Assembly: GCF_014192335.1 (NCBI RefSeq)
Contig: NZ_JACHXU010000011.1
Coordinates: 124,001-188,000, forward strand
Origin: Aporhodopirellula rubra
GTDB taxonomy: Bacteria > Planctomycetota > Planctomycetia > Pirellulales > Pirellulaceae
DNA length: 64,000 bases
Reading direction: 5' to 3'
Below are positions 1-64,000 of the stretch, piece after piece. The notes below the pieces were generated by a model that was given only the letters and a program-made list of their open reading frames with translations, was not told where the DNA came from and ran no database searches. Made by a program: the position numbers and the translations under genes. The stretch's first letter is position 1. Each line of letters starts with the position of its first letter.

Positions 1-15
1 GCGATCGTTGCGAAA

Positions 16-492
16 ATGAAAAGCCCGCTCGCTGATCAAGACCTCGAACGCAGCACCGCGGATTGGGCCAACTGCCGAATCAAGGTTTGTAGGGCACGAT
101 TGGACCGAGACCCGTCGCTGCATCATCTTCGCCTCGTCCTCGGGGAAGCACTCCATGATCTTGAGCAGCATGAAGACGCGATCAAGACGCTCGAACCGTT
201 GATGTCCAACGACACGCATAGTTCCGCCGCGGCGCTGTTGATCGGACGTTGTCACCTGATTCTCGGTCGTGATATCGAGGCCATGCGTTGGTTGCGGATG
301 GCGTCCCTGCGACGAAGTGTCACGTCGCCGGCGAAAGTTCGTGTTGCCGCGTTGAAGTTGCTCGTTGATTTAGCCGACCGGCATGGATTGACGGCGACGC
401 TCGAGCAGTATCAGACGACGTTGAATTCGGTGTTAGAAGCTGCCAAGCAACACCAAGCGTCCCCGGCCACTTCTTCTGCCTCGACTTCGTAG
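16..492 (+). CDS. TPR-like protein, start may lie upstream
   Basis: A 158-residue soluble protein if it begins at the ATG at 16. No stop codon separates this ATG from the window edge, so the real start could lie further upstream. Residues about 35-110 read as paired amphipathic helices typical of tetratricopeptide repeats, with alternating leucines, alanines and a 'LLIGRCHLILGR' stretch. The C-terminus is a low-complexity Ala/Ser/Thr tail. No catalytic motif or membrane segment is visible. It lies 23 bp upstream of the WXG100-like gene on the same strand and is probably co-transcribed with it. A scaffold or chaperone role is an inference from the repeat type. Confidence 0.6.
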   Translation: MKSPLADQDLERSTADWANCRIKVCRARLDRDPSLHHLRLVLGEALHDLEQHEDAIKTLEPLMSNDTHSSAAALLIGRCHLILGRDIEAMRWLRMASLRRSVTSPAKVRVAALKLLVDLADRHGLTATLEQYQTTLNSVLEAAKQHQASPATSSASTS

Positions 493-515
493 TTCCTTTT
501 CCCGAGACTATCCCG

Positions 516-785
516 ATGAATCAAGCGATTGGTGACCCCGATCAGATCCGCCAGTTTGCCGCGCAGTTGGCCCAGTTTACGGAAGAATTACGTCAGCGTG
601 GCGGTTCGCTCGCGGCGCAGATGAATCAACTCGAACAAACGTGGCGAGACGAACAGCAACGCAAATTCAGCCAAGAGTTTCAGGATCAACTCAGGCAATT
701 GCAACGACTCATTCAGGCCACCGATCAGCACGTGCCGTATCTGATGCGGAAGGCCGAACAGCTCGATTCGTATCTCGGTCGTTGA
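516..785 (+). CDS. WXG100-superfamily-like small helical protein
   Basis: An 89-residue protein predicted to be a two-helix hairpin. Helix 1 covers about residues 9-40 and helix 2 about 47-85, with a central turn containing Trp-Arg-Asp followed by Phe seven residues later. This is where WXG100 (ESAT-6/CFP-10) proteins carry W-x-G. Length, heptad-like composition, lack of a signal peptide and the tryptophan at the turn fit that family; the WxD variant is a deviation. Family members are usually type VII secretion substrates or partners. No EssC/EccC ATPase is in the window, so secretion is an inference. ATG 516 follows the upstream stop by 23 bp. Confidence 0.65.
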   Translation: MNQAIGDPDQIRQFAAQLAQFTEELRQRGGSLAAQMNQLEQTWRDEQQRKFSQEFQDQLRQLQRLIQATDQHVPYLMRKAEQLDSYLGR

Positions 786-1021
786 TTCCGTTTTGGATTG
801 TGAGTCACGACATGAATGCAGCGTGTCTACTTGCAATCTGTGGAGAGAGAAGCCACCTTGTTGGACGTCGAAGGCGGCGTCGGCTTCCCTCGCAAGAGAC
901 AGCGTTGTGCCCGCTCCCCGGCATCAAACTGCCTAGATTCGAAACGGTCTAGGTAGGTAGTGTTCCGCGTCGCCGATTACGGCTCCTACCTGCTTCGTAA
1001 CTCTCCAACGGTCTTCATTCG

Positions 1022-2086
1022 ATGAGCCAGCACCCCAACACCTATCCCAAATTGCATAACGCCGCCTGGCCGGGCGTCGTCGGTAAAGGCGATGACGATG
1101 CCAACCCCGTCATTCCGCTCGAAGAGATGCTCGATCTCACCGCGGCGGCTGAAGTGGACGGTCGCAAGTTTGACGGTGTCGACATCTTTCTTTCGACGCC
1201 TCACATTTCGATCGACGCCACCGATGAGGAACTCGAACAGGTCGCCGAGCAGGTGAAGAGCCGGAACCTGGATATCGGAACCGTGGTAGCGCCGGTTTGG
1301 GAACCGACCGGCGGCGGCAGTGCGGCAGGCGATTCGGATGCGGTCGAGGCATTTCTGAAGCAAGTCCGAAAGGGATGCGAGATCGGCCGTAAGCTACGCC
1401 AACTCGGTGTCCGGCCCAACGGTGTCATTCGTATCGACAGCGCCACGCCGACGGCCCAGTGGTATGAAGATCCTGCAACAAATCAGAGCCGGATCGCGGA
1501 TACTTTCAAAGCCGCTTGTGACATCGCCGAAGAGTACGACGAGCGACTCGCCGCCGAAGGTGAGATTTGCTGGGGTGGTATGCACTCGTGGCGTTCGATG
1601 GTTGATTTGCTCGAACGTGTAGGACACCCAGAACGACTCGGTTTCCAAGCCGACATGGCGCACACGCTGTTGTACCTGTTGGGTTACAACGCACCCGAAG
1701 ACGCGATCCTGCCTGAGGATTTTGATTGGCAGGACAAGGAAAAGAAATCCGCAGCCCTGCACGAGTTGACGCACGCGCTGCGTCCATGGACGATCGATTT
1801 CCATGTCGCGCAAAACGATGCCACCGTTCACGGAACGGGCAGCCATGACAAAACCGGACGCCACTGTTTGCCAAATGATCCCAATGGCAAACTCGATATC
1901 GCGGTCGATGCCGGTCATTGGCTTCGCGACGAGCACGGTGATGTTTTGCAGGTTTGCAAACACATCTGCTGGGACGGATGCATGTTCCCTAACGACGTGA
2001 TGCACAAACCGCAAACATGGAACGACATCCTCGCCGCGATGCTCAGTGTTCAGGACGCTCACGGTTGGAACGAGTCCGAAGCGTAG
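1022..2086 (+). CDS. Xylose isomerase-like TIM-barrel protein (sugar epimerase/isomerase type)
   Basis: A 354-residue cytoplasmic protein resembling the AP-endonuclease-2/xylose isomerase-like TIM-barrel superfamily. Candidate metal ligands are acidic and histidine residues in 'GEICWGGMHSW', 'FQADMAHTLLYLLGY', 'HVAQNDATVHG' and 'VDAGHWLRDEHG', spaced as expected on successive barrel strands. Members isomerise or epimerise sugars and sugar derivatives with a divalent metal. It precedes a Gfo/Idh/MocA oxidoreductase on the same strand by 192 bp. That pairing is common in bacterial catabolism of inositol, unusual sugars and oxidised glycosides. The substrate cannot be read from sequence. An alternative is a hydroxypyruvate isomerase-like enzyme. 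Confidence 0.8.
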   Translation: MSQHPNTYPKLHNAAWPGVVGKGDDDANPVIPLEEMLDLTAAAEVDGRKFDGVDIFLSTPHISIDATDEELEQVAEQVKSRNLDIGTVVAPVWEPTGGGSAAGDSDAVEAFLKQVRKGCEIGRKLRQLGVRPNGVIRIDSATPTAQWYEDPATNQSRIADTFKAACDIAEEYDERLAAEGEICWGGMHSWRSMVDLLERVGHPERLGFQADMAHTLLYLLGYNAPEDAILPEDFDWQDKEKKSAALHELTHALRPWTIDFHVAQNDATVHGTGSHDKTGRHCLPNDPNGKLDIAVDAGHWLRDEHGDVLQVCKHICWDGCMFPNDVMHKPQTWNDILAAMLSVQDAHGWNESEA

Positions 2087-2120
2087 CGTTCGCTTCACTG
2101 ATTGTTCGGCTGCTGTTCTT

Positions 2121-2144
2121 GACGAGCGTTTCGAAACGTTCGTC
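2121..2144. repeat. 24-bp near-perfect palindrome between isomerase and oxidoreductase genes
   Basis: The two 12-base halves are complementary except for one position, and the central 12 bases (CGTTTCGAAACG) form a perfect palindrome. It lies 34 bp after the isomerase stop and 134 bp before the likely GTG start of the next gene. With no loop it looks more like a dimeric repressor site than a terminator, and no T-run follows. The function is inferred only from symmetry and position. Confidence 0.4.
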
Positions 2145-2278
2145 GCGTGAGGTCGCGTTATCGTGGCGGTTCGTTGTTCTTGCCGAGCAACAGCCAATGA
2201 TGCGATCCCGATCCCACGGGCAGCCGTTTGTTTTGCCCTCCCCAAATCCCTCCTTTTTTAACTCGACAGGAATACAAC

Positions 2279-3409
2279 GTGAAACCGCTTAACATCGGAA
2301 TGATTGGCTATGGCTTTATGGGCCGTACTCACAGCAACGGGTACCGACAGGCGAACCGGTTTTTTGACTTGGAATACCACCCCGTTCTCAAAGCGGTCTG
2401 TGCTCGTAACGAAGACAAAGCGAAAGCGTTTGCCGAGCAACAAGGTTACGAATCGATCGAAACCGATTGGCGAAAACTGATCGCTCGCGACGATATCGAT
2501 GCGATCGACGTTTGCACGCCCAACAACCTGCATAAAGAAATTTCGATCGCCGCCGCTGAGGCCGGCAAAATGGTGTTGTGCGAAAAACCGCTCGCCATGA
2601 ATGTCGCCGAGGGCGAGGAAATGTGCGAAGCGGTCGAAAAGGCCGGCGTCGCCAACATGGTCTGGTATAACTACCGACGCGTCCCTGCCGTCTCGCTCGC
2701 AAAACAGTTGATCGACGAAGGACGTCTCGGAAAGATCTTCCACTACCGTGCGAACTTCCTGCAGGACTGGACTATCAACGCCGACGTGCCTCAAGGCGGT
2801 GCGGCGACATGGCGTCTCGATGCCGAGGCAGCAGGCAGCGGCGTGACCGGTGACTTGCTCGCCCATTGCATCGATACCGCACTATGGCTCAATGGCAGCA
2901 TCGAAGACGTGTCAGCGATGACGGAGACGTTCGTCAAAGAACGTGTGCACGCCGAAACCGGTGCGAAGCAGCCTGTCACGATTGATGACGCGTGCATGTT
3001 TCACTGCCACTTCAAAAACGGCTCACTCGGATTGTTCGAGTCAACCCGATACGCACGCGGTCACAAAGCCCTTTACACGCTCGAAGTGAACGGCGAGCAC
3101 GCGTCGTTGCGTTGGGACCTGCATGACCTACACCGCCTCGAATACTTCGACCACGCCGACGATTCGATTGTCCGCGGTTGGCGGAGTATCCACGTGTCCG
3201 ATGGCGACCAGCCATACATGGGCAATTGGTGGGTTCCAGGATTGCAGATCGGCTACGAGCACACGTTTATCCACCAAGTCGCTGACTTCCTGAAGTCATT
3301 GGAGACGGGCGAAGCCGCTCACCCGAATTTCCGCGACGCATTGGAAACGCAAAAGGTCTGCGATGCAGTCCTCGCGAGTGCGAAAGAACGTAGCTGGAAA
3401 AACATCTAG
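2279..3409 (+). CDS. Gfo/Idh/MocA family NAD(P)-dependent oxidoreductase
   Basis: A 376-residue protein beginning with a Rossmann fold, '[18 protein letters not shown]', whose Gly-x-Gly-x-x-Gly binds NAD(P). The family signature '[11 protein letters not shown]', with its catalytic-site lysine, falls at about residues 100-110, followed by the α/β substrate-binding domain. I chose GTG 2279 because the reading frame upstream to ATG 2228 encodes unrelated sequence, and AGGAA lies about nine bases before the GTG. Family members oxidise or reduce sugars, cyclitols and pseudosugars. It probably works with the adjacent TIM-barrel isomerase. Its substrate is unknown. Confidence 0.9.
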
Positions 3410-3500
3410 AGCATTCCCAGCTCTTCTGTATCCACCGTCGCCCGGCGGTGGACTGAATTCTGGATTCTTGGATAGCCACGCAGCTCGGACTCTCGGGACG

Positions 3501-3530
3501 TGCATCGAATTCCTGACGGAATTCGATGCA
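3501..3530. repeat. 13-bp perfect stem-loop at left edge of the repeat array
   Basis: Positions 3501-3513 pair perfectly with 3518-3530 around a TGAC loop. It lies about 90 bp after the oxidoreductase stop. A degenerate counterpart (TTCC-TGAC-GGAA core) occurs 397 bp later in the second repeat unit. It has no T-run, so I treat it as part of the repeat element and not as an intrinsic terminator. Confidence 0.6.
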
Positions 3531-3905
3531 AACACGCCCGCAACACTTGTATCCGCAACAGGCCCGGAGGGCCGATAGAACCTTTGCCGGGGCTGTTAAG
3601 CCCCGGTTAATGCATCAAGCCAAAATGAAAGGCCTGAAGGGCCGGCACAAAAAACGGTTTCCGCTGCAAATCACTAAAGGTTGTGTCGGCCCTCCGGGCC
3701 TATCTGCTTCCTTGACATGGTTCCGGGGGTTGGCACCCCCGGCAGTGGTTGTGTCGGCACTCCGTGCCTTTCGGTGTGCGTGCTTTTCGGTGCGCGTGCT
3801 TTTCGGTGCGCGTGCTCAACGGGAGCGAAGTAGCGTGCGACGCTTCCGAGTTCATCCGCAAAGCCTCGCTGCAACTCGCGTGGTGATCCCGGGAACGTGA
3901 ACTGT
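3509..3905. repeat. Composite intergenic repeat, unit A
   Basis: First copy of a ~397-bp noncoding element. It begins at the hairpin, then carries GGCCCGGAGGGCC, the inverted repeat CCGGGGCTGTTAAGCCCCGG, a second GGCC-type palindrome, the stem-loop GGGGGTTGGCACCCCC, three 16-bp tandem copies, and a tail matching unit B (ACGGGAGCGAAGTAGCGTGC onward). Both strands have open frames here, but they simply translate the repeats (Cys/Pro/Arg-rich) and diverge in frame between copies. No transposase is nearby. Confidence 0.85.
3766..3813. repeat. 16-bp tandem repeat, three copies (unit A)
   Basis: Three head-to-tail 16-mers of consensus GCYTTTCGGTGYGCGT occupy 3766-3781, 3782-3797 and 3798-3813. Unit B has four copies at the equivalent place, so copy number varies between units. 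Confidence 0.85.
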
Positions 3906-4303
3906 ATTCCTGACGGAAGTCATTGCAAACAGACTCGCAACGCTTATTGCGGTAACAGGCCCGGAGGGCCGACAGAACCCATGCCGGGGCTGTTAAGCCC
4001 CGGTTAATGCATCAAGCCAAAATGAAAAGCCTGAAGGGCCGACACAAAAAACGGTTTCCGCTGCAAATCACTAAAGGTTGTATCGGCCGTCCGGGCCTAT
4101 CTGCTTCCTTGACATGGTTCCGGGGGTTGGCACCCCCGGCATTTGTTGTGCCGGCACTCCGTGCCTTTCGGTGTGCGTGCCTTTCGGTGTGCTGGCCTTT
4201 CGGTGTGCTGGCCTTTCGGTGTGCGTGCTCAACGGGAGCGAAGTAGCGTGCGACGCTTCCGAGTTCATCCGCAAAGCCTCGCTGTGACTCACGCAGTGAT
4301 CTC
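3906..4303. repeat. Composite intergenic repeat, unit B
   Basis: Second copy, beginning with ATTCCTGACGGA exactly 397 bp after the same string in unit A and highly similar throughout. Differences are scattered substitutions, a degenerate opening hairpin, and one extra copy of the 16-bp tandem repeat. The matching order of hairpins in A and B shows duplication of a whole unit. Confidence 0.85.
4163..4226. repeat. 16-bp tandem repeat, four copies (unit B)
   Basis: Four head-to-tail 16-mers begin at 4163, 4179, 4195 and 4211 (GCCTTTCGGTGTGCGT and its GCTG-ending variant). It is the expanded version of the three-copy block in unit A. Confidence 0.85.
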
Positions 4304-4448
4304 CGGTAACAGGCCCGGAGGGCCGACAGAACCTTCGCCGGGGCTGTTAAGCCCCGGTTAATGCATCAAGACAAAAGGGAAAGGCCTGAAGGGCCGACAC
4401 AACCAAGGGCTTTGCAGCAGATCGCTATAGGTCGAGCCGACACTGCGT
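4304..4448. repeat. Composite intergenic repeat, partial unit C
   Basis: Third, shortened copy. It repeats the GGCCCGGAGGGCC block, the GCCGGGGCTGTTAAGCCCCGG inverted repeat and the GGCCTGAAGGGCC block, then decays before the stem-loop and 16-bp tandem section. It lacks the opening ~45 bases of units A and B. It ends about 25 bp before the stop of the minus-strand FAD oxidoreductase. Confidence 0.75.
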
Positions 4449-4473
4449 ACCTAGCCGGTTCCGTATATCGCGT

Positions 4474-5919
4474 TTATACCGCGGACGATTCGCGTACGAG
4501 CATTTGGTCGACCTCGTTGCTGACGATCACGCCGTAGTTGATCGCGCCGAGCCAGCCGCTCATGATGATCCCCACGCTGCCCGCGTGGTACATGCCGTTG
4601 ACCTGTTGCGACAACGCGCGACTCACTGCCAGTCCTTCGAATTTGGTGCCGAAGCTCGCGCCCGATTCGTGCATCGTGTAATGTTTGAACGTGCGTGGCG
4701 TGGCTGCTTCGGCTCGATCGATTTTATCGCGCACGCCAGGTATGTATTTCTCCAGCGCATCGATCGTGGTCTCCACCAAATCCTGTTTGCTGGCGTTGTA
4801 TTCCTCGGGGCTGAGGTCAGCCCAGTCCGACCAGTTCGCGTTCGTGCTGCTGACGATTGCGTATCGTTCTTTCTTGGTTGGCCGAGTTCGCGGGTAGTAA
4901 AAGCTAAACGTTCGTGAAGTGATATCGCGGCTGAGCAACAGGTCCGTCCGGAACTCTTTCGCCGTGCTGGTGAAGAACAGATCGCCGCTCGATTCGTCGA
5001 TCTCCTCGCCCGGTTTCAGTGCCATGTAAACCTGAGTGCTGGAGTTGTTCAGTCGGACGGCCTCGGTTTGTTCGACAAAACCGCGATCGAGTTTTTCGGT
5101 GCCGATCATTTTCAAGATTGTCGTCCGCAGGTTCGCGTTGCTGACGACGGCCCGACACGGGATCCGGCGGCCACGAACGTGTACTCCCGAAACGCGGGTT
5201 CCCTGCAGCGGGCTGTCGGAGACTTCGATTTCGTCGACCGGGCAATTGATCCGGATGTCGACTCCGTTGCTGATCAACTCCTTTTTCATCCGAGCGATCA
5301 GGTCGTCGGTGCCGCCTTCGTAGATGAACACGCCCTTGCTCATGAAGTTACTGAAAACGATGCCGTACGTGATCGCGGGGTCTTCGAGCGTTGAGCCGTT
5401 GGCGTAGGTGATCGGTTCCATCAGCAATCGCACCACGTCGTCGCGACCGGGGAAAAACCGGTCGAACAGTTGACGTGTGGTCGTGGATTGGTCGTCGTAA
5501 AAATTCATCCCCCGAGCGGTGTCGAAAAATTCTCGGACAGTCGGTTCGGCGATCCCAAATTTGGACGTCAGCAATCGGGTGAAGTCGTCCCGGTTAAACG
5601 TCGTTGTGAGCGAAAACTGTGGGTTATCGAATCGGATGTTCTTCAGTTGAACGATCCGGTCGGCGATATCGCGACTCCAATATCGACGGCACGATTTCAC
5701 CATCCCGTGTGGGAACCCGTGCAGCGAGATGTCGAACGTGTGCCCACCGGGACGCAAGAACCAGGTTGCCAATCCGCCGAGCTTGTAGTGCTGCTCGAGC
5801 AACAGGACGCGGTGCCCGGCACGGCCGAGAATGTTGGCAGAGGTCATTCCGGCCAAACCACTGCCGATCACGACGACGTCGTACTCGTCGGCAATCCCTT
5901 TGAGAAAATCCTTGGCCAT
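4474..5919 (-). CDS. CrtI/CrtISO-like FAD-dependent oxidoreductase 1
   Basis: A 481-residue flavoprotein of the phytoene desaturase/carotene isomerase fold. The N-terminal dinucleotide-binding motif '[14 protein letters not shown]' is at about residues 14-27, the ribose-binding Glu ends 'VLLLEQH', and '[10 protein letters not shown]' follows as in CrtI and retinol saturases. The C-terminus has the usual 'GMYHAGSVG' flavin motif and a hydrophobic end. ATG 5919 is chosen because the 76 codons upstream are Arg/Pro-rich, unlike the family, and precede the GxGxxG fold. It is divergent from a ketosynthase-ACP-oxidoreductase set, which suggests it acts on an acyl or polyene chain. A carotenoid role is possible, but no phytoene synthase is here. 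Confidence 0.8.
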
Positions 5920-6423
5920 GTGTTTGCTGAGTCGATCGTGGGTTTGAACTGGGGGTGGTGAGGGCCGCCCTGGATGGGGAAAGGCCGCACGAGGTGTTAA
6001 TCGCCGCACCGTTTGGCTGTTCGCAGATCGGATGGGATCCACTTCGGCCGGGGCTGAGGTCGGGTAACCGCCATCAACGCGAGCTCGGCAACAACGACGA
6101 TTGCCCCAGGGCACCGATGTCCTTGGGCATTTACTGTCCTCGGGCATCTACGTCTGGATTACGGAACTCGTCGGGGCGTCGAACTCGACAGCGAGCCGAT
6201 TTTTGACCGGTGGGCGAACTCGCCTGGCAAATCATTCGGCTGACCATCAGCGGCCGACACTCTTACGGCCAACACAGTGTAGGGATTTTTCGTTCAGCGT
6301 CTTGGGTATTGACGAAAAGAGGTCCGAGATTCGCTGGATCTCGCGGTGCGGGGCGTTGAGTGTTTGGACGTCAAACGCTACGTTTTGAGGCTTAATTCAT
6401 CACCACTCTTGGTTAAATAACAC
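5920..6423. other. 504-bp divergent intergenic region
   Basis: It separates the minus-strand FAD oxidoreductase from the plus-strand ketosynthase and must hold both promoters. I see no convincing gene or sigma-70 promoter. The only clear structure is a 17-bp direct repeat at 6118-6151. The last 100 bases are richer in A and T. Confidence 0.6.
6118..6151. repeat. Tandem 17-bp direct repeat in the divergent promoter region
   Basis: TGTCCTTGGGCATTTAC (6118-6134) is followed immediately by TGTCCTCGGGCATCTAC (6135-6151), 15 of 17 identical. The position between divergent genes makes a regulator site possible. It could equally be a simple tandem duplication. Confidence 0.5.
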
Positions 6424-7683
6424 GTGATCGCACCCAATTTGGCATCGAAGCTTCCCGACGAACAGCGGATTGTCATCACGGGCATCGGATTGACGGCCCC
6501 CAACGGGAACGACTGGCAGTCGTTTCGTCAGGCGTTGTTGGAGAAACGCAGCGGTGTCCAACCGTACGAGATTCGCTATTTCGGTGAAACTCTGGCGGGT
6601 ATCTGCGATTTCGACGACAAAAAATATCAGTCGAAAAAAGACATCCGGCGTGGCACCCGAGCGGGCAGCGTCGGCGTTTATACGGCCAACGAAGCGATCG
6701 CCCATTCGGGCCTGGATTGGGAAAACGTCGATAAATCACGCGTCGGCATCTACGTCGGCGTCACCGAGCACGGCAACGTCGAAACCGAAAACGAAATCTT
6801 CGTGATCAAGGGATTTGATTACGACACGAGTTGTTGGTCGCACCACCACAATCCTCGTACGGTCGCGAACAACCCGGCCGGTGAGATCGCGTTGAACCTG
6901 GGCATCACAGGGCCGCACTACACGATCGGCGCCGCCTGTGCGGCCGGAAACGCGGGCATCATCCAGGGGGCTCAAATGCTGCGTTTGGGTGAATGTGACG
7001 TTGCGATCGCCGGTGGTACCAGCGAGAGCATCCACACGTTCGGCATCTTCGCTAGTTTTAACAGCCAAAACGCACTGGCCACTCATGCGGACCCGGCCTC
7101 CGCGTCACGCCCGTTTGACAAGAAACGCAACGGAATCGTCGTCGCTGAAGGCGGCTGCCTGTACACGCTCGAACGGTTCAGTGACGCGAAAGCACGCGGA
7201 GCTCAAATTTACGGCGAATTGGTCGGATACGCGATGAACACCGACGCGACCGATTTTGTTTTGCCCAATCCCGAACGACAGGCGCAGTGCGTCCAGATGG
7301 CGTTGGACAAAGCGGGCCTGGAAGCCGACCAAATCGACATTCTCAGCACGCACGCCACCGGTACCATGAGTGGCGATTCGCAAGAGTGCAAAGCGCTCCG
7401 GAGTGTGTTTGGAGAGTCCAGCAACGTCCGTATCAACAACACCAAGAGCTACATCGGTCACGCCATGGGCGCCGCCGGTGCGTTGGAGTTGGCGGGCAAC
7501 TTGGCTGCGTTCAGTGACGGTGTTGTCCATCCGACGATCAACGTCGACGAACTCGATCCCGATTGCGATCTTCCTGGACTCGTTTTGAACGAACCTGAAG
7601 AGCGACCACGAATTAACTACATTCTCAACAACTCGTTCGGAATGTTGGGTATTAATTCGGTCGTCATCATCGGTCGGATTTAA
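6424..7683 (+). CDS. FabF-like β-ketoacyl-ACP synthase with altered gating loop
   Basis: A 419-residue thiolase-fold condensing enzyme. The nucleophile is Cys172 in 'IGAACAAGN'; the two histidines are His310 in 'STHATGT' and His346 in 'KSYIGHAMGA', with Lys341. All residues for Claisen condensation of acyl- and malonyl-ACP are present. The C-terminal gating loop that reads GFGG in FabF reads GMLG here ('NSFGMLGIN', about residues 403-411), so the gating phenylalanine is replaced by methionine. The GTG start at 6424 has no strong ribosome-binding site. It lies 203 bp before an ACP gene and belongs to the same probable pathway as the two CrtI-like enzymes. Housekeeping FabF is less likely given this context. 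Confidence 0.85.
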   Translation: MIAPNLASKLPDEQRIVITGIGLTAPNGNDWQSFRQALLEKRSGVQPYEIRYFGETLAGICDFDDKKYQSKKDIRRGTRAGSVGVYTANEAIAHSGLDWENVDKSRVGIYVGVTEHGNVETENEIFVIKGFDYDTSCWSHHHNPRTVANNPAGEIALNLGITGPHYTIGAACAAGNAGIIQGAQMLRLGECDVAIAGGTSESIHTFGIFASFNSQNALATHADPASASRPFDKKRNGIVVAEGGCLYTLERFSDAKARGAQIYGELVGYAMNTDATDFVLPNPERQAQCVQMALDKAGLEADQIDILSTHATGTMSGDSQECKALRSVFGESSNVRINNTKSYIGHAMGAAGALELAGNLAAFSDGVVHPTINVDELDPDCDLPGLVLNEPEERPRINYILNNSFGMLGINSVVIIGRI

Positions 7684-7886
7684 CCTCCGACGCCGAACCG
7701 CGGGGTACCGGAGATTGGCTCCTCGCGGCCTCCGGGGCGACCGTTCGCACGGCTATGGCCTTGTGCGTTTCTGTTTTGGCACCGAAACTATTGTCTTCAT
7801 GGGATACTGTCCCACATTTTCGCGGGTTTTCGCCCGAATCCTACGTCCACCTGAACCTTCCGTTTTCCTCACCCCCAACCGCGTCC

Positions 7887-8138
7887 ATGACCCCCGCTGA
7901 AATCCGCGACGAAATCATTGATATCCTCGAAGACATCTCACCTGATGAAGACCTCGACGGACTCGATGACCAAAAACCTTTTCGGGACCAACTCGAACTC
8001 GATTCGATGGATTTCCTCGATATCGTGATGGAACTTCGCAAACGCCACCGGGTTCAAATTCCAGAGGAAGATTACGGCAACCTGGCCAGCATGCATTCGA
8101 CGGTGACTTACCTCGAACCCAAGATGAAGGATATCTGA
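7887..8138 (+). CDS. Acyl carrier protein
   Basis: An 83-residue acidic four-helix protein. The phosphopantetheine attachment site is the serine in 'LELDSMDFLDIV' (about residues 38-49), matching the D-S-[LM] signature. ATG 7887 begins 'MTPAEIRDEIIDILEDI', a normal ACP helix 1. A longer frame upstream encodes unrelated residues. The neighbouring ketosynthase and FAD oxidoreductases suggest a dedicated carrier, not the housekeeping AcpP. Charged helix II (acidic DFLD and ELRKRH) could specify partner choice, which is an inference. Confidence 0.88.
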   Translation: MTPAEIRDEIIDILEDISPDEDLDGLDDQKPFRDQLELDSMDFLDIVMELRKRHRVQIPEEDYGNLASMHSTVTYLEPKMKDI

Positions 8139-8240
8139 GCGAGAGGATAAAAGGTCATCGGTCTCCGGCGCCGGGTGTTTCATTCAAACGCTTCGGCGAC
8201 CGCGTTACCCTACGCCTGCAACCTTTAACCTCCTTTCCTC

Positions 8241-9638
8241 ATGTACGATACGATCATCATTGGCGCGGGCATGAGCGGGTTGGCGGCCGGGATCCGGTTG
8301 GCCCACTTCGATCAACGCGTCTGCATTCTCGAACGACATTACACCATCGGCGGGCTCAATTCGTTCTACCGAATGGGCGGTCGTGACTATGACGTCGGTT
8401 TGCACGCGATGACCAACTTCGCCCGCAAAGGCGACAAACGCGGACCGCTGGCCAAATTGATCCGGCAATTGCGATTCGGTTGGGAGGACTTCAAACTCGC
8501 CGAGCAAATCGGTTCATCGATCCGGTTCCCCGGCGTCTCTCTCGATTTCAACAACGATATCGAGATGCTCGAAAGCGAGATTGCCTCGCGGTTTCCCGAC
8601 CAAATCGATGGCTTTCGTACGCTCTGTGGTTCCTTGCTCGATTACTCGGACATGGACGGCGGATCGCCCGAGTTCATGAGAAGTGCCCGCGAGGTGCTCG
8701 CCGAACATCTCTCCGAACCGTTGTTGATCGAGATGTTGCTCTGTCCGCTGATGTGGTACGGCAATGCTCGCGAAGATGACATGGACTTCGGTCAGTTCTG
8801 CATCATGTTTCGAGCCTGTTATCTCGAGGGGTTCGGCCGGCCGTACAAAGGCGTGCGAGTCATCCTGAAGAACCTGGTACGCAAATTCCGTGGTCTCGGT
8901 GGCGAACTCAAACTCCGCCATGGTGTCTCGCGAATCCATGTCGAAGATGGCAAGGCCGTCGGCGTTGTGCTCGATGACGGTACCGAAATCGAAGGCAAAC
9001 GCATTCTATCGTCAGCGGGCAACATCGAAACGATGCGGATGTGTGACGACATCACGACCCCCGAGGTTGCTCGGGCGGGGAAACTGTCGTTCATCGAGTC
9101 GATCAGTATTCTCGATCGCGATCCCAAAGCTCTCGGTTTTGACCGAACGATCGTGTTCTACAACGATTCGGAAAAGTTCCATTGGAGGCGTCCGGACGAC
9201 GGTCTTTGCGATGCACGCACGGGTGTGATCTGCAGCCCGAACAACTACATCTACGATTCCGACGAAGGCACGCTGCCCGATGGCGTCGTGCGAATCACGA
9301 CTCTTGCTGACCATGATCGTTGGTGCGAGTTGCCCGAACAAAAGTACTTGGCCGAGAAGGTCACGCAGTACGATGCGGCGGTGGCATCAGCGGTTCGTTT
9401 CATGCCGGACTTCCGGTCCAACGTGATCGCCACGGACGTGTTCACGCCCAAGACGATTCGCCGGTTCACGTTCCACGACAACGGTGCCGTTTACGGGGCG
9501 CCGGACAAGCAACTCGATGGTTGCACCCATTTGCCGAACCTGTACCTATGCGGTACCGATCAAGGGTTCGTTGGTATCGTCGGAGCGATCGTCAGCGGCA
9601 TCAGCATGGCGAACCGCCATTGCCTGATGAGTGATTAA
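8241..9638 (+). CDS. CrtI/CrtISO-like FAD-dependent oxidoreductase 2
   Basis: A 465-residue flavoprotein homologous in layout to the enzyme at 4474-5919. It begins directly with 'TIIIGAGMSGLAAGIRLA' (FAD-binding GxGxxG at about residues 8-13), then 'CILERHYTIGGLNSFYRMGG', and ends with 'NLYLCGTDQGFVGIVGAI', the flavin-closing motif. No signal peptide is present. It follows the ACP gene by 102 bp on the same strand, probably in one transcription unit. Members desaturate, isomerise or saturate isoprenoid or fatty chains. Its placement with a ketosynthase and ACP suggests work on a carrier-bound or derived acyl chain. The next gene converges 32 bp after its stop. Confidence 0.82.
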   Translation: MYDTIIIGAGMSGLAAGIRLAHFDQRVCILERHYTIGGLNSFYRMGGRDYDVGLHAMTNFARKGDKRGPLAKLIRQLRFGWEDFKLAEQIGSSIRFPGVSLDFNNDIEMLESEIASRFPDQIDGFRTLCGSLLDYSDMDGGSPEFMRSAREVLAEHLSEPLLIEMLLCPLMWYGNAREDDMDFGQFCIMFRACYLEGFGRPYKGVRVILKNLVRKFRGLGGELKLRHGVSRIHVEDGKAVGVVLDDGTEIEGKRILSSAGNIETMRMCDDITTPEVARAGKLSFIESISILDRDPKALGFDRTIVFYNDSEKFHWRRPDDGLCDARTGVICSPNNYIYDSDEGTLPDGVVRITTLADHDRWCELPEQKYLAEKVTQYDAAVASAVRFMPDFRSNVIATDVFTPKTIRRFTFHDNGAVYGAPDKQLDGCTHLPNLYLCGTDQGFVGIVGAIVSGISMANRHCLMSD

Positions 9639-9670
9639 AGCCTGATGAGCGATCGAAGAACGTCTCGCGA

Positions 9671-10558
9671 TTACTTTCGCCGCAGTACGTAGACGACATC
9701 TTCAGTCGATGAGTCGACTTCGATCGGTTCATCGACGACGTAGCTAAAGTCATGAGTGGCAACGCATTCCCATTTGCCGCTCGCGTCGATCAAACGTTGC
9801 ATCTGCACGGGCGTGTAACTCCGCAGACGCAGTTCATCGTTGATACGAAAACTGTCGCTCGGTGTGTGCACGTCAAATCGAATGCCGAACCGCTCCAATC
9901 GCTTTTTCTTGTCGCGGTCGACCGTCCACATATGCGTGTTGATCGCGAGTTGTCCCCGACGTGCCGACCAGCTTTCGGTTTCGCTTGGAGGAACGGAGGT
10001 GGGCGTTAAATGAACGCCGAGCAGGTACAGCCCACGGGGACGCACGATGTCCGCCATGCACTCGAAATGCGCTTTGGCTTCCTTTTCGCTGCCGACGTGC
10101 CGGAAGCTGTTGATCGTGTTGAACGCGACCGCGACCGGTCCCGCTTTCTTGCGTGATTTCGGAATGATTCCGGCGAAGTCCGCGCGAGAGAAATCGCACA
10201 TGTCTTTGCAGATCGCGGACTCGACGTAACCTTTGCGTTTCATCCGGTCATTGCAGAAATTCACGGCCTTAGGATTAAGGTCCAAACCGCAAACATCGAG
10301 TCCCTTGCGTGCCAGGGCAAACATCAACCGCCCGGTGCCGCATGCCGGTTCGAAATACCATCCCGGTTCACCACTGCCGAACATGTGCTCGCAGGCGAGG
10401 ATGTATTTGGTCTCGGCAGCAACATCGGCGCCGAATACGAGGTCGTAGTACTTGGGGTGATCGTAGATCGATTCTTCGATTACCCGCAGACCGTCTTCGA
10501 TGATTTCGCCGTCGTTGGTTTTCTCGTCAGGAGACGGTTTGACAGTTTGCTTTTTCAT
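9671..10558 (-). CDS. Class I SAM-dependent methyltransferase (paralogue of 53494-54408)
   Basis: A 295-residue soluble protein. S-adenosylmethionine motif I is 'FEPACGTGRLMFALA' (about residues 72-86), followed by 'VCGLDLNPKAV', the acidic ribose-binding loop, and 'VAVAFNTINSFRHV' as motif IV. N-terminal 'DHPKYYDLVFG' and C-terminal 'DVVYVLRRK' are shared in form with a second methyltransferase in this window. The substrate is unknown; the family covers small molecules, lipids and quinones. Its ATG overlaps the DinB stop by four bases, so the two are translationally coupled. Confidence 0.82.
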   Translation of the reverse strand: MKKQTVKPSPDEKTNDGEIIEDGLRVIEESIYDHPKYYDLVFGADVAAETKYILACEHMFGSGEPGWYFEPACGTGRLMFALARKGLDVCGLDLNPKAVNFCNDRMKRKGYVESAICKDMCDFSRADFAGIIPKSRKKAGPVAVAFNTINSFRHVGSEKEAKAHFECMADIVRPRGLYLLGVHLTPTSVPPSETESWSARRGQLAINTHMWTVDRDKKKRLERFGIRFDVHTPSDSFRINDELRLRSYTPVQMQRLIDASGKWECVATHDFSYVVDEPIEVDSSTEDVVYVLRRK

Positions 10559-11115
10559 CGTACCGACTCCAATCCGAGATGGCGGCGAGTCACGCCGATT
10601 TGACCCGCATGAATCGATTCATGCATCGGGCAAAACAGGATCGCACCGAGTTTGCAAGGATAAACCGCGTAAGGCATGTCGACTTCGTCGAGCAATGAAT
10701 TCGGGTCCAGCGACGCGATCTCATCCATCGCCGTGCGATGCACCAGTTCCAACTTGGCGAGCAACTCCTCGGGGGTTGGTTGGCCGTCGGATGACAAAGG
10801 AGGTTTGCCTCCGCGTCCGTACGTTTTGCGGAACCGGCCTGGGATGAGGTCGAGATCCTCGGGACGTCGACCACGGATTCGAAACATCATCAACCCGTAT
10901 TGGCTGACGGCGAGGTGGCCGACTTGCCAAGCGATGTGGGTGACGCTGCCGTTTGGAATTTCGAACCACCGATCTTGCGGCGTCGCGGCCAGCAATTCGA
11001 GCGTGTACTGTCTCGCGAATTGGATTTGTCCAATCGCTGCCTGCAACATCACGGTCGCAGTTTCGACATCAGGAAGGGACGGTCCCGAATCACCGGAAAG
11101 AGTATTTGCGTTCAT
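10555..11115 (-). CDS. DinB-superfamily four-helix protein
   Basis: A 186-residue protein of the DinB/YfiT-like metal-binding fold. Three candidate ligands are present: His in 'IAWQVGHLAVSQYG' and two in 'MHESIHAGQIGVTRRHLG', the normal DinB spacing. Members are thiol-dependent transferases or lack a known activity. ATG 11115 is preferred; a longer start at 11166 would add 17 residues with no family resemblance. Its TGA overlaps the next gene's ATG (ATGA). That coupling to a methyltransferase suggests joint action, possibly on a small thiol or metabolite. Confidence 0.8.
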   Translation of the reverse strand: MNANTLSGDSGPSLPDVETATVMLQAAIGQIQFARQYTLELLAATPQDRWFEIPNGSVTHIAWQVGHLAVSQYGLMMFRIRGRRPEDLDLIPGRFRKTYGRGGKPPLSSDGQPTPEELLAKLELVHRTAMDEIASLDPNSLLDEVDMPYAVYPCKLGAILFCPMHESIHAGQIGVTRRHLGLESVR

Positions 11116-11209
11116 AGCCCATGTTTTAATGGGCTCGCGAGTCACTGTCGACGGAGTGTCCGGCAATGCATCGCAAACGCGTTCGAGAGTTCCTCAGGCT
11201 TGGAGCCAA

Positions 11210-11779
11210 TCACTTGTCGAAATGGATCGAGCAGGCGTCCGAGTCGCACGTGTTTCGGGGGCCAAAAAATTTGCGAGAGATCCAATAACGATTGCGTGCG
11301 ACAATGCTGTACATCCACCGGGACAGTCTCGCGGTTCCGGGGATGTGCATCATCGGGGCGAAGGCCCACAGAATCGGCAACCGACGCGTGAGATATCGAA
11401 CCGCGTCGGCGCCGCCATGCCGGTTCCCCTCGGTATCGACCACATACATCTGAGCCATCAGGTCGTCGTACGTAAGGTCGGAATACCTCTGCGTCACCCG
11501 AGGATCGTGTAGCGACAGGAATGCGAGTCGATCCTTGCCGAAATCCATCTGATGCAGACGTTTCGCCGCTAATGCACACGCATTGCATTGACCATCAAAG
11601 ATGACAACATCGCGACCGGGGTTCTCATCAGCCCCAGGAAGATCCCTCGCATGAGCCGACGTGGGCATCGCGGGCGACGTGGTTGTCGACGTTGCCGAGG
11701 TGACCGTTTCAGCGGTCTGCGTTTCAGCGTCGGGTGTTTCGACGCCGGGGGATACGGGAATGGGCGGCTGGACGGACAT
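11210..11779 (-). CDS. DCC/YuxK-family (DUF393) thiol-disulfide oxidoreductase-like protein
   Basis: A 189-residue protein with a disordered N-terminal ~50 residues rich in Thr, Ala and Pro, then the DCC domain. The domain hallmark is 'VVIFDGQCNAC' (D-G-x-C-x-x-C), giving a thioredoxin-like redox pair; 'GADAVRYLTRRLPILW' and a hydrophobic C-terminal part follow. Its partner is not known. ATG 11779 is chosen over a TTG three codons upstream. It lies 31-40 bp after rluA on the same strand, so read-through from the isoprenoid operon is likely. Confidence 0.82.
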   Translation of the reverse strand: MSVQPPIPVSPGVETPDAETQTAETVTSATSTTTSPAMPTSAHARDLPGADENPGRDVVIFDGQCNACALAAKRLHQMDFGKDRLAFLSLHDPRVTQRYSDLTYDDLMAQMYVVDTEGNRHGGADAVRYLTRRLPILWAFAPMMHIPGTARLSRWMYSIVARNRYWISRKFFGPRNTCDSDACSIHFDK

Positions 11780-11819
11780 TGGATTCAAATTTCGAAATGT
11801 GATCGGGCGTGAATCACCC

Positions 11820-12506
11820 TTATATTAACCGTTCAAGTGCGACGTTAGTTAACACGCCCGTCCGTGGATGATGGAATTGCAGTTTCATTGCGACCAACGC
11901 GATCGTGTCGAACGTCCAGTCGTCGCGTTTTGGCGGCGTGCAGTTCGTCGAACCGTAGATCGGATCGCTCAAGATCGCATGCCCTCGCGCGGCGGTCTGG
12001 AGTCGCAATTGGTGCATTCGACCGGTGAGAGGTGACAACTCAATGAGAGAGCAATCCGCATTCCCATCGTACTCGAGAACGGACACATCCGTTTCGGCGA
12101 GTTTTGCCCCTGCGTCTTCCGCCCGGCAAATCTCGCCTTTGGCAACGTCTGGAATTTTTCGCAGATAATCCGTCCAACGCTGAGTCGTTCTCTCCGAAGA
12201 CGGGGATTCGGCCGACGCATCGATATCGACTCGTCCCTGCACCCAGGCATGATAAGTTTTGCGTACTTTGCGGATCGCAAATTGTTCCGAGAGCAATCGG
12301 GCTGTTTTCTTGGTCAACGCGACCAAGACCACGCCGCTGACGTCTCGGTCGAGTCGATGCACGGCGGCCAGGAATCCGCGTTCCGCTGCGAGTTGATCGC
12401 GCAGTCGAAATTCCAGCGAATCAGTGCCCGGCGGTGACGTTGTGCTCAATCCCGCGGGTTTGTCTACCGCCACCGCGGAGTCGCACTGCCAAAGGATTCG
12501 AATCAA
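11820..12506 (-). CDS. rluA: RluA-family RNA pseudouridine synthase
   Basis: A 228-residue enzyme converting uridine to pseudouridine in RNA. The catalytic aspartate is in 'AAVHRLDRDVSGVVLVA' (the second D of HRLDRDxSG). 'VDKPAGLSTTSPPG' near the N-terminus and 'LIELSPLTGRMHQLRLQ' near the C-terminus are the other RluA motifs. No S4 domain is present, so it is a short RluA/RluC-D catalytic type. The exact target base cannot be assigned and the symbol denotes only the family. The TTG start at 12506 overlaps the nadK stop by four bases (TTGA). Confidence 0.88.
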   Translation of the reverse strand: MIRILWQCDSAVAVDKPAGLSTTSPPGTDSLEFRLRDQLAAERGFLAAVHRLDRDVSGVVLVALTKKTARLLSEQFAIRKVRKTYHAWVQGRVDIDASAESPSSERTTQRWTDYLRKIPDVAKGEICRAEDAGAKLAETDVSVLEYDGNADCSLIELSPLTGRMHQLRLQTAARGHAILSDPIYGSTNCTPPKRDDWTFDTIALVAMKLQFHHPRTGVLTNVALERLI

Positions 12507-13495
12507 TGTCTCAAGTTCACCGAACCGCCCCAGCCGAGTTTTTCACGCAGGGTGCGATAGTCGTTTTGCCCCGGCACGCGGAGCATTCGGAACGATACCG
12601 GGGCACGGTTCACACGCACCCGGTCACCGTCTTCGAGTTTGCCGAGAATCCGACCGTCGACCAGGATGCAGGTCGTTTCTTGCGGTTCCGTCACGGTGAA
12701 TTCGAGCGAAGTGTCGGCCGATTCGACGACCGGACGGTACGTCAGCGTGTGGGGGCTGATGGGAGAAATGACGATCGCTTGCAATTGCCGGCGAACGATC
12801 GGTCCGCCCGCCGACAAACTGTGCGCGGTGGACCCGACGGGGGTTGCGATAATCAGACCGTCGCAGCGGTACTGCGTGGCGAGTTCGCCGTCGGTATAGA
12901 AATCAATGTCGAGAATTTGAAACGGCGGCCCCGACAGCACAGCGGCTTCGTTGAGGGCGAGTTGTTCGGCAATCACCGTTTCGCCACGCACGATCTCGAC
13001 CTGCAACATCAGGTGATCGATGACGGCGAAGTCACCACTGCAAACTTTCGGCCATGCGTCGAGGAAATCTTCGGGGGACAATGCCGCGAGAAAGCCGAGA
13101 CGGCCACAATTGATTCCCAGCACCGGAATTTGGTGTGACCCCATTTGCCGTGCTGACTGCAAAATCGATCCGTCGCCTCCGAGGACGATGACGAGGTCCG
13201 CGTCATCGCCGGTGAATTGATAATCGAAGGCAAAGTCTTCCGCGATGAGCGTTGCACTGCCCGAGACGACCGGACGCAATCGACGCCATGCGGATTGGAC
13301 ACGTTGTCGTTCGGGCGTACCGATGACGATGATCCGAGGCGGTTTCCCGCACTTGCACCAGTCCAGATTATTTTGGGTCACGTTCGTTCGATTCCCGTGG
13401 TCGGAGTTGGGCTGGCCGATTCGATCATTGCTGACTTGATTTGCATCCGTCGGGCCGTCGTCAGCATCATTATCGTTTCGGGCGGCCTTGGTCAT
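12503..13495 (-). CDS. nadK: NAD kinase
   Basis: A 330-residue ATP-dependent NAD kinase that makes NADP. The glycine-rich 'VLGGDGSILQSARQM' (about residues 104-118) holds the catalytic GGDG; 'GINCGRLGFLA' and 'DGLIIATPVGSTAHSLSAGGP' are the other conserved NAD-binding segments. The first ~50 residues are polar, Asn/Asp-rich and probably disordered. The start overlaps the dxs stop (ATGA) and the stop overlaps rluA. Dxs-pathway reductase steps consume NADPH, so co-expression is metabolically sensible, though that is inference. Confidence 0.95.
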   Translation of the reverse strand: MTKAARNDNDADDGPTDANQVSNDRIGQPNSDHGNRTNVTQNNLDWCKCGKPPRIIVIGTPERQRVQSAWRRLRPVVSGSATLIAEDFAFDYQFTGDDADLVIVLGGDGSILQSARQMGSHQIPVLGINCGRLGFLAALSPEDFLDAWPKVCSGDFAVIDHLMLQVEIVRGETVIAEQLALNEAAVLSGPPFQILDIDFYTDGELATQYRCDGLIIATPVGSTAHSLSAGGPIVRRQLQAIVISPISPHTLTYRPVVESADTSLEFTVTEPQETTCILVDGRILGKLEDGDRVRVNRAPVSFRMLRVPGQNDYRTLREKLGWGGSVNLRH

Positions 13496-15417
13496 CCCAC
13501 GCTCACGTTGGATGCGGCGTTGCGACAGACGTTCGCGATTCCCTCGGCTGACAAAGACGAGTCCGCCAACAAGTCCGAACGATCGCCGTGTTCCACGAAG
13601 ACATCCGGCAGAGCCAAACGATGGATCTGACGCGTATCGAGACGTTGGTCGGCAGCCGATTCCAGGAATGCCGATCCGAATCCACCGACAATGGTGCCTT
13701 CTTCGAGCGTCACGACGAATCGGCCGTCGGCCATTGATTTCTCGACCATCTCGTGATCGATCGGTTTAACGAATCTCGCGTTGACGACGCCCACGCTGAG
13801 TTCGCCTTCGAGTTTTTCGGCTGCCTCGATCGCTTGTTCGAGCATTGCACCGTAGGCCACGATCGTTCCGTCGTCGCCTTCGCGAATCCACTCGGCTTTG
13901 CCCATCTCGATCGGAGCGGGGGTGTGAGTGGCTTCCAACGCGGACGCTTTCGGGTAGCGGATACCGGTGGGGTGATCGTGAGCAAGACACGCGTCGAGCA
14001 TCATTGGTAACTCGGCCGCGTAACCAGGAGCCATCAGGACCAAGTTCGGGAACAACCGCATGTAGCCGATGTCATAAACGCCGTGGTGCGTCGGTCCATC
14101 TGGGCCGGTCAGTCCGGCACGGTCCATCATGAACACAACCGGTAGATCTTGGAGAACGACCTCCTGGAAGATTTGATCGTAGCTGCGTTGCAAGAACGTG
14201 CTGTAGATGTCGACGATCGGACGCATTCCCGTTTTGCATTGCCCGGCGGCAAACGCGACGGCGTGCGACTCGCAAATTCCGACGTCGAAGAACCGTTCGG
14301 GAAATTGCTCACGCACGGGTTCGAGTTTGTTGCCTTGGCACATCGCCGCAGTGATGACCGTGACCCGATCGTCACGCTTCATCGCTTCGCCGATCGCATC
14401 ACGGGCGTGCGTTGTGTACGGTGGGCATCCGTCGCTGCCGCGGGTGACCGGCGTTCCGCCACGATCTTCAAACGCGGGTGGCGTGTGGAAGAAAACGGGG
14501 TCCTCGGCTGCGGGTTTATAGCCGTGTCCCTTTTCGGTGACGACGTGCAGTAGCACCGGACCTTCGATTTCCTTGCACAGGTTCATGTACTTGCGAAGCA
14601 GTGCGATGTTGTGTCCGTCGATCGGGCCGATGTATCGGATGTCGAGCTCTTCGAACAACATGCCGCCGAGCAAACCGGCTTTGACGCCTTCTTTCATCTG
14701 CGCCAGCAACCGTTCGGCCGGATCGCCAAACATCGGCACGTGGTCGAGCAGGCGAACGACTTCGTGTTTCAGGCCGGTGTAGAACGGGTTGTTTCTCAAA
14801 CGATCGAGATAACTCGCGACCGCACCCGTGCGATGACAGATCGACATTTTGTTGTCGTTGAGAACGACGGTCAGGTCCTCTTTCGACGCACCCGCGTTAT
14901 TGAGTGCTTCGAAGACAATTCCGCTCGGAAAGGCGCCGTCGCCGATCACGGCAACGGTGCGGCGATCGGGGTGACCAGTGAGGATATCGCCGCTGCGGAG
15001 TCCGACGGCGGTGCTGACACTGCTGCCTGCGTGCCCGGTCATGAACAGATCGTAGGGGCTCTCCGCCGGATTCGGATAACCCATCAATCCGCCGCGTGTG
15101 CGGATCGATTCGAATTGGCTGTAGCGACCGGTGACCAATTTGTGCGGGTAGATTTGGTGTCCGGTGTCCCAAATCAATCGATCGTTCTGGAAATCGAACT
15201 CGGCATGAAGTGCCAGGCAAAGCTCCACAACGCCGAGGTTGGATGCGAAGTGGGCGGTCCGGGTGGCCAGCAGGTTGCATAAGACGTCGCGAATCTCCAC
15301 GCCCATCTTATTGAGTGTTTCAGACGGCATTCCCGCCAACGGTCTGGCATCGGGCAAAGCAGCGAGCAACGGGTGCCGGGGCCCGCCGGATTGCTGTTGA
15401 GGTTCGGTGTTCGTCAT
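13492..15417 (-). CDS. dxs: 1-deoxy-D-xylulose-5-phosphate synthase
   Basis: A 641-residue thiamine-diphosphate enzyme that condenses pyruvate with glyceraldehyde 3-phosphate, the first step of the MEP isoprenoid route. The ThDP motif runs from 'VIGDGAFPSG' to 'VVLNDNKMSIC'; the transketolase-like middle domain has 'MMDRAGLTGPDGPTHHGVYD'. Length matches the family (about 620-640). It overlaps ispA upstream and nadK downstream by four bases each (ATGA). I see no disruption. Confidence 0.96.
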   Translation of the reverse strand: MTNTEPQQQSGGPRHPLLAALPDARPLAGMPSETLNKMGVEIRDVLCNLLATRTAHFASNLGVVELCLALHAEFDFQNDRLIWDTGHQIYPHKLVTGRYSQFESIRTRGGLMGYPNPAESPYDLFMTGHAGSSVSTAVGLRSGDILTGHPDRRTVAVIGDGAFPSGIVFEALNNAGASKEDLTVVLNDNKMSICHRTGAVASYLDRLRNNPFYTGLKHEVVRLLDHVPMFGDPAERLLAQMKEGVKAGLLGGMLFEELDIRYIGPIDGHNIALLRKYMNLCKEIEGPVLLHVVTEKGHGYKPAAEDPVFFHTPPAFEDRGGTPVTRGSDGCPPYTTHARDAIGEAMKRDDRVTVITAAMCQGNKLEPVREQFPERFFDVGICESHAVAFAAGQCKTGMRPIVDIYSTFLQRSYDQIFQEVVLQDLPVVFMMDRAGLTGPDGPTHHGVYDIGYMRLFPNLVLMAPGYAAELPMMLDACLAHDHPTGIRYPKASALEATHTPAPIEMGKAEWIREGDDGTIVAYGAMLEQAIEAAEKLEGELSVGVVNARFVKPIDHEMVEKSMADGRFVVTLEEGTIVGGFGSAFLESAADQRLDTRQIHRLALPDVFVEHGDRSDLLADSSLSAEGIANVCRNAASNVSVG

Positions 15418-16448
15418 GATGTTCGCTCCAAAATGTAGTCCGCCATCCGTGCTAACCGCTGTCCAGACGCTCCGAATAACTCGAGCGACTGGTGAGCGGA
15501 CCGGATCAACGCCGCTGCATGCTGTTGTGCCATTTCGATTCCGACGCCGACCTGCGTGGTGGTCGCGACCTTGGAATCGTCAAATCCGGCATTTCCAGAC
15601 TTAGGATCGGCATCGTGGGGGATCTCCGCCAGCCCTAATTCTAATCGAGAAACATCGTCACGCTGAGCGGCCATCAGATCGGGGAACGTAAATTTCCCGC
15701 GTCCGCTGTCCTTTCCGGTGCGTTTGCCGAGCTCTTCAGCGTTCGATGTGAAATCCAGGACATCGTCAGTGATTTGAAAAGCGAGACCGAAGGCGTCGGC
15801 GAATCGCCCCAGTGCATCGACTTGCTCCTCGTTGCCGCCAGCGGCAATGGCTCCCATTTTCGCACAAGCAATGAACAACGCACCGGTTTTCCTACGGTGA
15901 ATCGATTCGAGATGCTGCTGAGCGAGAAACGGAGATTCAAACGAATCCAAATCGATCTTTTCGGCCGCTAAATCGTCTTCTTGACCACCGACTAGTCCCG
16001 CCGGGCCCGATGCGATCGCCAGCTCGCCCATCAATCGCGCTGCCAAAGCGGGGTCAGCAATTTGGGTATAAAGATGAGCGTAGGCTTGGGCCTGCAACGC
16101 ATCACCGGCGAGAATCGCGGTCGCCTGCCCAAAGGTGATATGTGTCGTCGGCCGGCCGCGACGCAAATCGTCGTCATCCATCGCGGGCAAGTCGTCGTGA
16201 ATTAGCGAGTATGCGTGGATCATTTCCACCGCGACGGCTGGGGCGAGCACGTCTTGGATCGATGCCCCGCACGCTTCGGCGGACATCATGACGAGTGCGG
16301 GACGCAGCCGTTTGCCAGGTGCGAGCAACGCGTACCGGATCGCTTCGGCGAGTTTTTCGGGGCATCCGTCTCCGAACTGACACGCTCGGTCCAGTTCGCC
16401 CTCGATCGCATCACGATACGGTCGCAGTAATTCGGCCACATCGATCAC
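15414..16448 (-). CDS. ispA: Short-chain polyprenyl diphosphate synthase (farnesyl/geranylgeranyl type)
   Basis: A ~344-residue isoprenoid chain-elongation enzyme. The first aspartate-rich motif is 'SLIHDDLPAMDDDDLRRG', with the two-residue insertion and upstream aromatic typical of bacterial IspA. The second is 'QITDDVLDFTS'. Lys and Arg for diphosphate binding are in 'LAPGKRLRPALVMMSAE'. It makes C15 or C20 diphosphates from IPP. A TTG at 16454 is possible, but GTG 16448 gives a 4-bp overlap (GTGA) with the xseB stop, matching the other junctions. About 50 residues longer than E. coli IspA, mainly between the SARM and the C-terminus. Confidence 0.93.
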   Translation of the reverse strand: MIDVAELLRPYRDAIEGELDRACQFGDGCPEKLAEAIRYALLAPGKRLRPALVMMSAEACGASIQDVLAPAVAVEMIHAYSLIHDDLPAMDDDDLRRGRPTTHITFGQATAILAGDALQAQAYAHLYTQIADPALAARLMGELAIASGPAGLVGGQEDDLAAEKIDLDSFESPFLAQQHLESIHRRKTGALFIACAKMGAIAAGGNEEQVDALGRFADAFGLAFQITDDVLDFTSNAEELGKRTGKDSGRGKFTFPDLMAAQRDDVSRLELGLAEIPHDADPKSGNAGFDDSKVATTTQVGVGIEMAQQHAAALIRSAHQSLELFGASGQRLARMADYILERTS

Positions 16449-16852
16449 GACCAATCCTCCGAATCCGACTCGCTATTGTCGGTCGCTGAGACACCCCGTC
16501 GCTGGCCGCGCGTCTTTTGCTTTTCGATGAGGGACTCGGCGTCGTTACCTCGGCCGTCACCGGCGTCATCGAGCGGATGGGTAACGGGATTCCCGTCGGC
16601 GTCAAAACCCGACAAAACGCTGACCCGTCTCTCGGCAATTTCGAGAAGCTCATAGCACTGCCGCATTTTTCCCACGGCGGCTTCGTACTGACGCAATGAG
16701 TCGTCGAGCGACAATTCGCCACTTTCGAGCTTGCTCACAATCAATTCGATGTCAGATAGCGTCGCTTCGAAATCCGGCTTCTCAGACGGTGAATCCGATT
16801 GGGAGGTTTCGGCGGATTGATCGGGCCTAGCGGCGGTCTTCTTTTTGGCCAA
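16445..16852 (-). CDS. xseB: Exodeoxyribonuclease VII small subunit
   Basis: A 135-residue protein. Residues about 28-80 match XseB: 'FEATLSDIELIVSKLESGEL' and 'SLRQYEAAVGKMRQCYELLE', a helical hairpin that binds the XseA large subunit. A Lys/Ala/Ser-rich N-terminus and a polar C-terminal ~50 residues are extra. It starts with TTG at 16852 and encodes 'MAKKKTAARP'. The xseB-ispA-dxs order is conserved in many bacteria, which supports the call. The xseA gene is not in the window. Confidence 0.9.
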   Translation of the reverse strand: MAKKKTAARPDQSAETSQSDSPSEKPDFEATLSDIELIVSKLESGELSLDDSLRQYEAAVGKMRQCYELLEIAERRVSVLSGFDADGNPVTHPLDDAGDGRGNDAESLIEKQKTRGQRRGVSATDNSESDSEDWS

Positions 16853-17104
16853 ACGGACGCTCTGTTGTCGTAAATCGTAATTTGCGGCGGATACTTTTGT
16901 AACCTACGTTTTGGGTAGGCCTAAAAGCCCTTTTCGACCGACGTGCATGAGTGCAGCGTGGGCGTGGGGGCTGCAGGACTATAACACGACGGCCAGCCAT
17001 CCGAACAGATCCGGGCACACCGGATGGAATGGGCCATCATGACGATTCACGGTGATGAATTCGCCGATTTTCAACAAACAACATTTGCACGCTAGTCGCA
17101 CGGT

Positions 17105-18592
17105 ATGTCACGCTCGAGTCGAAGAAGGAGTCGCAAGAAACAGCCCGCCCAAGCTGCCGCTGCGCCTCAATCGTCCAAGACCGAAGTTCCGAAAAAGGGC
17201 CGCGATGAAGTCGCCGTGCTCGAAGAACACAAGGAAGAAACGAACGCAAACGAGGAGACGTTCGAGAATTCCGTCACGGCATTGGCAGACGCAATTGCCA
17301 ATAATCTCGCCGAAGAAGCCGGCCGATCTGGCGCAGCCGATTCGTCATTCGACGATGCTGCGTCGCTGTATCCATCCGCGGACGAGTTATCGGCTGATGA
17401 TTGGTCGGCTGAGGATTTGCCTGCCGGCGGTGATTTGCCTGCCGGCGGTGGAGCGGAGGCTAGTGAGTTCTGGACGCACGATGAATTGTCGTCGGACAGC
17501 GAGCCCCAGCCCGAAGCGGATGCGTACGGCGTAACGCACGCGTATCAGCACGACACGGATTACGCCGCCGTTGACTACGGCGAATCAGACTACGGCGAAC
17601 CGGAAGACTCCTATTCGGAGCCAACGCCCGCGGTCCCTGCGTGTTCATCTCCGAATGAGAACGCGTCGGCTGAAATTCTGGATTCGTTGCAAACGCTGCT
17701 TCAGCGGTTCGACCAACTCGATGGTCGGCTCGATGGATGGGCCATTCATGGCATCCAGGTTCCCGGCGGCCACGGCGGCAATTGCGATGACGGCGGCGAC
17801 GGGTTCGATGTCAGCGGTTTGGCGCCCGCGAACGGCAATGAAGACGAGCTTCGCGAAGACCTGCTGCATCTGCAAACGACGCTTGATGAAGCATGGCGAG
17901 CCAACGAGGAGCTTCGCCACCAAAACGAAATGCTGGCCGCCCAAGTCGCAGAAACCAGCGTTCGGCAAACGGTGCAATCAACACACGGCAACGACGAATC
18001 ATTGTCATGGGAGGAACGCAAAGCGTTAATCATGCGGCAGATGGAGGAAGAAACCTTCGATGCCGACGAATTTGTCAGCTCGTTGTCGAGCGGTGCGGGG
18101 AATGCCGTTGGCTCCTCAGTGCCCGAACCCGAAGACGCAGAACCGGTTCCGCCTCAGAGTCCGCAAGAGTTCGTGGAATCGTTGATCGAGAAGATCGAAC
18201 GGGCCGAACGCACCATTCAAAAACGAGACGAGGAAATCGGCGAACTGAGAATGCTGCTCGAAAGCCAATCGGGCACGCGTACCGACGGAACCGCTATCGG
18301 CGCCGCCGCGATCGCCAGCATGATTGATTCGGACGAACTCGTGATGGAAGAACGTGAACGTCTGCAACAACTCAAGAACGATTGGGAAGACAAGTTCCGC
18401 CAAGCCGAAATTGAGGCGTCGTTGGAGCGGGCAAAACTCTCTCGGGAACGTCAAGAACTCGCCAAACGCACTCAAGAACTCGAGGAGCGTCTCGAGGAAA
18501 TGCAGCGCGAAAAACGCGACAACCCCACGCCCGCGAAGTCCGGTCGCCGCTGGCTCGCCGAACTCGGACTCGGCGGTAGCGACGATTCCTGA
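17105..18592 (+). CDS. Unknown acidic, coiled-coil protein
   Basis: I do not recognise this 495-residue protein. It has three parts: a basic start ('RSSRRRSRKKQPAQ'), a long acidic and Ser/Ala-rich low-complexity region to about residue 200 with tandem 'LPAGGD' and 'DYGES/DYGEP' copies, and a helical half with heptad patterns at about 250-300 and 355-480, ending 'RRWLAELGLGGSDDS'. No membrane segment or catalytic motif is visible. Two adjacent 18-bp copies near 17413-17448 encode the LPAGGD duplication. It is divergent from xseB across about 250 bp. A structural, division or nucleoid-related scaffold is possible, but there is no direct support. Confidence 0.65.
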   Translation: MSRSSRRRSRKKQPAQAAAAPQSSKTEVPKKGRDEVAVLEEHKEETNANEETFENSVTALADAIANNLAEEAGRSGAADSSFDDAASLYPSADELSADDWSAEDLPAGGDLPAGGGAEASEFWTHDELSSDSEPQPEADAYGVTHAYQHDTDYAAVDYGESDYGEPEDSYSEPTPAVPACSSPNENASAEILDSLQTLLQRFDQLDGRLDGWAIHGIQVPGGHGGNCDDGGDGFDVSGLAPANGNEDELREDLLHLQTTLDEAWRANEELRHQNEMLAAQVAETSVRQTVQSTHGNDESLSWEERKALIMRQMEEETFDADEFVSSLSSGAGNAVGSSVPEPEDAEPVPPQSPQEFVESLIEKIERAERTIQKRDEEIGELRMLLESQSGTRTDGTAIGAAAIASMIDSDELVMEERERLQQLKNDWEDKFRQAEIEASLERAKLSRERQELAKRTQELEERLEEMQREKRDNPTPAKSGRRWLAELGLGGSDDS

Positions 18593-18959
18593 TCGAATCG
18601 AGTTCCAGACCGATCCAAGGTTGGCGGCATGTGCTCGTCGTGTCGCCGTTTCTCCTCAGTCTCACCTATTCTTCTTAAAAGTGGTCGTTCGAGGAATCGT
18701 CGAACGGCTTTTCTCGCCCTGTATCGATACCGCGGCAATGCCTCCAGGGGAAAGCCTGTTGCGAACGGGTAGGTAGATATTTGCGTGCGGCACACGTATG
18801 AGTGGGGGCAAGACTCGTCGTAAGCATGGTTTGCGACGCCGTACCTGCCCCAGCGGTGCTCCCGAGAGCCTATAATCGCTGCACGCCGCTGTCGACGAAA
18901 TTCGCCTTTTCGTTGATCAGGTCGGACCCGCCTTCCCCACTCTCCCCACAAGCGATCAC
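18593..18959. other. Intergenic region before the first sulfatase
   Basis: This 367-bp stretch has no convincing gene. It contains a possible weak terminator at 18686-18712 and otherwise ordinary-composition sequence leading to the sulfatase ATG. No clear promoter hexamers were found by eye. Confidence 0.5.
18686..18712 (+). terminator. Possible weak intrinsic terminator
   Basis: CGTTCGA (18686-18692) pairs with TCGAACG (18700-18706) across a 7-base loop and is followed by GCTTTT. The stem is short and the T-run brief, so termination is uncertain. It lies about 95 bp after the coiled-coil gene. Confidence 0.35.
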
Positions 18960-20369
18960 ATGAAAGCCCTTGTGTTTGTTTTCGCCGTCGCACTCTTTTG
19001 CCCGTCGATCGCAGTTGGTGATGATGGCTCGGCCGCCGCAGACACGCCCAACATCGTTTTTGTCATCGCCGACGACTGTACCTTCCGCGATATCGGATGC
19101 TATGGAGGTCAGGCCATCACGCCGAATATCGACAAACTCGCCACGCAGGGCATGCGATTCACGCGATGTTTTCAAGCCGCGCCGATGTGTTCTCCCACGC
19201 GGCACAATATCTATACCGGTCAGTATCCGGTCAAAAGTGGTGCCTATCCCAATCACACCCATGTCGAGGCCGGGACACAGAGCGTGGTGCAGTATCTCGG
19301 CGACCTGGGATACCGCGTCGCGCACAGCGGCAAATCGCATGTCGGTCCCGCCTCTGTATTCGCGTGGGAGGAGATACCAGACAAAAAGAATCCGGACTTT
19401 GCACGTGTGGACGGATTCATCGCCGAATGCGAATCGCAACAAACGCCGTTCTGTTTGCTGCTTTGTTCGAACGAGCCGCACTCGCCGTGGAATAAGGGCG
19501 ACGCGTCACAGTATCCGCCCCGCGAGGTGCAATTGCCGGAGTACCATGTCGATACACCGGAGACGCGGAGGGCGATGTCGAATTACCTCGCCGAGATCAC
19601 GTACTTCGATGGTCAAGTCGGTGAAGCGATGGGGCTGATCGAAAAACATGGCCTCGCCGAAAACACGCTCTTCATCGTTGTCAGCGAGCAGGGCAATTCG
19701 ATGCCGTTCGCAAAGTGGACGTGTTACGACAACGGATTGCAGTCCGCGATGATCGTACGGTGGCCCGGAAAGATCGAACCGGGCAGCGTCAACCCTGCCA
19801 TGATCGAATACGTCGATCTGTTGCCGACGTTCGTGGAAGCGGCGGGTGGGGATCCGGCTCCGGTGCTCGATGGGAAAAGTTTGTTGCCCGTGTTCGCGGG
19901 GAAACAGGAACACAAGCAATTTGTTTTTGGCGAAATGACAACGCGTGGCATCATCAATGGCTCAGACTATTTCGGGATCCGTTCGGTTCGATCGGAGCGG
20001 TACAAGTACATCTGGAACTTCACACCCGATGTCGAGTTCCAAAACGCGTGCACGAGTTCGCCCGAGTTCCGTAGTTGGGAAGCGAAAGCCGATGCGGGCG
20101 ATCAACGGGCCGCGGATCTCGTCATGCGGTATACTCGGCGACCTGAAGTTGAACTCTACGACGTTGTGGAAGATCCGTTAGAGATGAACAACCTCGCTGA
20201 AAATCCCGAGTACGCAACTGTCATGACACAATTGCGTTTGGAACTCGATCAATGGATGGTTCGTTGCTCCGATCGAGCGCAACAGACGGAACTCGAGGCT
20301 TTGGAACACATGGGCGCGAAACGGAATGCGAGAGCCAAAAAAGGAAAAGGGCAAAAGAAGAAGGAATAG
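18960..20369 (+). CDS. Secreted sulfatase 1 (formylglycine-dependent)
   Basis: A 469-residue type I sulfatase that hydrolyses sulfate esters, likely on polysaccharides. A signal peptide (about residues 1-20, 'MKALVFVFAVALFCPSIAVG') is followed by the N-terminal alkaline-phosphatase-like fold 'NIVFVIADDCTFRDIGCYGG', which carries the calcium-binding aspartates. The active-site cysteine is Cys77 in C-S-P-T-R, the motif oxidised to formylglycine. The C-terminus is Lys-rich ('RAKKGKGQKKKE'). It is followed by a second sulfatase in the same direction after 106 bp. No maturase (FGE or anSME) is in the window. The substrate is unknown. Confidence 0.93.
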   Translation: MKALVFVFAVALFCPSIAVGDDGSAAADTPNIVFVIADDCTFRDIGCYGGQAITPNIDKLATQGMRFTRCFQAAPMCSPTRHNIYTGQYPVKSGAYPNHTHVEAGTQSVVQYLGDLGYRVAHSGKSHVGPASVFAWEEIPDKKNPDFARVDGFIAECESQQTPFCLLLCSNEPHSPWNKGDASQYPPREVQLPEYHVDTPETRRAMSNYLAEITYFDGQVGEAMGLIEKHGLAENTLFIVVSEQGNSMPFAKWTCYDNGLQSAMIVRWPGKIEPGSVNPAMIEYVDLLPTFVEAAGGDPAPVLDGKSLLPVFAGKQEHKQFVFGEMTTRGIINGSDYFGIRSVRSERYKYIWNFTPDVEFQNACTSSPEFRSWEAKADAGDQRAADLVMRYTRRPEVELYDVVEDPLEMNNLAENPEYATVMTQLRLELDQWMVRCSDRAQQTELEALEHMGAKRNARAKKGKGQKKKE

Positions 20370-20475
20370 CAATAGCAGCGGGCCGCCGGTTCGGACTGCG
20401 TTTTTCCTGAGTCCTCACTTCGTTTTTCAATATCCCATTTCTTAATCGTTCTTTCCCCACAACGAGCACCTCACC

Positions 20476-21885
20476 ATGAGTCGTCTTCTTCTGTTGTTTT
20501 GCGTTTGTATTTCGGCGATACCCGCCATCGCGGACGACAAGCCGAATGTCTTGCTGATTTCGATTGATGATCTGAATGACTGGGTCGGCTGTCTGGGCGG
20601 ACATCCGCAAGCTCTCACGCCCAATATCGATCGCTTGACCGAATCGGGCGTTCTGTTCGGAAACGCTCATTGCCAGTCTCCGGTTTGTAACCCGTCGCGT
20701 GCGAGCATGATGACGGGGCGGTACCCTCACACGACCGGGATCTATTTCCTGTCCCCTGATTTGAAGCAGGCTCCGGCGCTCGAGGGCGTGCTCACTTTGC
20801 CTGAAGTTTTTGCAGCCAACGGTTACAAGACGATGGCGAGTGGAAAGATCTTTCATGGCGGTGATAAGCGTTTCTTTCAGGAATACCACCGCTCGGGTGG
20901 TTTCGGTCGCAAACTGAAAGAGAAAATCTCTCAACCGCACGGACATCCGCTTTGGGATTGGGGAGCAATCCCGGTAACCGATGACGAAATGTCCGACATG
21001 GTCTGTGCAAAGTGGGCGGCCAACAAACTCGAGAAGACGCATGACCAACCGTTCTTTATGGGGGTCGGTTTCTATCGCCCTCACGTTCCGATGTACACTC
21101 CACCGAAGTGGTTTGACATGCATCCGCGTGAGAAGATTCAGTTGCCTTTGGTGCGTGACGACGATCGTGATGACTTGAGTCTGTATGCGATTGACCTCAC
21201 GAATTTGATGCACGTTTCGCCGACGCATCAATGGGTTACCGAGGCGGGGCAGTGGGAGCACGCGGTGCAGGCGTATCTCGCGTCGGTCACGTTTGCCGAT
21301 CACTGCGTCGGTCTGGTGCTCGACGCATTGGAATCGAGTCAGTATGCCGACAACACCATCGTAGTACTGTTCTCGGATCACGGTTTCCATCTCGGTGAGA
21401 AACAACGATGGGCGAAACGGTCGCTTTGGGAAGACGGCACACGTGTCCCGTTGGTTATCTCATCGCCCGGTTTCGACGGGGGACAGCGGACGGATCGACC
21501 GGCCGAGTTGATTGATGTCTTCCCAACGTTGTTGGAGTTAGCCGGTCTTCCGAACGATCCGAGCCAGGAGGGGCAGAGTCTCGTGCCGTTAATGAAGGAC
21601 CCGAACAAAGCATGGGAGCACCCGGCGATCACAACCTTCGGGCTCGGCAACGTCGCGATCAGGTCGACACGATATCGCTTCATCGAATATGTCGACGGCT
21701 CACGTGAGTTTTACGATCTGAGCAAAGATCCGCACGAGTGGACGAATCTGGCGGCGAATCCGGAGTACGCCGAACTGATCGCCCAACACGCCGCGTTTCT
21801 GCCTAAGGATCAACAACCAATTTTGGAAGGCGAATCGACGGGGCACAACGCCTACAAGGCGGCGGCTGAGAATCTCACGCGATAG
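20476..21885 (+). CDS. Secreted sulfatase 2 (iduronate-2-sulfatase-like)
   Basis: A 469-residue sulfatase with signal peptide 'MSRLLLLFCVCISAIPAIA'. The fold opens 'NVLLISIDDLNDWVGCLGG', and the formylglycine site is Cys71 in C-N-P-S-R. The 'FFMGVGFYRPHVPMYTPPKW' region and 'LFSDHGFHLGEKQRW' are typical of the iduronate-2-sulfatase/choline-sulfatase-like group. It probably acts in the periplasm on a sulfated glycan. It shares the locus with sulfatase 1, but the two are distant in sequence and are not a recent duplication despite equal length. Confidence 0.93.
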   Translation: MSRLLLLFCVCISAIPAIADDKPNVLLISIDDLNDWVGCLGGHPQALTPNIDRLTESGVLFGNAHCQSPVCNPSRASMMTGRYPHTTGIYFLSPDLKQAPALEGVLTLPEVFAANGYKTMASGKIFHGGDKRFFQEYHRSGGFGRKLKEKISQPHGHPLWDWGAIPVTDDEMSDMVCAKWAANKLEKTHDQPFFMGVGFYRPHVPMYTPPKWFDMHPREKIQLPLVRDDDRDDLSLYAIDLTNLMHVSPTHQWVTEAGQWEHAVQAYLASVTFADHCVGLVLDALESSQYADNTIVVLFSDHGFHLGEKQRWAKRSLWEDGTRVPLVISSPGFDGGQRTDRPAELIDVFPTLLELAGLPNDPSQEGQSLVPLMKDPNKAWEHPAITTFGLGNVAIRSTRYRFIEYVDGSREFYDLSKDPHEWTNLAANPEYAELIAQHAAFLPKDQQPILEGESTGHNAYKAAAENLTR

Positions 21886-21945
21886 CAGGTTGGCAGGCCG
21901 GCACAGAGAAATGCGATGCCCGCCCTTTGCTCAAAATCGGTGACG

Positions 21946-22929
21946 TTAGAACTTCAAGCCGGCACGCGGTTCAAACGCGTTCTGGCTTTCGAACTGTTTC
22001 AACAACTCGACGCCCTCGTCCGAGATCTCATCGGGCAGTTGAATCAGCAGTTCAACAATCATGTCTCCGGGATCACCCTTGGCGGATTGGACGCCCTGTC
22101 CTTTCAGTCGCAAACGTTTACCGCTGCGGCTGCGTGGTGGGATCGAGAGTGTGACGGTTCCTTTCGGTGTTGGGACGTCGACCTTCGCACCCATGGCAGC
22201 TTCACCGATCGTGATCGGAAGTTTGAGTTCGAGGTTTTTCCCTTTGCGCTCGAAAAACGGATGCGAGTCGATCTTGATCGTTAGGATCAAATCGCCGGGT
22301 GTGCCTCCGGGAACCGATTGGCCCTGCTCGCGAAGCCGAATTTTCGCTCCGTCGTCGACGCCCGCGGGAATCGTGACGGACAGTTTTTCGTTCTTGCCGG
22401 TGCCGGTCGGATAGAACTCCGCCTTGCCACCCAAGACGGCCTTTTCGAAAGGGATCGACAATTCATAGCGGATGTTTGATCCGCGTTGGGGAGGTGCCTG
22501 TTGAGCTGCCCGTCCACCGCCGCGTCCGCCGAAGCCCGCACCACCACCGAGGATCTGCTCGAAGAAATCGTTGAAGCCGTTTTCGAAACCGCCACCTCCG
22601 CCGCCACCGCCTCGACCTGCAGCACGGAAGATCTCCTCCATATCGAGGCCGTCGAACGTCGGACCGCCGCCCGAACCAGACGCTCCTGGTTGGTAGCCGC
22701 CGCGGATCTTTTCGAAATCGGGGCCATAGCGGTCGTAAGCTGCCCGTTTTTGCTCATCCCCCAAAACCTCGTACGCTTCCTGGACTCGCTTGAATTTCTC
22801 CTGAGCGGCTTTGTCGTCAGGATTCATGTCCGGGTGGTATTTGCGAGCCAATTTGCGATAGGCTTTTTGCAGATCGGATTTGTCCGCGTCGCGAGAAACT
22901 CCAAGCGTTTGATAAAGGTCTTCGGCCAC
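21946..22929 (-). CDS. DnaJ-class co-chaperone, CbpA-like (no zinc finger)
   Basis: A 327-residue J-protein. The J domain covers residues 1-70 ('YQTLGVSRDADKSDLQKAYR', with the HPD motif in 'ARKYHPDMNPD'), followed by a Gly/Phe-rich linker and a two-part DnaJ C-terminal substrate domain ('LSVTIPAGVDDGAKIRLREQ'). No CXXCXGXG zinc repeats are present, so it is a CbpA/DjlA-class cofactor for DnaK. The start is GTG 22929, which gives the correct 'MAEDLYQTLG' N-terminus. It is divergent from the next gene with only one base between the two GTG codons. Confidence 0.93.
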   Translation of the reverse strand: MAEDLYQTLGVSRDADKSDLQKAYRKLARKYHPDMNPDDKAAQEKFKRVQEAYEVLGDEQKRAAYDRYGPDFEKIRGGYQPGASGSGGGPTFDGLDMEEIFRAAGRGGGGGGGGFENGFNDFFEQILGGGAGFGGRGGGRAAQQAPPQRGSNIRYELSIPFEKAVLGGKAEFYPTGTGKNEKLSVTIPAGVDDGAKIRLREQGQSVPGGTPGDLILTIKIDSHPFFERKGKNLELKLPITIGEAAMGAKVDVPTPKGTVTLSIPPRSRSGKRLRLKGQGVQSAKGDPGDMIVELLIQLPDEISDEGVELLKQFESQNAFEPRAGLKF

Positions 22930-22930
22930 A

Positions 22931-24790
22931 GTGAGTCATCAACAGGGTAGGAAACGTCGCAGGTGCGAGAATACAGTTTATTGCCGTGGATTCCTGCGCG
23001 AGCGTCAAAACGGCAGTGCCGACGGCAGTCGAGACACTGTAGCAAACGCCAAACCAATTACCGAGTGGACTGCCAACGCGAAGTCGCGCCGCGGCGTCCG
23101 GTTCGGGATAACGTTTGCTTTTTTTGCATTAATTTTTTCTCCGCTCGACGCAGCGGAGGGGACGCTGACGTTCACCGCGGTCGACGAGGCCAGCGGAGCG
23201 CCCCTAGCCGCACGCATTGAGTTGACTCGTCCCCGGATGGTCCGTGGCAACGGACGAACGGCCGCCCGCGCCGCGACCCGACCTCTGGCCGGGCGAACGG
23301 ATGTCGATACCGGTTACGGGTTTGTGATCGACGGCGAAGCACCCGTTGATCTGCACGAGGGACCCTACGAATTCCGTGTTTCTCGCGGCCCTGAGTCTCG
23401 GATCATCGTCGGCAATTTTGAAATCGAGAAGACGAGCGAAGACGAGCACATGCTCGCCGTGCCACGCATCCTCTCAATGCGAAGCCAGGGATGGACGAGC
23501 GGCGATTGTCTCGTTCCACCTTCGCGTGAGAGTCTACCGATTCGGATGTCGGCCGAAGATTTGCATTTGGCCATGGTCGCGACCGGTGGTACGTCTGAAG
23601 TCGTTGAGACCGATGCGGATATCGAGGCGTTGCGATCACGTCGTCAGCGCAAAGAGCAACCCGATTTGAGCGATCCGATGTTTATCGGAGACGGGGCTGA
23701 GGTCATTGCCGGGCTGGCCTTCTATCACGACCAGGCGTCAACGCCGACCGAGGAGGATTCTGAAACCACAGAACAACGCGACGAGCAGCTCGCCGCCTTC
23801 TACCGGTTGGCAACGCTCGCACGACAGAGACGCGCCGAACAACCAAACGCTGCACCTGAGTACGGCGCGACTCCGGCGAGCATGCTCTCGGCGAAGGTCG
23901 CGATTGAAGACCCGTTCGCGTGGTCGTTGCCGATCTTGCTCGCCAGTGGGCAGATCGATGGGTATTTCATTCTTGGTGATTGGCTGCGTTTGGATCGTAA
24001 GATTCTGCAAACCAAGTCTGGTCGTCCGCTCTCAACCGAACCCGCTCGCAAACCCACGACGCTAGGTCGAGAGGCCGAGCAGATATATTGGGAAACGCTC
24101 AATGCCGGTTTTCACCTTGCGCCATTGGCGGGCACTGGCGACGAGGGAACGTTGCATCCGGTCGGCTACAACCGGTTGTACGTCGCCGGACCGCCATCGG
24201 AGTCCCCCTACGATAATTCGGGGCAATCACAGCTCGCGGGAACACCCACTGCTGTGACGACGCAGGAACAGTGGTGGGCGAGGGCGTGGGCGGGTTGCAG
24301 TTTTGCGACCAACGGGCCGCTTTTGCAGGCGACCATTGACGGCAAACAGCCGGGACACGTGTTCGAAACGCCCGAAGGCGTGCCGATGCGGTTGACGCCA
24401 GAGTTGACGCTAACGGTACGCGACCCCGTCGATTACTTGGAGGTCATCCATAACGGACAAATTCATTACTCGGCCCGGCTCGACGAGTATGCCAAAGCGG
24501 GCGGGCGGATCCCGCCGCTCAATATTACCAAACCCGGGTGGGCGTTGATCCGCGTCGTGACGCTCCACGAGGATCACTTCCGAGCCGCGACGACGGCGCC
24601 GTGGTATTTCGAAGTCGATGGAGAGCGCCGAGTGTCACGCGGCGGCGTCGAGTTCTTTCAAAAATGGCTTGCGGATTACGAAGAACACCTGCGTTCGCGT
24701 CGAGATCTTGACCTCGCAAAGTACGCTCCCTTCATCCGCGCCGCCCGAACATTTTGGCAATCACGGCTTGATCAAGCCAACGCACGATAA
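22931..24790 (+). CDS. CehA/McbA-like secreted protein with degenerate metal site
   Basis: Up to 619 residues. From about residue 55 it has a signal-like segment ('FGITFAFFALIFSPLDAAEG'), then β-rich and PHP-like regions. It matches CehA/McbA-type metallohydrolases in 'AEDLHLAMVATGG' and 'CSFATNGPLLQATIDGKQPG'. The motif normally reading G-D-L-H-x-H is 'GDCLVPPSRE' here, and the late AGT-D motif is 'AGTGDEG', so key metal ligands appear lost. The GTG at 22931 gives an odd 55-residue basic leader. No ATG, GTG or TTG lies in frame between it and the signal, so the true start is unsure. Function is unknown, perhaps binding only. Confidence 0.7.
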   Translation: MSHQQGRKRRRCENTVYCRGFLRERQNGSADGSRDTVANAKPITEWTANAKSRRGVRFGITFAFFALIFSPLDAAEGTLTFTAVDEASGAPLAARIELTRPRMVRGNGRTAARAATRPLAGRTDVDTGYGFVIDGEAPVDLHEGPYEFRVSRGPESRIIVGNFEIEKTSEDEHMLAVPRILSMRSQGWTSGDCLVPPSRESLPIRMSAEDLHLAMVATGGTSEVVETDADIEALRSRRQRKEQPDLSDPMFIGDGAEVIAGLAFYHDQASTPTEEDSETTEQRDEQLAAFYRLATLARQRRAEQPNAAPEYGATPASMLSAKVAIEDPFAWSLPILLASGQIDGYFILGDWLRLDRKILQTKSGRPLSTEPARKPTTLGREAEQIYWETLNAGFHLAPLAGTGDEGTLHPVGYNRLYVAGPPSESPYDNSGQSQLAGTPTAVTTQEQWWARAWAGCSFATNGPLLQATIDGKQPGHVFETPEGVPMRLTPELTLTVRDPVDYLEVIHNGQIHYSARLDEYAKAGGRIPPLNITKPGWALIRVVTLHEDHFRAATTAPWYFEVDGERRVSRGGVEFFQKWLADYEEHLRSRRDLDLAKYAPFIRAARTFWQSRLDQANAR

Positions 24791-24897
24791 GTAGCGGACA
24801 CTCACCACGACGAACCGGAAAAGGAAGCGTTCAATGGAAGCGAGCGTCAAACAGAAAGCCAGCGTTAAACACTCGAAACGAAATCGTGTCGTCGTGA

Positions 24898-25350
24898 TCA
24901 GCCGCCTCGAACTTCATGCAGTTCGACTTTGAAGTGCAGCGTTGCATTGGGCGGAATGGATCCCGGCATTCCCATCGGGCCATACCCGAGTTCGGATGGG
25001 ATCTCGAGTTCGATCATGCCACCTTCGTTGACCAATTGTAAACCTTCAGTCCATCCCGGGATGACGCTGCTGAGGTTGAACTTGGTTGCTTCGCGACGCC
25101 CGTAGGAACTGTCAAATTCCGCGCCGCTGTCGAGCCATCCCGCGTAATCCACCGTCACAAAACTCTGCGCTCTCGGGTAATCGCCGCTGCCCTTTCGCAA
25201 AATTTTGTATTTCAATCCCGATTCAGTGGTTGTGAACTCTTTCGGTGCATCGGCATCTTCCGGACCGGGGCGACCGTCTCGCTGTGAGGGCGAGCATCCG
25301 ACCGACAAGAACAGCATCAGTACGACTAGGAGCGAGAGAGAACGATTCAT
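24898..25350 (-). CDS. Lipoprotein FKBP-type peptidyl-prolyl isomerase
   Basis: A 150-residue outer-envelope folding enzyme. ATG 25350 starts a lipoprotein signal, 'SLLVVLMLFLSVGCSPSQ', with lipobox L-S-V-G-C, a linker to about residue 40, and one complete FKBP domain. Active-site features are intact: 'VTVDYAGWLDSGAEFDSS' (Tyr, Asp), 'VIPGWTEGLQL' (Trp) and 'ELGYGPMG' (Tyr). It isomerises X-Pro bonds of proteins in the periplasm. A longer frame upstream to 25422 has no signal and is unlikely. It converges on the CehA-like gene. Confidence 0.93.
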   Translation of the reverse strand: MNRSLSLLVVLMLFLSVGCSPSQRDGRPGPEDADAPKEFTTTESGLKYKILRKGSGDYPRAQSFVTVDYAGWLDSGAEFDSSYGRREATKFNLSSVIPGWTEGLQLVNEGGMIELEIPSELGYGPMGMPGSIPPNATLHFKVELHEVRGG

Positions 25351-25506
25351 GAATCCGATCGCAGAGAGAGGGATGAGGAAAAGACGACCCGAGTTTAGCA
25401 CAGTGTCCCACCGGGCGACCATCGGACGGGCAATCCACGGTTCGACACGCCGTGAATGGCCGATCTCCGTTTCTGGAACGCTATGCGATCACGATCGGCA
25501 AAGCGT

Positions 25507-26364
25507 TTAGGAACTCGCGCTGCGGTAGCTGCCCAGAGCCGTTCGGAACACCCACCGGCTCGCCAGCACACTCAAAACTGTTGCTACCAACGCCCAGCCG
25601 ACCAACCACCATTCCGAATCGCCGCGGGGTTCGACTGGTCGCGCGATCAGCCGCGCGGGAACGTTGACGACGACCAACACCGGAATCACAAACGTGAACA
25701 ATCCGTAGAGTGGCTGACCCCATCCACGGTTGTAAATTTCCATCGGGTAGCGGCTGAAGTTTGTGATGTAGAACCAAAAGTTGTACAGCGTTTGATTGCG
25801 TCCCAGCCAAATGCTCGTCGCCGACAAGCAAATCATGAGGCTGTACATGATCGCCACACCGCAACCGCAGAACAGCACGTAAAGAACGAACGACATCGCC
25901 GATGGGACGTACGGATCGATCTCGCGAGTGGCGAGCTGCCACAGCGAAACGACGGCGATGACTAAACCCGCACCGAAGTTCGCCAGCGAACTCCAACTGA
26001 CCCTCCGAAACGAAATGAGGAACTGCGTGTCGATTGGTTTCAGCAACGCGAAATCCAAACCTCCCGTTCGAATCAGTTCGCTGAACTCTTCCGCGTTGGG
26101 CATGAAAAACGCTTGGACGAGCGAATTGATAAACCAGGTTGTCGCTAGAAACAGAAAGAACTTTTCACGGTCCCAACCGCTATCCGCACCGATCGAATTG
26201 GTGTGTTCGAAAATGATCAGGTAGAAACCGACGTTCATCAACGTCCATCCCAAACTGCTCAAGCATTCGATCACAAAGTTGGTGCGAAACGTCATGTCTC
26301 GCACCAAACTGTTTTGGGCGAACGTCAGGAAGACACGCCGATATCGATTGATTTCTGACCACAT
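25507..26364 (-). CDS. ABC-2 type permease (COG3694-like)
   Basis: A 285-residue integral membrane protein with about six hydrophobic segments, including 'SLGWTLMNVGFYLIIFEH', 'FGAGLVIAVVSLWQLA', 'MSFVLYVLFCGCGVAIMYSL' and 'LYGLFTFVIPVLVVVNVPA'. It resembles the paired ABC-2 permeases of poorly characterised exporters. It overlaps nothing; its ATG lies 3 bp after the stop of the second permease, and no ATPase is adjacent. The likely ATPase is at 56279-57295. The exported substrate is unknown. Confidence 0.85.
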   Translation of the reverse strand: MWSEINRYRRVFLTFAQNSLVRDMTFRTNFVIECLSSLGWTLMNVGFYLIIFEHTNSIGADSGWDREKFFLFLATTWFINSLVQAFFMPNAEEFSELIRTGGLDFALLKPIDTQFLISFRRVSWSSLANFGAGLVIAVVSLWQLATREIDPYVPSAMSFVLYVLFCGCGVAIMYSLMICLSATSIWLGRNQTLYNFWFYITNFSRYPMEIYNRGWGQPLYGLFTFVIPVLVVVNVPARLIARPVEPRGDSEWWLVGWALVATVLSVLASRWVFRTALGSYRSASS

Positions 26365-26367
26365 GAT

Positions 26368-27288
26368 TTAGCCTCCATACCCGCTGTATCGAGCCACACC
26401 ACGCGAATACGCGAACCGGCAGACGACAATGAAGAACACTAACCACGCGGCCTGAATTGCCATTTCCATCGGCAGTTCATCTTCGGGGATTTTTCCGAGG
26501 AAAACCGCCGCAGGGAAATACGCGAGATATTTCAGTGGTAGGAAATTGACGAACGGTTCGATCCAATCCGGCAGCAGTGGCAGTGGAAACATGTGTCCGG
26601 AAAGAAAGAAACTGAACAGCATGTAGAGAAACAGCAGCGACGAGACTTCGAGGAACCAGAAACCGATCATGCCGATCGCGGCTTCCAAAAAGAACCCGAT
26701 CAAGAAACCCATGATCAGCGACGCGAGAAAGCACAGGAACAAATGCGTCGGGGGGAATCCGTCGACGAAGTAATCGCGGCAAAGATAGAACACGAGGGCA
26801 AAGGGCGCGATTGCAACGGCGTAGTACGCGCACTTATGCGCGACGCGATTGAGTAACAAGAAACCGATCAAGTCGATCGGTTGGATCATGTAGCGTTTGA
26901 TTTCGCCCTCGCGGATCTGCAACGCGATTCCCGATGCGAGCCCCGGCATGCTGGAGAACGCGCGAGCGATCATCGTTAAAAGGTAATACGCAACCATCTC
27001 GCGAAACCCATAACCGCCAATCGTGACCGATTCGCTGGCACCACCGGGGGCGTCTTCTTGCGAGATCACCCCCGATTGAGCGATCGAATCAAAAATCGCC
27101 CACCACAGGAAGATCTGCGTGATGATAGGCAGGAATCGCATCAACGTGCCCAGCGCGAAGTCGCCGCGATAGACCAATCGCTCAGAGAACGCGGTGGCGA
27201 AAATCATCTTCCAAATCCGCAGACGCCCCATCACGCCAATCGGGGCGTGGTGCGACGTTGTGGGTTGAGAAACCGGGATGGTTGACAT
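26368..27288 (-). CDS. ABC-2 type permease (COG4587/DUF990-like)
   Basis: A 306-residue membrane protein, partner of the preceding gene. It has about six transmembrane segments: '[20 protein letters not shown]' near residue 45, '[16 protein letters not shown]', '[20 protein letters not shown]', '[20 protein letters not shown]' and more. The motif '[16 protein letters not shown]' is typical of this permease pair. Both half-transporters share one transcription unit with the upstream Gfo/Idh gene at a 51-bp gap. No function beyond export can be assigned. Confidence 0.85.
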
Positions 27289-27339
27289 AAATGGCGGTAA
27301 CGCGGGGGCGATGGACAGATGGCGAAAACGAACGAAAGA

Positions 27340-28392
27340 CTACAGTTCGATCGTTTTGCCGGTGCGAGCACTTTCGTAAATCGCACAGATCAGCTCGATG
27401 CTGCGTCGTCCTTCCACGCCATTGACCAACGGTTCGCGGTCGTTTTGGATCGCGTCGAGGAAGTCGTTGAAGACTTCCGTGTGACCATGGTGCCCGATCG
27501 CGGCAGGATCCGATGCGCCGCCACCGGTTTCGGTCTTACCGGCCATGCGTTCACGGATCGACGCGTCTTCGTCTGATTCGTTGGCGAATGTCCACTGCGT
27601 CAGGTCTTCTTCTTCGAGGACCGCGCTACCTTCGCTGCCGGCGATTTCGACTCGTTTGAGGGCACCTGGGAACGCCGTCGTGGTGGCTTCGATAACACCC
27701 AACGCGCCGTTTTCGAATTGGATGTTGGCGATCACGATGTCTTCGACTTCGATTCGTTCGTGGGTCAGCGTGTCCATCATCGCGTGAACTTTCTTCGCCG
27801 GACCCATCAACCACAGCAGCAAATCGACGCTGTGGATGGCTTGGTTCATCAACGCGCCGCCGCCATCGAGGGCCCACGTTCCTCGCCACGCACCGCTGTC
27901 GTAGTACTCTTGGCTGCGGTACCACTTCACGTATGCGTCACCCATGGTGATCTTGCCGAATCGCCCGGCATCCACGGCCGACTTCATTAACTGCGACGAT
28001 TCATGGAAACGGCTTTGGAACGTTGCGGCCAACTTTACATTCGACGCATCGCAGGCGGCGATAATTTCATCACACTTTTCTTTGGTGACTTCCAAAGGTT
28101 TTTCCACCATGACGTGCTTGCCCGCTTTCGCTGCGGCGACGGCGGGTTCGAGGTGAGCGCCGCTGGGGGTGCAGATCGCGACGGCCTGAACGTCGGGATC
28201 GGCCAGCATTTCTTCGAGGGTTGCGTAGGCACGGATTCCGTTGGCTGAGGCGAACTGTTCGGCACGCTCGACGCTGCGGTCATAGCACCCGATGAGTTTT
28301 CCGTCCTTGGTGTCTGCGATCGCTTTGGCATGAAAATTGGAGATCATTCCTGCTCCGACGATACCGATTCCGATGCTCATGAATTCTTTCAT
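27340..28392 (-). CDS. Gfo/Idh/MocA family oxidoreductase
   Basis: A ~350-residue NAD(P)-dependent oxidoreductase. 'IGIVGAGMISNFHAKAIA' is the dinucleotide-binding motif and 'VMVEKPLEVTKEKCDEII' the family EKP signature. The C-terminal domain has 'ALMNQAIHSVDLLLWLMG', with the conserved acid and histidine. ATG 28392 ('MKEFMSIG') or 28380 ('MSIGIG') may be used. A frame open upstream to 28605 encodes unrelated sequence overlapping mfd. The substrate is unknown. It is separated from the ABC-2 permeases by 51 bp on the same strand. Confidence 0.9.
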   Translation of the reverse strand: MKEFMSIGIGIVGAGMISNFHAKAIADTKDGKLIGCYDRSVERAEQFASANGIRAYATLEEMLADPDVQAVAICTPSGAHLEPAVAAAKAGKHVMVEKPLEVTKEKCDEIIAACDASNVKLAATFQSRFHESSQLMKSAVDAGRFGKITMGDAYVKWYRSQEYYDSGAWRGTWALDGGGALMNQAIHSVDLLLWLMGPAKKVHAMMDTLTHERIEVEDIVIANIQFENGALGVIEATTTAFPGALKRVEIAGSEGSAVLEEEDLTQWTFANESDEDASIRERMAGKTETGGGASDPAAIGHHGHTEVFNDFLDAIQNDREPLVNGVEGRRSIELICAIYESARTGKTIEL

Positions 28393-28402
28393 TACGAGTG
28401 GT

Positions 28403-31400
28403 GTGAAACGAGCTGAACTAGGCGAGTTCGAGCGATCAAGATACGTTTTCAGCTTGCACACCGCCACCGCCGACCGCTTTGGAGGGCTGCCCAGCGTGCC
28501 ACCCGAGACGAAACCCAAGTCAAAACCGCAATCGAAAGCCCGGAAAACGGGGGCAACGAAACGCAAAATCCAATTGCGATCGTTGCATGATGTCCCTGCG
28601 GTCATGGACTCTCATGCCGGTGTCGGCAAGGCGATCAAGAAAACCGGCCGCGACACACCGCTCGCCTTTTCGGGCGTTTGGGGGGGGATTCGTGGGCTCC
28701 TCGCGGCCACGTTGACGCGTCACACACCACACGTCTTGGTGTTGTTGCCCCAAGCGGTTGATGCCGACATTGTCGCTGGAGACGTGAGGGCATTTGGCGT
28801 GAAAGATGTCGTCGCACTGCCGCTGTCCGCGGGTGACGGCACGGGTTCCTCAATTCGTGACGCGGACTACGCCGCCCGGTTGCAAGTCCTGCAGGCGTTG
28901 CGGGGGCGAGACAACGATTCTCCCGAACCGCTGGTCGTGACGGCGTACATCGGTGCCGCGATCCAGCGTGTTCCGTCGGCCGATCGACTTTCGCGTGCCA
29001 CCCGAAAACTCAGCATCGGTGACGAAGTCGCTCCCGAGGACCTCCGCCGCTGGTTGACCGAAGCCGGGTTCGCGGCGACCACGGCGGTTCACGTTCCCGG
29101 TGAGTTTGCGTCGCGCGGCGGATTGCTCGACATTCATTCGCCGGACCAGACAACCCCGATCCGCATCGAATGGTTTGGCGACGAAATCGAATCGATCCGT
29201 CGGTTTGATGCCGCAACGCAGCGAAGTAGCGAAACGTTGCAAAGCGTCGAGATTGCCGCGATCGGAGCCGATGGTGTTTCGAGCGACATGATTCTGGGGA
29301 CACTCGCCGAAGACGAATTCGACGAAGATGCTGAGGCAGAACCACCGCCGCCGAAGAACGCTCGCGTGAAACGTCGATCGAAAAACGCACACGACGTTGA
29401 CGTGGATGACGAGTTGACACCGGTCGACGACACCGTCGGTGCCGAGGCGACGGTGGTCGATTATTTGCCCAGCGACACGGTCGTGTTGGTCGTGGATCCC
29501 GCGGAGTGCGCCGCTACGAGTGCAGCGTTGTTGGCTCGCGTATCGCGGACGGATCGATTCGTTACGATGCCTGAACTTCTCGCCGAACTGCACGGACACC
29601 GTGTCGTCACGGGAACGCAGATCGCCGATGCCGCCGACTCTGATCATGTCGATCTGCATACCGCAGGGGCCGATAGTTTTGCCGCGTCACTCGATGAAAC
29701 CAAAGTACGCGTCGACAGTGTCGCGGCCGGGCATGAAGTCATCGTCGTTGGCGACACGCCGGCCGATGGGCAGCGCTTGACTGAATTACTCAGCGACACC
29801 GATGCGGCCACGTCGGGACGATTGCACATGACGGTCGCTGCACTGAGCGGCGGTTTTCGCCTATCCGGTGCCGAAGTGTTGGTATTGACCGGCGCGGAAT
29901 TGTTTCACCGCAGTCCGGTGCGCCGCGTCAGTTCGCGGGTTCGTGGCAAACCCATCGACAGCTTCCTGCAACTGTCGCCTGGCGATTTGGTCATCCACCT
30001 TTCGCACGGCATCGGTCTGTACCGCGGTCTCAACTCGATCGAAAAGAATGGGCTGCATCAAGAACACCTGACGATCGAATTCGACGGCGGCACCAAAATT
30101 CATGTGCCGGCGACGCGGATTCAACTAATTCAGCGTTACGTTGGCGGTACGAAGACGCGTCCTCGGTTAGCCAAGATTGGTGGGATCTCGTGGACGAATC
30201 AACGCAAGGCGGCGGAGTCGGCGGTCACGGACATGGCCGACGAGTTGCTCGAACTGCAAGCCAAACGGGCGACGCGTCGCGGGATCGCGTTTGACCCTGA
30301 CAACGAATGGCAACGTCAATTCGACGCAAGTTTTCCGTATCTCGAAACGCCCGACCAGCTTACTGCCATCGAAGCCATCAAGGCGGACATGGAATCGCAT
30401 CAGCCGATGGACCGTCTCATCTGCGGTGACGTCGGGTTCGGGAAAACCGAAGTCGCGATGAGGGCGGCGTTCAAAGCCGTCACGTCGGGATACCAAGTCG
30501 CGGTGTTGGTGCCGACGACGGTCCTCGCCGAACAACACTATCATTCGTTCTGCGACCGGATGGCGGAGTTCCCCGTCGAGATCCGCAAGATGTCGAGATT
30601 CTGTACGCCGGCCGATCAACGTCAAACGGTGAAAGATCTGCGCCGCGGCAAAGTCGACATTGTTGTTGGCACTCACCGGGTCGCCAGCAAAGACGTTGAT
30701 TTTAATAACCTCGGTCTTGTCGTGATCGATGAAGAACAACGCTTCGGCGTCGCGGTCAAAGAACGCCTCAAAACACGACACACCAACGTCGACGTGTTAA
30801 CGTTGTCGGCGACACCGATTCCGCGAACGTTGCACATGGCGCTCGTTGGTGCCCGCGATATCAGTAACCTCGAAACGCCACCCGCCGAGCGGATGCCCGT
30901 TGAAACGAAGGTTACCCGGTGGGATCCGAAAATGATCCGGTCTTCGATCGTTCGAGAACTCAACCGCGGCGGACAAATGTATTTTGTCCATAACCGTATC
31001 GGTGACATGCAAGACCTCGCGGCCAAGATTACCGAAGTCGTTCCCGAAGTCCGAATCGGTATCGGGCACGGGCAGATGGGTGAAGGTGAACTCGAGCAAG
31101 TCATGGTCGACTTTATCGATCACAAGTTTGACATGTTGCTCGCCACGACGATCATCGAGAGCGGTCTGGATATTCCCAACGCGAACACGATGTTCATCGA
31201 CGAAGGCAACCGGTACGGGCTCAGCGATCTGCACCAGTTGCGTGGTCGTGTCGGCCGATACAAACATCAGGCGTATTGCTATTTGCTGGTGTCACCGACG
31301 AAACACCTCACCCCGGAAGCGAGCAAACGGCTGCGCGCGATCGAGGAGTATTCGCAAATGGGAGCAGGATTCGCGATCTCGATGCGTGACCTCGAAATTC

Positions 31401-31957
31401 GCGGTGCCGGTAACCTTTTGGGCAGTCAGCAGAGCGGACATATCGCCGCGGTCGGTTACGAGTTGTATTGCCAATTGCTCGAAGAAGCCGTTCGTCAAGC
31501 GAAGAAACTGCCGCCGAAGTTGTCCGCGGATGTCGATATCGATTTGCCGATCGAAGCGTATCTGCCGGATGATTATGTGCCGGACCTGCGACACAAGATC
31601 GACTTGTATCGTCGAATGACGCGAATCAATCACGCCAGCGAAGTGGTGCAGTTCCAGGAGGAGTTGAAAGATCGTTTCGGTCCGCTGCCGGATGCGGCGG
31701 TTCGAATGATTCAAATCAGCGAACTGCGTCTCGATGCGGCATCCTGGGGCATTCAGGCGATCACGAATAATGACCGGTTCATCGTGTTGCAGTATGCCAA
31801 CCGACGCCGGATGGAACAGTTGGTTGAGAACGCCTCGGTGCCGGTTCGGATTGTCGATTCACGCAAAGCCTATATCCCTGTGAAAGGGTTTGACATGAGC
31901 AATCCGACCGGCGAAGCGTGGTTGCAACTGGCCCGTGCTGCGCTGTGGATCGGATAG
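28403..31957 (+). CDS. mfd: Transcription-repair coupling factor Mfd
   Basis: An ~1184-residue DNA translocase that displaces stalled RNA polymerase and recruits UvrA. The N-terminal UvrB-like part includes 'VPGEFASRGGLLDIHSPDQ'; the RNA-polymerase-interacting domain has 'PGDLVIHLSHGIGLYRGL'. The RecG-type motor has Walker A 'CGDVGFGKTEVAM' (about 674), the Walker B box D-E-E-Q (about 776) and the C-terminal TRCF domain. An acidic and Lys/Arg-rich insertion (about residues 300-350) interrupts the UvrB-like part. ATG 28337 overlaps the divergent oxidoreductase; GTG 28403 is a better start, but the N-terminus is not certain. Confidence 0.93.
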   Translation: MKRAELGEFERSRYVFSLHTATADRFGGLPSVPPETKPKSKPQSKARKTGATKRKIQLRSLHDVPAVMDSHAGVGKAIKKTGRDTPLAFSGVWGGIRGLLAATLTRHTPHVLVLLPQAVDADIVAGDVRAFGVKDVVALPLSAGDGTGSSIRDADYAARLQVLQALRGRDNDSPEPLVVTAYIGAAIQRVPSADRLSRATRKLSIGDEVAPEDLRRWLTEAGFAATTAVHVPGEFASRGGLLDIHSPDQTTPIRIEWFGDEIESIRRFDAATQRSSETLQSVEIAAIGADGVSSDMILGTLAEDEFDEDAEAEPPPPKNARVKRRSKNAHDVDVDDELTPVDDTVGAEATVVDYLPSDTVVLVVDPAECAATSAALLARVSRTDRFVTMPELLAELHGHRVVTGTQIADAADSDHVDLHTAGADSFAASLDETKVRVDSVAAGHEVIVVGDTPADGQRLTELLSDTDAATSGRLHMTVAALSGGFRLSGAEVLVLTGAELFHRSPVRRVSSRVRGKPIDSFLQLSPGDLVIHLSHGIGLYRGLNSIEKNGLHQEHLTIEFDGGTKIHVPATRIQLIQRYVGGTKTRPRLAKIGGISWTNQRKAAESAVTDMADELLELQAKRATRRGIAFDPDNEWQRQFDASFPYLETPDQLTAIEAIKADMESHQPMDRLICGDVGFGKTEVAMRAAFKAVTSGYQVAVLVPTTVLAEQHYHSFCDRMAEFPVEIRKMSRFCTPADQRQTVKDLRRGKVDIVVGTHRVASKDVDFNNLGLVVIDEEQRFGVAVKERLKTRHTNVDVLTLSATPIPRTLHMALVGARDISNLETPPAERMPVETKVTRWDPKMIRSSIVRELNRGGQMYFVHNRIGDMQDLAAKITEVVPEVRIGIGHGQMGEGELEQVMVDFIDHKFDMLLATTIIESGLDIPNANTMFIDEGNRYGLSDLHQLRGRVGRYKHQAYCYLLVSPTKHLTPEASKRLRAIEEYSQMGAGFAISMRDLEIRGAGNLLGSQQSGHIAAVGYELYCQLLEEAVRQAKKLPPKLSADVDIDLPIEAYLPDDYVPDLRHKIDLYRRMTRINHASEVVQFQEELKDRFGPLPDAAVRMIQISELRLDAASWGIQAITNNDRFIVLQYANRRRMEQLVENASVPVRIVDSRKAYIPVKGFDMSNPTGEAWLQLARAALWIG

Positions 31958-31978
31958 CGAACCGGTTTCCGTTTTCAC

Positions 31979-32833
31979 TCAGCCATAACGTTGAGTGATA
32001 TTGATAATGTCGTTGCCGTTGGCTTCACGCAAAACTCCACGTTCGATCACATCCGCTATGATTCGTCGGTCTTCTTCGATCGACTGTTCCACCATTCGAC
32101 TTGCGTCGATCGGACGCGAGGCGTGTTCGGCGAGATTCTTGCGATGACGATTGAGAAGTTTCTCGAGCGACTTTGTTCGCAGACGAGTCATGATTTGCCA
32201 ATCGGTCGGTCGAGGTTCCGGCATCTTGCTCGACGTGATCAGACTGCGGTCGCCCGCCAATCGGCTGTAGAATCCACGCCGTGTTTCGTCTAAACGCGCG
32301 ACGCCGTCGAGCGTGATCAAGCGGTGAAACGTGAGTTGCACGCGGCCATCGGGAGTCGTCATTAACATCTCGACGCTCATTCGCGGGCCGACTGTCGGCG
32401 AGGTGATGTATCGAGGGTCCACGAAACCGAGTGCGGCGGCTTCGGCACGTGCGGTCTCGAAGTCGGCGACGAAGATTTCGGGAATCTCCTGTTCGCTAAT
32501 TTCACGTTGGTCGAGAAGTGCCGCCGCCCAAGAGGGGCGACTCGGAAAACGCAGGATTTTGAAAACCAAAACCACGATTGCGAATTCAAACGGATTGCGA
32601 GTCATCGTTCGCAAATCACGCAACGCGATTCGTTTGATCGGGACCACCGTCCAAAGACGCTCGTCTCCACCGGGTAGGATCAGGTCATCGGCATCCGGCA
32701 AAGACGCGTTGGTTGGCGAGTCAGAGAGCCCTGGCCATGTCGGCTCCGGCGGAACCGGTGGGCTGGCGTATGGATTCGAGTGGATTTCGTTTCCAAAATC
32801 ACTCGCCGAATTTGGCGGATAACTCGGTGGCAT
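31979..32833 (-). CDS. Unknown protein with proline-rich NPYASP N-terminus
   Basis: A 284-residue protein that I do not recognise. The first ~60 residues are Pro/Ser-rich with 'SNPYASPPVPPEPTW', a composition common at the N-terminus of planctomycete membrane proteins. A moderately hydrophobic patch ('NPFEFAIVVLVFKILRF') lies near residue 90 and may associate with membranes. The rest is mixed α/β ('GPRMSVEMLMTTPDGRVQLT') with a charged helical C-terminus. No motif gives an activity. It converges on mfd with 21 bp between stops. Confidence 0.6.
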   Translation of the reverse strand: MPPSYPPNSASDFGNEIHSNPYASPPVPPEPTWPGLSDSPTNASLPDADDLILPGGDERLWTVVPIKRIALRDLRTMTRNPFEFAIVVLVFKILRFPSRPSWAAALLDQREISEQEIPEIFVADFETARAEAAALGFVDPRYITSPTVGPRMSVEMLMTTPDGRVQLTFHRLITLDGVARLDETRRGFYSRLAGDRSLITSSKMPEPRPTDWQIMTRLRTKSLEKLLNRHRKNLAEHASRPIDASRMVEQSIEEDRRIIADVIERGVLREANGNDIINITQRYG

Positions 32834-32938
32834 GGGCGGTTACGGCAAACAGAGTGACGGGCATCCCCTTCCCCAGTGTTTGAGCCAACGCGGCCGATGT
32901 CCGACGCGTTCGATCTCCCTGGGAAACCGCCTCTTACT

Positions 32939-33535
32939 TTACTCGGTTTGGCCGGCCGGCGTGGGCAGTTCCAGGTCGCTGCCGATCGGATCGATCAACA
33001 CGGGGCCCGGGAGTTCGAGCATTTCGGCGTCATCGAACTCCAACGCGTTGTCGAGTGAGCGAAGTTCGGGCTGCGGTAATAACTCGACATCGCCGTCGCG
33101 CTCATCCGTGACGGGTTTCGGGTTCTTGCGAGGCCCGACGGCTAAGACTTCCCAAGGTTTGGGATAGAAGTAATGTTGCTCGACACGCTTTGGTGGGCAG
33201 TGCTTGCCCGCGAGTGCCCCTTTGACGCCGTTGTTGTCATACAACCCGAGTTCCTCGGCGCGGTGAAACGCCATCGCTTCTTGGCTAGACGGTTCGATCT
33301 TAGCTGCGAGCTTTCCGCCGAGATAAGTCGGCCGGTTGTACTGTCGACGGTAGGATTCTGGCAAACGGTTGCCAATCGGTCCGATCACGTCGATGCGACG
33401 CGAGCCTTCGTACTTCGACCAGGGCCACGGTCCGCCCCATGGCGATCCGGCGTCGGCGCTGGAGGCGACGGCACCTACTGCTATCAGCGAAACGAGCAAA
33501 CTGTTTCGAATCTTCCTGATCGTTTTCAATCGCAT
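32939..33535 (-). CDS. Secreted protein of unknown function
   Basis: A 198-residue protein beginning with a clear signal peptide ('NSLLVSLIAVGAVASSADAG'), then a mature region rich in Pro, Tyr and charged residues ('YFYPKPWEVLAVGPRKNPKP'). ATG 33535 is preferred over the longer frame to 33568, because the signal peptide starts there. No domain, cofactor motif or anchor is visible. It lies between two other envelope-type genes on the same strand. Confidence 0.7.
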   Translation of the reverse strand: MRLKTIRKIRNSLLVSLIAVGAVASSADAGSPWGGPWPWSKYEGSRRIDVIGPIGNRLPESYRRQYNRPTYLGGKLAAKIEPSSQEAMAFHRAEELGLYDNNGVKGALAGKHCPPKRVEQHYFYPKPWEVLAVGPRKNPKPVTDERDGDVELLPQPELRSLDNALEFDDAEMLELPGPVLIDPIGSDLELPTPAGQTE

Positions 33536-33702
33536 CCTGCAATCTCTCCCGTCATGTGACCATGGCACTTGATGGCGGCATCCTTCCGCACGTCCGTATT
33601 CATCGGCGGTGTGGTAGCGGGTGTGTCAGAGAAAGCGATTAATCGCACGTTGCTTGAGTGACACGTCGTCGTGGTGATTCCGATTGGGTAAACCCTGCCG
33701 GT

Positions 33703-34848
33703 TCAATCGACGTGCATTACCGAATCGATCAGTGACGCCATTTCACGACCGGCGTAACAGGTGTGTTCGTAGTAACGCTTTTCGCTGTGATGATTTCCAA
33801 CCGTTTGTGCACAGTCGCGAGCCCGAATCGGCAGCGGCGTTCCATCATGGCGAGGGGCAAAGCAACGGGGTCCGGTGTAACCGAGGGCTTGCGCATCGGG
33901 GGTCGTCGAAATCAGTTTGAAGTATTTGAGCGCGATGTCACGGTGGTTGTAAAGCATCACCATGCGATTGATGTTTTGAGTGGCCAAGCGATGGTAGCCG
34001 CCGGAACTCATCCACGTCGAATCAACGGCCGGTGCGAGAAGTCCGACATCGATATTGGCGCCCGTGATCGCGGGTTCGCCGATCGTGCGTCGACCTAACG
34101 AGCCGCCCGCCAACGCGTGCAGACTGCCGGAAACGATTCGTCCACCGAAACTGAATCCGATCAGACCCGAGGGTTGCGATCGAAGGGTGTGTTCACGTAA
34201 TAACCATGCCAAATAGAGGCCTTGTGAATTGGTGCGTTGGGCTTTGTCGCGAACGTCTGAAAGAAAAATCGAGTTCGCGTCGCTCGGCCAACTCCAAATG
34301 ACCCAATCCATCGGTTGGTCCGTGACACGATTTCTCGCGAGTTGTTGGTAGACGAACAGGCCTTGCTTGATCGCTGTTTGTGCATCGCGGCGATTGCCGT
34401 GAACGTAAATGATTCGCGGACGTGACGAATCCATCGATGAGAGATAATCGTCCAGATTGGACGGCGAACGTCGCCCGCAACGATCGAGACGGTCAATCCG
34501 GAAGTTCGGCTGACTCAAGTTCATGCGGCATGTGTTGCAGGTGATGTGCCGCGTATTGATGAGCCAAAAGCGATCGCACCGCAAATCAGCAGACAATGAC
34601 TGGGGCATCGCGGGCATGCCAGGAATCGCCGGAACGATTTGGCTGGATTCGATCGAGACCGCAATGTCGTCTTCGAAATCCGGGGTGGTTTCCGAGTGAG
34701 CGACCGTTTTCGCGGTGGTTTCGAACAATGAGGAGGGCGTTGGTAAGAAACCGTTCGCGGCGTCCGTCCACTCGCTCGGTGTTTGCGACGGTTCGGCATG
34801 AACCGTTGCTGTCATGATTGTGATGAGTATCCATGTTGCGGCGAACAT
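33703..34848 (-). CDS. Secreted α/β-hydrolase
   Basis: A 381-residue protein with an N-terminal signal ('MFAATWILITIMTATVHA'), a polar region and an α/β-hydrolase fold. The nucleophile elbow is 'IGFSFGGRIV' (G-F-S-F-G), preceded by 'RIIYVHGNRR', which supplies the oxyanion segment. 'YNHRDIALKYF' and 'HHSEKRYYEHTCY' provide candidate acid and base. It may be a lipase, esterase or peptidase of the periplasm. ATG 34848 gives the signal peptide; the longer frame to 34935 would bury it. The next gene diverges after about 350 bp. Confidence 0.75.
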   Translation of the reverse strand: MFAATWILITIMTATVHAEPSQTPSEWTDAANGFLPTPSSLFETTAKTVAHSETTPDFEDDIAVSIESSQIVPAIPGMPAMPQSLSADLRCDRFWLINTRHITCNTCRMNLSQPNFRIDRLDRCGRRSPSNLDDYLSSMDSSRPRIIYVHGNRRDAQTAIKQGLFVYQQLARNRVTDQPMDWVIWSWPSDANSIFLSDVRDKAQRTNSQGLYLAWLLREHTLRSQPSGLIGFSFGGRIVSGSLHALAGGSLGRRTIGEPAITGANIDVGLLAPAVDSTWMSSGGYHRLATQNINRMVMLYNHRDIALKYFKLISTTPDAQALGYTGPRCFAPRHDGTPLPIRARDCAQTVGNHHSEKRYYEHTCYAGREMASLIDSVMHVD

Positions 34849-35194
34849 GTTTCTTCTGCCTGTCCACGTATTCACTTTTAGCCCGGGCATTGAGGCATTC
34901 CGTAACTCGTCGTTTCGGGTCAGAAGGTGCAGCATGGCGACGATCAGACGTTTATTAAGGAAGGGTGAAAGAGAGGGCGTGTTAGAGACAGCAAATAGAG
35001 GTGATGCAAATTGTCACACCTGAATCTCTATCGGCGCATCCTGAGCGGGGGGCGTGCGTGTTGCACCCCAACAACCAATTGTTGCAGAAAAAAAACGATG
35101 ATGCGTTTGCACAACACGAAACGCGCACTACTTTTCAGTGGTCACCCGTCGGAGGCCAACGTTTACGCTTGCTTTGCTTTTGAAGGAAACTTTG
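34849..35194. other. 346-bp divergent intergenic region
   Basis: It holds promoters for the hydrolase (minus) and the lipoprotein (plus). An A-run occurs near 35090. A good ribosome-binding site (TGAAGGAAAC) lies just before ATG 35195. No other gene is visible. Confidence 0.5.
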
Positions 35195-35830
35195 ATGACT
35201 ATCCGATCTTTCACACTTGTAACGCTCGTGATGGTCATGGGCAGCGCGACCGGTTGCGGTGGAATGCGAAACTTCTTTTTCGGACGTGGCGCTCGCTGCG
35301 GACTATGCAGTCGCATCGGTGCAGTTGGAACCGCGATCAATCCACTCGCTCCTCCACCGAACGCGGCACCCGCTGCACCAGGTTGCGGAACTCCACGCTG
35401 CGGACTGTTTGGTCGCAATCCTGCACCGACCTACGCACCACCCGTCGCGGCCGCACCGATGGCACCATGCCAAACGCCATGCCAGGACGTTTGCCAAGGC
35501 GGCTATGTCGGCAACGGTTACGTCAATAACGGTTATGTCGACGGAGGCTATTCGGTTGGCATGGCTGGCGATTGCGGTTGCGGTTCATCCTGCGGCGGTG
35601 ATTGTGGCGTGACTCAATATGGTGGCGTTCAATACGACGGCGGAGTCGTCGATCCCTACCTCGGCAGTGGCGTGTATGATGGTGGTTACAATGGTGGCGT
35701 GATTCAGGGCGATGGGTTCCAACCACGCACGTATCAATCCAATCGTTTCGATCCCGGTCAATACGATTCGCAAGGTGACCGCATCATCAGTGCCGATCCA
35801 TTGCCACCGGGTGCTAATATTTTGAACTGA
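35195..35830 (+). CDS. Gly/Tyr/Cys-rich small lipoprotein
   Basis: A 211-residue protein beginning with a lipoprotein signal ('LVTLVMVMGSATGCGGMRN', lipobox S-A-T-G-C). The mature part is low-complexity. A Cys/Pro/Ala segment ('PCQTPCQDVCQGG') leads to repeated Gly-Tyr units ('GNGYVNNGYVDGG', 'YDGGYNGG') and CGCGSSCGG clusters, with about 15 cysteines in all. The composition suggests a surface structural or adhesive protein cross-linked by disulfides. ATG 35195 follows a strong ribosome-binding site. I do not recognise the family. Confidence 0.75.
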   Translation: MTIRSFTLVTLVMVMGSATGCGGMRNFFFGRGARCGLCSRIGAVGTAINPLAPPPNAAPAAPGCGTPRCGLFGRNPAPTYAPPVAAAPMAPCQTPCQDVCQGGYVGNGYVNNGYVDGGYSVGMAGDCGCGSSCGGDCGVTQYGGVQYDGGVVDPYLGSGVYDGGYNGGVIQGDGFQPRTYQSNRFDPGQYDSQGDRIISADPLPPGANILN

Positions 35831-35964
35831 ACGTGACTGGTTGTGCTCGGTCGCAAGAATCGGGATGATGTGATTCCCACATTCGTTAACGCCAGCGTTC
35901 CAATTCACTCGAATCAGGCGTCGCACGTGCTCCGCCGCGTGCCGCCTGGAGTTATCGCCCCTTG

Positions 35965-38223
35965 ATGTTCCCGCTTCGACGCTCAACGAAAGAACCGGAG
36001 ATCGATTGGCCGGCGCTGCTCGCACTTCTCGAAGACGATGATCGTCGTGCGACCATCGCTCGATTGGCGCCCACGCAGGGCCGCGAAAGTTATCTGATGG
36101 CGTTGCGGAGGATGCAGTCCTGCATCGTCGCGGAAACCCTAACCGCCGGACGCCGCCTCGATACCGCGGGACGATTGGTCGACCGACCGACGATCGCGGT
36201 CGCGGGAATGCTCAACAGCGGCAAGACCAGTTTGGTCAGTTCGTTTCTTAGCCCCGCCGGTCAGGCACGCACGCTCCGCGGAACGAGTAACCGCGAAGGC
36301 ACCCATCGTTTCGTTCTTTGGTTGCCCCAGTCCTGGCGCATTGATGTCGAATTGTGGAGTCTACTGGTTTCTCGCATCGGTGATTCTCTCGGGCATCCTC
36401 CCGAGGACCTTTCTGAAGATCCGGCCGAGGCCGCCGCACAGTACAACAACCGAACAGGTGATCAATCTCAGCTGTCGGTTGCGTTGTTAGCGACCGATCC
36501 GGCGCTCGATGACATCGGTGTCGGCTTGCTAGATTGTCCCGACATCGTTTCGGATGAGGAACTCGGGTTAGGTTCGCCCCAACAACGCAAAGATTTACTC
36601 GGCCGCGCCGCAACGTTGTGTTCGGCGTTTCTTATCGTGACCGACGCGGCATCCTCACGTGATACTACTCTCGCGGATCTGATGCGGATCGCTTCAGATT
36701 TGATGCCCGGTGTGCCACGGATGCTGGCGGTCAATAAAGTCCGACCACGTCAAACGCCTGATCAAGTCCATGAGACATTCACGCCACTGAGTCAGAAGCA
36801 CGGCGTGGCGTCAATTTACGCGGCGTACGATTATGACGTTCCCGCGAGTCGTCCGTTCATTCCCCATCGAGACGACGCGAGTTCGGATCGCCGGTTAGCG
36901 ACATCGGTTGAATCAGGTGGGGCAACGCCGGACGCGACAGAGAACGCAAAAGATGTCGAGCCATTGCCGGTGTTCTTCGAAGTCTCGCCCAACCCGGACG
37001 AGAACCCACCCGCATCGATCAATGAACAACGTTTCCTGATGTCGTTGCCGTTAAAGCTCGATCGCGGCGTGTTGTTCGCGCAATTGCATCGGGCGTTGCG
37101 AATCAATCTCGAGAAAGTCATCTGGGATCGTGGGCTGGATGCGATTCGAAAGAACGCCGACGCATCGTTCGCGAAAACACGAGAGTGCCATCGTGTGTTG
37201 TTGGACGCATCGTTGGAATTCTTCGCGCACCGCAAAGTCGGTGGCGAGGTCATGGAACTTCGGTTGCATCAGAGCGAAAGGATTCTTCGGCAACTCTCTG
37301 AATCCTTTGCAGCGACGGCGCCGTGGTACGCCCGATGGGGTGTGAGATTGAATTCGACCATTCGCCGCTTCGTTGGAGGTGCTGGTGATCTGGTCCGGTC
37401 GTTAACACCGTCGGCGTTATCGCAAAAGGCCGCCGACGATATCAAAGGTCGGTTTCGTAGTGGCGAGTATGGTGGACTGATTGCTCCGGAAGGTTTGCTC
37501 GCCGAAATCGAACGGCACGGCGGGACGGTGGTCTTGTCGCATTATCGCGATCATCAAACTGATGCGGAACCAACGCCTCGGCAAGTTAACGATTCGGGGT
37601 TGTCGCTTGAGGCACCGGGTGCTGACACGCCGCCCGTGGACACAAATTATGCGAATTTGGCGAACGATGAAGCGTTGTTGATGCCGCCGATCGAGCGGGC
37701 GGTATTGCGTTTCGAGCAAGATGATTTCACGACCCTCGATCCGAGGCGGCTCGATGAAGCGATCCGGATGATGTGGTCTGAAATTCCGATGCACAAAAAG
37801 CTCGCTCACGGGCTCACACCGCTGGCAACGATCTTGGCCGCCTTTGGTGCGGCGTTAATGATTCCGATCGATTTCGGGCACAGCTTTATCTTGGCTGCGT
37901 CGATACCCGAACTTCTCGCTGCGGCGGGCCTCGGTGCTTTGGCGGCAATGTGGGCAGGGAACCAGGGGGCTCGCGAAGTCGGCCAACAAGCCGCCCGGCA
38001 ACAGCTTTCGGACTTTCTCGCCGTGTTGTGTGATGAACTCGGTGTTGCCCGGCCGGACCCACCGATGAAGGTTCGCGTGGCCGGTCACGAGATCGCGCTG
38101 CCTGCGTCACGCATCAGCCGCAGTGAAACGAGTGGTCCGACGATGCCTGTCTATCGGGTGCGTGATGAATTCGTCAACGAACTTAACAAACTTCTGCCGC
38201 GAACATCGGGGATCAAAAAATGA
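35965..38223 (+). CDS. Dynamin/GTPase-like P-loop protein with C-terminal membrane segments
   Basis: A 752-residue protein. Walker A is 'AVAGMLNSGKTSLVSS' (Gly81-Ser89). The equivalent of G3 is 'GVGLLDCPDIVSDEE' (Asp190-Cys-Pro-Asp193), and G4 reads N-K-V-R (257-260), where N-K-x-D is usual. A long helical middle leads to two hydrophobic stretches, 'LAHGLTPLATILAAFGAA' and 'LLAAAGLGALAAMWAG' (about 610-665), then a soluble tail. This arrangement suggests a membrane-associated, dynamin-related or YcjX-like GTPase. ATG 35965 is preferred to TTG 35962. It overlaps the next GTPase by four bases (ATGA). Nucleotide specificity is uncertain. Confidence 0.75.
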   Translation: MFPLRRSTKEPEIDWPALLALLEDDDRRATIARLAPTQGRESYLMALRRMQSCIVAETLTAGRRLDTAGRLVDRPTIAVAGMLNSGKTSLVSSFLSPAGQARTLRGTSNREGTHRFVLWLPQSWRIDVELWSLLVSRIGDSLGHPPEDLSEDPAEAAAQYNNRTGDQSQLSVALLATDPALDDIGVGLLDCPDIVSDEELGLGSPQQRKDLLGRAATLCSAFLIVTDAASSRDTTLADLMRIASDLMPGVPRMLAVNKVRPRQTPDQVHETFTPLSQKHGVASIYAAYDYDVPASRPFIPHRDDASSDRRLATSVESGGATPDATENAKDVEPLPVFFEVSPNPDENPPASINEQRFLMSLPLKLDRGVLFAQLHRALRINLEKVIWDRGLDAIRKNADASFAKTRECHRVLLDASLEFFAHRKVGGEVMELRLHQSERILRQLSESFAATAPWYARWGVRLNSTIRRFVGGAGDLVRSLTPSALSQKAADDIKGRFRSGEYGGLIAPEGLLAEIERHGGTVVLSHYRDHQTDAEPTPRQVNDSGLSLEAPGADTPPVDTNYANLANDEALLMPPIERAVLRFEQDDFTTLDPRRLDEAIRMMWSEIPMHKKLAHGLTPLATILAAFGAALMIPIDFGHSFILAASIPELLAAAGLGALAAMWAGNQGAREVGQQAARQQLSDFLAVLCDELGVARPDPPMKVRVAGHEIALPASRISRSETSGPTMPVYRVRDEFVNELNKLLPRTSGIKK

Positions 38224-40232
38224 GTGTCAATGATCCTCTTCCCAAAGGTGCAAACATCAGCGGCAGTGACGCCGGCGATCAGTTCGCCCAACACGTCCAG
38301 CGCGCCGCCACCCGTGTTCTCGGCGATAGTGAAGCGGGGATCGAAATTGTCGAGCTTTGCCGCCATCACCAAGAGGCTCGGTCGATGGTGATCGCCGATC
38401 GCGCCGACAATGCGACCGTCGTAGCGATTGTAGGAACGACCGGTCAGGGGAAATCGTGGTTAGCCCGGCAACTCATTTCGGATGCAACAATCTCCGCTGC
38501 GATCCGCAGTGGAAACAACCTTGACGAAGCCACCGAGAAACTCACGTGGATCGGTCCTCGTCCTCCGTCGGATCTCGATTCGCGACACGAGCGTTATTTG
38601 GCTTGTGATGCGTCCAAGATGCAATCGATCGGCGGTCCGTATTTGATCGTCGATGCTCCCGGCGCAACGGATGATCGACGTGCGATTGCGGGCGTAGCCG
38701 AACGTGCATTGTCTCTCGCGTCGGTTTTGATACTCGTCGTCCGACGTGATCAGCTTCGCAGCCAACGTGTCACCGGTCTCGCGTCGGCCTCCGAGGGCAC
38801 GATCGTGATTCCGGTCGTGAACATGGTTGACGTCGACGAGTATTCTCCGGCGCAGTCGAATGTTGGTAGGGCTGATGTTGGTAAAGCGGAGGTGGACAAC
38901 GACTTGGTCGCCGACATCGAGACTCTCGTTTCGAGACTCCGGTCCGTCGCCCCACAGAGCAACATCGCATCAGCGGTGATGATCCGTGATTTCGAAATCG
39001 ATCCGAGAGGCGAAGATGTGATCGGTGGCGAGGCGGCTGAGCAAGTCGCCAAGGCGATCTCCGAATCGCTGCTGGAATCCGGTGGCGGCGACCATCGACG
39101 AGCGACTCGTTTGTCGGCCCTCGATGCGAGGTTCACCGCTGCGGTCGGTTCCGTTTTGACGAGCCAATTGCCGGAGTTGACCGCTGCGGTCGATCGACTT
39201 GATGCGGAAGCACGCCGGTTGCCGTCGCAAATCGCGGGCACACTGCTGGGAGGTGAAATCCCGTTGAGAGCAGCGATTCGCAGTCGTTTGCGGTTGTCGT
39301 TGTTGTCCGAGACGGCGGCGATCTGGTTTCCGTATCGGACGGTGTTGTCGGTATTGAATTTGACCCACGGAGCGTGGGATCGCGTTTTGTTATCGTTCTC
39401 CGGTTCGATCCCGTCACTCGTCGGTGCGGTTTATACCAGCGTCCAAAACATACGCGGCGGGCACGAGACGGCATTGGATCTGCGTAACGGACTGCGGCAG
39501 CGTGCCTCGACCGCGGTGGCCGAACGCCTCGGCCCGATGGCATCGCGATTTCGTCGCGAATTGCGTGGGCTGCAACGTTCCGGTGCCACCCTCGGCGACG
39601 CAACCACAGATGACGATTCACCGGTCGCGACGCTCGCGGGCGTCGACGCCTTGCAGGAAGGATCGCAAGCAGCGTTTGATGAAACGATCGAGCGAGAGAG
39701 CGTCTCGGGCGCGTTCGCATTTGTATCTGGCTTGATCGGTACCGCAATCTTTTGGGCGTTGATGGCAGGCCCTCTGGTCGCGCTTTACCGAGGTTACCTC
39801 GACGCGAGTTTCATCGCGATTGGTGACGTCACGGGTGTCTATGAGTCGAGCGGATCAGTGTCACCAGCAGAGGCAACGGACGCTGTCGCAACGTCAACGG
39901 CAACACACACGAACGATTGGTTGGAAAAGTTTCCGCATCCGAGTGCTGGGATGTTGTTGACGAGTGTGTTGTTGTCTCTGTTGCCGATGGCCATTTTTTC
40001 CATGATCGTGTTGTCGATCTGTCAGGGTCGCCGACGTATTGAAAAGATCGCTCGCTCCTTGAGGAATCAACATGACACGATGATTGACAAGCTGCAACGT
40101 GATGGTGTGTTGCGTCTGCGTTGGAGTGATCCGGTTTTGGCCGATGCGGAGTTTCTGTTGTCGATCGGGCGGATGGCGAAGTCATCCAATCATCAAGAGT
40201 CGCCCGCGATCACGCCGGGGGATCCTAGCTAA
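38220..40232 (+). CDS. Second membrane-linked P-loop GTPase
   Basis: A 670-residue protein. Walker A is 'IVGTTGQGKSWLARQL' (Gly72-Ser79), G3 is 'YLIVDAPGATDDR' (Asp145-Ala-Pro-Gly148), and G4 is 'VVNMVDVDE' (Asn201-Met-Val-Asp204); all sit at normal G-domain spacing. A helical region follows, then two hydrophobic segments near 505-545 ('LIGTAIFWALMAGPLVALYR') and 585-612 ('LLTSVLLSLLPMAIFSMIV'). It is not a close copy of the preceding GTPase. Its ATG overlaps the upstream stop (ATGA) and its TAA overlaps the ExbB-like gene's ATG (TAATG). Confidence 0.78.
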   Translation: MSVNDPLPKGANISGSDAGDQFAQHVQRAATRVLGDSEAGIEIVELCRHHQEARSMVIADRADNATVVAIVGTTGQGKSWLARQLISDATISAAIRSGNNLDEATEKLTWIGPRPPSDLDSRHERYLACDASKMQSIGGPYLIVDAPGATDDRRAIAGVAERALSLASVLILVVRRDQLRSQRVTGLASASEGTIVIPVVNMVDVDEYSPAQSNVGRADVGKAEVDNDLVADIETLVSRLRSVAPQSNIASAVMIRDFEIDPRGEDVIGGEAAEQVAKAISESLLESGGGDHRRATRLSALDARFTAAVGSVLTSQLPELTAAVDRLDAEARRLPSQIAGTLLGGEIPLRAAIRSRLRLSLLSETAAIWFPYRTVLSVLNLTHGAWDRVLLSFSGSIPSLVGAVYTSVQNIRGGHETALDLRNGLRQRASTAVAERLGPMASRFRRELRGLQRSGATLGDATTDDDSPVATLAGVDALQEGSQAAFDETIERESVSGAFAFVSGLIGTAIFWALMAGPLVALYRGYLDASFIAIGDVTGVYESSGSVSPAEATDAVATSTATHTNDWLEKFPHPSAGMLLTSVLLSLLPMAIFSMIVLSICQGRRRIEKIARSLRNQHDTMIDKLQRDGVLRLRWSDPVLADAEFLLSIGRMAKSSNHQESPAITPGDPS

Positions 40233-41092
40233 TGCGGTTCGTTACCGAATCATTGTTGTTCTCGCAAACCAACACGACGCCGCCGCCACCGGCGACCGCG
40301 TCGATGTGGGAAATCGTAACCAGCGGCGGATGGCCCGGTCTGGTCATCCTGTTGGTATTGGTCTCGCTCAGTATCGCGGCTGTGTATTTGGTGATCGATC
40401 AGTTTCTCTCGCTCCGTCGTGCCGACATTCTTCCCGATGGTTTGGCAAACGAAGTCGCCTCGGCACTGCGTGAATCCCGTTGGGCGGACGCGGAGTCGGC
40501 GCTGCGGAATCGTCCGAGTGTGTTGGCGGGAGTGATCTCGTTGGCGCTTTCGAACCGTGAATTCGGATGGTCGGAGATGGAAAAATCGGTCGAGGATTCT
40601 CTCGTCGATCGTTCGGCTCAAATGCATCGACGGATCGATTATCTGTCAATGATCGCCAACTTGTCTCCCATGGTCGGGCTGCTCGGAACGGTAACAGGCA
40701 TGATTTTCGCCTTTCGTCAGGTCGCCGCGACGCGGGGAGCGGCGGGCGCCGGAGACCTTGCCGAAGGGATTTACCAGGCTCTCGTAACGACCGTCGGTGG
40801 ACTCATTGTCGCGATTCCAGCATTGGCGGCCTCGGGGATCCTACGGGCCCGCGTCGATGAATTATTATCAGAGGTCACGCGGCAAACCGAACGAGCGCTC
40901 TCACCGCTCCGGCGACGAACTTCGCCCGGAAACGCCACCGCGAGTCCGACGAGCCGGATCGTTCCGGTCGCTCCGGCGCAAATGAAAGGGACCAAAATCA
41001 GCTCGCCTGATCAAGCCGCCGCGCCGCCTCCGGGCGTTCCTTCCGATTCTCAACCCGTCATTAATCCTCGCACCCGATCACGCAAACAATAA
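40232..41092 (+). CDS. TolQ/ExbB/MotA-like proton-channel protein
   Basis: A 286-residue inner-membrane protein with three transmembrane segments at about 34-58 ('PGLVILLVLVSLSIAAVYLV'), 138-165 and 178-205. The second and third pair contains the family core 'SPMVGLLGTVTGMIFAFRQV' and 'GIYQALVTTVGGLIVAIPAL'. ExbB/TolQ proteins form pentameric channels with ExbD/TolR to turn proton flow into force. No ExbD/TolR gene follows. The cytosolic C-terminal tail (about 80 residues, Pro/Ser/Thr-rich) is longer than in small ExbB proteins. Start and stop are each joined to neighbours by TAATG, so it is translated with the two GTPases. Confidence 0.88.
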   Translation: MRFVTESLLFSQTNTTPPPPATASMWEIVTSGGWPGLVILLVLVSLSIAAVYLVIDQFLSLRRADILPDGLANEVASALRESRWADAESALRNRPSVLAGVISLALSNREFGWSEMEKSVEDSLVDRSAQMHRRIDYLSMIANLSPMVGLLGTVTGMIFAFRQVAATRGAAGAGDLAEGIYQALVTTVGGLIVAIPALAASGILRARVDELLSEVTRQTERALSPLRRRTSPGNATASPTSRIVPVAPAQMKGTKISSPDQAAAPPPGVPSDSQPVINPRTRSRKQ

Positions 41093-41883
41093 TGAATGGA
41101 TTCTTCTGTGTTCCGATGAAAGCCTGCGAGCGATTCGAAATTGGCAAACTGGTTTTCGCGGGCTTGATGGTTCTCGTGACGCTGTGCGGCACCGTGGGAG
41201 CACAATCTCCTTCAATTGATTCACGCGCGAACGAGTCACCCAGTGCAGACGAACCCGGGGTGGGACCACCCGCGGCCGTCTCACCGGTGTTGACGCAATC
41301 GTCCGTACCCTCCGAATCGCCGACACCGCCCTCGCAACCTGCCGAGATTCCTGCTTCCGGCGATGTTCCACTTTCAGATATTCCTGAACCGATTTCACCG
41401 ACGCCCGATCCTGACGCGGCGGAAATGATACTGAAGACGTTGAAAGGTGAGACGCCGCCCGCGGCACCCGGCGTGCTCAGCGACGTGCTCGATGTCATTC
41501 GCTCGCAGGGCAGTGTCCTGGACGGATCGAGTTTGGATATTGACGTGAACGCACCGTTAATCGAACCTCCGGTAGCCTCGCGCGGGGCATCCGATTTCGC
41601 ACCGTCAAGTTTGTATGGTTCGCCACCAACCCAAACGGCATCTTCCTTCGTAGAGACGGCCGAGTCCCTTTTGCGTTCGGCGAGGATGCTCGAGTCGCTC
41701 GCCCCGATGCTCGAGGTGCCGGCCGGTCGCGAACACGTACCCGCCGGTCGCGAACCAATCCTGCCTTCACACTCCTTTCGCCACGAATCGGTGCACTCCG
41801 TTACCGAACTCGTCCGCCGCATGAGACTCCAAGCGACCCAGTTGTTGTTGCGTGAGTTCCCCGATGCGATCCAGCCCCGATAA
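41092..41883 (+). CDS. Unknown secreted protein in the GTPase-ExbB operon
   Basis: A 263-residue protein with a signal-like segment at about residues 16-37 ('IGKLVFAGLMVLVTLCGTVG') and a mature part rich in Pro, Ser and Ala, probably unstructured to about residue 110. A C-terminal helical region ends 'TELVRRMRLQATQLLLREF', after duplicated 'VPAGRE' units. It has no ExbD/TolR membrane-helix-plus-domain layout. It starts at ATG 41092 by TAATG overlap and ends 8 bp before the cytochrome. It may be the periplasmic partner of the channel, but this is inference. Confidence 0.65.
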   Translation: MNGFFCVPMKACERFEIGKLVFAGLMVLVTLCGTVGAQSPSIDSRANESPSADEPGVGPPAAVSPVLTQSSVPSESPTPPSQPAEIPASGDVPLSDIPEPISPTPDPDAAEMILKTLKGETPPAAPGVLSDVLDVIRSQGSVLDGSSLDIDVNAPLIEPPVASRGASDFAPSSLYGSPPTQTASSFVETAESLLRSARMLESLAPMLEVPAGREHVPAGREPILPSHSFRHESVHSVTELVRRMRLQATQLLLREFPDAIQPR

Positions 41884-41891
41884 CAGCGTTC

Positions 41892-44258
41892 ATGCCCAAA
41901 CATTCTTCCCGATCCATTTTCACTCGTCGTCCTTGGACTGTGGCCGCGGTTGCCGTCGGTGTCCTCATCGCGGGCGGTGTGATGGCGGACTACTTTCGCG
42001 GGTTGCCCGCCGACGCTGTTGCGACGTACGTTGGACGCGAGGCGTGCGTGCAGTGTCACGAAACGGAGGTCCATGCGTTCACGGGATCGCATCACGACCT
42101 TGCGATGGATATCGCGACTGACGAAACGGTGCTCGGCGATTTCAATGATGTCACGTTTGTGAACGATGGCATCGAAAGTCGTCTGTATCGCGACGGCGAA
42201 AAGTTCATGGTGTACACGGAAGGCCCGACGGGCGAGATGGAGAATTTCGAGGTCAAGTATGTCTTTGGCGTCGACCCGCTTCAGCAATACATGGTGGAGT
42301 TTGATCGCGACGAAAATGCCGCCGAGGACGAAGTCGGTCGCGTGCAAGTCTTGAGAATCAGTTGGGATGTCAATCGTAAGGAGTGGTTCTATCTACGTCC
42401 GCCGGATGTGAGTGAAAAACTCAAACCAGGCGACCCGTTGCACTGGACCGGTATCGCCCAACGTTGGCAAACGATGTGTGCCGAATGTCACAGCACCGAC
42501 CTCAAACGCAATTTTGATGTCGCGACTCAACGTTATCACACCACGTTTTCGGAGATCGACGTCAGTTGTGAGGCGTGTCATGGACCGGCGAGTCTGCACG
42601 TGGAGTTAGCGAACAGTAACTCACTCTTCTGGGATCGTCATCGTGGATTCGCGCTCGTTAATCTCAAAACAGAAGATTCCGCACCGCAAATCGAAACGTG
42701 TGCGCCATGTCATAGTCGGCGTGGTGTCCTCGACGGAAAAATGAGCCCCGGTGCGTCTTATACCGATCATTACAATCTCGAACTGCTGCGCAGCGATACC
42801 TACCACGACGACGGACAAATCAAAGACGAAGTCTACGTTTATGGTTCGTTTGTCCAGAGCAAGATGTATCACCAAGGGATTCGGTGCACCGATTGTCACG
42901 ACCCTCATTCGCTCGAACTCAAACATCCTGGTAATGAGACCTGTACCTCGTGTCATCAACACGCGGCCGGAAAATACGATGTCCCGTCGCACCATCATCA
43001 TGCCGTCGGTACCGAAGGGGCGATGTGTGTGAATTGCCACATGCCACATACGACGTACATGGCCGTTGACCCTCGTCGTGATCACAGTTTCCGCATCCCG
43101 CGTCCCGATCTCTCGGTCGAACTGAACACGCCGAACGCGTGCAGCGGTTGTCATGTCGAGGACCGGCGCAAAACACTGCCCGCAGAAGTTTCCGATGAAC
43201 TGAAGCTCTATCAGGATTGGTTGCTCGCCGCGGCGCAAGGTAATGAATCGGTTGCGAAGGTGATTGCCGAGACGAACCAGTGGTGCGACGACGCGTGCGA
43301 CAAGTGGTATGGCGATCAACGATTGAAACCGCCGCACTTCGCAGAGGCACTCGCCCCACTCAGAGCAGGCGATCGGTCGGGCGTCAGCAAGACATTACGT
43401 TTGATCGCCGGTTCGAGTACGCCTGCCAAGGACGCACTCACGCCTGTGATCGCTCGCGCCACCGCGTTGGACGAATTGGTGATGCAAGGTCATGGCGAAG
43501 CCGCCAAGGCGGCCCAGGTGTTGATAGCGGAGGGAGAACAGACTCCGGGGTCTGTCCATCCGATCCTTTTGGCGACGGCGGCCCGTGCGATCGGGATGCT
43601 CGGCGGAGGCGGGGCGATCGATCCGGGGGACGTTCAAAAGAAACTGTATCCGCTGATTTCGCATTCATCGCGTCTCGTGCGTAGCGAAGCGGCGCGTGGG
43701 ATCGTCAATGGTGGTGCCTATCAAAGAGTTTCGGGACAAAAACGCAAAAATCTCGATCGCGTGCTCGACGATGTGAAAGACGAATTGATGTATGCGTCCG
43801 ATCGTGCCGGTGCGCACATGGGATGGGCGATGTTGAGCGAACAACGGGCCCAATGGGCGGACGCGATCCGCGCTTATAGCAACGCCATGCGAGTCGAACC
43901 CGGCACTACGGGGCCACGCACCAATTTGGCGGCACTACTCGATCGATTGATCGAAATGTCCCATCAAGACAATTCGGTAATGGAGGTTCTGCAAGCCGTC
44001 GGGGGGGATGAAGGGGTCGCGGGCGCGCAGAAGAAGATCGATCAGTTGCGACGCGAGGAACTCCCGCTTCTCGCCCGTGATGCCGCACTCGCGCCGGGGA
44101 TTGCTGACCTACAGTACCGGTACGGTCTCGCGTTGTATTTGTCAGGTGATTTGCCAAATGCCAGAAAGCAATTACAACGGGCTGCAGAGCTGGCTCCTGA
44201 TGTTGAGCTTTTTAGTACAGCATTAAGAATGCTCGACGAACATATGAAGAATCAGTAG
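41892..44258 (+). CDS. Octahaem cytochrome c fused to a helical repeat domain
   Basis: A 788-residue secreted electron-transfer protein. An N-terminal membrane helix or signal (about 14-35) precedes eight haem c sites, C-x-x-C-H, starting at residues 52, 196, 226, 270, 332, 351, 379 and 417. The histidine-rich 'YDVPSHHHHAVG' lies between the sixth and seventh. After about residue 430 the protein is an all-helical HEAT/TPR-like domain ('GWAMLSEQRAQWADAIRAYS'). Related multihaem proteins act in nitrogen, sulfur or extracellular electron transfer, but no exact subfamily is clear. It follows the GTPase-ExbB operon by 8 bp. Confidence 0.9.
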   Translation: MPKHSSRSIFTRRPWTVAAVAVGVLIAGGVMADYFRGLPADAVATYVGREACVQCHETEVHAFTGSHHDLAMDIATDETVLGDFNDVTFVNDGIESRLYRDGEKFMVYTEGPTGEMENFEVKYVFGVDPLQQYMVEFDRDENAAEDEVGRVQVLRISWDVNRKEWFYLRPPDVSEKLKPGDPLHWTGIAQRWQTMCAECHSTDLKRNFDVATQRYHTTFSEIDVSCEACHGPASLHVELANSNSLFWDRHRGFALVNLKTEDSAPQIETCAPCHSRRGVLDGKMSPGASYTDHYNLELLRSDTYHDDGQIKDEVYVYGSFVQSKMYHQGIRCTDCHDPHSLELKHPGNETCTSCHQHAAGKYDVPSHHHHAVGTEGAMCVNCHMPHTTYMAVDPRRDHSFRIPRPDLSVELNTPNACSGCHVEDRRKTLPAEVSDELKLYQDWLLAAAQGNESVAKVIAETNQWCDDACDKWYGDQRLKPPHFAEALAPLRAGDRSGVSKTLRLIAGSSTPAKDALTPVIARATALDELVMQGHGEAAKAAQVLIAEGEQTPGSVHPILLATAARAIGMLGGGGAIDPGDVQKKLYPLISHSSRLVRSEAARGIVNGGAYQRVSGQKRKNLDRVLDDVKDELMYASDRAGAHMGWAMLSEQRAQWADAIRAYSNAMRVEPGTTGPRTNLAALLDRLIEMSHQDNSVMEVLQAVGGDEGVAGAQKKIDQLRREELPLLARDAALAPGIADLQYRYGLALYLSGDLPNARKQLQRAAELAPDVELFSTALRMLDEHMKNQ

Positions 44259-44307
44259 AGACTTCGCTTACACGACTCCTTCTATTCACTCTCACTGCAG
44301 AACACAC

Positions 44308-45378
44308 ATGCTTCACGCGATCATTATGGCAGGCGGCAGCGGCACACGATTTTGGCCCGCATCACGCCGGGCGACCCCGAAACAATTGTTGCCGCTCGCG
44401 GGCGAACGCTCGATGATTCAGGCCACCCGCGATCGTCTCGGTGCGGTCTCTTCGGCCGATCGAACTTACGTGATCACGTCAAAGGCTCTCGTCGATCCGG
44501 TTTGTGAACAATTGCCTGAACTCAATGCTGCGAACGTCGTCGGTGAACCTTGTCGCCGTGATACCGCTCCTTGTGTTGGATTGGCGGCGGTTTTAGTCGC
44601 CGCGGAAGATCCTGACGCGGTCATGTTGGTCTGCCCATCGGACCATGTGATCGAGCAACATGATCGATTCGCCGAAGCGGTCCAGCGTGGCGAAGCGGTG
44701 TTGAAAGAAAGCCCCGATGCGATCATTACGTTCGGGATTCGTCCGTCGTATCCGGCCGAATCGTTCGGCTATATCCAGCAAGGCGAGAAACTCGCCGGCC
44801 ACGATGCGTTCGCGGTCAAATGTTTTCGCGAAAAACCCAATGCCGAAACCGCTAAGGAATACGTCGACGCGGGAACGTTCCTCTGGAACAGCGGTATTTT
44901 TATGTGGCGAGCGCAAACGATTTTGGATGCGTTGGCCAAACTCGAACCGGAGATGTATTCGCATTTGCAAAAGATCGCCGATGCAATCGGGACGGATTCC
45001 TACAGCGAAACGCTCCAACGCGAATTCGAAGCGATCGACGGCAAATCGGTCGACTACGCCGTGATGGAACGTCACAAGGAAGTCGTGGTGATCGAGGCAC
45101 CGTTCGATTGGGACGACGTCGGCAGTTGGCAGGCGGTCTCGCGATTGCACCCCCATGACGAAGACGGCAACGCGGTTGTCGGGTCCCATATCGGAATTGA
45201 CTCGAAAAACTGCATCATTCATGCCCGCCCCGGCCACACGATTGTGACCATCGACACTGAAGATCTGATCGTCGTTCAGACGCCCGACGCGACCCTCGTG
45301 GCGCCGCGAACGAGCGAAGAACGGGTCCGAGAAGCCGTCGCAGAGCTCAGTCGCCGAGAAATGACTGAATTGATGTGA
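44308..45378 (+). CDS. manC: Mannose-1-phosphate guanylyltransferase
   Basis: A 356-residue nucleotidyltransferase that makes GDP-mannose for polysaccharides and glycoproteins. The pyrophosphorylase signature 'IIMAGGSGTRFWPASRR' followed by 'TPKQLLPLAGERSMIQ' is at residues 5-38, and 'VMLVCPSDHVIEQHDRFAEA' and 'FREKPNAETAKEY' are family motifs. It is the single-domain form without the phosphomannose isomerase cupin tail. It begins 49 bp after the cytochrome stop. An operon link to it is possible but not required. Confidence 0.92.
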   Translation: MLHAIIMAGGSGTRFWPASRRATPKQLLPLAGERSMIQATRDRLGAVSSADRTYVITSKALVDPVCEQLPELNAANVVGEPCRRDTAPCVGLAAVLVAAEDPDAVMLVCPSDHVIEQHDRFAEAVQRGEAVLKESPDAIITFGIRPSYPAESFGYIQQGEKLAGHDAFAVKCFREKPNAETAKEYVDAGTFLWNSGIFMWRAQTILDALAKLEPEMYSHLQKIADAIGTDSYSETLQREFEAIDGKSVDYAVMERHKEVVVIEAPFDWDDVGSWQAVSRLHPHDEDGNAVVGSHIGIDSKNCIIHARPGHTIVTIDTEDLIVVQTPDATLVAPRTSEERVREAVAELSRREMTELM

Positions 45379-45495
45379 TTCGAGCCTTGGTGACACAATC
45401 CCCGGATGCGATACACTTAGCTATTCTCGATCGCACCGGGCGCGTCTGTTCGGAACGATCAATTAATCCAAATCAGTATTAAAAGTACGTTCGAA

Positions 45496-46002
45496 TTGTC
45501 TGATCACCCCCCTGAAAACCCGGAAACGCCAGAAGACTCTGCCTCTGACGAACGAGCCGCTGCGGCCGAAAAGTACTCACCGCGTGGCAATCCGATGGAA
45601 ACCCAGAGCCGCGCGATTCGGCCCCACGGGCTCGACGACGCGAGAAAACTCGCGACTGAGGCTGCTCGCGTTGCGATCGAAAACAACGGCAGCGACGTCC
45701 TCGTTCTTGACATCAGCGGCCAATCCGCTGAATTCGATTTCTTCGTCATCGCTACGGGAACCAGCCGCCGTCAATTGCATGCGATCAGCGAGCAGATCGA
45801 CGACGCCCTCGAAAAAGGCCTCGGCGACCATCGCATGGGGATCGAGGGGTATCAAGAGAGCAGTTGGATCGTTCTCGATTACGGCAGCCTCGTGGTCCAT
45901 CTCTTTGACGAAGACACTCGCGAATACTACGACCTCGAGTCGTTGTGGGCCGACGGAGTATCGATCCCTTTGGAAGATCTCGGTCTGACGCCAAACGAAT
46001 AA
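45496..46002 (+). CDS. rsfS: Ribosomal silencing factor RsfS
   Basis: 168 residues with the TTG start, or 135 with ATG 45595. The RsfS domain includes 'VLVLDISGQSAEFDFFVIAT' and 'ESSWIVLDYGSLVVHLFDED', with the family's YGxxVVHxF-type motif; it binds uL14 and blocks subunit joining in poor nutrients. The N-terminal ~40 residues are polar, Glu/Pro-rich and probably disordered. TTG 45496 would include them; ATG 45595 gives a start nearer the domain. It precedes argS by 145 bp. I prefer no single start. Confidence 0.88.
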   Translation: MSDHPPENPETPEDSASDERAAAAEKYSPRGNPMETQSRAIRPHGLDDARKLATEAARVAIENNGSDVLVLDISGQSAEFDFFVIATGTSRRQLHAISEQIDDALEKGLGDHRMGIEGYQESSWIVLDYGSLVVHLFDEDTREYYDLESLWADGVSIPLEDLGLTPNE

Positions 46003-46147
46003 CGAGACGGCGCGAACCTCTTTCACTTTTGGCTCGATTCGACACTCCGGATCGCGGGGATCCCCTCATTGGGATACCTCCATGTCGGGTGAACCTTCTG
46101 TTCGATCGGGCGTTTTCTAACCTCTTCAACGCAATCACGTATTTACG

Positions 46148-48163
46148 ATGAATCTATCCGTGTTACTTCGGAAGCGGTTCCACGCCGCGCTCACTGAACT
46201 CACCGATCAACCTGATGAGTACGCCGGCATGATTCGCGTCGCCGCCGACGCGAAATTCGGTGACTATCAGTCCAACGCGTGTATGCCGCTGGGCAAGAAA
46301 ACCGGCCAATCACCTCGCGACGTTGCCACGAAACTCGTCGAGTCGCTCAAGATCGAGGACCTCTGTCAAACCCCCGAGGTCGCGGGGCCCGGATTCATCA
46401 ACCTCAAATTGCGTGATGAGTTTCTATCCAACACGATCGCCGACATGCTCGGTGACGATCGCGTCGGCGTGGGAGTAACACCCAATCCGGAAAAGATCGT
46501 CATTGATTATTCGAGCCCGAACGTTGCCAAGCCGATGCACGTCGGCCATATCCGCAGCACCGTGATCGGTAACGCGTTGGCAGAGACGTTCCGCTTCGTC
46601 GGTCACCACGTCATTACCGACAACCATCTCGGCGACTGGGGAACCCAGTTCGGCATTATCATTTATGGATACAAACACTTCGGTGATCCTGATGTGGTTG
46701 CGGCTAACCCCGTCCCAGAACTCGCGAGCCTCTACCGGCTTACCAATCAGTTGATCGAGTATCAGAAAGCCAAAGCGTCACTACCAAAACTGAGCGAAAA
46801 ACTCGCCGAAGCGGAATCGAACGCGAAAGAAGAAGCCGCGGCTGCCGAAGCAGTTGAAAAGGATGAAAAAGCATCCAATAAAGAAAAGAAGAAAGCTCGC
46901 AAGTCGGCCGAGTCGGCGCAGCGAAGAATCGAATCGGTTCAATCAGACATCGCGTCGACCCAAGCCAAGATCGCGGACGTCGACAATGATCCCAAACTCT
47001 CCGCACTCTCGGCCGAGCATGAAGATGTCCCCGCCGCGGTGCTGCGTGAGACGGCGAAACTCCATGAAGGTGATGCCGAAAACCGAGAGTTGTGGGAGAA
47101 GTTTCTGCCTCACTGCAAAGACGAAATCAACCGGATCTACGACCGACTCGGCGTCACGTTTGATCATACGCTCGGCGAGAGTTTCTATCATGACCGGTTG
47201 CCCGGCGTCGTCGAGATGCTCGATGGACTCGGCCTGACGACCAAGAGCGACGGCGCGGTCTGTGTGTTCTTGGATGGGTTTGATAGCCCCATGATTATCC
47301 AGAAACGCGACGGTGCCTATCTGTATGCCACCACGGACTTGGCAACATTGCAGTATCGCCATGAGGTGTTTGAGTGTGACCGAATTCTCTATGTAGTGGA
47401 CTCACGCCAAAGCGAACACTTTGAGAAGTTCTTCGCGATGGCAGGACCGCTCGGAATGGACAATATCGAATTGGTTCACGTCTCATTCGGTACTGTTTTA
47501 GGCAAGGACGGCCGTCCGATGAAAACCCGCAGTGGGTCGTTGATCGGTCTCGAAAGCCTGCTCGATGATGCGGTAGCCCGTGCGAAAGATGTCGTTTGTA
47601 ATCCCGAACGTTTGGCCAACATGTCCCCGCCTATGGGGGAAGACGAGCAAAACCAGATTGCCGAAGTAGTAGGTATGGGGGCCATCAAGTATGCCGACCT
47701 ATCGCATCACCGAACCAGCGACTATCGGTTTGATGTCGACAAAATGGTTGCACTGGAAGGAAATACGGCAACCTACATGCAGTATTCGTATGCCCGTACA
47801 CAGAGCATTCTGCGGCGTGTTGCGGAAGAGCAGAACATTGATGATATCGAAGATTGGGTCATTAAGAATGTGACCGCGGATGAAATACAGCTCCGCGAAC
47901 CCGCCGAACGAGCACTCGCAATCGCGTTAATTCGGTTTGAAGAGGCTATTGAGGGAGCAATTGGTGCCTATACCCCCAATCAGTTGTGTGATTATTTGTT
48001 CGATACAGCGAAGTCATACAGCACGTTTAATGATGCGTGCCGTGTATTGGGAAATACAGATCCGGTAATCCTTAAAACCCGACTTGCGTTGGTGGTTGTC
48101 GCCGGACGCGTCATCAAACAAGGGTTGCGATTACTCGGAATTGGCGTCTGTGATCGCATGTAA
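46148..48163 (+). CDS. argS: Arginyl-tRNA synthetase with charged insertion
   Basis: A 671-residue class I synthetase that charges tRNA-Arg. The HIGH motif is 'KPMHVGHIRSTVIGNALAE' (His131-Val-Gly-His134); the KMSK-region equivalent is 'RPMKTRSGSLIGLESLL'; an N-terminal additional domain and a C-terminal DALR-type anticodon domain are present. Between about residues 201 and 296 an extra Lys/Glu/Ala-rich, coiled-coil-like stretch ('EEAAAAEAVEKDEKASNKEK') breaks the catalytic domain, making the protein about 90 residues longer than usual. ATG 46148 begins with the proper N-terminal domain. Conservation of the aminoacylation motifs suggests the enzyme is active. Confidence 0.93.
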   Translation: MNLSVLLRKRFHAALTELTDQPDEYAGMIRVAADAKFGDYQSNACMPLGKKTGQSPRDVATKLVESLKIEDLCQTPEVAGPGFINLKLRDEFLSNTIADMLGDDRVGVGVTPNPEKIVIDYSSPNVAKPMHVGHIRSTVIGNALAETFRFVGHHVITDNHLGDWGTQFGIIIYGYKHFGDPDVVAANPVPELASLYRLTNQLIEYQKAKASLPKLSEKLAEAESNAKEEAAAAEAVEKDEKASNKEKKKARKSAESAQRRIESVQSDIASTQAKIADVDNDPKLSALSAEHEDVPAAVLRETAKLHEGDAENRELWEKFLPHCKDEINRIYDRLGVTFDHTLGESFYHDRLPGVVEMLDGLGLTTKSDGAVCVFLDGFDSPMIIQKRDGAYLYATTDLATLQYRHEVFECDRILYVVDSRQSEHFEKFFAMAGPLGMDNIELVHVSFGTVLGKDGRPMKTRSGSLIGLESLLDDAVARAKDVVCNPERLANMSPPMGEDEQNQIAEVVGMGAIKYADLSHHRTSDYRFDVDKMVALEGNTATYMQYSYARTQSILRRVAEEQNIDDIEDWVIKNVTADEIQLREPAERALAIALIRFEEAIEGAIGAYTPNQLCDYLFDTAKSYSTFNDACRVLGNTDPVILKTRLALVVVAGRVIKQGLRLLGIGVCDRM

Positions 48164-48199
48164 AGGTGAACGTTCACACTCGGTTTATATATTAGGTAA

Positions 48200-48227
48200 T
48201 TGACAAATGTCATGGTTTGCCTATTTT
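48200..48227 (+). promoter_or_regulatory. Probable sigma-70-type promoter for the small basic protein
   Basis: TTGACA (48200-48205) and TATTTT (48222-48227) are separated by 16 bases in an AT-rich stretch, 93 bp before ATG 48320. TGACA-AA-TGTCA overlaps the -35 box and could be an operator. This is the best promoter match in the window by eye. Confidence 0.55.
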
Positions 48228-48319
48228 AACCGCAGTTCATCTCTACTAAGGGAATGTTGCGTGACGGCACGAATGCTATGTGAACGCAAACCCTTGCAAA
48301 CTACAGACTGAAAGAAAAC

Positions 48320-48700
48320 ATGGCCAAAAAGAAAAGCGACGGCGTTAACAAGTCACAAGCGATTCGCGACTACTACGCCGCGAACCCAAAAGCGAAGCCG
48401 ATGGAAGTTGCCGAAGCGATGAAGGCACAAGGCATCGACGTGACTGCTCAATTCGTCAGTACTGTTAAGTCCAACTCGAAAAAGAGCAAAACGACCTCGA
48501 CTCGCGGTCGCGCCTCCTCACGGAAAGCCGTTTCGAAGAAAGCGGTTAAGAAGGCGACACGCCGTGGACCTCGCGCCAGCAAGGCGACTAGCGAAGTATC
48601 GCTGGATTCGCTTCTCAACGCGAAGAAGCTGGTTGAAGAAATGGGCGGCGTTGAAGGCGCTCGCAACGCACTGAGCGTTCTCGAACAATTGATGGACTGA
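48320..48700 (+). CDS. Small basic DNA-binding-like protein
   Basis: A 126-residue protein. Residues about 9-50 ('SQAIRDYYAANPKAKPMEVA', 'EAMKAQGIDVTAQFVSTVKS') look like a short winged-helix or helix-turn-helix unit. Then comes a histone-H1-like basic linker rich in Lys, Arg, Ser and Ala ('SRKAVSKKAVKKATRRGPR'), and a C-terminal helix with 'LLNAKKLVEEMGGVEGARN'. The composition suggests a nucleoid-associated protein. It has a good promoter upstream and a strong terminator downstream, so it is probably a well-expressed monocistronic gene. I do not know an exact family name. Confidence 0.75.
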   Translation: MAKKKSDGVNKSQAIRDYYAANPKAKPMEVAEAMKAQGIDVTAQFVSTVKSNSKKSKTTSTRGRASSRKAVSKKAVKKATRRGPRASKATSEVSLDSLLNAKKLVEEMGGVEGARNALSVLEQLMD

Positions 48701-48736
48701 GTTCGTTCTCATTCCGGGGCATACCGATCAAGAGCG

Positions 48737-48768
48737 AAAAGCGGAGACAAGTGTCTCCGCTTTTTTTA
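48737..48768 (+). terminator. Strong bidirectional intrinsic terminator
   Basis: GCGGAGAC (48741-48748) pairs with GTCTCCGC (48753-48760) across AAGT, followed by seven T and preceded by AAAA, so it can act on both strands. It lies between the convergent stops of the small basic protein (48700) and NupC (48766). Confidence 0.9.
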
Positions 48769-50139
48769 TTGCATCATCAAACCGGCGATCGCACCGGTCA
48801 TGCAACATGCCAGCAGCCCGCCGAACATCGCTCTTAAACCGAGTTGTGCCAATTCGGCTTTGCGTCGGGGGGCGAGCCCACCCACACCACCTACCTGAAT
48901 GCCGATGGCGGCGAAATTACTAAAACCTGCTAACGCATATGTCAGCACGTGAGCCGTACGCACGCTAATCGGAGGATTTTCCGATTGCATCAGCTCGCCG
49001 AGTTGTTGGTAGGCGACAAACTCATTGGCAACGGTCTTAAGGCCAATCAGGCGTCCGGCCACCATGCATTCTTCCGCAGGGATTCCTAACAACCACGCGA
49101 TTGGCCAACCCAGATAGCCGAGGATGACCCCGAGGCTGATTGCCGCTTCACCGGACGACGATACCCATCCGATCCAATCACAGAACGTCGCCAGTAACGT
49201 ATCCACCAAAGCGATCAATGCTAGGAACGCGATTAACATGGCGGCGACGTTGATAGCGAGCTTCATCCCTTCGCTCGCACCTTCGACTGCGGCGCCGATC
49301 AGGTTGACGTTGTCACGCTCGAGTTCAATGGTGAGTGAATCGGCCGTGGTGGATTTGGGGCTCGCTAGCGATGACTCTTTTACCTCATCCATGTCCGAGT
49401 CGTTTGATTCGTTGGCTGTATTTGTGATGTCATCGCGGTCAGTATTGGCGAGCGTTGTATCGCTTTCGGGAACCATGACTTTGGCGATTAAGAGTGCCGC
49501 TGGTGCACTGATAACCGAGGCGGTCAGCAGATGGCTGATCTCGATCCCCATGCCTGCGTATGCACCTAGCAGGCCTCCCGTGACGGTCGCGAATCCTCCT
49601 GTCATCATCGCACACAGTTCACTGCGGCTCATTTGATTGAGGTAGGGACGGACGACCAGCGGCGCCTCGGTGTGGCCTACGAAAACGTTCGCCGCCGCTG
49701 CGAGTGTTTCGGGGCCGCTCGTGCCGAGCGTGAACTTCATCACCCATGCCATGGCACCGACGAGTTTTTGCATGACTCCGAGATAGTACAAAACGCTCAT
49801 CAAGGAGGAGAAAAAGATCACGGTAGGCAGGACGCCAAACGCGAATGTCCTGATGAGTAGTCCGTCAAAGGGGGCGTCGTGACCTCCGGCGGTGAATAAG
49901 AATCCGCTGCCGACGTCAACATTTCTCATCACGGATTCAAAGCCCAACCCGATCTTGCGAAACAACCATTCGCCCGGCGTGGTTTGCAGAATCAAATACG
50001 CGAGTACGAGTTGCAGCAACAGCCCGCCGCCGACGATTCGGATAGGAAATCGTTTTCGGTCCGTACTCACCGCCCAGGCGATCGCGATAAAGGCAACGAT
50101 CCCGAACAAACAGGTGACGCGTGATTGGATGTCGCTCAA
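48766..50139 (-). CDS. nupC: NupC/CNT-family nucleoside transporter
   Basis: A 457-residue inner-membrane symporter that takes up nucleosides with protons or sodium. About ten hydrophobic segments are visible. The family motif 'VFVGHTEAPLVVRPYLN' and 'GGFATVTGGLLGAYAGMG' lie at about residues 166-205, and 'IPAEECMVAGRLIGLKTVAN' further on matches the second core region. A long polar cytoplasmic loop ('DRDDITNTANESNDSDMDEV') interrupts the protein around residues 230-265. It starts with TTG at 50139 and encodes 'MSDIQSRVTCL'. The substrate range is not readable. Confidence 0.92.
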   Translation of the reverse strand: MSDIQSRVTCLFGIVAFIAIAWAVSTDRKRFPIRIVGGGLLLQLVLAYLILQTTPGEWLFRKIGLGFESVMRNVDVGSGFLFTAGGHDAPFDGLLIRTFAFGVLPTVIFFSSLMSVLYYLGVMQKLVGAMAWVMKFTLGTSGPETLAAAANVFVGHTEAPLVVRPYLNQMSRSELCAMMTGGFATVTGGLLGAYAGMGIEISHLLTASVISAPAALLIAKVMVPESDTTLANTDRDDITNTANESNDSDMDEVKESSLASPKSTTADSLTIELERDNVNLIGAAVEGASEGMKLAINVAAMLIAFLALIALVDTLLATFCDWIGWVSSSGEAAISLGVILGYLGWPIAWLLGIPAEECMVAGRLIGLKTVANEFVAYQQLGELMQSENPPISVRTAHVLTYALAGFSNFAAIGIQVGGVGGLAPRRKAELAQLGLRAMFGGLLACCMTGAIAGLMMQ

Positions 50140-50180
50140 GTGTCTTGCCCTGTTGCAGTGATTGGGAAACCGCCCGGAGT

Positions 50181-50735
50181 TTATTCTTGCGGTTCGTTGT
50201 CTTTCAGTTCGGCGATGAATTCATTCACCACCGCTCGTTCAGTCAAACGCGGGTTGATATGCGGTCGTTTGCTCAACAGCAACGCCTGGGCATCGGCGGC
50301 ACTCATTTGACGGTATTGAATCAACCAACAAATCGCGACCGTGGCACTGCGTGCTCGTCCCGCTTTGCAATGAATGTAGACAATCTTACCTTGGCTGACA
50401 TGCTCCTGCACAAATTCCACCCCCTGGCGAACGTTCTCTATCGTAGGGTGCGTGAAATCGACCGTTGGGATATGCAACTGTACAATTCCGTGGCGTCCGT
50501 ATTCTTCGACCGGCCCGCCGTATTCTTCACACGTGTTGACGACCGCGCGGACGCCGATCGCCGCCAACGCGTTGACGTCGCGAGCGAATGGACGGGCGCC
50601 CACGATCACGTGATCATCGATAAAGTCCCACCAGTTGCGAATTTTGAGGACGCGGCCGAGCATCATGTTCCAGGCCAACGTCGGGTAAAAGACCGTACCG
50701 GCGTAAACGCGATCGTAGAACGAACGTTTCTTCAT
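50181..50735 (-). CDS. PTPMT1-like dual-specificity phosphatase
   Basis: A 184-residue enzyme of the cysteine-phosphatase superfamily. The signature is 'YIHCKAGRARSATVA' (Cys123, Arg129; C-x5-R), and the general acid candidate is the aspartate in 'IPTVDFTHPT'. An N-terminal hydrophobic patch ('GTVFYPTLAWNMMLG') suggests membrane association. It resembles PTPMT1, which dephosphorylates phosphatidylglycerophosphate for cardiolipin synthesis, so a phospholipid role is likely but inferred. Its ATG overlaps the panC stop by four bases. Confidence 0.85.
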   Translation of the reverse strand: MKKRSFYDRVYAGTVFYPTLAWNMMLGRVLKIRNWWDFIDDHVIVGARPFARDVNALAAIGVRAVVNTCEEYGGPVEEYGRHGIVQLHIPTVDFTHPTIENVRQGVEFVQEHVSQGKIVYIHCKAGRARSATVAICWLIQYRQMSAADAQALLLSKRPHINPRLTERAVVNEFIAELKDNEPQE

Positions 50736-51565
50736 AAAATTCGATTATCAATCAAACGGGTGGTGCCGACGTGAGCGGCTACTAATGCGACGGCTCGGCA
50801 ATCGACAACCTCAATCGGTTCGAGCGTATCGGCGTCGACTACGACGGCGTAATCTAATTTCGTGCACGCCGTCAGTTCGCTGCGCATCGCCTGTTCGAGC
50901 ATGGCGACACGGGTTTCGCCCGAATCGCACATTTCGGCGGCCGTTGCGAGAGATCGTGATAACGACAATGCGATCTTCCGCTCATCGTCGCTGAGATACC
51001 GGTTGCGACTGCTCATCGCCAGCCCGTCGTGTTCCCGAACGATGTCGCATGGCACGATTTCGGTTGCGATATTGAGATCGCGAACCATGTGTTCAACGAC
51101 CCGCAATTGCTGATAGTCCTTTTGACCGAAGAACGCGGAATCCGCGGGAATGATCTGAAAAAATTTGTTGACGACGGTCGTCACGCCGCGAAAGTGTTCC
51201 GGTCTCGATGCACCTTCGAGGGACATGCCTACGGGCGGCACAGTCACGTAGGTCCCAAAGCCTTCGGGATACATGATTTCGTCGGTGGGTAAGAACACCG
51301 CGTCGATGCCTTCGCCGCGTAACATCTCGAGGTCGCGATCGAGCGGCCGAGGATAGCGACTCAGGTCTTCCCCAGGTGCGAACTGTGTCGGGTTCACGAA
51401 AATGGTCGCGACGCACAAATCGCATATTGATTTGCCGCGTCGTACCAACGACAGGTGGCCTTCGTGGAGAGCCCCCATCGTGGGAACGATTCCGACTGTT
51501 TGTCCCTCACTTTGCCGTGCGCGACACCAGTCCCGCATTGGTGATATTTCGGTAAACGTTTTCAA
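50732..51565 (-). CDS. panC: Pantothenate synthetase
   Basis: A ~277-residue ligase joining pantoate and β-alanine in coenzyme A synthesis. 'GIVPTMGALHEGHLSLVRR' has the HxGH nucleotide site, 'FFGQKDYQQLRVVEHMV' is the pantoate site and 'GLAMSSRNRYLSDDER' the second ATP motif. TTG 51565 begins 'LKTFTEISPMRDWC', the usual N-terminus; a GTG at 51628 would add an unrelated leader. Its stop overlaps the phosphatase start (ATGA). Confidence 0.93.
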   Translation of the reverse strand: MKTFTEISPMRDWCRARQSEGQTVGIVPTMGALHEGHLSLVRRGKSICDLCVATIFVNPTQFAPGEDLSRYPRPLDRDLEMLRGEGIDAVFLPTDEIMYPEGFGTYVTVPPVGMSLEGASRPEHFRGVTTVVNKFFQIIPADSAFFGQKDYQQLRVVEHMVRDLNIATEIVPCDIVREHDGLAMSSRNRYLSDDERKIALSLSRSLATAAEMCDSGETRVAMLEQAMRSELTACTKLDYAVVVDADTLEPIEVVDCRAVALVAAHVGTTRLIDNRIL

Positions 51566-52001
51566 GGCAATTCTTAACCAACAGCGAGCGATTGGAGTGT
51601 TTGATCGGAAGCAAACGGTAGTGGGCACGCGTGCGAATGACGCCGAATCGCGATCGATCGGTAATCACGAACCTGTTCACAACGCCAAGGCCCGTCCTTG
51701 ATGGTGACAAGCCCTCGGTGGTGACGAAACCTCGGTCGTGACAAGCCCTCGGTGAAAACAAAACACCGACAGCGGCGCCGTGTGTTGAGGTTGCTAGCGA
51801 TGGGCATGATTCTGAAAGAACCACAACTCGCGTCGGAAGGAACGATTCCGCTTGATTCGACAGCAGTGGAATCTACCCCAAAACACACGAATTGTTGAGC
51901 GGGCGTGAATCGATCCGAAATGCCCGACCGCGTTGAGACGCCAGGGCCGATCCGATTACCGTTCGGCATCTCGCGTCAATTCTCAGGTCGAACTTCCGAG
52001 G
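51566..52001. other. 436-bp intergenic region with a 17-bp tandem repeat
   Basis: It lies between panC and the DUF151 gene, both on the minus strand. No supported gene is present, although open frames exist that translate the repeats. The only distinctive structure is the three-copy repeat at 51704-51754. The panC promoter should lie here. Confidence 0.55.
51704..51754. repeat. Three tandem 17-bp repeats
   Basis: GTGACAAGCCCTCGGTG (51704-51720), GTGACGAAACCTCGGTC (51721-51737) and GTGACAAGCCCTCGGTG (51738-51754). The first and third are identical and the second differs at a few positions. It is upstream of panC on the minus strand, 140-190 bp before the TTG start. Confidence 0.8.
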
Positions 52002-52436
52002 TCAAATCGATTCGCCGCCATCAATCGATGTGCCCGTGGCATCCGAAAGAACTTCTTCGGAAACGAAGATCGGCAGCGGTGGATCGTACGTGACCGCGAC
52101 CGCAATCGCGTCACTCGGGCGAGCGTCCACTTCGATCACTTCGCCAACCGCGGTGCGCAGATGCAACTGCGCAAAATACGTGTGCTCAGAAAGGTCGCTA
52201 ATCACGACTCGTTCGACAACGGCATCGAGGGCCTCGGCGACCGAGACGATCAGGTCGTGTGTCAACGGACGTGGGGGGACGTAATCTTGTTTGACACGGC
52301 GGTCGATGTTGGTTGCTTCGAAAATTCCGATCATGATCGGAAACTGACGCTCGCCTTCGACTTCCTTCAGATAAATAACTTGATTATCGGTTAGCTCGGA
52401 GATGATGATCCGAGCAAGTTGCATTTCGACGCTCAT
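52002..52436 (-). CDS. DUF151 bifunctional nuclease-family protein
   Basis: A 144-residue protein of the bfn/DUF151 family. 'ISELTDNQVIYLKEVEGERQ', 'PIMIGIFEATNIDR' and 'DARPSDAIAVAVTYDPPLPI' are its conserved strands and the DARPSDAI signature. Some plant members are reported to have nuclease activity; bacterial roles are unclear. ATG 52436 gives 'MSVEMQLARI', the usual start; the longer frame to 52502 is rejected. Confidence 0.9.
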   Translation of the reverse strand: MSVEMQLARIIISELTDNQVIYLKEVEGERQFPIMIGIFEATNIDRRVKQDYVPPRPLTHDLIVSVAEALDAVVERVVISDLSEHTYFAQLHLRTAVGEVIEVDARPSDAIAVAVTYDPPLPIFVSEEVLSDATGTSIDGGESI

Positions 52437-52547
52437 TAAATAGTCCGTCAAAGGATAGCGGTCGGAAATAAAATTCTGCTCACTGACAGTATACTGCGTC
52501 AATCGCGAGAGGAGAGAGTTTGAGTGCCAACCTTTTAAGAGATTTGC

Positions 52548-53381
52548 TCACTCGTTCGGTTCACTAAGCAATTTCTGAACCAGCGGAATGACGTCGTGTT
52601 CATAATTGAAACTGCCGCCGGAAACGCCGTCGGTAAATCGAGCGGCCAGGTTACCCTGGGAATCGTAAACCAGTACCGCGGGTAGCGACGCAATCTCGAC
52701 AGATTTAAACACGTCTTCACTCTGCGTTTGTGACAGGTAGTTTGGAAACGTCGCCCCGACCGCCGACAGAAATGATTCAGCCCGGTCTTCGTACGACTCA
52801 GCCGGATAGCTTTTTCGCCCGTCAAAATCCAGGTTCACGCCGATCGCACGTACGCGTTCGGGATACTGCTTCTGCAGCGAGACGAGCTGAGGGTATTCCC
52901 GCAAGCAAGGGATGCAGGCGAGTGACCAAAAATCGACAACCGTCACGGTACCCGTTTTCGCAATCTCGGCATGGATCTTTTCCCAGTCGCCATAACGAAT
53001 GTCGGTCGATGGGGGTTCCGCTTCGGTGTTGACCAGTTGCACGGCATGAATTTGGCGAGGGGCCGACATCGCCGACGGTTGCAAATCATCGGGAAGCTGC
53101 ATGCCTTTACCTCCATCGATGCCTCCCGCCGCGTCGTCTGATTGCTCCGGTTCCATCGACAATGGGACGTCGTCGGGCAGCATCATGCCCTCGGTTAGCG
53201 GTTTGGTGTTGCCCTCAGTGGCGGGGGCGGATGGCGCCGCGGCGGCCGGTGCGGTGGGAGCACTTTCTCGCTCCCCGCCGCCGCATCCGACCGACGCAAT
53301 AAGAACGACTGCGGCGACCAACGTTTTCAGTGGAAACTGTTCTTCAGAACCAGGGTGCATTTTTTGCAATTTTCGATCCAT
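52548..53381 (-). CDS. TlpA-like thioredoxin-fold lipoprotein
   Basis: A 277-residue envelope redox protein. A lipoprotein signal ('LKTLVAAVVLIASVGCGGG', lipobox A-S-V-G-C) leads to a long Ala/Pro/Ser-rich linker to about residue 115, then a thioredoxin-like domain. The redox pair is C-x-x-C in 'VVDFWSLACIPCLREYPQ', and the cis-proline is in 'IASLPAVLVYDSQG'. It probably transfers electrons or keeps cytochrome cysteines reduced, as other TlpA/ResA proteins do. Its partner is unknown. The downstream bfn gene is 111 bp away. Confidence 0.88.
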   Translation of the reverse strand: MDRKLQKMHPGSEEQFPLKTLVAAVVLIASVGCGGGERESAPTAPAAAAPSAPATEGNTKPLTEGMMLPDDVPLSMEPEQSDDAAGGIDGGKGMQLPDDLQPSAMSAPRQIHAVQLVNTEAEPPSTDIRYGDWEKIHAEIAKTGTVTVVDFWSLACIPCLREYPQLVSLQKQYPERVRAIGVNLDFDGRKSYPAESYEDRAESFLSAVGATFPNYLSQTQSEDVFKSVEIASLPAVLVYDSQGNLAARFTDGVSGGSFNYEHDVIPLVQKLLSEPNE

Positions 53382-53493
53382 CGCTTGACTCGGTTTTGAA
53401 AAGAGAGATGAGTAGGGGCATGGAACAGCGAATATAAACGATCCGCTGTCAATTTGCCTAATGGATCATGCCATTGATGGCCCTCCGACCGCA

Positions 53494-54408
53494 CTACCGC
53501 TTTCTCAGAATGAAGACCGCGTCCGTCAGGTCTTCGTCGATTTCTCGCTGAATTTCGACGTCGCAATCGAAGTCGTGGATGCCCGCAATTTCGAAAACGT
53601 CGTCGACGCTCGCCAACAATGCCTTGGCTTGCGAGGGAGTATAGAGTCGGAGTGAAAATTCGCTTTGCATCCGTTCGATCTTTCCGCTCGGTTTTGTTGC
53701 TTTGATCGAAACACGCAGCCTCTCGAGCCGTTTGCGCCGTTGGAAGTCAACGACTCGCAACGTCACGCTGACGTTGGTGCCCGCGTGAGAGGCTTTCCAT
53801 CGTTCGGTGCAGTCCGGATCGGCGTCTAACGGAATGCAGTGGAAACCCAAAATGTAAACGCCTCCTTTGCGGAGCGACGCGGCGACAGCCCGCAGATGTT
53901 GTTCAGCCGTTTCCGCGTCCGTCAAATGCCGAAACGTGTTGAAGGTGCACATCGCGGCATCGACGCGAGGCTTGCACACGTGAGTCGTCATGTCACCCAA
54001 AATCAAATCACTGGCGAGACCTCGCCTCGCCAAACGTTTGCGAAGGTATGCCAACATCGCCGAATTGTTATCGAGCGCGACGAGGTCATATCCCTTCGCC
54101 GCCATCGCCGCGACCAGTCGACCGCTGCCGCAACCGGGTTCATACAACCGTTTGGTTTTGCCGCCACAGTACTTCTCGAACACGTCGTCAAAGAACGCGA
54201 CTTCGTTGGCGGTCTCATCGCGAAACACCATGTCGAAGTATTGCGGATGGTCGTACCAAGAGTTCGATTCGCTAGGTTTGGATTCGTTGACGAGCGCAGA
54301 TTCCCTCTCCGCTTTCTTCGTCATTTTCTTCGTCGGTTTCTTAGCCGCAGCCTTTGCCGAACGTTTGGTGTCTTTTGCCTTCGCGGTCGTGGGACGTTCG
54401 CTACTCAT
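53494..54408 (-). CDS. Class I methyltransferase with basic N-terminus (paralogue of 9671-10558)
   Basis: A 304-residue protein. The N-terminal ~45 residues are Lys/Ala-rich ('KDTKRSAKAAAKKPTKKM') and may bind nucleic acid or ribosomes. SAM motif I is 'YEPGCGSGRLVAAMA', followed by 'LVALDNNSAML' and 'AAMCTFNTFRHLTD'. The sequence 'DHPQYFDMVFRDETANE' and the C-terminal 'AVFILRKR' mirror the other methyltransferase. ATG 54408 overlaps the upstream Uup-like stop (ATGA), which suggests a role linked to translation or rescue. The substrate is unknown. Confidence 0.82.
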   Translation of the reverse strand: MSSERPTTAKAKDTKRSAKAAAKKPTKKMTKKAERESALVNESKPSESNSWYDHPQYFDMVFRDETANEVAFFDDVFEKYCGGKTKRLYEPGCGSGRLVAAMAAKGYDLVALDNNSAMLAYLRKRLARRGLASDLILGDMTTHVCKPRVDAAMCTFNTFRHLTDAETAEQHLRAVAASLRKGGVYILGFHCIPLDADPDCTERWKASHAGTNVSVTLRVVDFQRRKRLERLRVSIKATKPSGKIERMQSEFSLRLYTPSQAKALLASVDDVFEIAGIHDFDCDVEIQREIDEDLTDAVFILRKR

Positions 54409-56282
54409 GAGGAGGCCGCCGCACGCGCTTCGAGTTCTTCCCAACGCGTGAACGCCGTTTCAAGCTCTGATTCAGTTTGCCGTAACACTTTCGATGTCGC
54501 CGCGATCGTTTCGCCACCGGATTGGTAAAAGTCCGGTGCCGCCATCTCGGCATGCAATTGCTCGATCTTTTTCTCGAGCGATTCAATCTTCGTCGGCAAC
54601 TGCTTGAGTTCGCGTTGTTCGTTGTAGCTCAGTCGCGCGGGTTTGGACTCGGTCGGCGTCTCTTGTGACGACGTCGGTGACTGAATCTTTGCTTTCGAGA
54701 TTCGGTTGGGCGTTTCGTTCTTGGCACTGGTATCCACGCGGTTTGCACGTGCGGCCTCCCATTCGTCGTATCCGCCGCTGTATTCGTTGACCGTTCCGGG
54801 CGCCTCGTCGTGTTCGAAGACGATCGTGCTCGTAACAACGTTGTTAAGAAACGTCCGGTCGTGACTGACCATCAATAACGTGCCGTCGAAGTTGACCAGT
54901 TGTTCTTCGAGCATCTCCAACGTTTCGGCATCGAGATCGTTCGTCGGTTCGTCGAGCACGATCACGTTGGCCGGCTGGGTCATCAGTTTTGCGAGCAACG
55001 CACGGTTGCGCTCGCCGCCGGATAAGTACTTCACCGGCGTGCGTGCCCGTTCGGGCGTAAACAGATAATCCTGCAGGTAGCCGACGATGTGTTTCGTCTT
55101 ATCTCCAACGATTACCTTGTCACTGCCGCCACCGACGTTCTCGGTCACGGTCAGTTCAGGGTCGAGCGTGTCACGGAGTTGATCGAAATAGGCGACCTTC
55201 AGGTTGGTCCCGAGTTTGATCGTACCTTCGGTCGGTTTGAGGCCACCGAGGATGAGTTTGAGCAGTGTCGTCTTTCCCGCACCGTTGGGGCCGATGATCC
55301 CAATCTTGTCACCACGCATGACCAACGTGCTGAAATCGTTCACGATGGTTCGATCGCCATAAGAGAACGACACGTTCTCGAGTTTTGCGACCAACGCACC
55401 ACCCCGCGATGCTGTTTGCAGATTCAGCTTCGCGGTCGCTTCGGTCGTTCGTCGTTCGCTTCGCTGAACACGCAAGGCCTTCAACGCACGCACGCGACCT
55501 TCGTTACGGGTACGACGTGCCTTGATGCCTTGGCGGATCCACGCTTCTTCTTCGGCGAGCCTTTTGTCAAACAACGCGTTCTGTTTTTCTTCGGCTTCGA
55601 GTGCCGCGGCTTTGCGTTTGAGGAACGTCGGATAGTCGCACGTCCAATCGAATAACCGGCCACGGTCGACTTCCCAAATGCGATCAGCGAGCGTTTGCAG
55701 AAAGGAACGGTCGTGCGTGATGAACATCAACGTACCTGGCCAACTCTTCAAGAATTTTTCCAGCCACAAGATCGAATGAATGTCGAGGTGGTTGGTCGGT
55801 TCGTCGAGCAGCAGCAAGTCCGGTTTGGCTGCGATCGTTCGCGCCAACAGCACGCGGCGTTTCATTCCGCTCGAAAGCGAATCGAAGGCGGCGTCGCCGG
55901 GTAGATCCATCCGCGACAAGGTTTCTTCGACGAGTTGTTCGATCTCCCAGTCTTCTCGCGTCGCATGGTCCGCCGGGCCGATCGATCCGGCGAGTCCGGG
56001 GATCGCATCGCCTTTGGCCATCATGAGGTCGTGGACGTTGCAATGAATGTCAGCGGGAACATCCTGGGTCAATCGCGCCACACGCAGGTTCGCACCCGCG
56101 TCGGCGACAACGTTCCCATGGTCGGGCGTGATATCGCCGGCAAGAATCTTCAGCAACGTCGTCTTGCCCGCTCCGTTACGGCCGAGCAAACCGATGCGGT
56201 CGCCTCGCGAGATTCGGACGGTGACGTCGTCTAGTAGTTGCGGACCGCGAAATCCGATCGAGATGTTTTCGAGTGTGATCAT
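54405..56282 (-). CDS. uup: ABC-F ATPase, Uup-like
   Basis: A 625-residue soluble protein with two ATP-binding cassettes. Walker A sites are 'GLLGRNGAGKTTLLK' and 'GIIGPNGAGKTTLLK'; signature motifs include 'DSLSSGMKRRVLLART' and 'KYLSGGERNRALLAKL'; Walker B regions end 'LLLDEPTNHLD' and 'IVLDEPTNDLD'. A C-terminal coiled coil ('LKQLPTKIESLEKKIEQLHA') fits Uup/EttA-type proteins, which act on ribosomes or DNA. There are no membrane segments. It overlaps the upstream ABC ATPase and the downstream methyltransferase by four bases each. Confidence 0.9.
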   Translation of the reverse strand: MITLENISIGFRGPQLLDDVTVRISRGDRIGLLGRNGAGKTTLLKILAGDITPDHGNVVADAGANLRVARLTQDVPADIHCNVHDLMMAKGDAIPGLAGSIGPADHATREDWEIEQLVEETLSRMDLPGDAAFDSLSSGMKRRVLLARTIAAKPDLLLLDEPTNHLDIHSILWLEKFLKSWPGTLMFITHDRSFLQTLADRIWEVDRGRLFDWTCDYPTFLKRKAAALEAEEKQNALFDKRLAEEEAWIRQGIKARRTRNEGRVRALKALRVQRSERRTTEATAKLNLQTASRGGALVAKLENVSFSYGDRTIVNDFSTLVMRGDKIGIIGPNGAGKTTLLKLILGGLKPTEGTIKLGTNLKVAYFDQLRDTLDPELTVTENVGGGSDKVIVGDKTKHIVGYLQDYLFTPERARTPVKYLSGGERNRALLAKLMTQPANVIVLDEPTNDLDAETLEMLEEQLVNFDGTLLMVSHDRTFLNNVVTSTIVFEHDEAPGTVNEYSGGYDEWEAARANRVDTSAKNETPNRISKAKIQSPTSSQETPTESKPARLSYNEQRELKQLPTKIESLEKKIEQLHAEMAAPDFYQSGGETIAATSKVLRQTESELETAFTRWEELEARAAASS

Positions 56283-57295
56283 AGAGAGGGGGAGGAGGTG
56301 GATTGGGATGCTTCGCTCTGCATGGACTCGCGGAACAATTCCGCAATCACGTCCTCGAGCGGTGGGTCTTCAACAACGATGTCCTCGATCGCATGATCAC
56401 GAAGAGTTTCGGCGAGCAGTCGTGGCACGTCGCCACGTGGGACTCGGTATTGAATTTTGGGCCAATTTTCATTCACGATCGACCCGAGCGTCTTGGGCAA
56501 CGTCAGGGACTCCGAAGCTGCAAATTGCAACGTGACCAATTTGTCACCGCTGAATTTATCGACGATGCCCGATAGCGAACCGTCGTACTGAACGGACCCT
56601 CGCGCGACCACGACGACGCGGCGGCAGAGTGCAGCGACGTCCTTCATGTAATGACTCGTTAACAGAATCGTGATTTGGCGTTTTTCTTGGTAGTACCGTA
56701 AAAACTTTTGAATGTTGTGTTGGGCGATGACATCGAGTCCGATCGTGGGTTCATCCAAAAACAACACCTCGGGACTGTGCAGCAACGCGGCGATCAACTC
56801 CATCTTCATTCGCTCGCCCAACGACAATTCGCGAACCGGCTGATCGAGCAACCGTGTCACGTCGAGCAGATCGCTTAACTCATCCAATCGCGAAACAAAT
56901 TCTTTTGGGTCGACGCCGTAGATGTGTTGATGCAATCGATAGGATTCGCGTGCCGGCAAATCCCACCAAAGCTGATTCTTCTGTCCCATGACGAGTGCGA
57001 ATCGACGGCGGTATTCGTTCTGCCGCAGCCAGGGGACGTAACCCATCACGGTCGCCGTGCCGCTGGTGGGTTGGATCACGCCGGACAACAATTTCAACGT
57101 CGTCGTTTTGCCGGCCCCGTTGGGGCCTAGAAAAGCAACGAATTCGCCCTGCTCGACGCTGAGGTTGATCCCTTCGACCGCTTTGACGTCACGATATTCG
57201 CGGTTGAACAGACCTCGGATGCTGCCACCGAGTCCTTCACGTTTTTGATAGACACGGTAATGCTTGGTCAGATCTTTGACTTCGATAATCGGCAT
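56279..57295 (-). CDS. ABC-2 exporter ATPase (COG4586-like)
   Basis: A 338-residue ATP-binding subunit. Walker A is 'AFLGPNGAGKTTTLKLLSGV', the signature 'RELSLGERMKMELIAAL', and Walker B 'VLFLDEPTIGLDV'. The feature 'HYRVYQKREGLGGSIRGLFN' at the N-terminus and the extra C-terminal domain are typical of the ATPase that serves paired COG4587/COG3694 permeases, which are found here at 25507-27288. No permease lies beside it. Its stop overlaps the uup start (ATGA). Confidence 0.9.
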   Translation of the reverse strand: MPIIEVKDLTKHYRVYQKREGLGGSIRGLFNREYRDVKAVEGINLSVEQGEFVAFLGPNGAGKTTTLKLLSGVIQPTSGTATVMGYVPWLRQNEYRRRFALVMGQKNQLWWDLPARESYRLHQHIYGVDPKEFVSRLDELSDLLDVTRLLDQPVRELSLGERMKMELIAALLHSPEVLFLDEPTIGLDVIAQHNIQKFLRYYQEKRQITILLTSHYMKDVAALCRRVVVVARGSVQYDGSLSGIVDKFSGDKLVTLQFAASESLTLPKTLGSIVNENWPKIQYRVPRGDVPRLLAETLRDHAIEDIVVEDPPLEDVIAELFRESMQSEASQSTSSPSL

Positions 57296-57567
57296 CGCTT
57301 CCGGCCCGTCGGGAGAAAACGGAGCATTGTAGCGCCGCGGACCGTTTGTTCGCAGTGGGGGTGCCGCATTCGTGAACCAACCGACATGATTCTGTCTCCA
57401 TCCGGCATGATTTCGCGGCCGAATACCGGTTCTGTTGATCGTGGACGTCGCGCGGCTAGATGCGTATGGCGGCGCTAGAGTGGCACAGACAGGGAGACGT
57501 TCGGGCCGGGAATCCGCTGAGCAGATTCTTGTCGCACGAGTGTCTGAGCTGAGCGCCGCCGGATTGA

Positions 57568-59067
57568 CTACTGCGGGGCCGCCTGCGGCTTTGCTTTCAG
57601 CAGACCGGCTTTCACCGCTTTCTGGATCTCCGCTTCCATGTCGACATACACGGGGTCTGGCAATTCCGGACCACGGCGAATGATCTCCGCACTCAGGATT
57701 GCGTCGGGGGGCAACTGAATCTGGTTTTTCTCTTTCTTTTCCGTCGGATCGACGCGTCGAAGTCTCGATGCGACGTCCATGCCATCGATCACGCGACCGA
57801 ACACCGTTTGGTTTTTCGCCATCGACACGATCGGCAGATACAAGATCGCGAACTGCGAGCTGCCCGAGTTTTCAACGAATTCGCCGTTACCCAGTGGTAT
57901 CTTTGCCATCGCCAGCGAACCACGCAGGCCCGGTCGTGCTTGTTCACGGGTGTGTTCGTCGACCAGGAACTCGCCCGAGTTGCCTCGGCCGTCGCCGGAG
58001 ACGTCGCCCGACAACGCGAGCACGTTTGGAGAGACGACCGAAAAATCCAATCCCTCATAAAAGCCATTTTCGACCAATTTGAGGAAATGACCGACCGCGG
58101 ACGGTGCCGCATCGGGGAACAATTCGACGACGAAGTTTCCTTTGGTCGTTTCGAATCGGACCTGTGGCAGCGTTTCTGAATCGGTCTTCGCAATTGCTTC
58201 CTGTTCCCGTTTGTATTGCTGCTCGAGTTCCTCGAGTTGATATTTCAGGTTCTTGTCCGCTTTCTCGAGGTCTTCCTCGCTCAACGACTCATAAACACGT
58301 TTGGCAACGTCAAAATCGCCAACGGTGACCGCTGATCGACCGAGTGCGAGATACAGGAAGCGAAAGTTCTGGCCGATGTCCAGTAATCGAGCGGCCGCTT
58401 CGAAGGTTCTCGCGTCGTAGATATCGTTCTCGACGTGGTGCTGCACCATCGTGACGACGTAACTGACGGCCTCGACGCTGGGCAGATAACGCATCAATTC
58501 CAACGCCGCCTCGAACTGCTCCTCCATCAGGTCCCATGTCTTATTCCGTTGTTCACGAAAGCCAATGATCGCCGCAGGAGTTTGGTCGTAGCCGTTTCGA
58601 TAATGAATCTGCAATCGTCGCAATTCCAGCATCTCGTCGGCGAGTTGCCGATCGAGTTCGTTGAATCGATCCCAGGCAACCTGAGCTTCTGGTTGAATCT
58701 CTTCAGGCAAGGTTTTCAGGACTTCTTTTAATTCTTCGGGATCGTCTTTCGCCGGGGCATTCTGCGGAGGTTCATCGCCGTGATCGTGCGCGTGGTCGTG
58801 ATCATGGCCGGCGTGTGGGTCTGCGGCGGGCACTTTTGACGTCGTCGGAGCGGAGCCCGAGAACGTCATTTCCGCGGCGCCACCCTGCTCGTTGGCGTTG
58901 TTTTCAGTTTCTGAGGAAGGCTGGTACAGCGTCGGGCCGGCGGGTTCGTCGATCGTCTCGGACACGCCCGTCGGTCCCGCATCACCCGTGGTTTCGTCCT
59001 GAGCCGAGACCTGGGTCGCGATCATCACGCCTCCGATGACGAGCACTGCTGTTGCCAATCGGGGCAT
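57568..59067 (-). CDS. Secreted cyclophilin-fold protein with degraded active site
   Basis: A 499-residue envelope protein. A signal peptide (about 1-23, 'MPRLATAVLVIGGVMIATQV') precedes a histidine-rich 'HAGHDHDHAHDHGDEP', a helical region at about 110-270 and a C-terminal cyclophilin domain. The domain is recognised by 'RPGLRGSLAMAK', 'GSSQFAILYLPIV' and 'VFGRVIDGMDV'. The motif normally FHR-V-I-P reads FSV-V-S-P, so the catalytic arginine is missing, and the QFF position is QFA. It probably binds proteins without isomerising prolines. ATG 59067 is chosen for the signal; the longer frame to 59127 is less likely. Confidence 0.82.
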   Translation of the reverse strand: MPRLATAVLVIGGVMIATQVSAQDETTGDAGPTGVSETIDEPAGPTLYQPSSETENNANEQGGAAEMTFSGSAPTTSKVPAADPHAGHDHDHAHDHGDEPPQNAPAKDDPEELKEVLKTLPEEIQPEAQVAWDRFNELDRQLADEMLELRRLQIHYRNGYDQTPAAIIGFREQRNKTWDLMEEQFEAALELMRYLPSVEAVSYVVTMVQHHVENDIYDARTFEAAARLLDIGQNFRFLYLALGRSAVTVGDFDVAKRVYESLSEEDLEKADKNLKYQLEELEQQYKREQEAIAKTDSETLPQVRFETTKGNFVVELFPDAAPSAVGHFLKLVENGFYEGLDFSVVSPNVLALSGDVSGDGRGNSGEFLVDEHTREQARPGLRGSLAMAKIPLGNGEFVENSGSSQFAILYLPIVSMAKNQTVFGRVIDGMDVASRLRRVDPTEKKEKNQIQLPPDAILSAEIIRRGPELPDPVYVDMEAEIQKAVKAGLLKAKPQAAPQ

Positions 59068-59206
59068 GAAAACACGGCAAACCCGTCGGGCCGGCATGCG
59101 TGAGAAGGGAAAAGCGTGGGCGGGCATCTCAACGGTCCATCAGCACGAATAAAAAAGAAAGATCGGCCCGCTGTTACGCACCGTCATGGAAAATGGTTTG
59201 GTCGAT

Positions 59207-60247
59207 TTAGCTGAGCCGACGCAGCCCGTCTTCCGTCATCGGGTTCGGGATTTCGATCTCAACTTCATCAATTCTTGCCAGGGTTTCAGCGTCGAGGATT
59301 AAATCATCGGCGGCCAAGCATTCTCGCAGTTGCTCCACTGTCGTTGCCCCGATGATGGTCGACGCGACAAAATCATGCTGCTTGCTCCACGCGACCGACA
59401 GGGCCGTCACCGACACCCCGATCGATTCGGCGATCTTCATCAAACGGCGTGTCGTTTCAATGGTTCGGTCGTTGACGAACCGCTGAGCCATTCGCTTTTG
59501 ACGCTCGCCACCGGAGACGAGGTAATCGGTAAAACGTGCCCCCGCCGGTGGGCCGTCGTTGTATTTGCCAGTCAAGACGCCGCCCCCGAGTGGTGAGTAG
59601 GGCAGCAGGCTGACATTCTCACGCCGGCAAACTTGCGCCAATTCGTTCTCGCAACGACGATTGATCAAGCTGAAATTGTTCTGCACGGTTTGGTATCGCT
59701 CCACGTCATGCAATTCAGCCGCCCACAGGCTCTTCATCAAACCCCAGCAGGTTTCGTTGCTGCAACCGATCACGCGAACCTTTCCGGATCGTTTCAGGTG
59801 AGTTAAACCCTCGAGCACCTCCTCGTAGGGCATGCCGTGATCGGGCCAGTGGATTTGATAGAGATCGATGTAGTCGGTCTGTAATCGCCGCAGCGATTCT
59901 TCGCACGATCGAATTAATTGATGACGGTCCAAGGTGGTGCGTCCGTGCCGGACCGGAGGCGTGAACCAGCCGTGGCCGGGACCGGTAATTTTGGTTGCCA
60001 CGGTGATCGCGTCGCGTGCCTGATTGGACAACCACGACCCAAAGATTTCCTCGGTCACGCCGACGGTCTCTTTTTGCGGCGGCACCGGATAAATTTCCGC
60101 CGCGTCAAAGAAATTGATCCCGGATTCCAACGCGACGTCGCAAATTTCGTGCGACAGCGATTCGTCACACGAGCTGCCGAACGTCATCGTTCCCATGCAA
60201 ATATCCGATACTGTCAGTCCGCTGCCGCCTAATCGTCGTTGTTGCAT
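59207..60247 (-). CDS. Aldo/keto reductase (Tas/YghZ-like)
   Basis: A 346-residue NADPH-dependent reductase. The tetrad is Asp and Tyr in 'INFFDAAEIYPVPPQ', Lys in 'AITVATKITG' and His in 'DLYQIHWPDHGMP', so it should be active on aldehydes or ketones. 'LLPYSPLGGGVLTGKYND' is the family's cofactor-loop motif. ATG 60247 gives 'MQQRRLGGSGLTVSDICMGT', the correct start; a frame upstream to 60409 adds 54 unrelated residues. The substrate is unknown. Confidence 0.92.
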   Translation of the reverse strand: MQQRRLGGSGLTVSDICMGTMTFGSSCDESLSHEICDVALESGINFFDAAEIYPVPPQKETVGVTEEIFGSWLSNQARDAITVATKITGPGHGWFTPPVRHGRTTLDRHQLIRSCEESLRRLQTDYIDLYQIHWPDHGMPYEEVLEGLTHLKRSGKVRVIGCSNETCWGLMKSLWAAELHDVERYQTVQNNFSLINRRCENELAQVCRRENVSLLPYSPLGGGVLTGKYNDGPPAGARFTDYLVSGGERQKRMAQRFVNDRTIETTRRLMKIAESIGVSVTALSVAWSKQHDFVASTIIGATTVEQLRECLAADDLILDAETLARIDEVEIEIPNPMTEDGLRRLS

Positions 60248-60740
60248 CGTCGTGTGTTCCCTGGGAACGAGTTGAATTGCGGTTACAATGGTGAGTTGCA
60301 GGTTTGTAGCGTCCTGACGCTCGGTATCAATCCCCACCCTGATTGGGCTGAACGAAACTCCACTGCCACGGTTAGGGATCGAGAGTGCTTCCGTCGTTGC
60401 GGGCGCCATTGATCGAACGACCTGGATCGAGCTCGCTCGCGACGTGAATCAACGCAGTCATGCAAACACCGTGGCATCGTTCCTCGCCTCCCTCCCGCCT
60501 TTCCCGCCTCATCCCACCTTTCCGCGATCCTTCACCCGCATGCCCAGCTTTCTAACAATTCGCCTTTTTACATTGTGGCACGATTCGCTGCGGCCCGATT
60601 TGCTGCGGTTTGATTCGCATCGTTCCCGCTCATTGCGGCCATCTCGATTCCGGTCAGTTTTCTCTCTGGTTCGTTGCTCTTGGGAAAACTCGACGTTGGC
60701 AGCATGTTTGTCGCTGCTCTATCACCGAATTGTTAACAAC
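60248..60740. other. 493-bp divergent intergenic region
   Basis: It lies between the aldo/keto reductase (minus) and the DHQS-like gene (plus). A pyrimidine-rich tract occurs near 60480-60530. A short tandem repeat is at 60581-60610. No gene is supported. Confidence 0.55.
60581..60610. repeat. Two tandem 15-bp units
   Basis: CGATTCGCTGCGGCC (60581-60595) and CGATTTGCTGCGGTT (60596-60610) match at 12 of 15 positions; a weaker third unit (TGATTCGCATCG) follows. It is one of several short tandem repeats in intergenic DNA of this window. Confidence 0.55.
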
Positions 60741-60797
60741 ATGACGATGACGCTATTCGGTCAAGATCCCACCGAGCCCACGAGCGACTCGCTGTGA
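60741..60797 (+). CDS. Possible 18-codon leader peptide
   Basis: ATG 60741 opens an 18-codon frame ending 'PTEPTSDSL' whose TGA overlaps the GTG of the next gene (GTGA). It has no strong ribosome-binding site. Translation through it could couple ribosomes to the downstream start, or the overlap may be chance. Confidence 0.3.
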   Translation: MTMTLFGQDPTEPTSDSL

Positions 60798-61951
60798 GTG
60801 ATATTGATGTCCCCTTCGTCGTGTCGTTCACACACCGACTCCGACACACCGCCGATATCAGCGACGCGGATTTCTCGGTCCTGATCGATCTCTTGGCGAC
60901 CGAGCCGCAACAACCCGCGAAGGTTTTGTTGTGGGCCGATTCGAACCTCAGCGTTGCCACGGGCAGCCAAAAAGATTTCGCGTCGAGATTGAGCGAGCGA
61001 CTCTCGCAGAGCGACCGCGTCGAATTAGCGGCACCACCGCACATCATCCCTGGTGGCGAAGCGTGCAAGAATTCTGACGCCGTTTTGCAACAACTGTTGA
61101 AACTGATTCACGATCACAACATGGATCGGCGTAGCTACATCATCGTCGCCGGAGGTGGAGCGGTGCTCGATGTCGCCGGATACGCGGCTGCGATCGCTCA
61201 CCGTGGCATTCGATTGATCCGGTTGCCTTCCACGACGCTCGCTCAATCGGACTCAGGCGTCGGCGTTAAAAACGCAATTAATTCATTCGGCAAAAAGAAT
61301 TGGATCGGCACGTTCGCGGTTCCCTGGGCGGTGATCAACGACGCCGCCATTCTGCAGAGTCTTCCCGATCGCGACTTCTGCTCGGGGCTGACCGAGGCGA
61401 TCAAGGTGGCGTTGTTGAAAGACCCATCCTTCTTCGAGTTCATCCAATCCAACGCGTCGGAAATTCGTCGACGTGATCCCGCGATCAGCACGGCGGTGAT
61501 CGCGAGATCGTGCCGTTTACATTTGGATCATATCACTCTCGGCGGCGACCCCTTCGAATCGCTCGAAGCCCGACCGCTCGATTTCGGTCACTGGTCCGCC
61601 CACCGTCTCGAACCAATGACGGATTATCAGTTGCGACACGGCGAAGCCGTCGGGATCGGCGTCGCCCTCGACACGCTTTATTCAGCACGCATGTTTGGAT
61701 TGAGCCACGAGACCGCGATCGATGTTTGTCAAACCATCGCCGCGATCGGATCTCCGATTTGGTGTGATGCGATCAACGACAGTGATGCGGTGTTGCGAGG
61801 ACTCGAAGAGTTTCGCCAGCACCTCGGCGGACGTCTTACCGTCACGATGTTACGAGACATCGGTGACAGTATCAACGTTCACGAGATCGATCTCGATGTG
61901 ATGAAATCGTGCATTGAGGAACTCAGCGAACTCAGCGTCGTGACGCATTAA
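60794..61951 (+). CDS. 3-dehydroquinate synthase-like cyclase
   Basis: A 385-residue NAD-dependent sugar-phosphate cyclase fold. 'YIIVAGGGAVLDVAGYAAAI' is the NAD site, 'FCSGLTEAIKVALLKD' holds a metal-binding glutamate, and 'PLDFGHWSAHRLEPM' and 'RHGEAVGIGVALD' hold metal histidines. The DHQS motif that reads D-S-S-V-G-G-K-T is D-S-G-V-G-V-K-N here, so the phosphate/substrate pocket differs from AroB. It may be a DHQS paralogue such as the ebo-cluster (EboD-like) or a valiolone synthase-type cyclase. It starts at GTG 60794. No other shikimate or ebo genes are near. Confidence 0.8.
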   Translation: MSDIDVPFVVSFTHRLRHTADISDADFSVLIDLLATEPQQPAKVLLWADSNLSVATGSQKDFASRLSERLSQSDRVELAAPPHIIPGGEACKNSDAVLQQLLKLIHDHNMDRRSYIIVAGGGAVLDVAGYAAAIAHRGIRLIRLPSTTLAQSDSGVGVKNAINSFGKKNWIGTFAVPWAVINDAAILQSLPDRDFCSGLTEAIKVALLKDPSFFEFIQSNASEIRRRDPAISTAVIARSCRLHLDHITLGGDPFESLEARPLDFGHWSAHRLEPMTDYQLRHGEAVGIGVALDTLYSARMFGLSHETAIDVCQTIAAIGSPIWCDAINDSDAVLRGLEEFRQHLGGRLTVTMLRDIGDSINVHEIDLDVMKSCIEELSELSVVTH

Positions 61952-61987
61952 CCCAGTCGGGTTCAAAAACAGCGTCTCTGCGGCACG

Positions 61988-62006
61988 CGATGCTTCTTTA
62001 GCATCG
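61988..62006. repeat. Stem-loop between cyclase and cobalamin-binding-type gene
   Basis: CGATGCT (61988-61994) pairs with AGCATCG (62000-62006) around TCTTT. No T-run follows, so it is not a typical terminator. It is 50 bp before the next start. Confidence 0.4.
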
Positions 62007-62055
62007 TGCGGCGAGATGTTTAGAGCCTGTGTGTTCCCATTATCCCGAGAATCCG

Positions 62056-62976
62056 ATGCGTATCGTCTCACTCCTACCTAGTGCCACGGAAGTCATTTGT
62101 GGGATCGGGTTGCGCGATCAGTTGGTCGGCGTCACTCACGAATGTGATTACCCGACCGACGTTGCGGATCTTCCCAAGGTCACCAAAACGCTGATCCCCA
62201 CAGATGCGTCAAGTCGTGAGATTGATGATCTCGTCCGCGAACGGTTGAAGACAAAGGCGGCGTTGTACTCGCTCGATATTGAGGTGCTCGAACGATTGCA
62301 GCCCGATCTCATCGTCACCCAAGCGTTATGTGACGTTTGTGCGGTCGCGGAAGACGAGGTGCGTGACGCGGCGTGTTCGTTGCCAAGCTCTCCTCGCGTG
62401 ATCAATTTGGAACCAACCTGTCTCGACGATGTGATGCAGTGCATCCGCCTCGTCGGCGAAGCGTCCGGATGCGAGGCGGAGGGAGCCGCATATGTCGATT
62501 CATTGCAACAACGAATTGCAGCGGTCGCGCGGCGTAGTGAATCAATACAATCGCGGCCCTCGGTGATGATGCTCGAATGGATTGACCCGCCCTTCAACGC
62601 AGGGCACTGGAGTCCGGAACTGGTCGCGATCGCGGGAGGTCGCGAAGCGATCGGCGTCGCCGGTCAACGGTCGGTCACAACGCCATGGCAAACAATTGTC
62701 GACGCCGACCCGGAGGTGATCGTCATCGCATGTTGCGGATTCAGTGTTGCTCGCACGTTGGAAGACATTCCGATCTTGCGTTCGTATCCCGGATGGGATT
62801 CGCTTGCATGCGTTCAGGCCGATCGCGTTTCGATCGTTGATGGTTCCGCCTACTTCAGTCGTCCAGGGCCTCGTTTGGTAGATAGCCTCGAGATTTTGGC
62901 TCACACCCTGCACCCGCACGTGCATCCTCTTCCCGACGGTTTATCCGCCGCAACGCGTGTGAAATCAACGTTGTGA
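62056..62976 (+). CDS. Cobalamin-binding (BtuF-like) periplasmic-type protein without signal
   Basis: A 306-residue protein with the helical-backbone fold of B12/iron-siderophore binding proteins. 'RIVSLLPSATEVICGIGLRD' and 'LVGVTHECDYP' open the domain; 'QPDLIVTQALCDVCAVAEDE' and 'DADPEVIVIACCGFSVA' are the second-half matches, and 'LEWIDPPFNAGHWSPELVAI' is typical of cytosolic cobalamin-binding relatives. ATG 62056 is used; the frame from 62029 adds nine residues. The lack of a signal peptide suggests a cytoplasmic role. No B12 transporter genes are near. Confidence 0.85.
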   Translation: MRIVSLLPSATEVICGIGLRDQLVGVTHECDYPTDVADLPKVTKTLIPTDASSREIDDLVRERLKTKAALYSLDIEVLERLQPDLIVTQALCDVCAVAEDEVRDAACSLPSSPRVINLEPTCLDDVMQCIRLVGEASGCEAEGAAYVDSLQQRIAAVARRSESIQSRPSVMMLEWIDPPFNAGHWSPELVAIAGGREAIGVAGQRSVTTPWQTIVDADPEVIVIACCGFSVARTLEDIPILRSYPGWDSLACVQADRVSIVDGSAYFSRPGPRLVDSLEILAHTLHPHVHPLPDGLSAATRVKSTL

Positions 62977-63472
62977 AACGTTCTCGATCGCATGCCCATT
63001 CATCCGTAGCCGCCGTCACCAGACGGAGGGCAACGTCCATAGCGGCATGAAGGCTGCGAATGCGCACGTAGCGTTTCGGGGGCTATAGAGCTTCGGCGTG
63101 TTAGTAATTCCGCGAAAGTTAATCGCCTGATCGGTTGTGGGATCAATCACGTGCTTCGCAAAAGGGGCCAGGAATAGAGATCTTGGATGCGAAGCGTGGT
63201 TTTCTCTGGGATGCTGAGACCATCGTTATTGTTGTCGAGAGTACTTTTCTTGTTACGTGCGAGCACCTATCCTGACGATGCACACGCGTGTCAATCCTTG
63301 ATGCGATCGGCGACGCGCCCCTCCTGCTTTCCCACCTCACGATGCATCTCGTCCGGTCGACTTCCAGTGTATAGAGAAGTTCGCTGAAGCGGTTGATGCC
63401 TCTCACCCGTTGTCTTCTATCTTTGACAGTTCCGCGGACACCTTTTCCGCACAAACCCTTTCGAAGAGTTTT
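62977..63472. other. 496-bp intergenic region before the fucosidase
   Basis: No gene is supported. CCGTC-ACCA-GACGG near 63014 can form a small hairpin. Minus-strand open frames here overlap the fucosidase start and show no domain. Confidence 0.5.
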
Positions 63473-64000
63473 ATGCAGATGAATACCAATGCCTTCGGCA
63501 TACGCACGTTGCAGATCTCGTGCATGATGTTGTTTTGCTCGCTCGGCGGTAATGCCGGCGCACAAGAGCTGTCAAAAGATGCATTGCTCGATTTCGTCAA
63601 CACGCGGTATCAAGCCTACTTCCATTACAACATGTGCACGTTCAAAAACGTGAACGAGGAAAAACACTCTGGACGTGCGAGTGGCAGAGAGCCCGTTGAG
63701 TGGTGGAACCCCAGCGGTTTGGATTGCGAACAATGGGCACAGGTTTGCATCGACAGCAAAATGTCGGGCGGATGGCTCACCTCAAAACACCACGGCGGCT
63801 TCTGTCTCTGGGACAGCAAAGTGACCGATTACGACGTCGCGTCGTCACCCGTGAAGACCGACGTTGTCGGAGAGTTTGTGAAGCAGTTTCGCAAGCGAGG
63901 GTTGAAGGTCGGGATCTACTACTCGATTCTCGATTACCATCACGGTATCGACAACGGCACGGTGTCGAAGGAGAAGCTTGACTTCATCAAAGCCCAGCTC
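63473..64000 (+). CDS. Secreted GH29 α-L-fucosidase, 3' end outside window
   Basis: The first 176 codons of a glycoside hydrolase that removes fucose from glycans. A signal peptide ('TLQISCMMLFCSLGGNAGAQ', about residues 13-32) leads to the GH29 barrel: 'YQAYFHYNMCTFKN', 'WNPSGLDCEQWAQVCIDSKM', 'LTSKHHGGFCLWDSKVTDYD' and 'RGLKVGIYYSILDYHH', which match fucosidase strands β1-β4. The catalytic nucleophile should lie downstream, outside the window. ATG 63473 is chosen because it gives a complete signal; ATG 63479 is two codons later. Fits the sulfatases as part of polysaccharide breakdown. Confidence 0.88.
   Translation, partial: MQMNTNAFGIRTLQISCMMLFCSLGGNAGAQELSKDALLDFVNTRYQAYFHYNMCTFKNVNEEKHSGRASGREPVEWWNPSGLDCEQWAQVCIDSKMSGGWLTSKHHGGFCLWDSKVTDYDVASSPVKTDVVGEFVKQFRKRGLKVGIYYSILDYHHGIDNGTVSKEKLDFIKAQL

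Follow-up and report, generated by a model that had tools for sequence, protein, structure and literature searches.

Paired Divergent P-Loop Proteins of the Pirellulaceae: A Candidate Dynamin-Like Pair with an ExbB-Like Neighbour in One Sub-Branch

Introduction

Which genes of a tightly packed bacterial locus belong together, and what might they do at the membrane? The question is raised by five genes of Aporhodopirellula rubra, here called A to E, which lie on the plus strand and whose neighbours overlap or sit 8 bp apart. They were studied in a window of 64 kb, meaning the whole stretch of DNA that was analysed, which sits on a 282-kb contig of a genome of 8.5 Mb. A preliminary description of this DNA had proposed an undescribed system of four coupled genes, composed of two GTPases compared with the membrane-remodelling dynamin/YcjX type, an ExbB-like channel, and a secreted protein, perhaps tied to envelope electron flow by the cytochrome gene that follows. 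The reading preferred here is narrower. With a probability of about one half, A and B are considered a divergent dynamin-like pair for inner-membrane remodelling, which has been joined by the ExbB-like channel in one sub-branch.

Organization of the Locus

Gene A (35965..38223, + strand) encodes a P-loop protein of 752 aa and gene B (38220..40232, +) one of 670 aa; a dynamin/mitofusin-like fold is predicted for both, with a C-terminal hydrophobic hairpin in A and two transmembrane segments in B. Gene C (40232..41092, +; 286 aa) encodes a channel subunit of the ExbB/TolQ/MotA family, D (41092..41883, +; 263 aa) a secreted protein with a GSVLDGS motif, and E (41892..44258, +; 788 aa) an octahaem cytochrome with TPR repeats. 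The junctions are ATGA between A and B and TAATG both between B and C and between C and D, and a gap of 8 bp separates D from E. Order, overlaps, and gap are confirmed by the sequence as they had been described, and the earlier naming of the three downstream products holds as well: C carries the MotA_ExbB domain (PF01618, 88.1 bits against a cut-off of 22.9, E 5e-25), D has a single N-terminal hydrophobic, signal-like segment, and E contains eight CXXCH motifs. The P-loops and hydrophobic segments attributed to A and B are likewise present, and only the word “GTPase” goes too far, as explained below.

Directly upstream of A, at 35138-35830 of the window, is a gene for a 230-aa Gly/Tyr/Asn-rich protein, and relatives of it occupy the corresponding position at four other loci of the genus. 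Fifteen loci other than the ten of the genus have a Ser/Thr-kinase-type gene upstream of A on the same strand at a median distance of -10 bp (e.g., L152:5859-8159; Pfam on one member).

Sequence Features of A and B

The P-loop reads GMLNSGKTS in A and GTTGQGKSW in B. Its lysine column holds K in 60 of the 62 aligned A sequences, the other two having gaps, and in 73 of the 75 aligned B sequences, the exceptions being a homologue that has lost the P-loop (L159) and a truncated one (L229). By hydropathy, A has a hydrophobic hairpin at about residues 613-648 when numbered from ATG (614-649 from the upstream TTG, which adds one residue), and B has hydrophobic segments at 493-524 and 574-605. The G3 motif is kept in B as DxPG (VDAPG), and A reads DCPD where DxxG is expected. 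A GAWDR motif at residues 384-388 of B is present family-wide. At G4, the A family has N in 62/62 sequences and lacks Asp in at least 61 of them; the B family has N or T in 69/75, with K and D unconserved, and the window's own B reads NMVD. The full NKxD is kept in neither alignment. Because DCPD replaces DxxG in A and NKxD is kept in neither family, “GTPase” is, on the motifs, an assumption for both proteins; GTP as their nucleotide is equally an assumption, since the guanine-specificity motif (G4) is degenerate in both.

Pfam gives no match for A at E<=1 and a marginal MMR_HSR1 match for B (22.2 bits against a cut-off of 21.9). Dynamin_N (PF00350) at E<=1 and PF05128 (DUF697) were matched by neither protein, and nothing in NCBIfam lies above cut-off for A, B, C, or D. 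Searches of PDB sequences with the A and B profiles returned nothing convincing (best E 0.013 and 0.07, respectively), and the comparison of the two profiles with each other was not significant.

Predicted Fold of A and B

Single-chain models of A and B were obtained with AlphaFold2 from 16-row alignments. Their confidence is middling (pLDDT 73.8 for A and 74.1 for B; pTM 0.64 and 0.57), and they display a predicted nucleotide domain with a helical neck/trunk contributed from both sides. When these models were compared with the PDB by Foldseek, 15/15 chains at E<=0.001 for A and 46/48 for B belonged, by the names listed, to the dynamin superfamily; the matched structures include BDLP, LeoA, the Campylobacter pair, IniA, Fzo1, mitofusins, OPA1, EHD, and dynamin, and the two other matches of B are an eIF5B complex and HflXr. 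VIA-align placed Fzo1 first for both models. As the query-normalised TM-scores of Foldseek are at most 0.32 and the C-terminal halves are uncertain in places, the models represent fold-level support for a dynamin-like working of A and B, short of proof of membership. As far as models go, they agree with the membrane-remodelling dynamin type proposed in the preliminary description. Against two small planctomycete dynamin-like profiles (of 3 and 2 sequences), A gave probabilities of 10 and 40% and B of 7 and 5%, which are not significant; the same two profiles match one another as well as the DUF697 GTPases discussed below.

Distribution and Core of the Locus

Among 60 relatives, the search found A in 19 and B in the identical 19. 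Across 241 genomes of the Pirellulaceae, A occurs in 115, B in 114, and both in 111. A stands alone in four (G437, G498, G529, and, with a match that is short and weak, G510) and B alone in three (G358, G427, and G506); five of these seven genomes are less than 90% complete. The match of A in G510 (E 8e-4) falls in an ORF carrying another P-loop and was left uncounted in the comparison with the DUF697 pair. Both genes are retained also in genomes where they sit apart. A search of 294 genomes of the phylum returned full-length matches only in the own genome and in one further member of the family (G331); two weak matches over short stretches (G100, E 5e-4; G148, E 7e-4) were not counted. In these genome searches with alignment queries, scoring covered only the best few first-look candidates per genome, so that absence is to be read as “not found.” Two peptide patterns of B, run against named genomes, yielded 68 loci, all under planctomycete titles. 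The co-occurrence of A and B tracks genera and may therefore reflect inheritance instead of repeated selection.

After six copies were dropped, 75 B loci were retained, of which 72 have at least 1.5 kb of upstream and 72 at least 0.9 kb of downstream sequence. A lies directly upstream of B in 58 of the 72 loci with enough upstream sequence. The possibility that genes of 436 and 242 aa found upstream of B where A is missing represent a split A was ruled out at one locus, L198, where they are of CNNM/CBS and 3-keto-disaccharide hydrolase type. A third GTPase behind B was also rejected as a conserved member: it occurs in four loci (L210, L211, L221, and L232) and is TrmE_N/MnmE-like in the three examined. 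In genome G033, two A-B copies with equal scores lie 6,855 bp apart (L159:6306-17008), from either a tandem duplication or an assembly artefact; this is the locus whose B homologue has no P-loop.

The remaining genes follow other patterns. C stands directly behind B in 34/72 loci by the adjacency filter, 15 of them with a 4-bp overlap. D has no Pfam match, and its GSVLDGS motif was found in 10 loci, namely, L185 and all but one of the ten genus loci examined; judged by this motif, D is nearly limited to the genus. E, in which Pfam recognises a multihaem cytochrome and TPR repeats, follows A-B-C in 12/13 genomes of the genus, G010 being the exception. Genomes that lack A/B, among them G028, G036, G026, and G020, contain strong matches to E over nearly its full length, and E sits elsewhere, not adjacent, in G010, G018, G023, and G025. 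E is therefore judged a neighbour outside the system, and the proposed tie to envelope electron flow is not supported. Since C and D are narrower and E is independent in conservation, a single system of all five genes is ruled out; by gene conservation, A and B are the core of the locus, C is a branch-specific partner, D is narrow, and E is a neighbour. The earlier idea that both P-loop proteins belong together is thus borne out family-wide, and the genes are not neighbours in this strain only, as A-B-C stand in that order in 13/13 genomes of the genus. The narrowness of D and the limited adjacency of C speak against a conserved set made up of all four coupled genes.

The Channel Gene and Its ExbD Partners

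The proposed link of A/B with an ExbB-like channel is supported in that it is seen again at loci bearing the titles Rhodopirellula, Neorhodopirellula, Aporhodopirellula, Rubripirellula, Stieleria, and Roseiconus. Of the 38/72 loci that do not pass the filter, two nonetheless have C right behind B (L197, with B in two frames, and L194, where frames overlap); about half of the A/B loci have no adjacent C. Away from A/B, relatives of C that are 42-55% identical were found in other operons at 23 loci. In two annotated operons of this kind the order is a vWA- and/or TPR-type gene, ExbB, and ExbD, with a second ExbD in one. ExbD was detected in 14 of the 23 C-relative loci, with a model built from sequences of six of these 14 and of the own ExbD pair; the 86 A/B loci scanned gave no ExbD match.

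The own genome has 10 ExbB-family and 10 ExbD matches. On its contig C4, which has no ExbB-family match, a tandem ExbD pair lies downstream of a NUDIX gene (L299:9013-9959). Among the own-genome loci compared, this pair is the best own-genome match of the relatives' ExbD1 in 6/6 cases and of their ExbD2 in 4/6 (at L126 the ORF used had no match, and at L161 a different ExbD matched better); C is the best own-genome match of the relatives' ExbB in 4/4. In the C tree, no branch is longer than the one that leads to the genus. The simplest reading of this synteny is that, in Rhodopirellula, Rubripirellula, Stieleria, and others, C left an ExbB-ExbD-ExbD operon and joined A-B in one sub-branch, orphaning the ExbD pair. 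In G035 and G018, which both carry A/B, the relative of C stays near ExbD. Because of these two genomes and the many A/B loci without adjacent C, C is apparently dispensable for A/B.

The DUF697 Pair

Many genomes without A/B carry another adjacent pair, P (transmembrane segments near the N-terminus, about 520 aa) and Q (about 455 aa), as in L337:4481-7376. In the single P/Q pair tested with Pfam, both members have PF05128 (DUF697) and a GTPase domain, and the P/Q consensus keeps NKxD. Among the 241 genomes, Q (E<=1e-20) occurs in 97, A or B (E<=1e-3, without G510) in 117, both in 2, and neither in 29. The two genomes with both are G033, the only one more than 90% complete, whose B lacks the P-loop, and G408, a 78%-complete assembly. 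By Fisher tests that ignore kinship, the exclusion has P values of 6e-38 by genome and 7e-7 by genus. This near mutual exclusion suggests that the two unlike pairs may do the same job. A replacement of one pair by the other may lie behind it; on the C tree, the A/B label needs two changes and well-supported branches force only one, so that the exclusion perhaps goes back to one ancestral switch.

The profile of B matches that of Q with a probability of 87.7% (P value 3.4e-6, over 192 columns, B profile columns 27-242, including sequence ahead of the nucleotide domain) and that of P with 84%. A has no significant match to either (28% for P and 18% for Q), and two N-terminal transmembrane segments of P are absent from A. 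A synteny comparison recognised no common flanking-gene locus between A/B and P/Q, only scattered similar genes.

Other P-loop genes are found in A/B-carrying genomes. Some have a further adjacent GTPase pair (L344:4645-7436, with the P-loops GKTGSGKSS and GQVKAGKSSL; L345:4937-7884; L343:2780-5556). G033 has clusters of three adjacent P-loop genes (L340:4377-8413 and L341:3810-7912), and two of the three in L340 match Dynamin_N above cut-off. Adjacent dynamin-like genes with Dynamin_N matches are present in L346:880-10283 (G404) and L347:1923-5564 (G008); both genomes also carry A/B, and G008 belongs to the genus of the window.

Comparison with Known Systems

Dynamin-like proteins encoded side by side in pairs are already known from bacteria (PMC6104087; PMC4159319). 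In the first of these sources, the Campylobacter pair is described as tethering or reshaping membranes in a nucleotide-driven manner (PMC6104087), and the second proposes a like activity for tandem dynamins of bacteria generally (PMC4159319). The earlier term “undescribed system” is consequently too strong for the A/B core: the kind is known, the pair itself is divergent in sequence, and its channel neighbour is unusual. With Campylobacter Cj-DLP1/2, BDLP1/2, LeoA/LeoBC, IniA/IniC, and DynA/DynB, A/B share two different large P-loop proteins encoded by adjoining genes and membrane-interacting segments, and members of these pairs are among the best fold matches of the models. They differ in having no Dynamin_N match, in a degenerate G4 (and G3 in A), and in the ExbB gene that follows A/B in part of the loci. 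No paper treating dynamin-like proteins and ExbB together was found in a full-text search of one literature collection. Mitofusins/Fzo1 are the top VIA matches (9kff over residues 13-658 of B and 9kfd over residues 1-749 of A, with the N-terminal part and the chain end aligned), whereas identity is about 10% and A/B are bacterial and form two distinct subunits.

The DUF697 tandem GTPases resemble A/B as adjacent membrane GTPase genes of the same bacterial family with a remote profile match to B, but they carry PF05128 (in the one pair tested), keep NKxD, and are shorter, and their first partner has N-terminal transmembrane segments. The DO-GTPase/GAP1 proteins are described as GTPases often present in two copies near membranes, in planctomycetes too, with a conserved Walker B glutamate (PMC7159879); this likeness of pairing and location is offset in A/B by the lack of a DO-GTPase Pfam match and by DCPD/DAPG where that source reports the glutamate. 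C shares the MotA_ExbB domain with TolQ/ExbB of the Tol-Pal and TonB systems; it differs from them in scoring under the NCBIfam TolQ/ExbB equivalog cut-offs and in having no adjoining ExbD.

Alternative Explanations

A/B might be a far-diverged replacement or derivative of the P/Q pair, that is, membrane-bound nucleotide switches without dynamin-like remodelling. P and Q are likewise two adjacent GTPase genes, they are rarely found together with A/B, and the profile of B is nearer to theirs than to those of the planctomycete dynamin-like proteins. Such a derivation is nevertheless somewhat unlikely, as PF05128 is missing in A and B, A has neither a significant profile match to P or Q nor the N-terminal segments of P, no shared flanking gene was recognised, and the exclusion may have arisen in one ancestral switch.

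It is distinctly unlikely that A/B act as a nucleotide switch that gates or positions a C(ExbB)-ExbD motor. The analogy would be RdcA, a dynamin-like GTPase reported to regulate a membrane diguanylate cyclase (PMC6510439), and the frequent position of C directly behind B, its apparent departure from the ExbD genes, and its long genus branch would fit such a role; the many A/B loci without adjacent C and the relatives of C that stay near ExbD in G035 and G018 do not. An accessory conflict/defence system, or a chance neighbourhood, is barely credible: PADLOC gave weak matches only, LeoA on B (E 0.006) and ZorA on C (E 0.019; 0.019-0.024 over 67-75 residues, too weak for a ZorA model match), against a gene order constant in the genus and a pair kept together across the family.

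Proposed Mechanism and Significance

According to the preferred reading of A/B as a dynamin-like pair, A and B would be two subunits, each with a predicted P-loop nucleotide domain, helical neck/trunk, and membrane-inserting hairpin near the C-terminus. By analogy with known pairs, they would most likely assemble into a hetero-oligomer at the cytoplasmic side of the inner membrane, where nucleotide binding and hydrolysis would allow A-B to tether or reshape the membrane. Where C has joined them, it would probably still cooperate with the orphan ExbD genes on contig C4 and may position A-B at the envelope or supply it with energy, both being tentative suggestions; that proton-motive force is tapped via C and this ExbD pair is speculative. 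The full picture of a hetero-oligomeric dynamin-like inner-membrane machine, powered or positioned by a C/ExbD motor through proton-motive force, perhaps for bud-neck or membrane-invagination events without FtsZ, is highly unlikely as a whole.

Planctomycetes bud. Their division cluster lacks ftsZ, and the mechanism of budding was stated to be unknown as of 2014 (PMC4164004); these features are context and not evidence on A/B. The A/B pair, of which A is unrecognised by Pfam and B recognised only marginally, is retained in roughly half of the Pirellulaceae genomes sampled and is a concrete candidate for membrane remodelling in this group.
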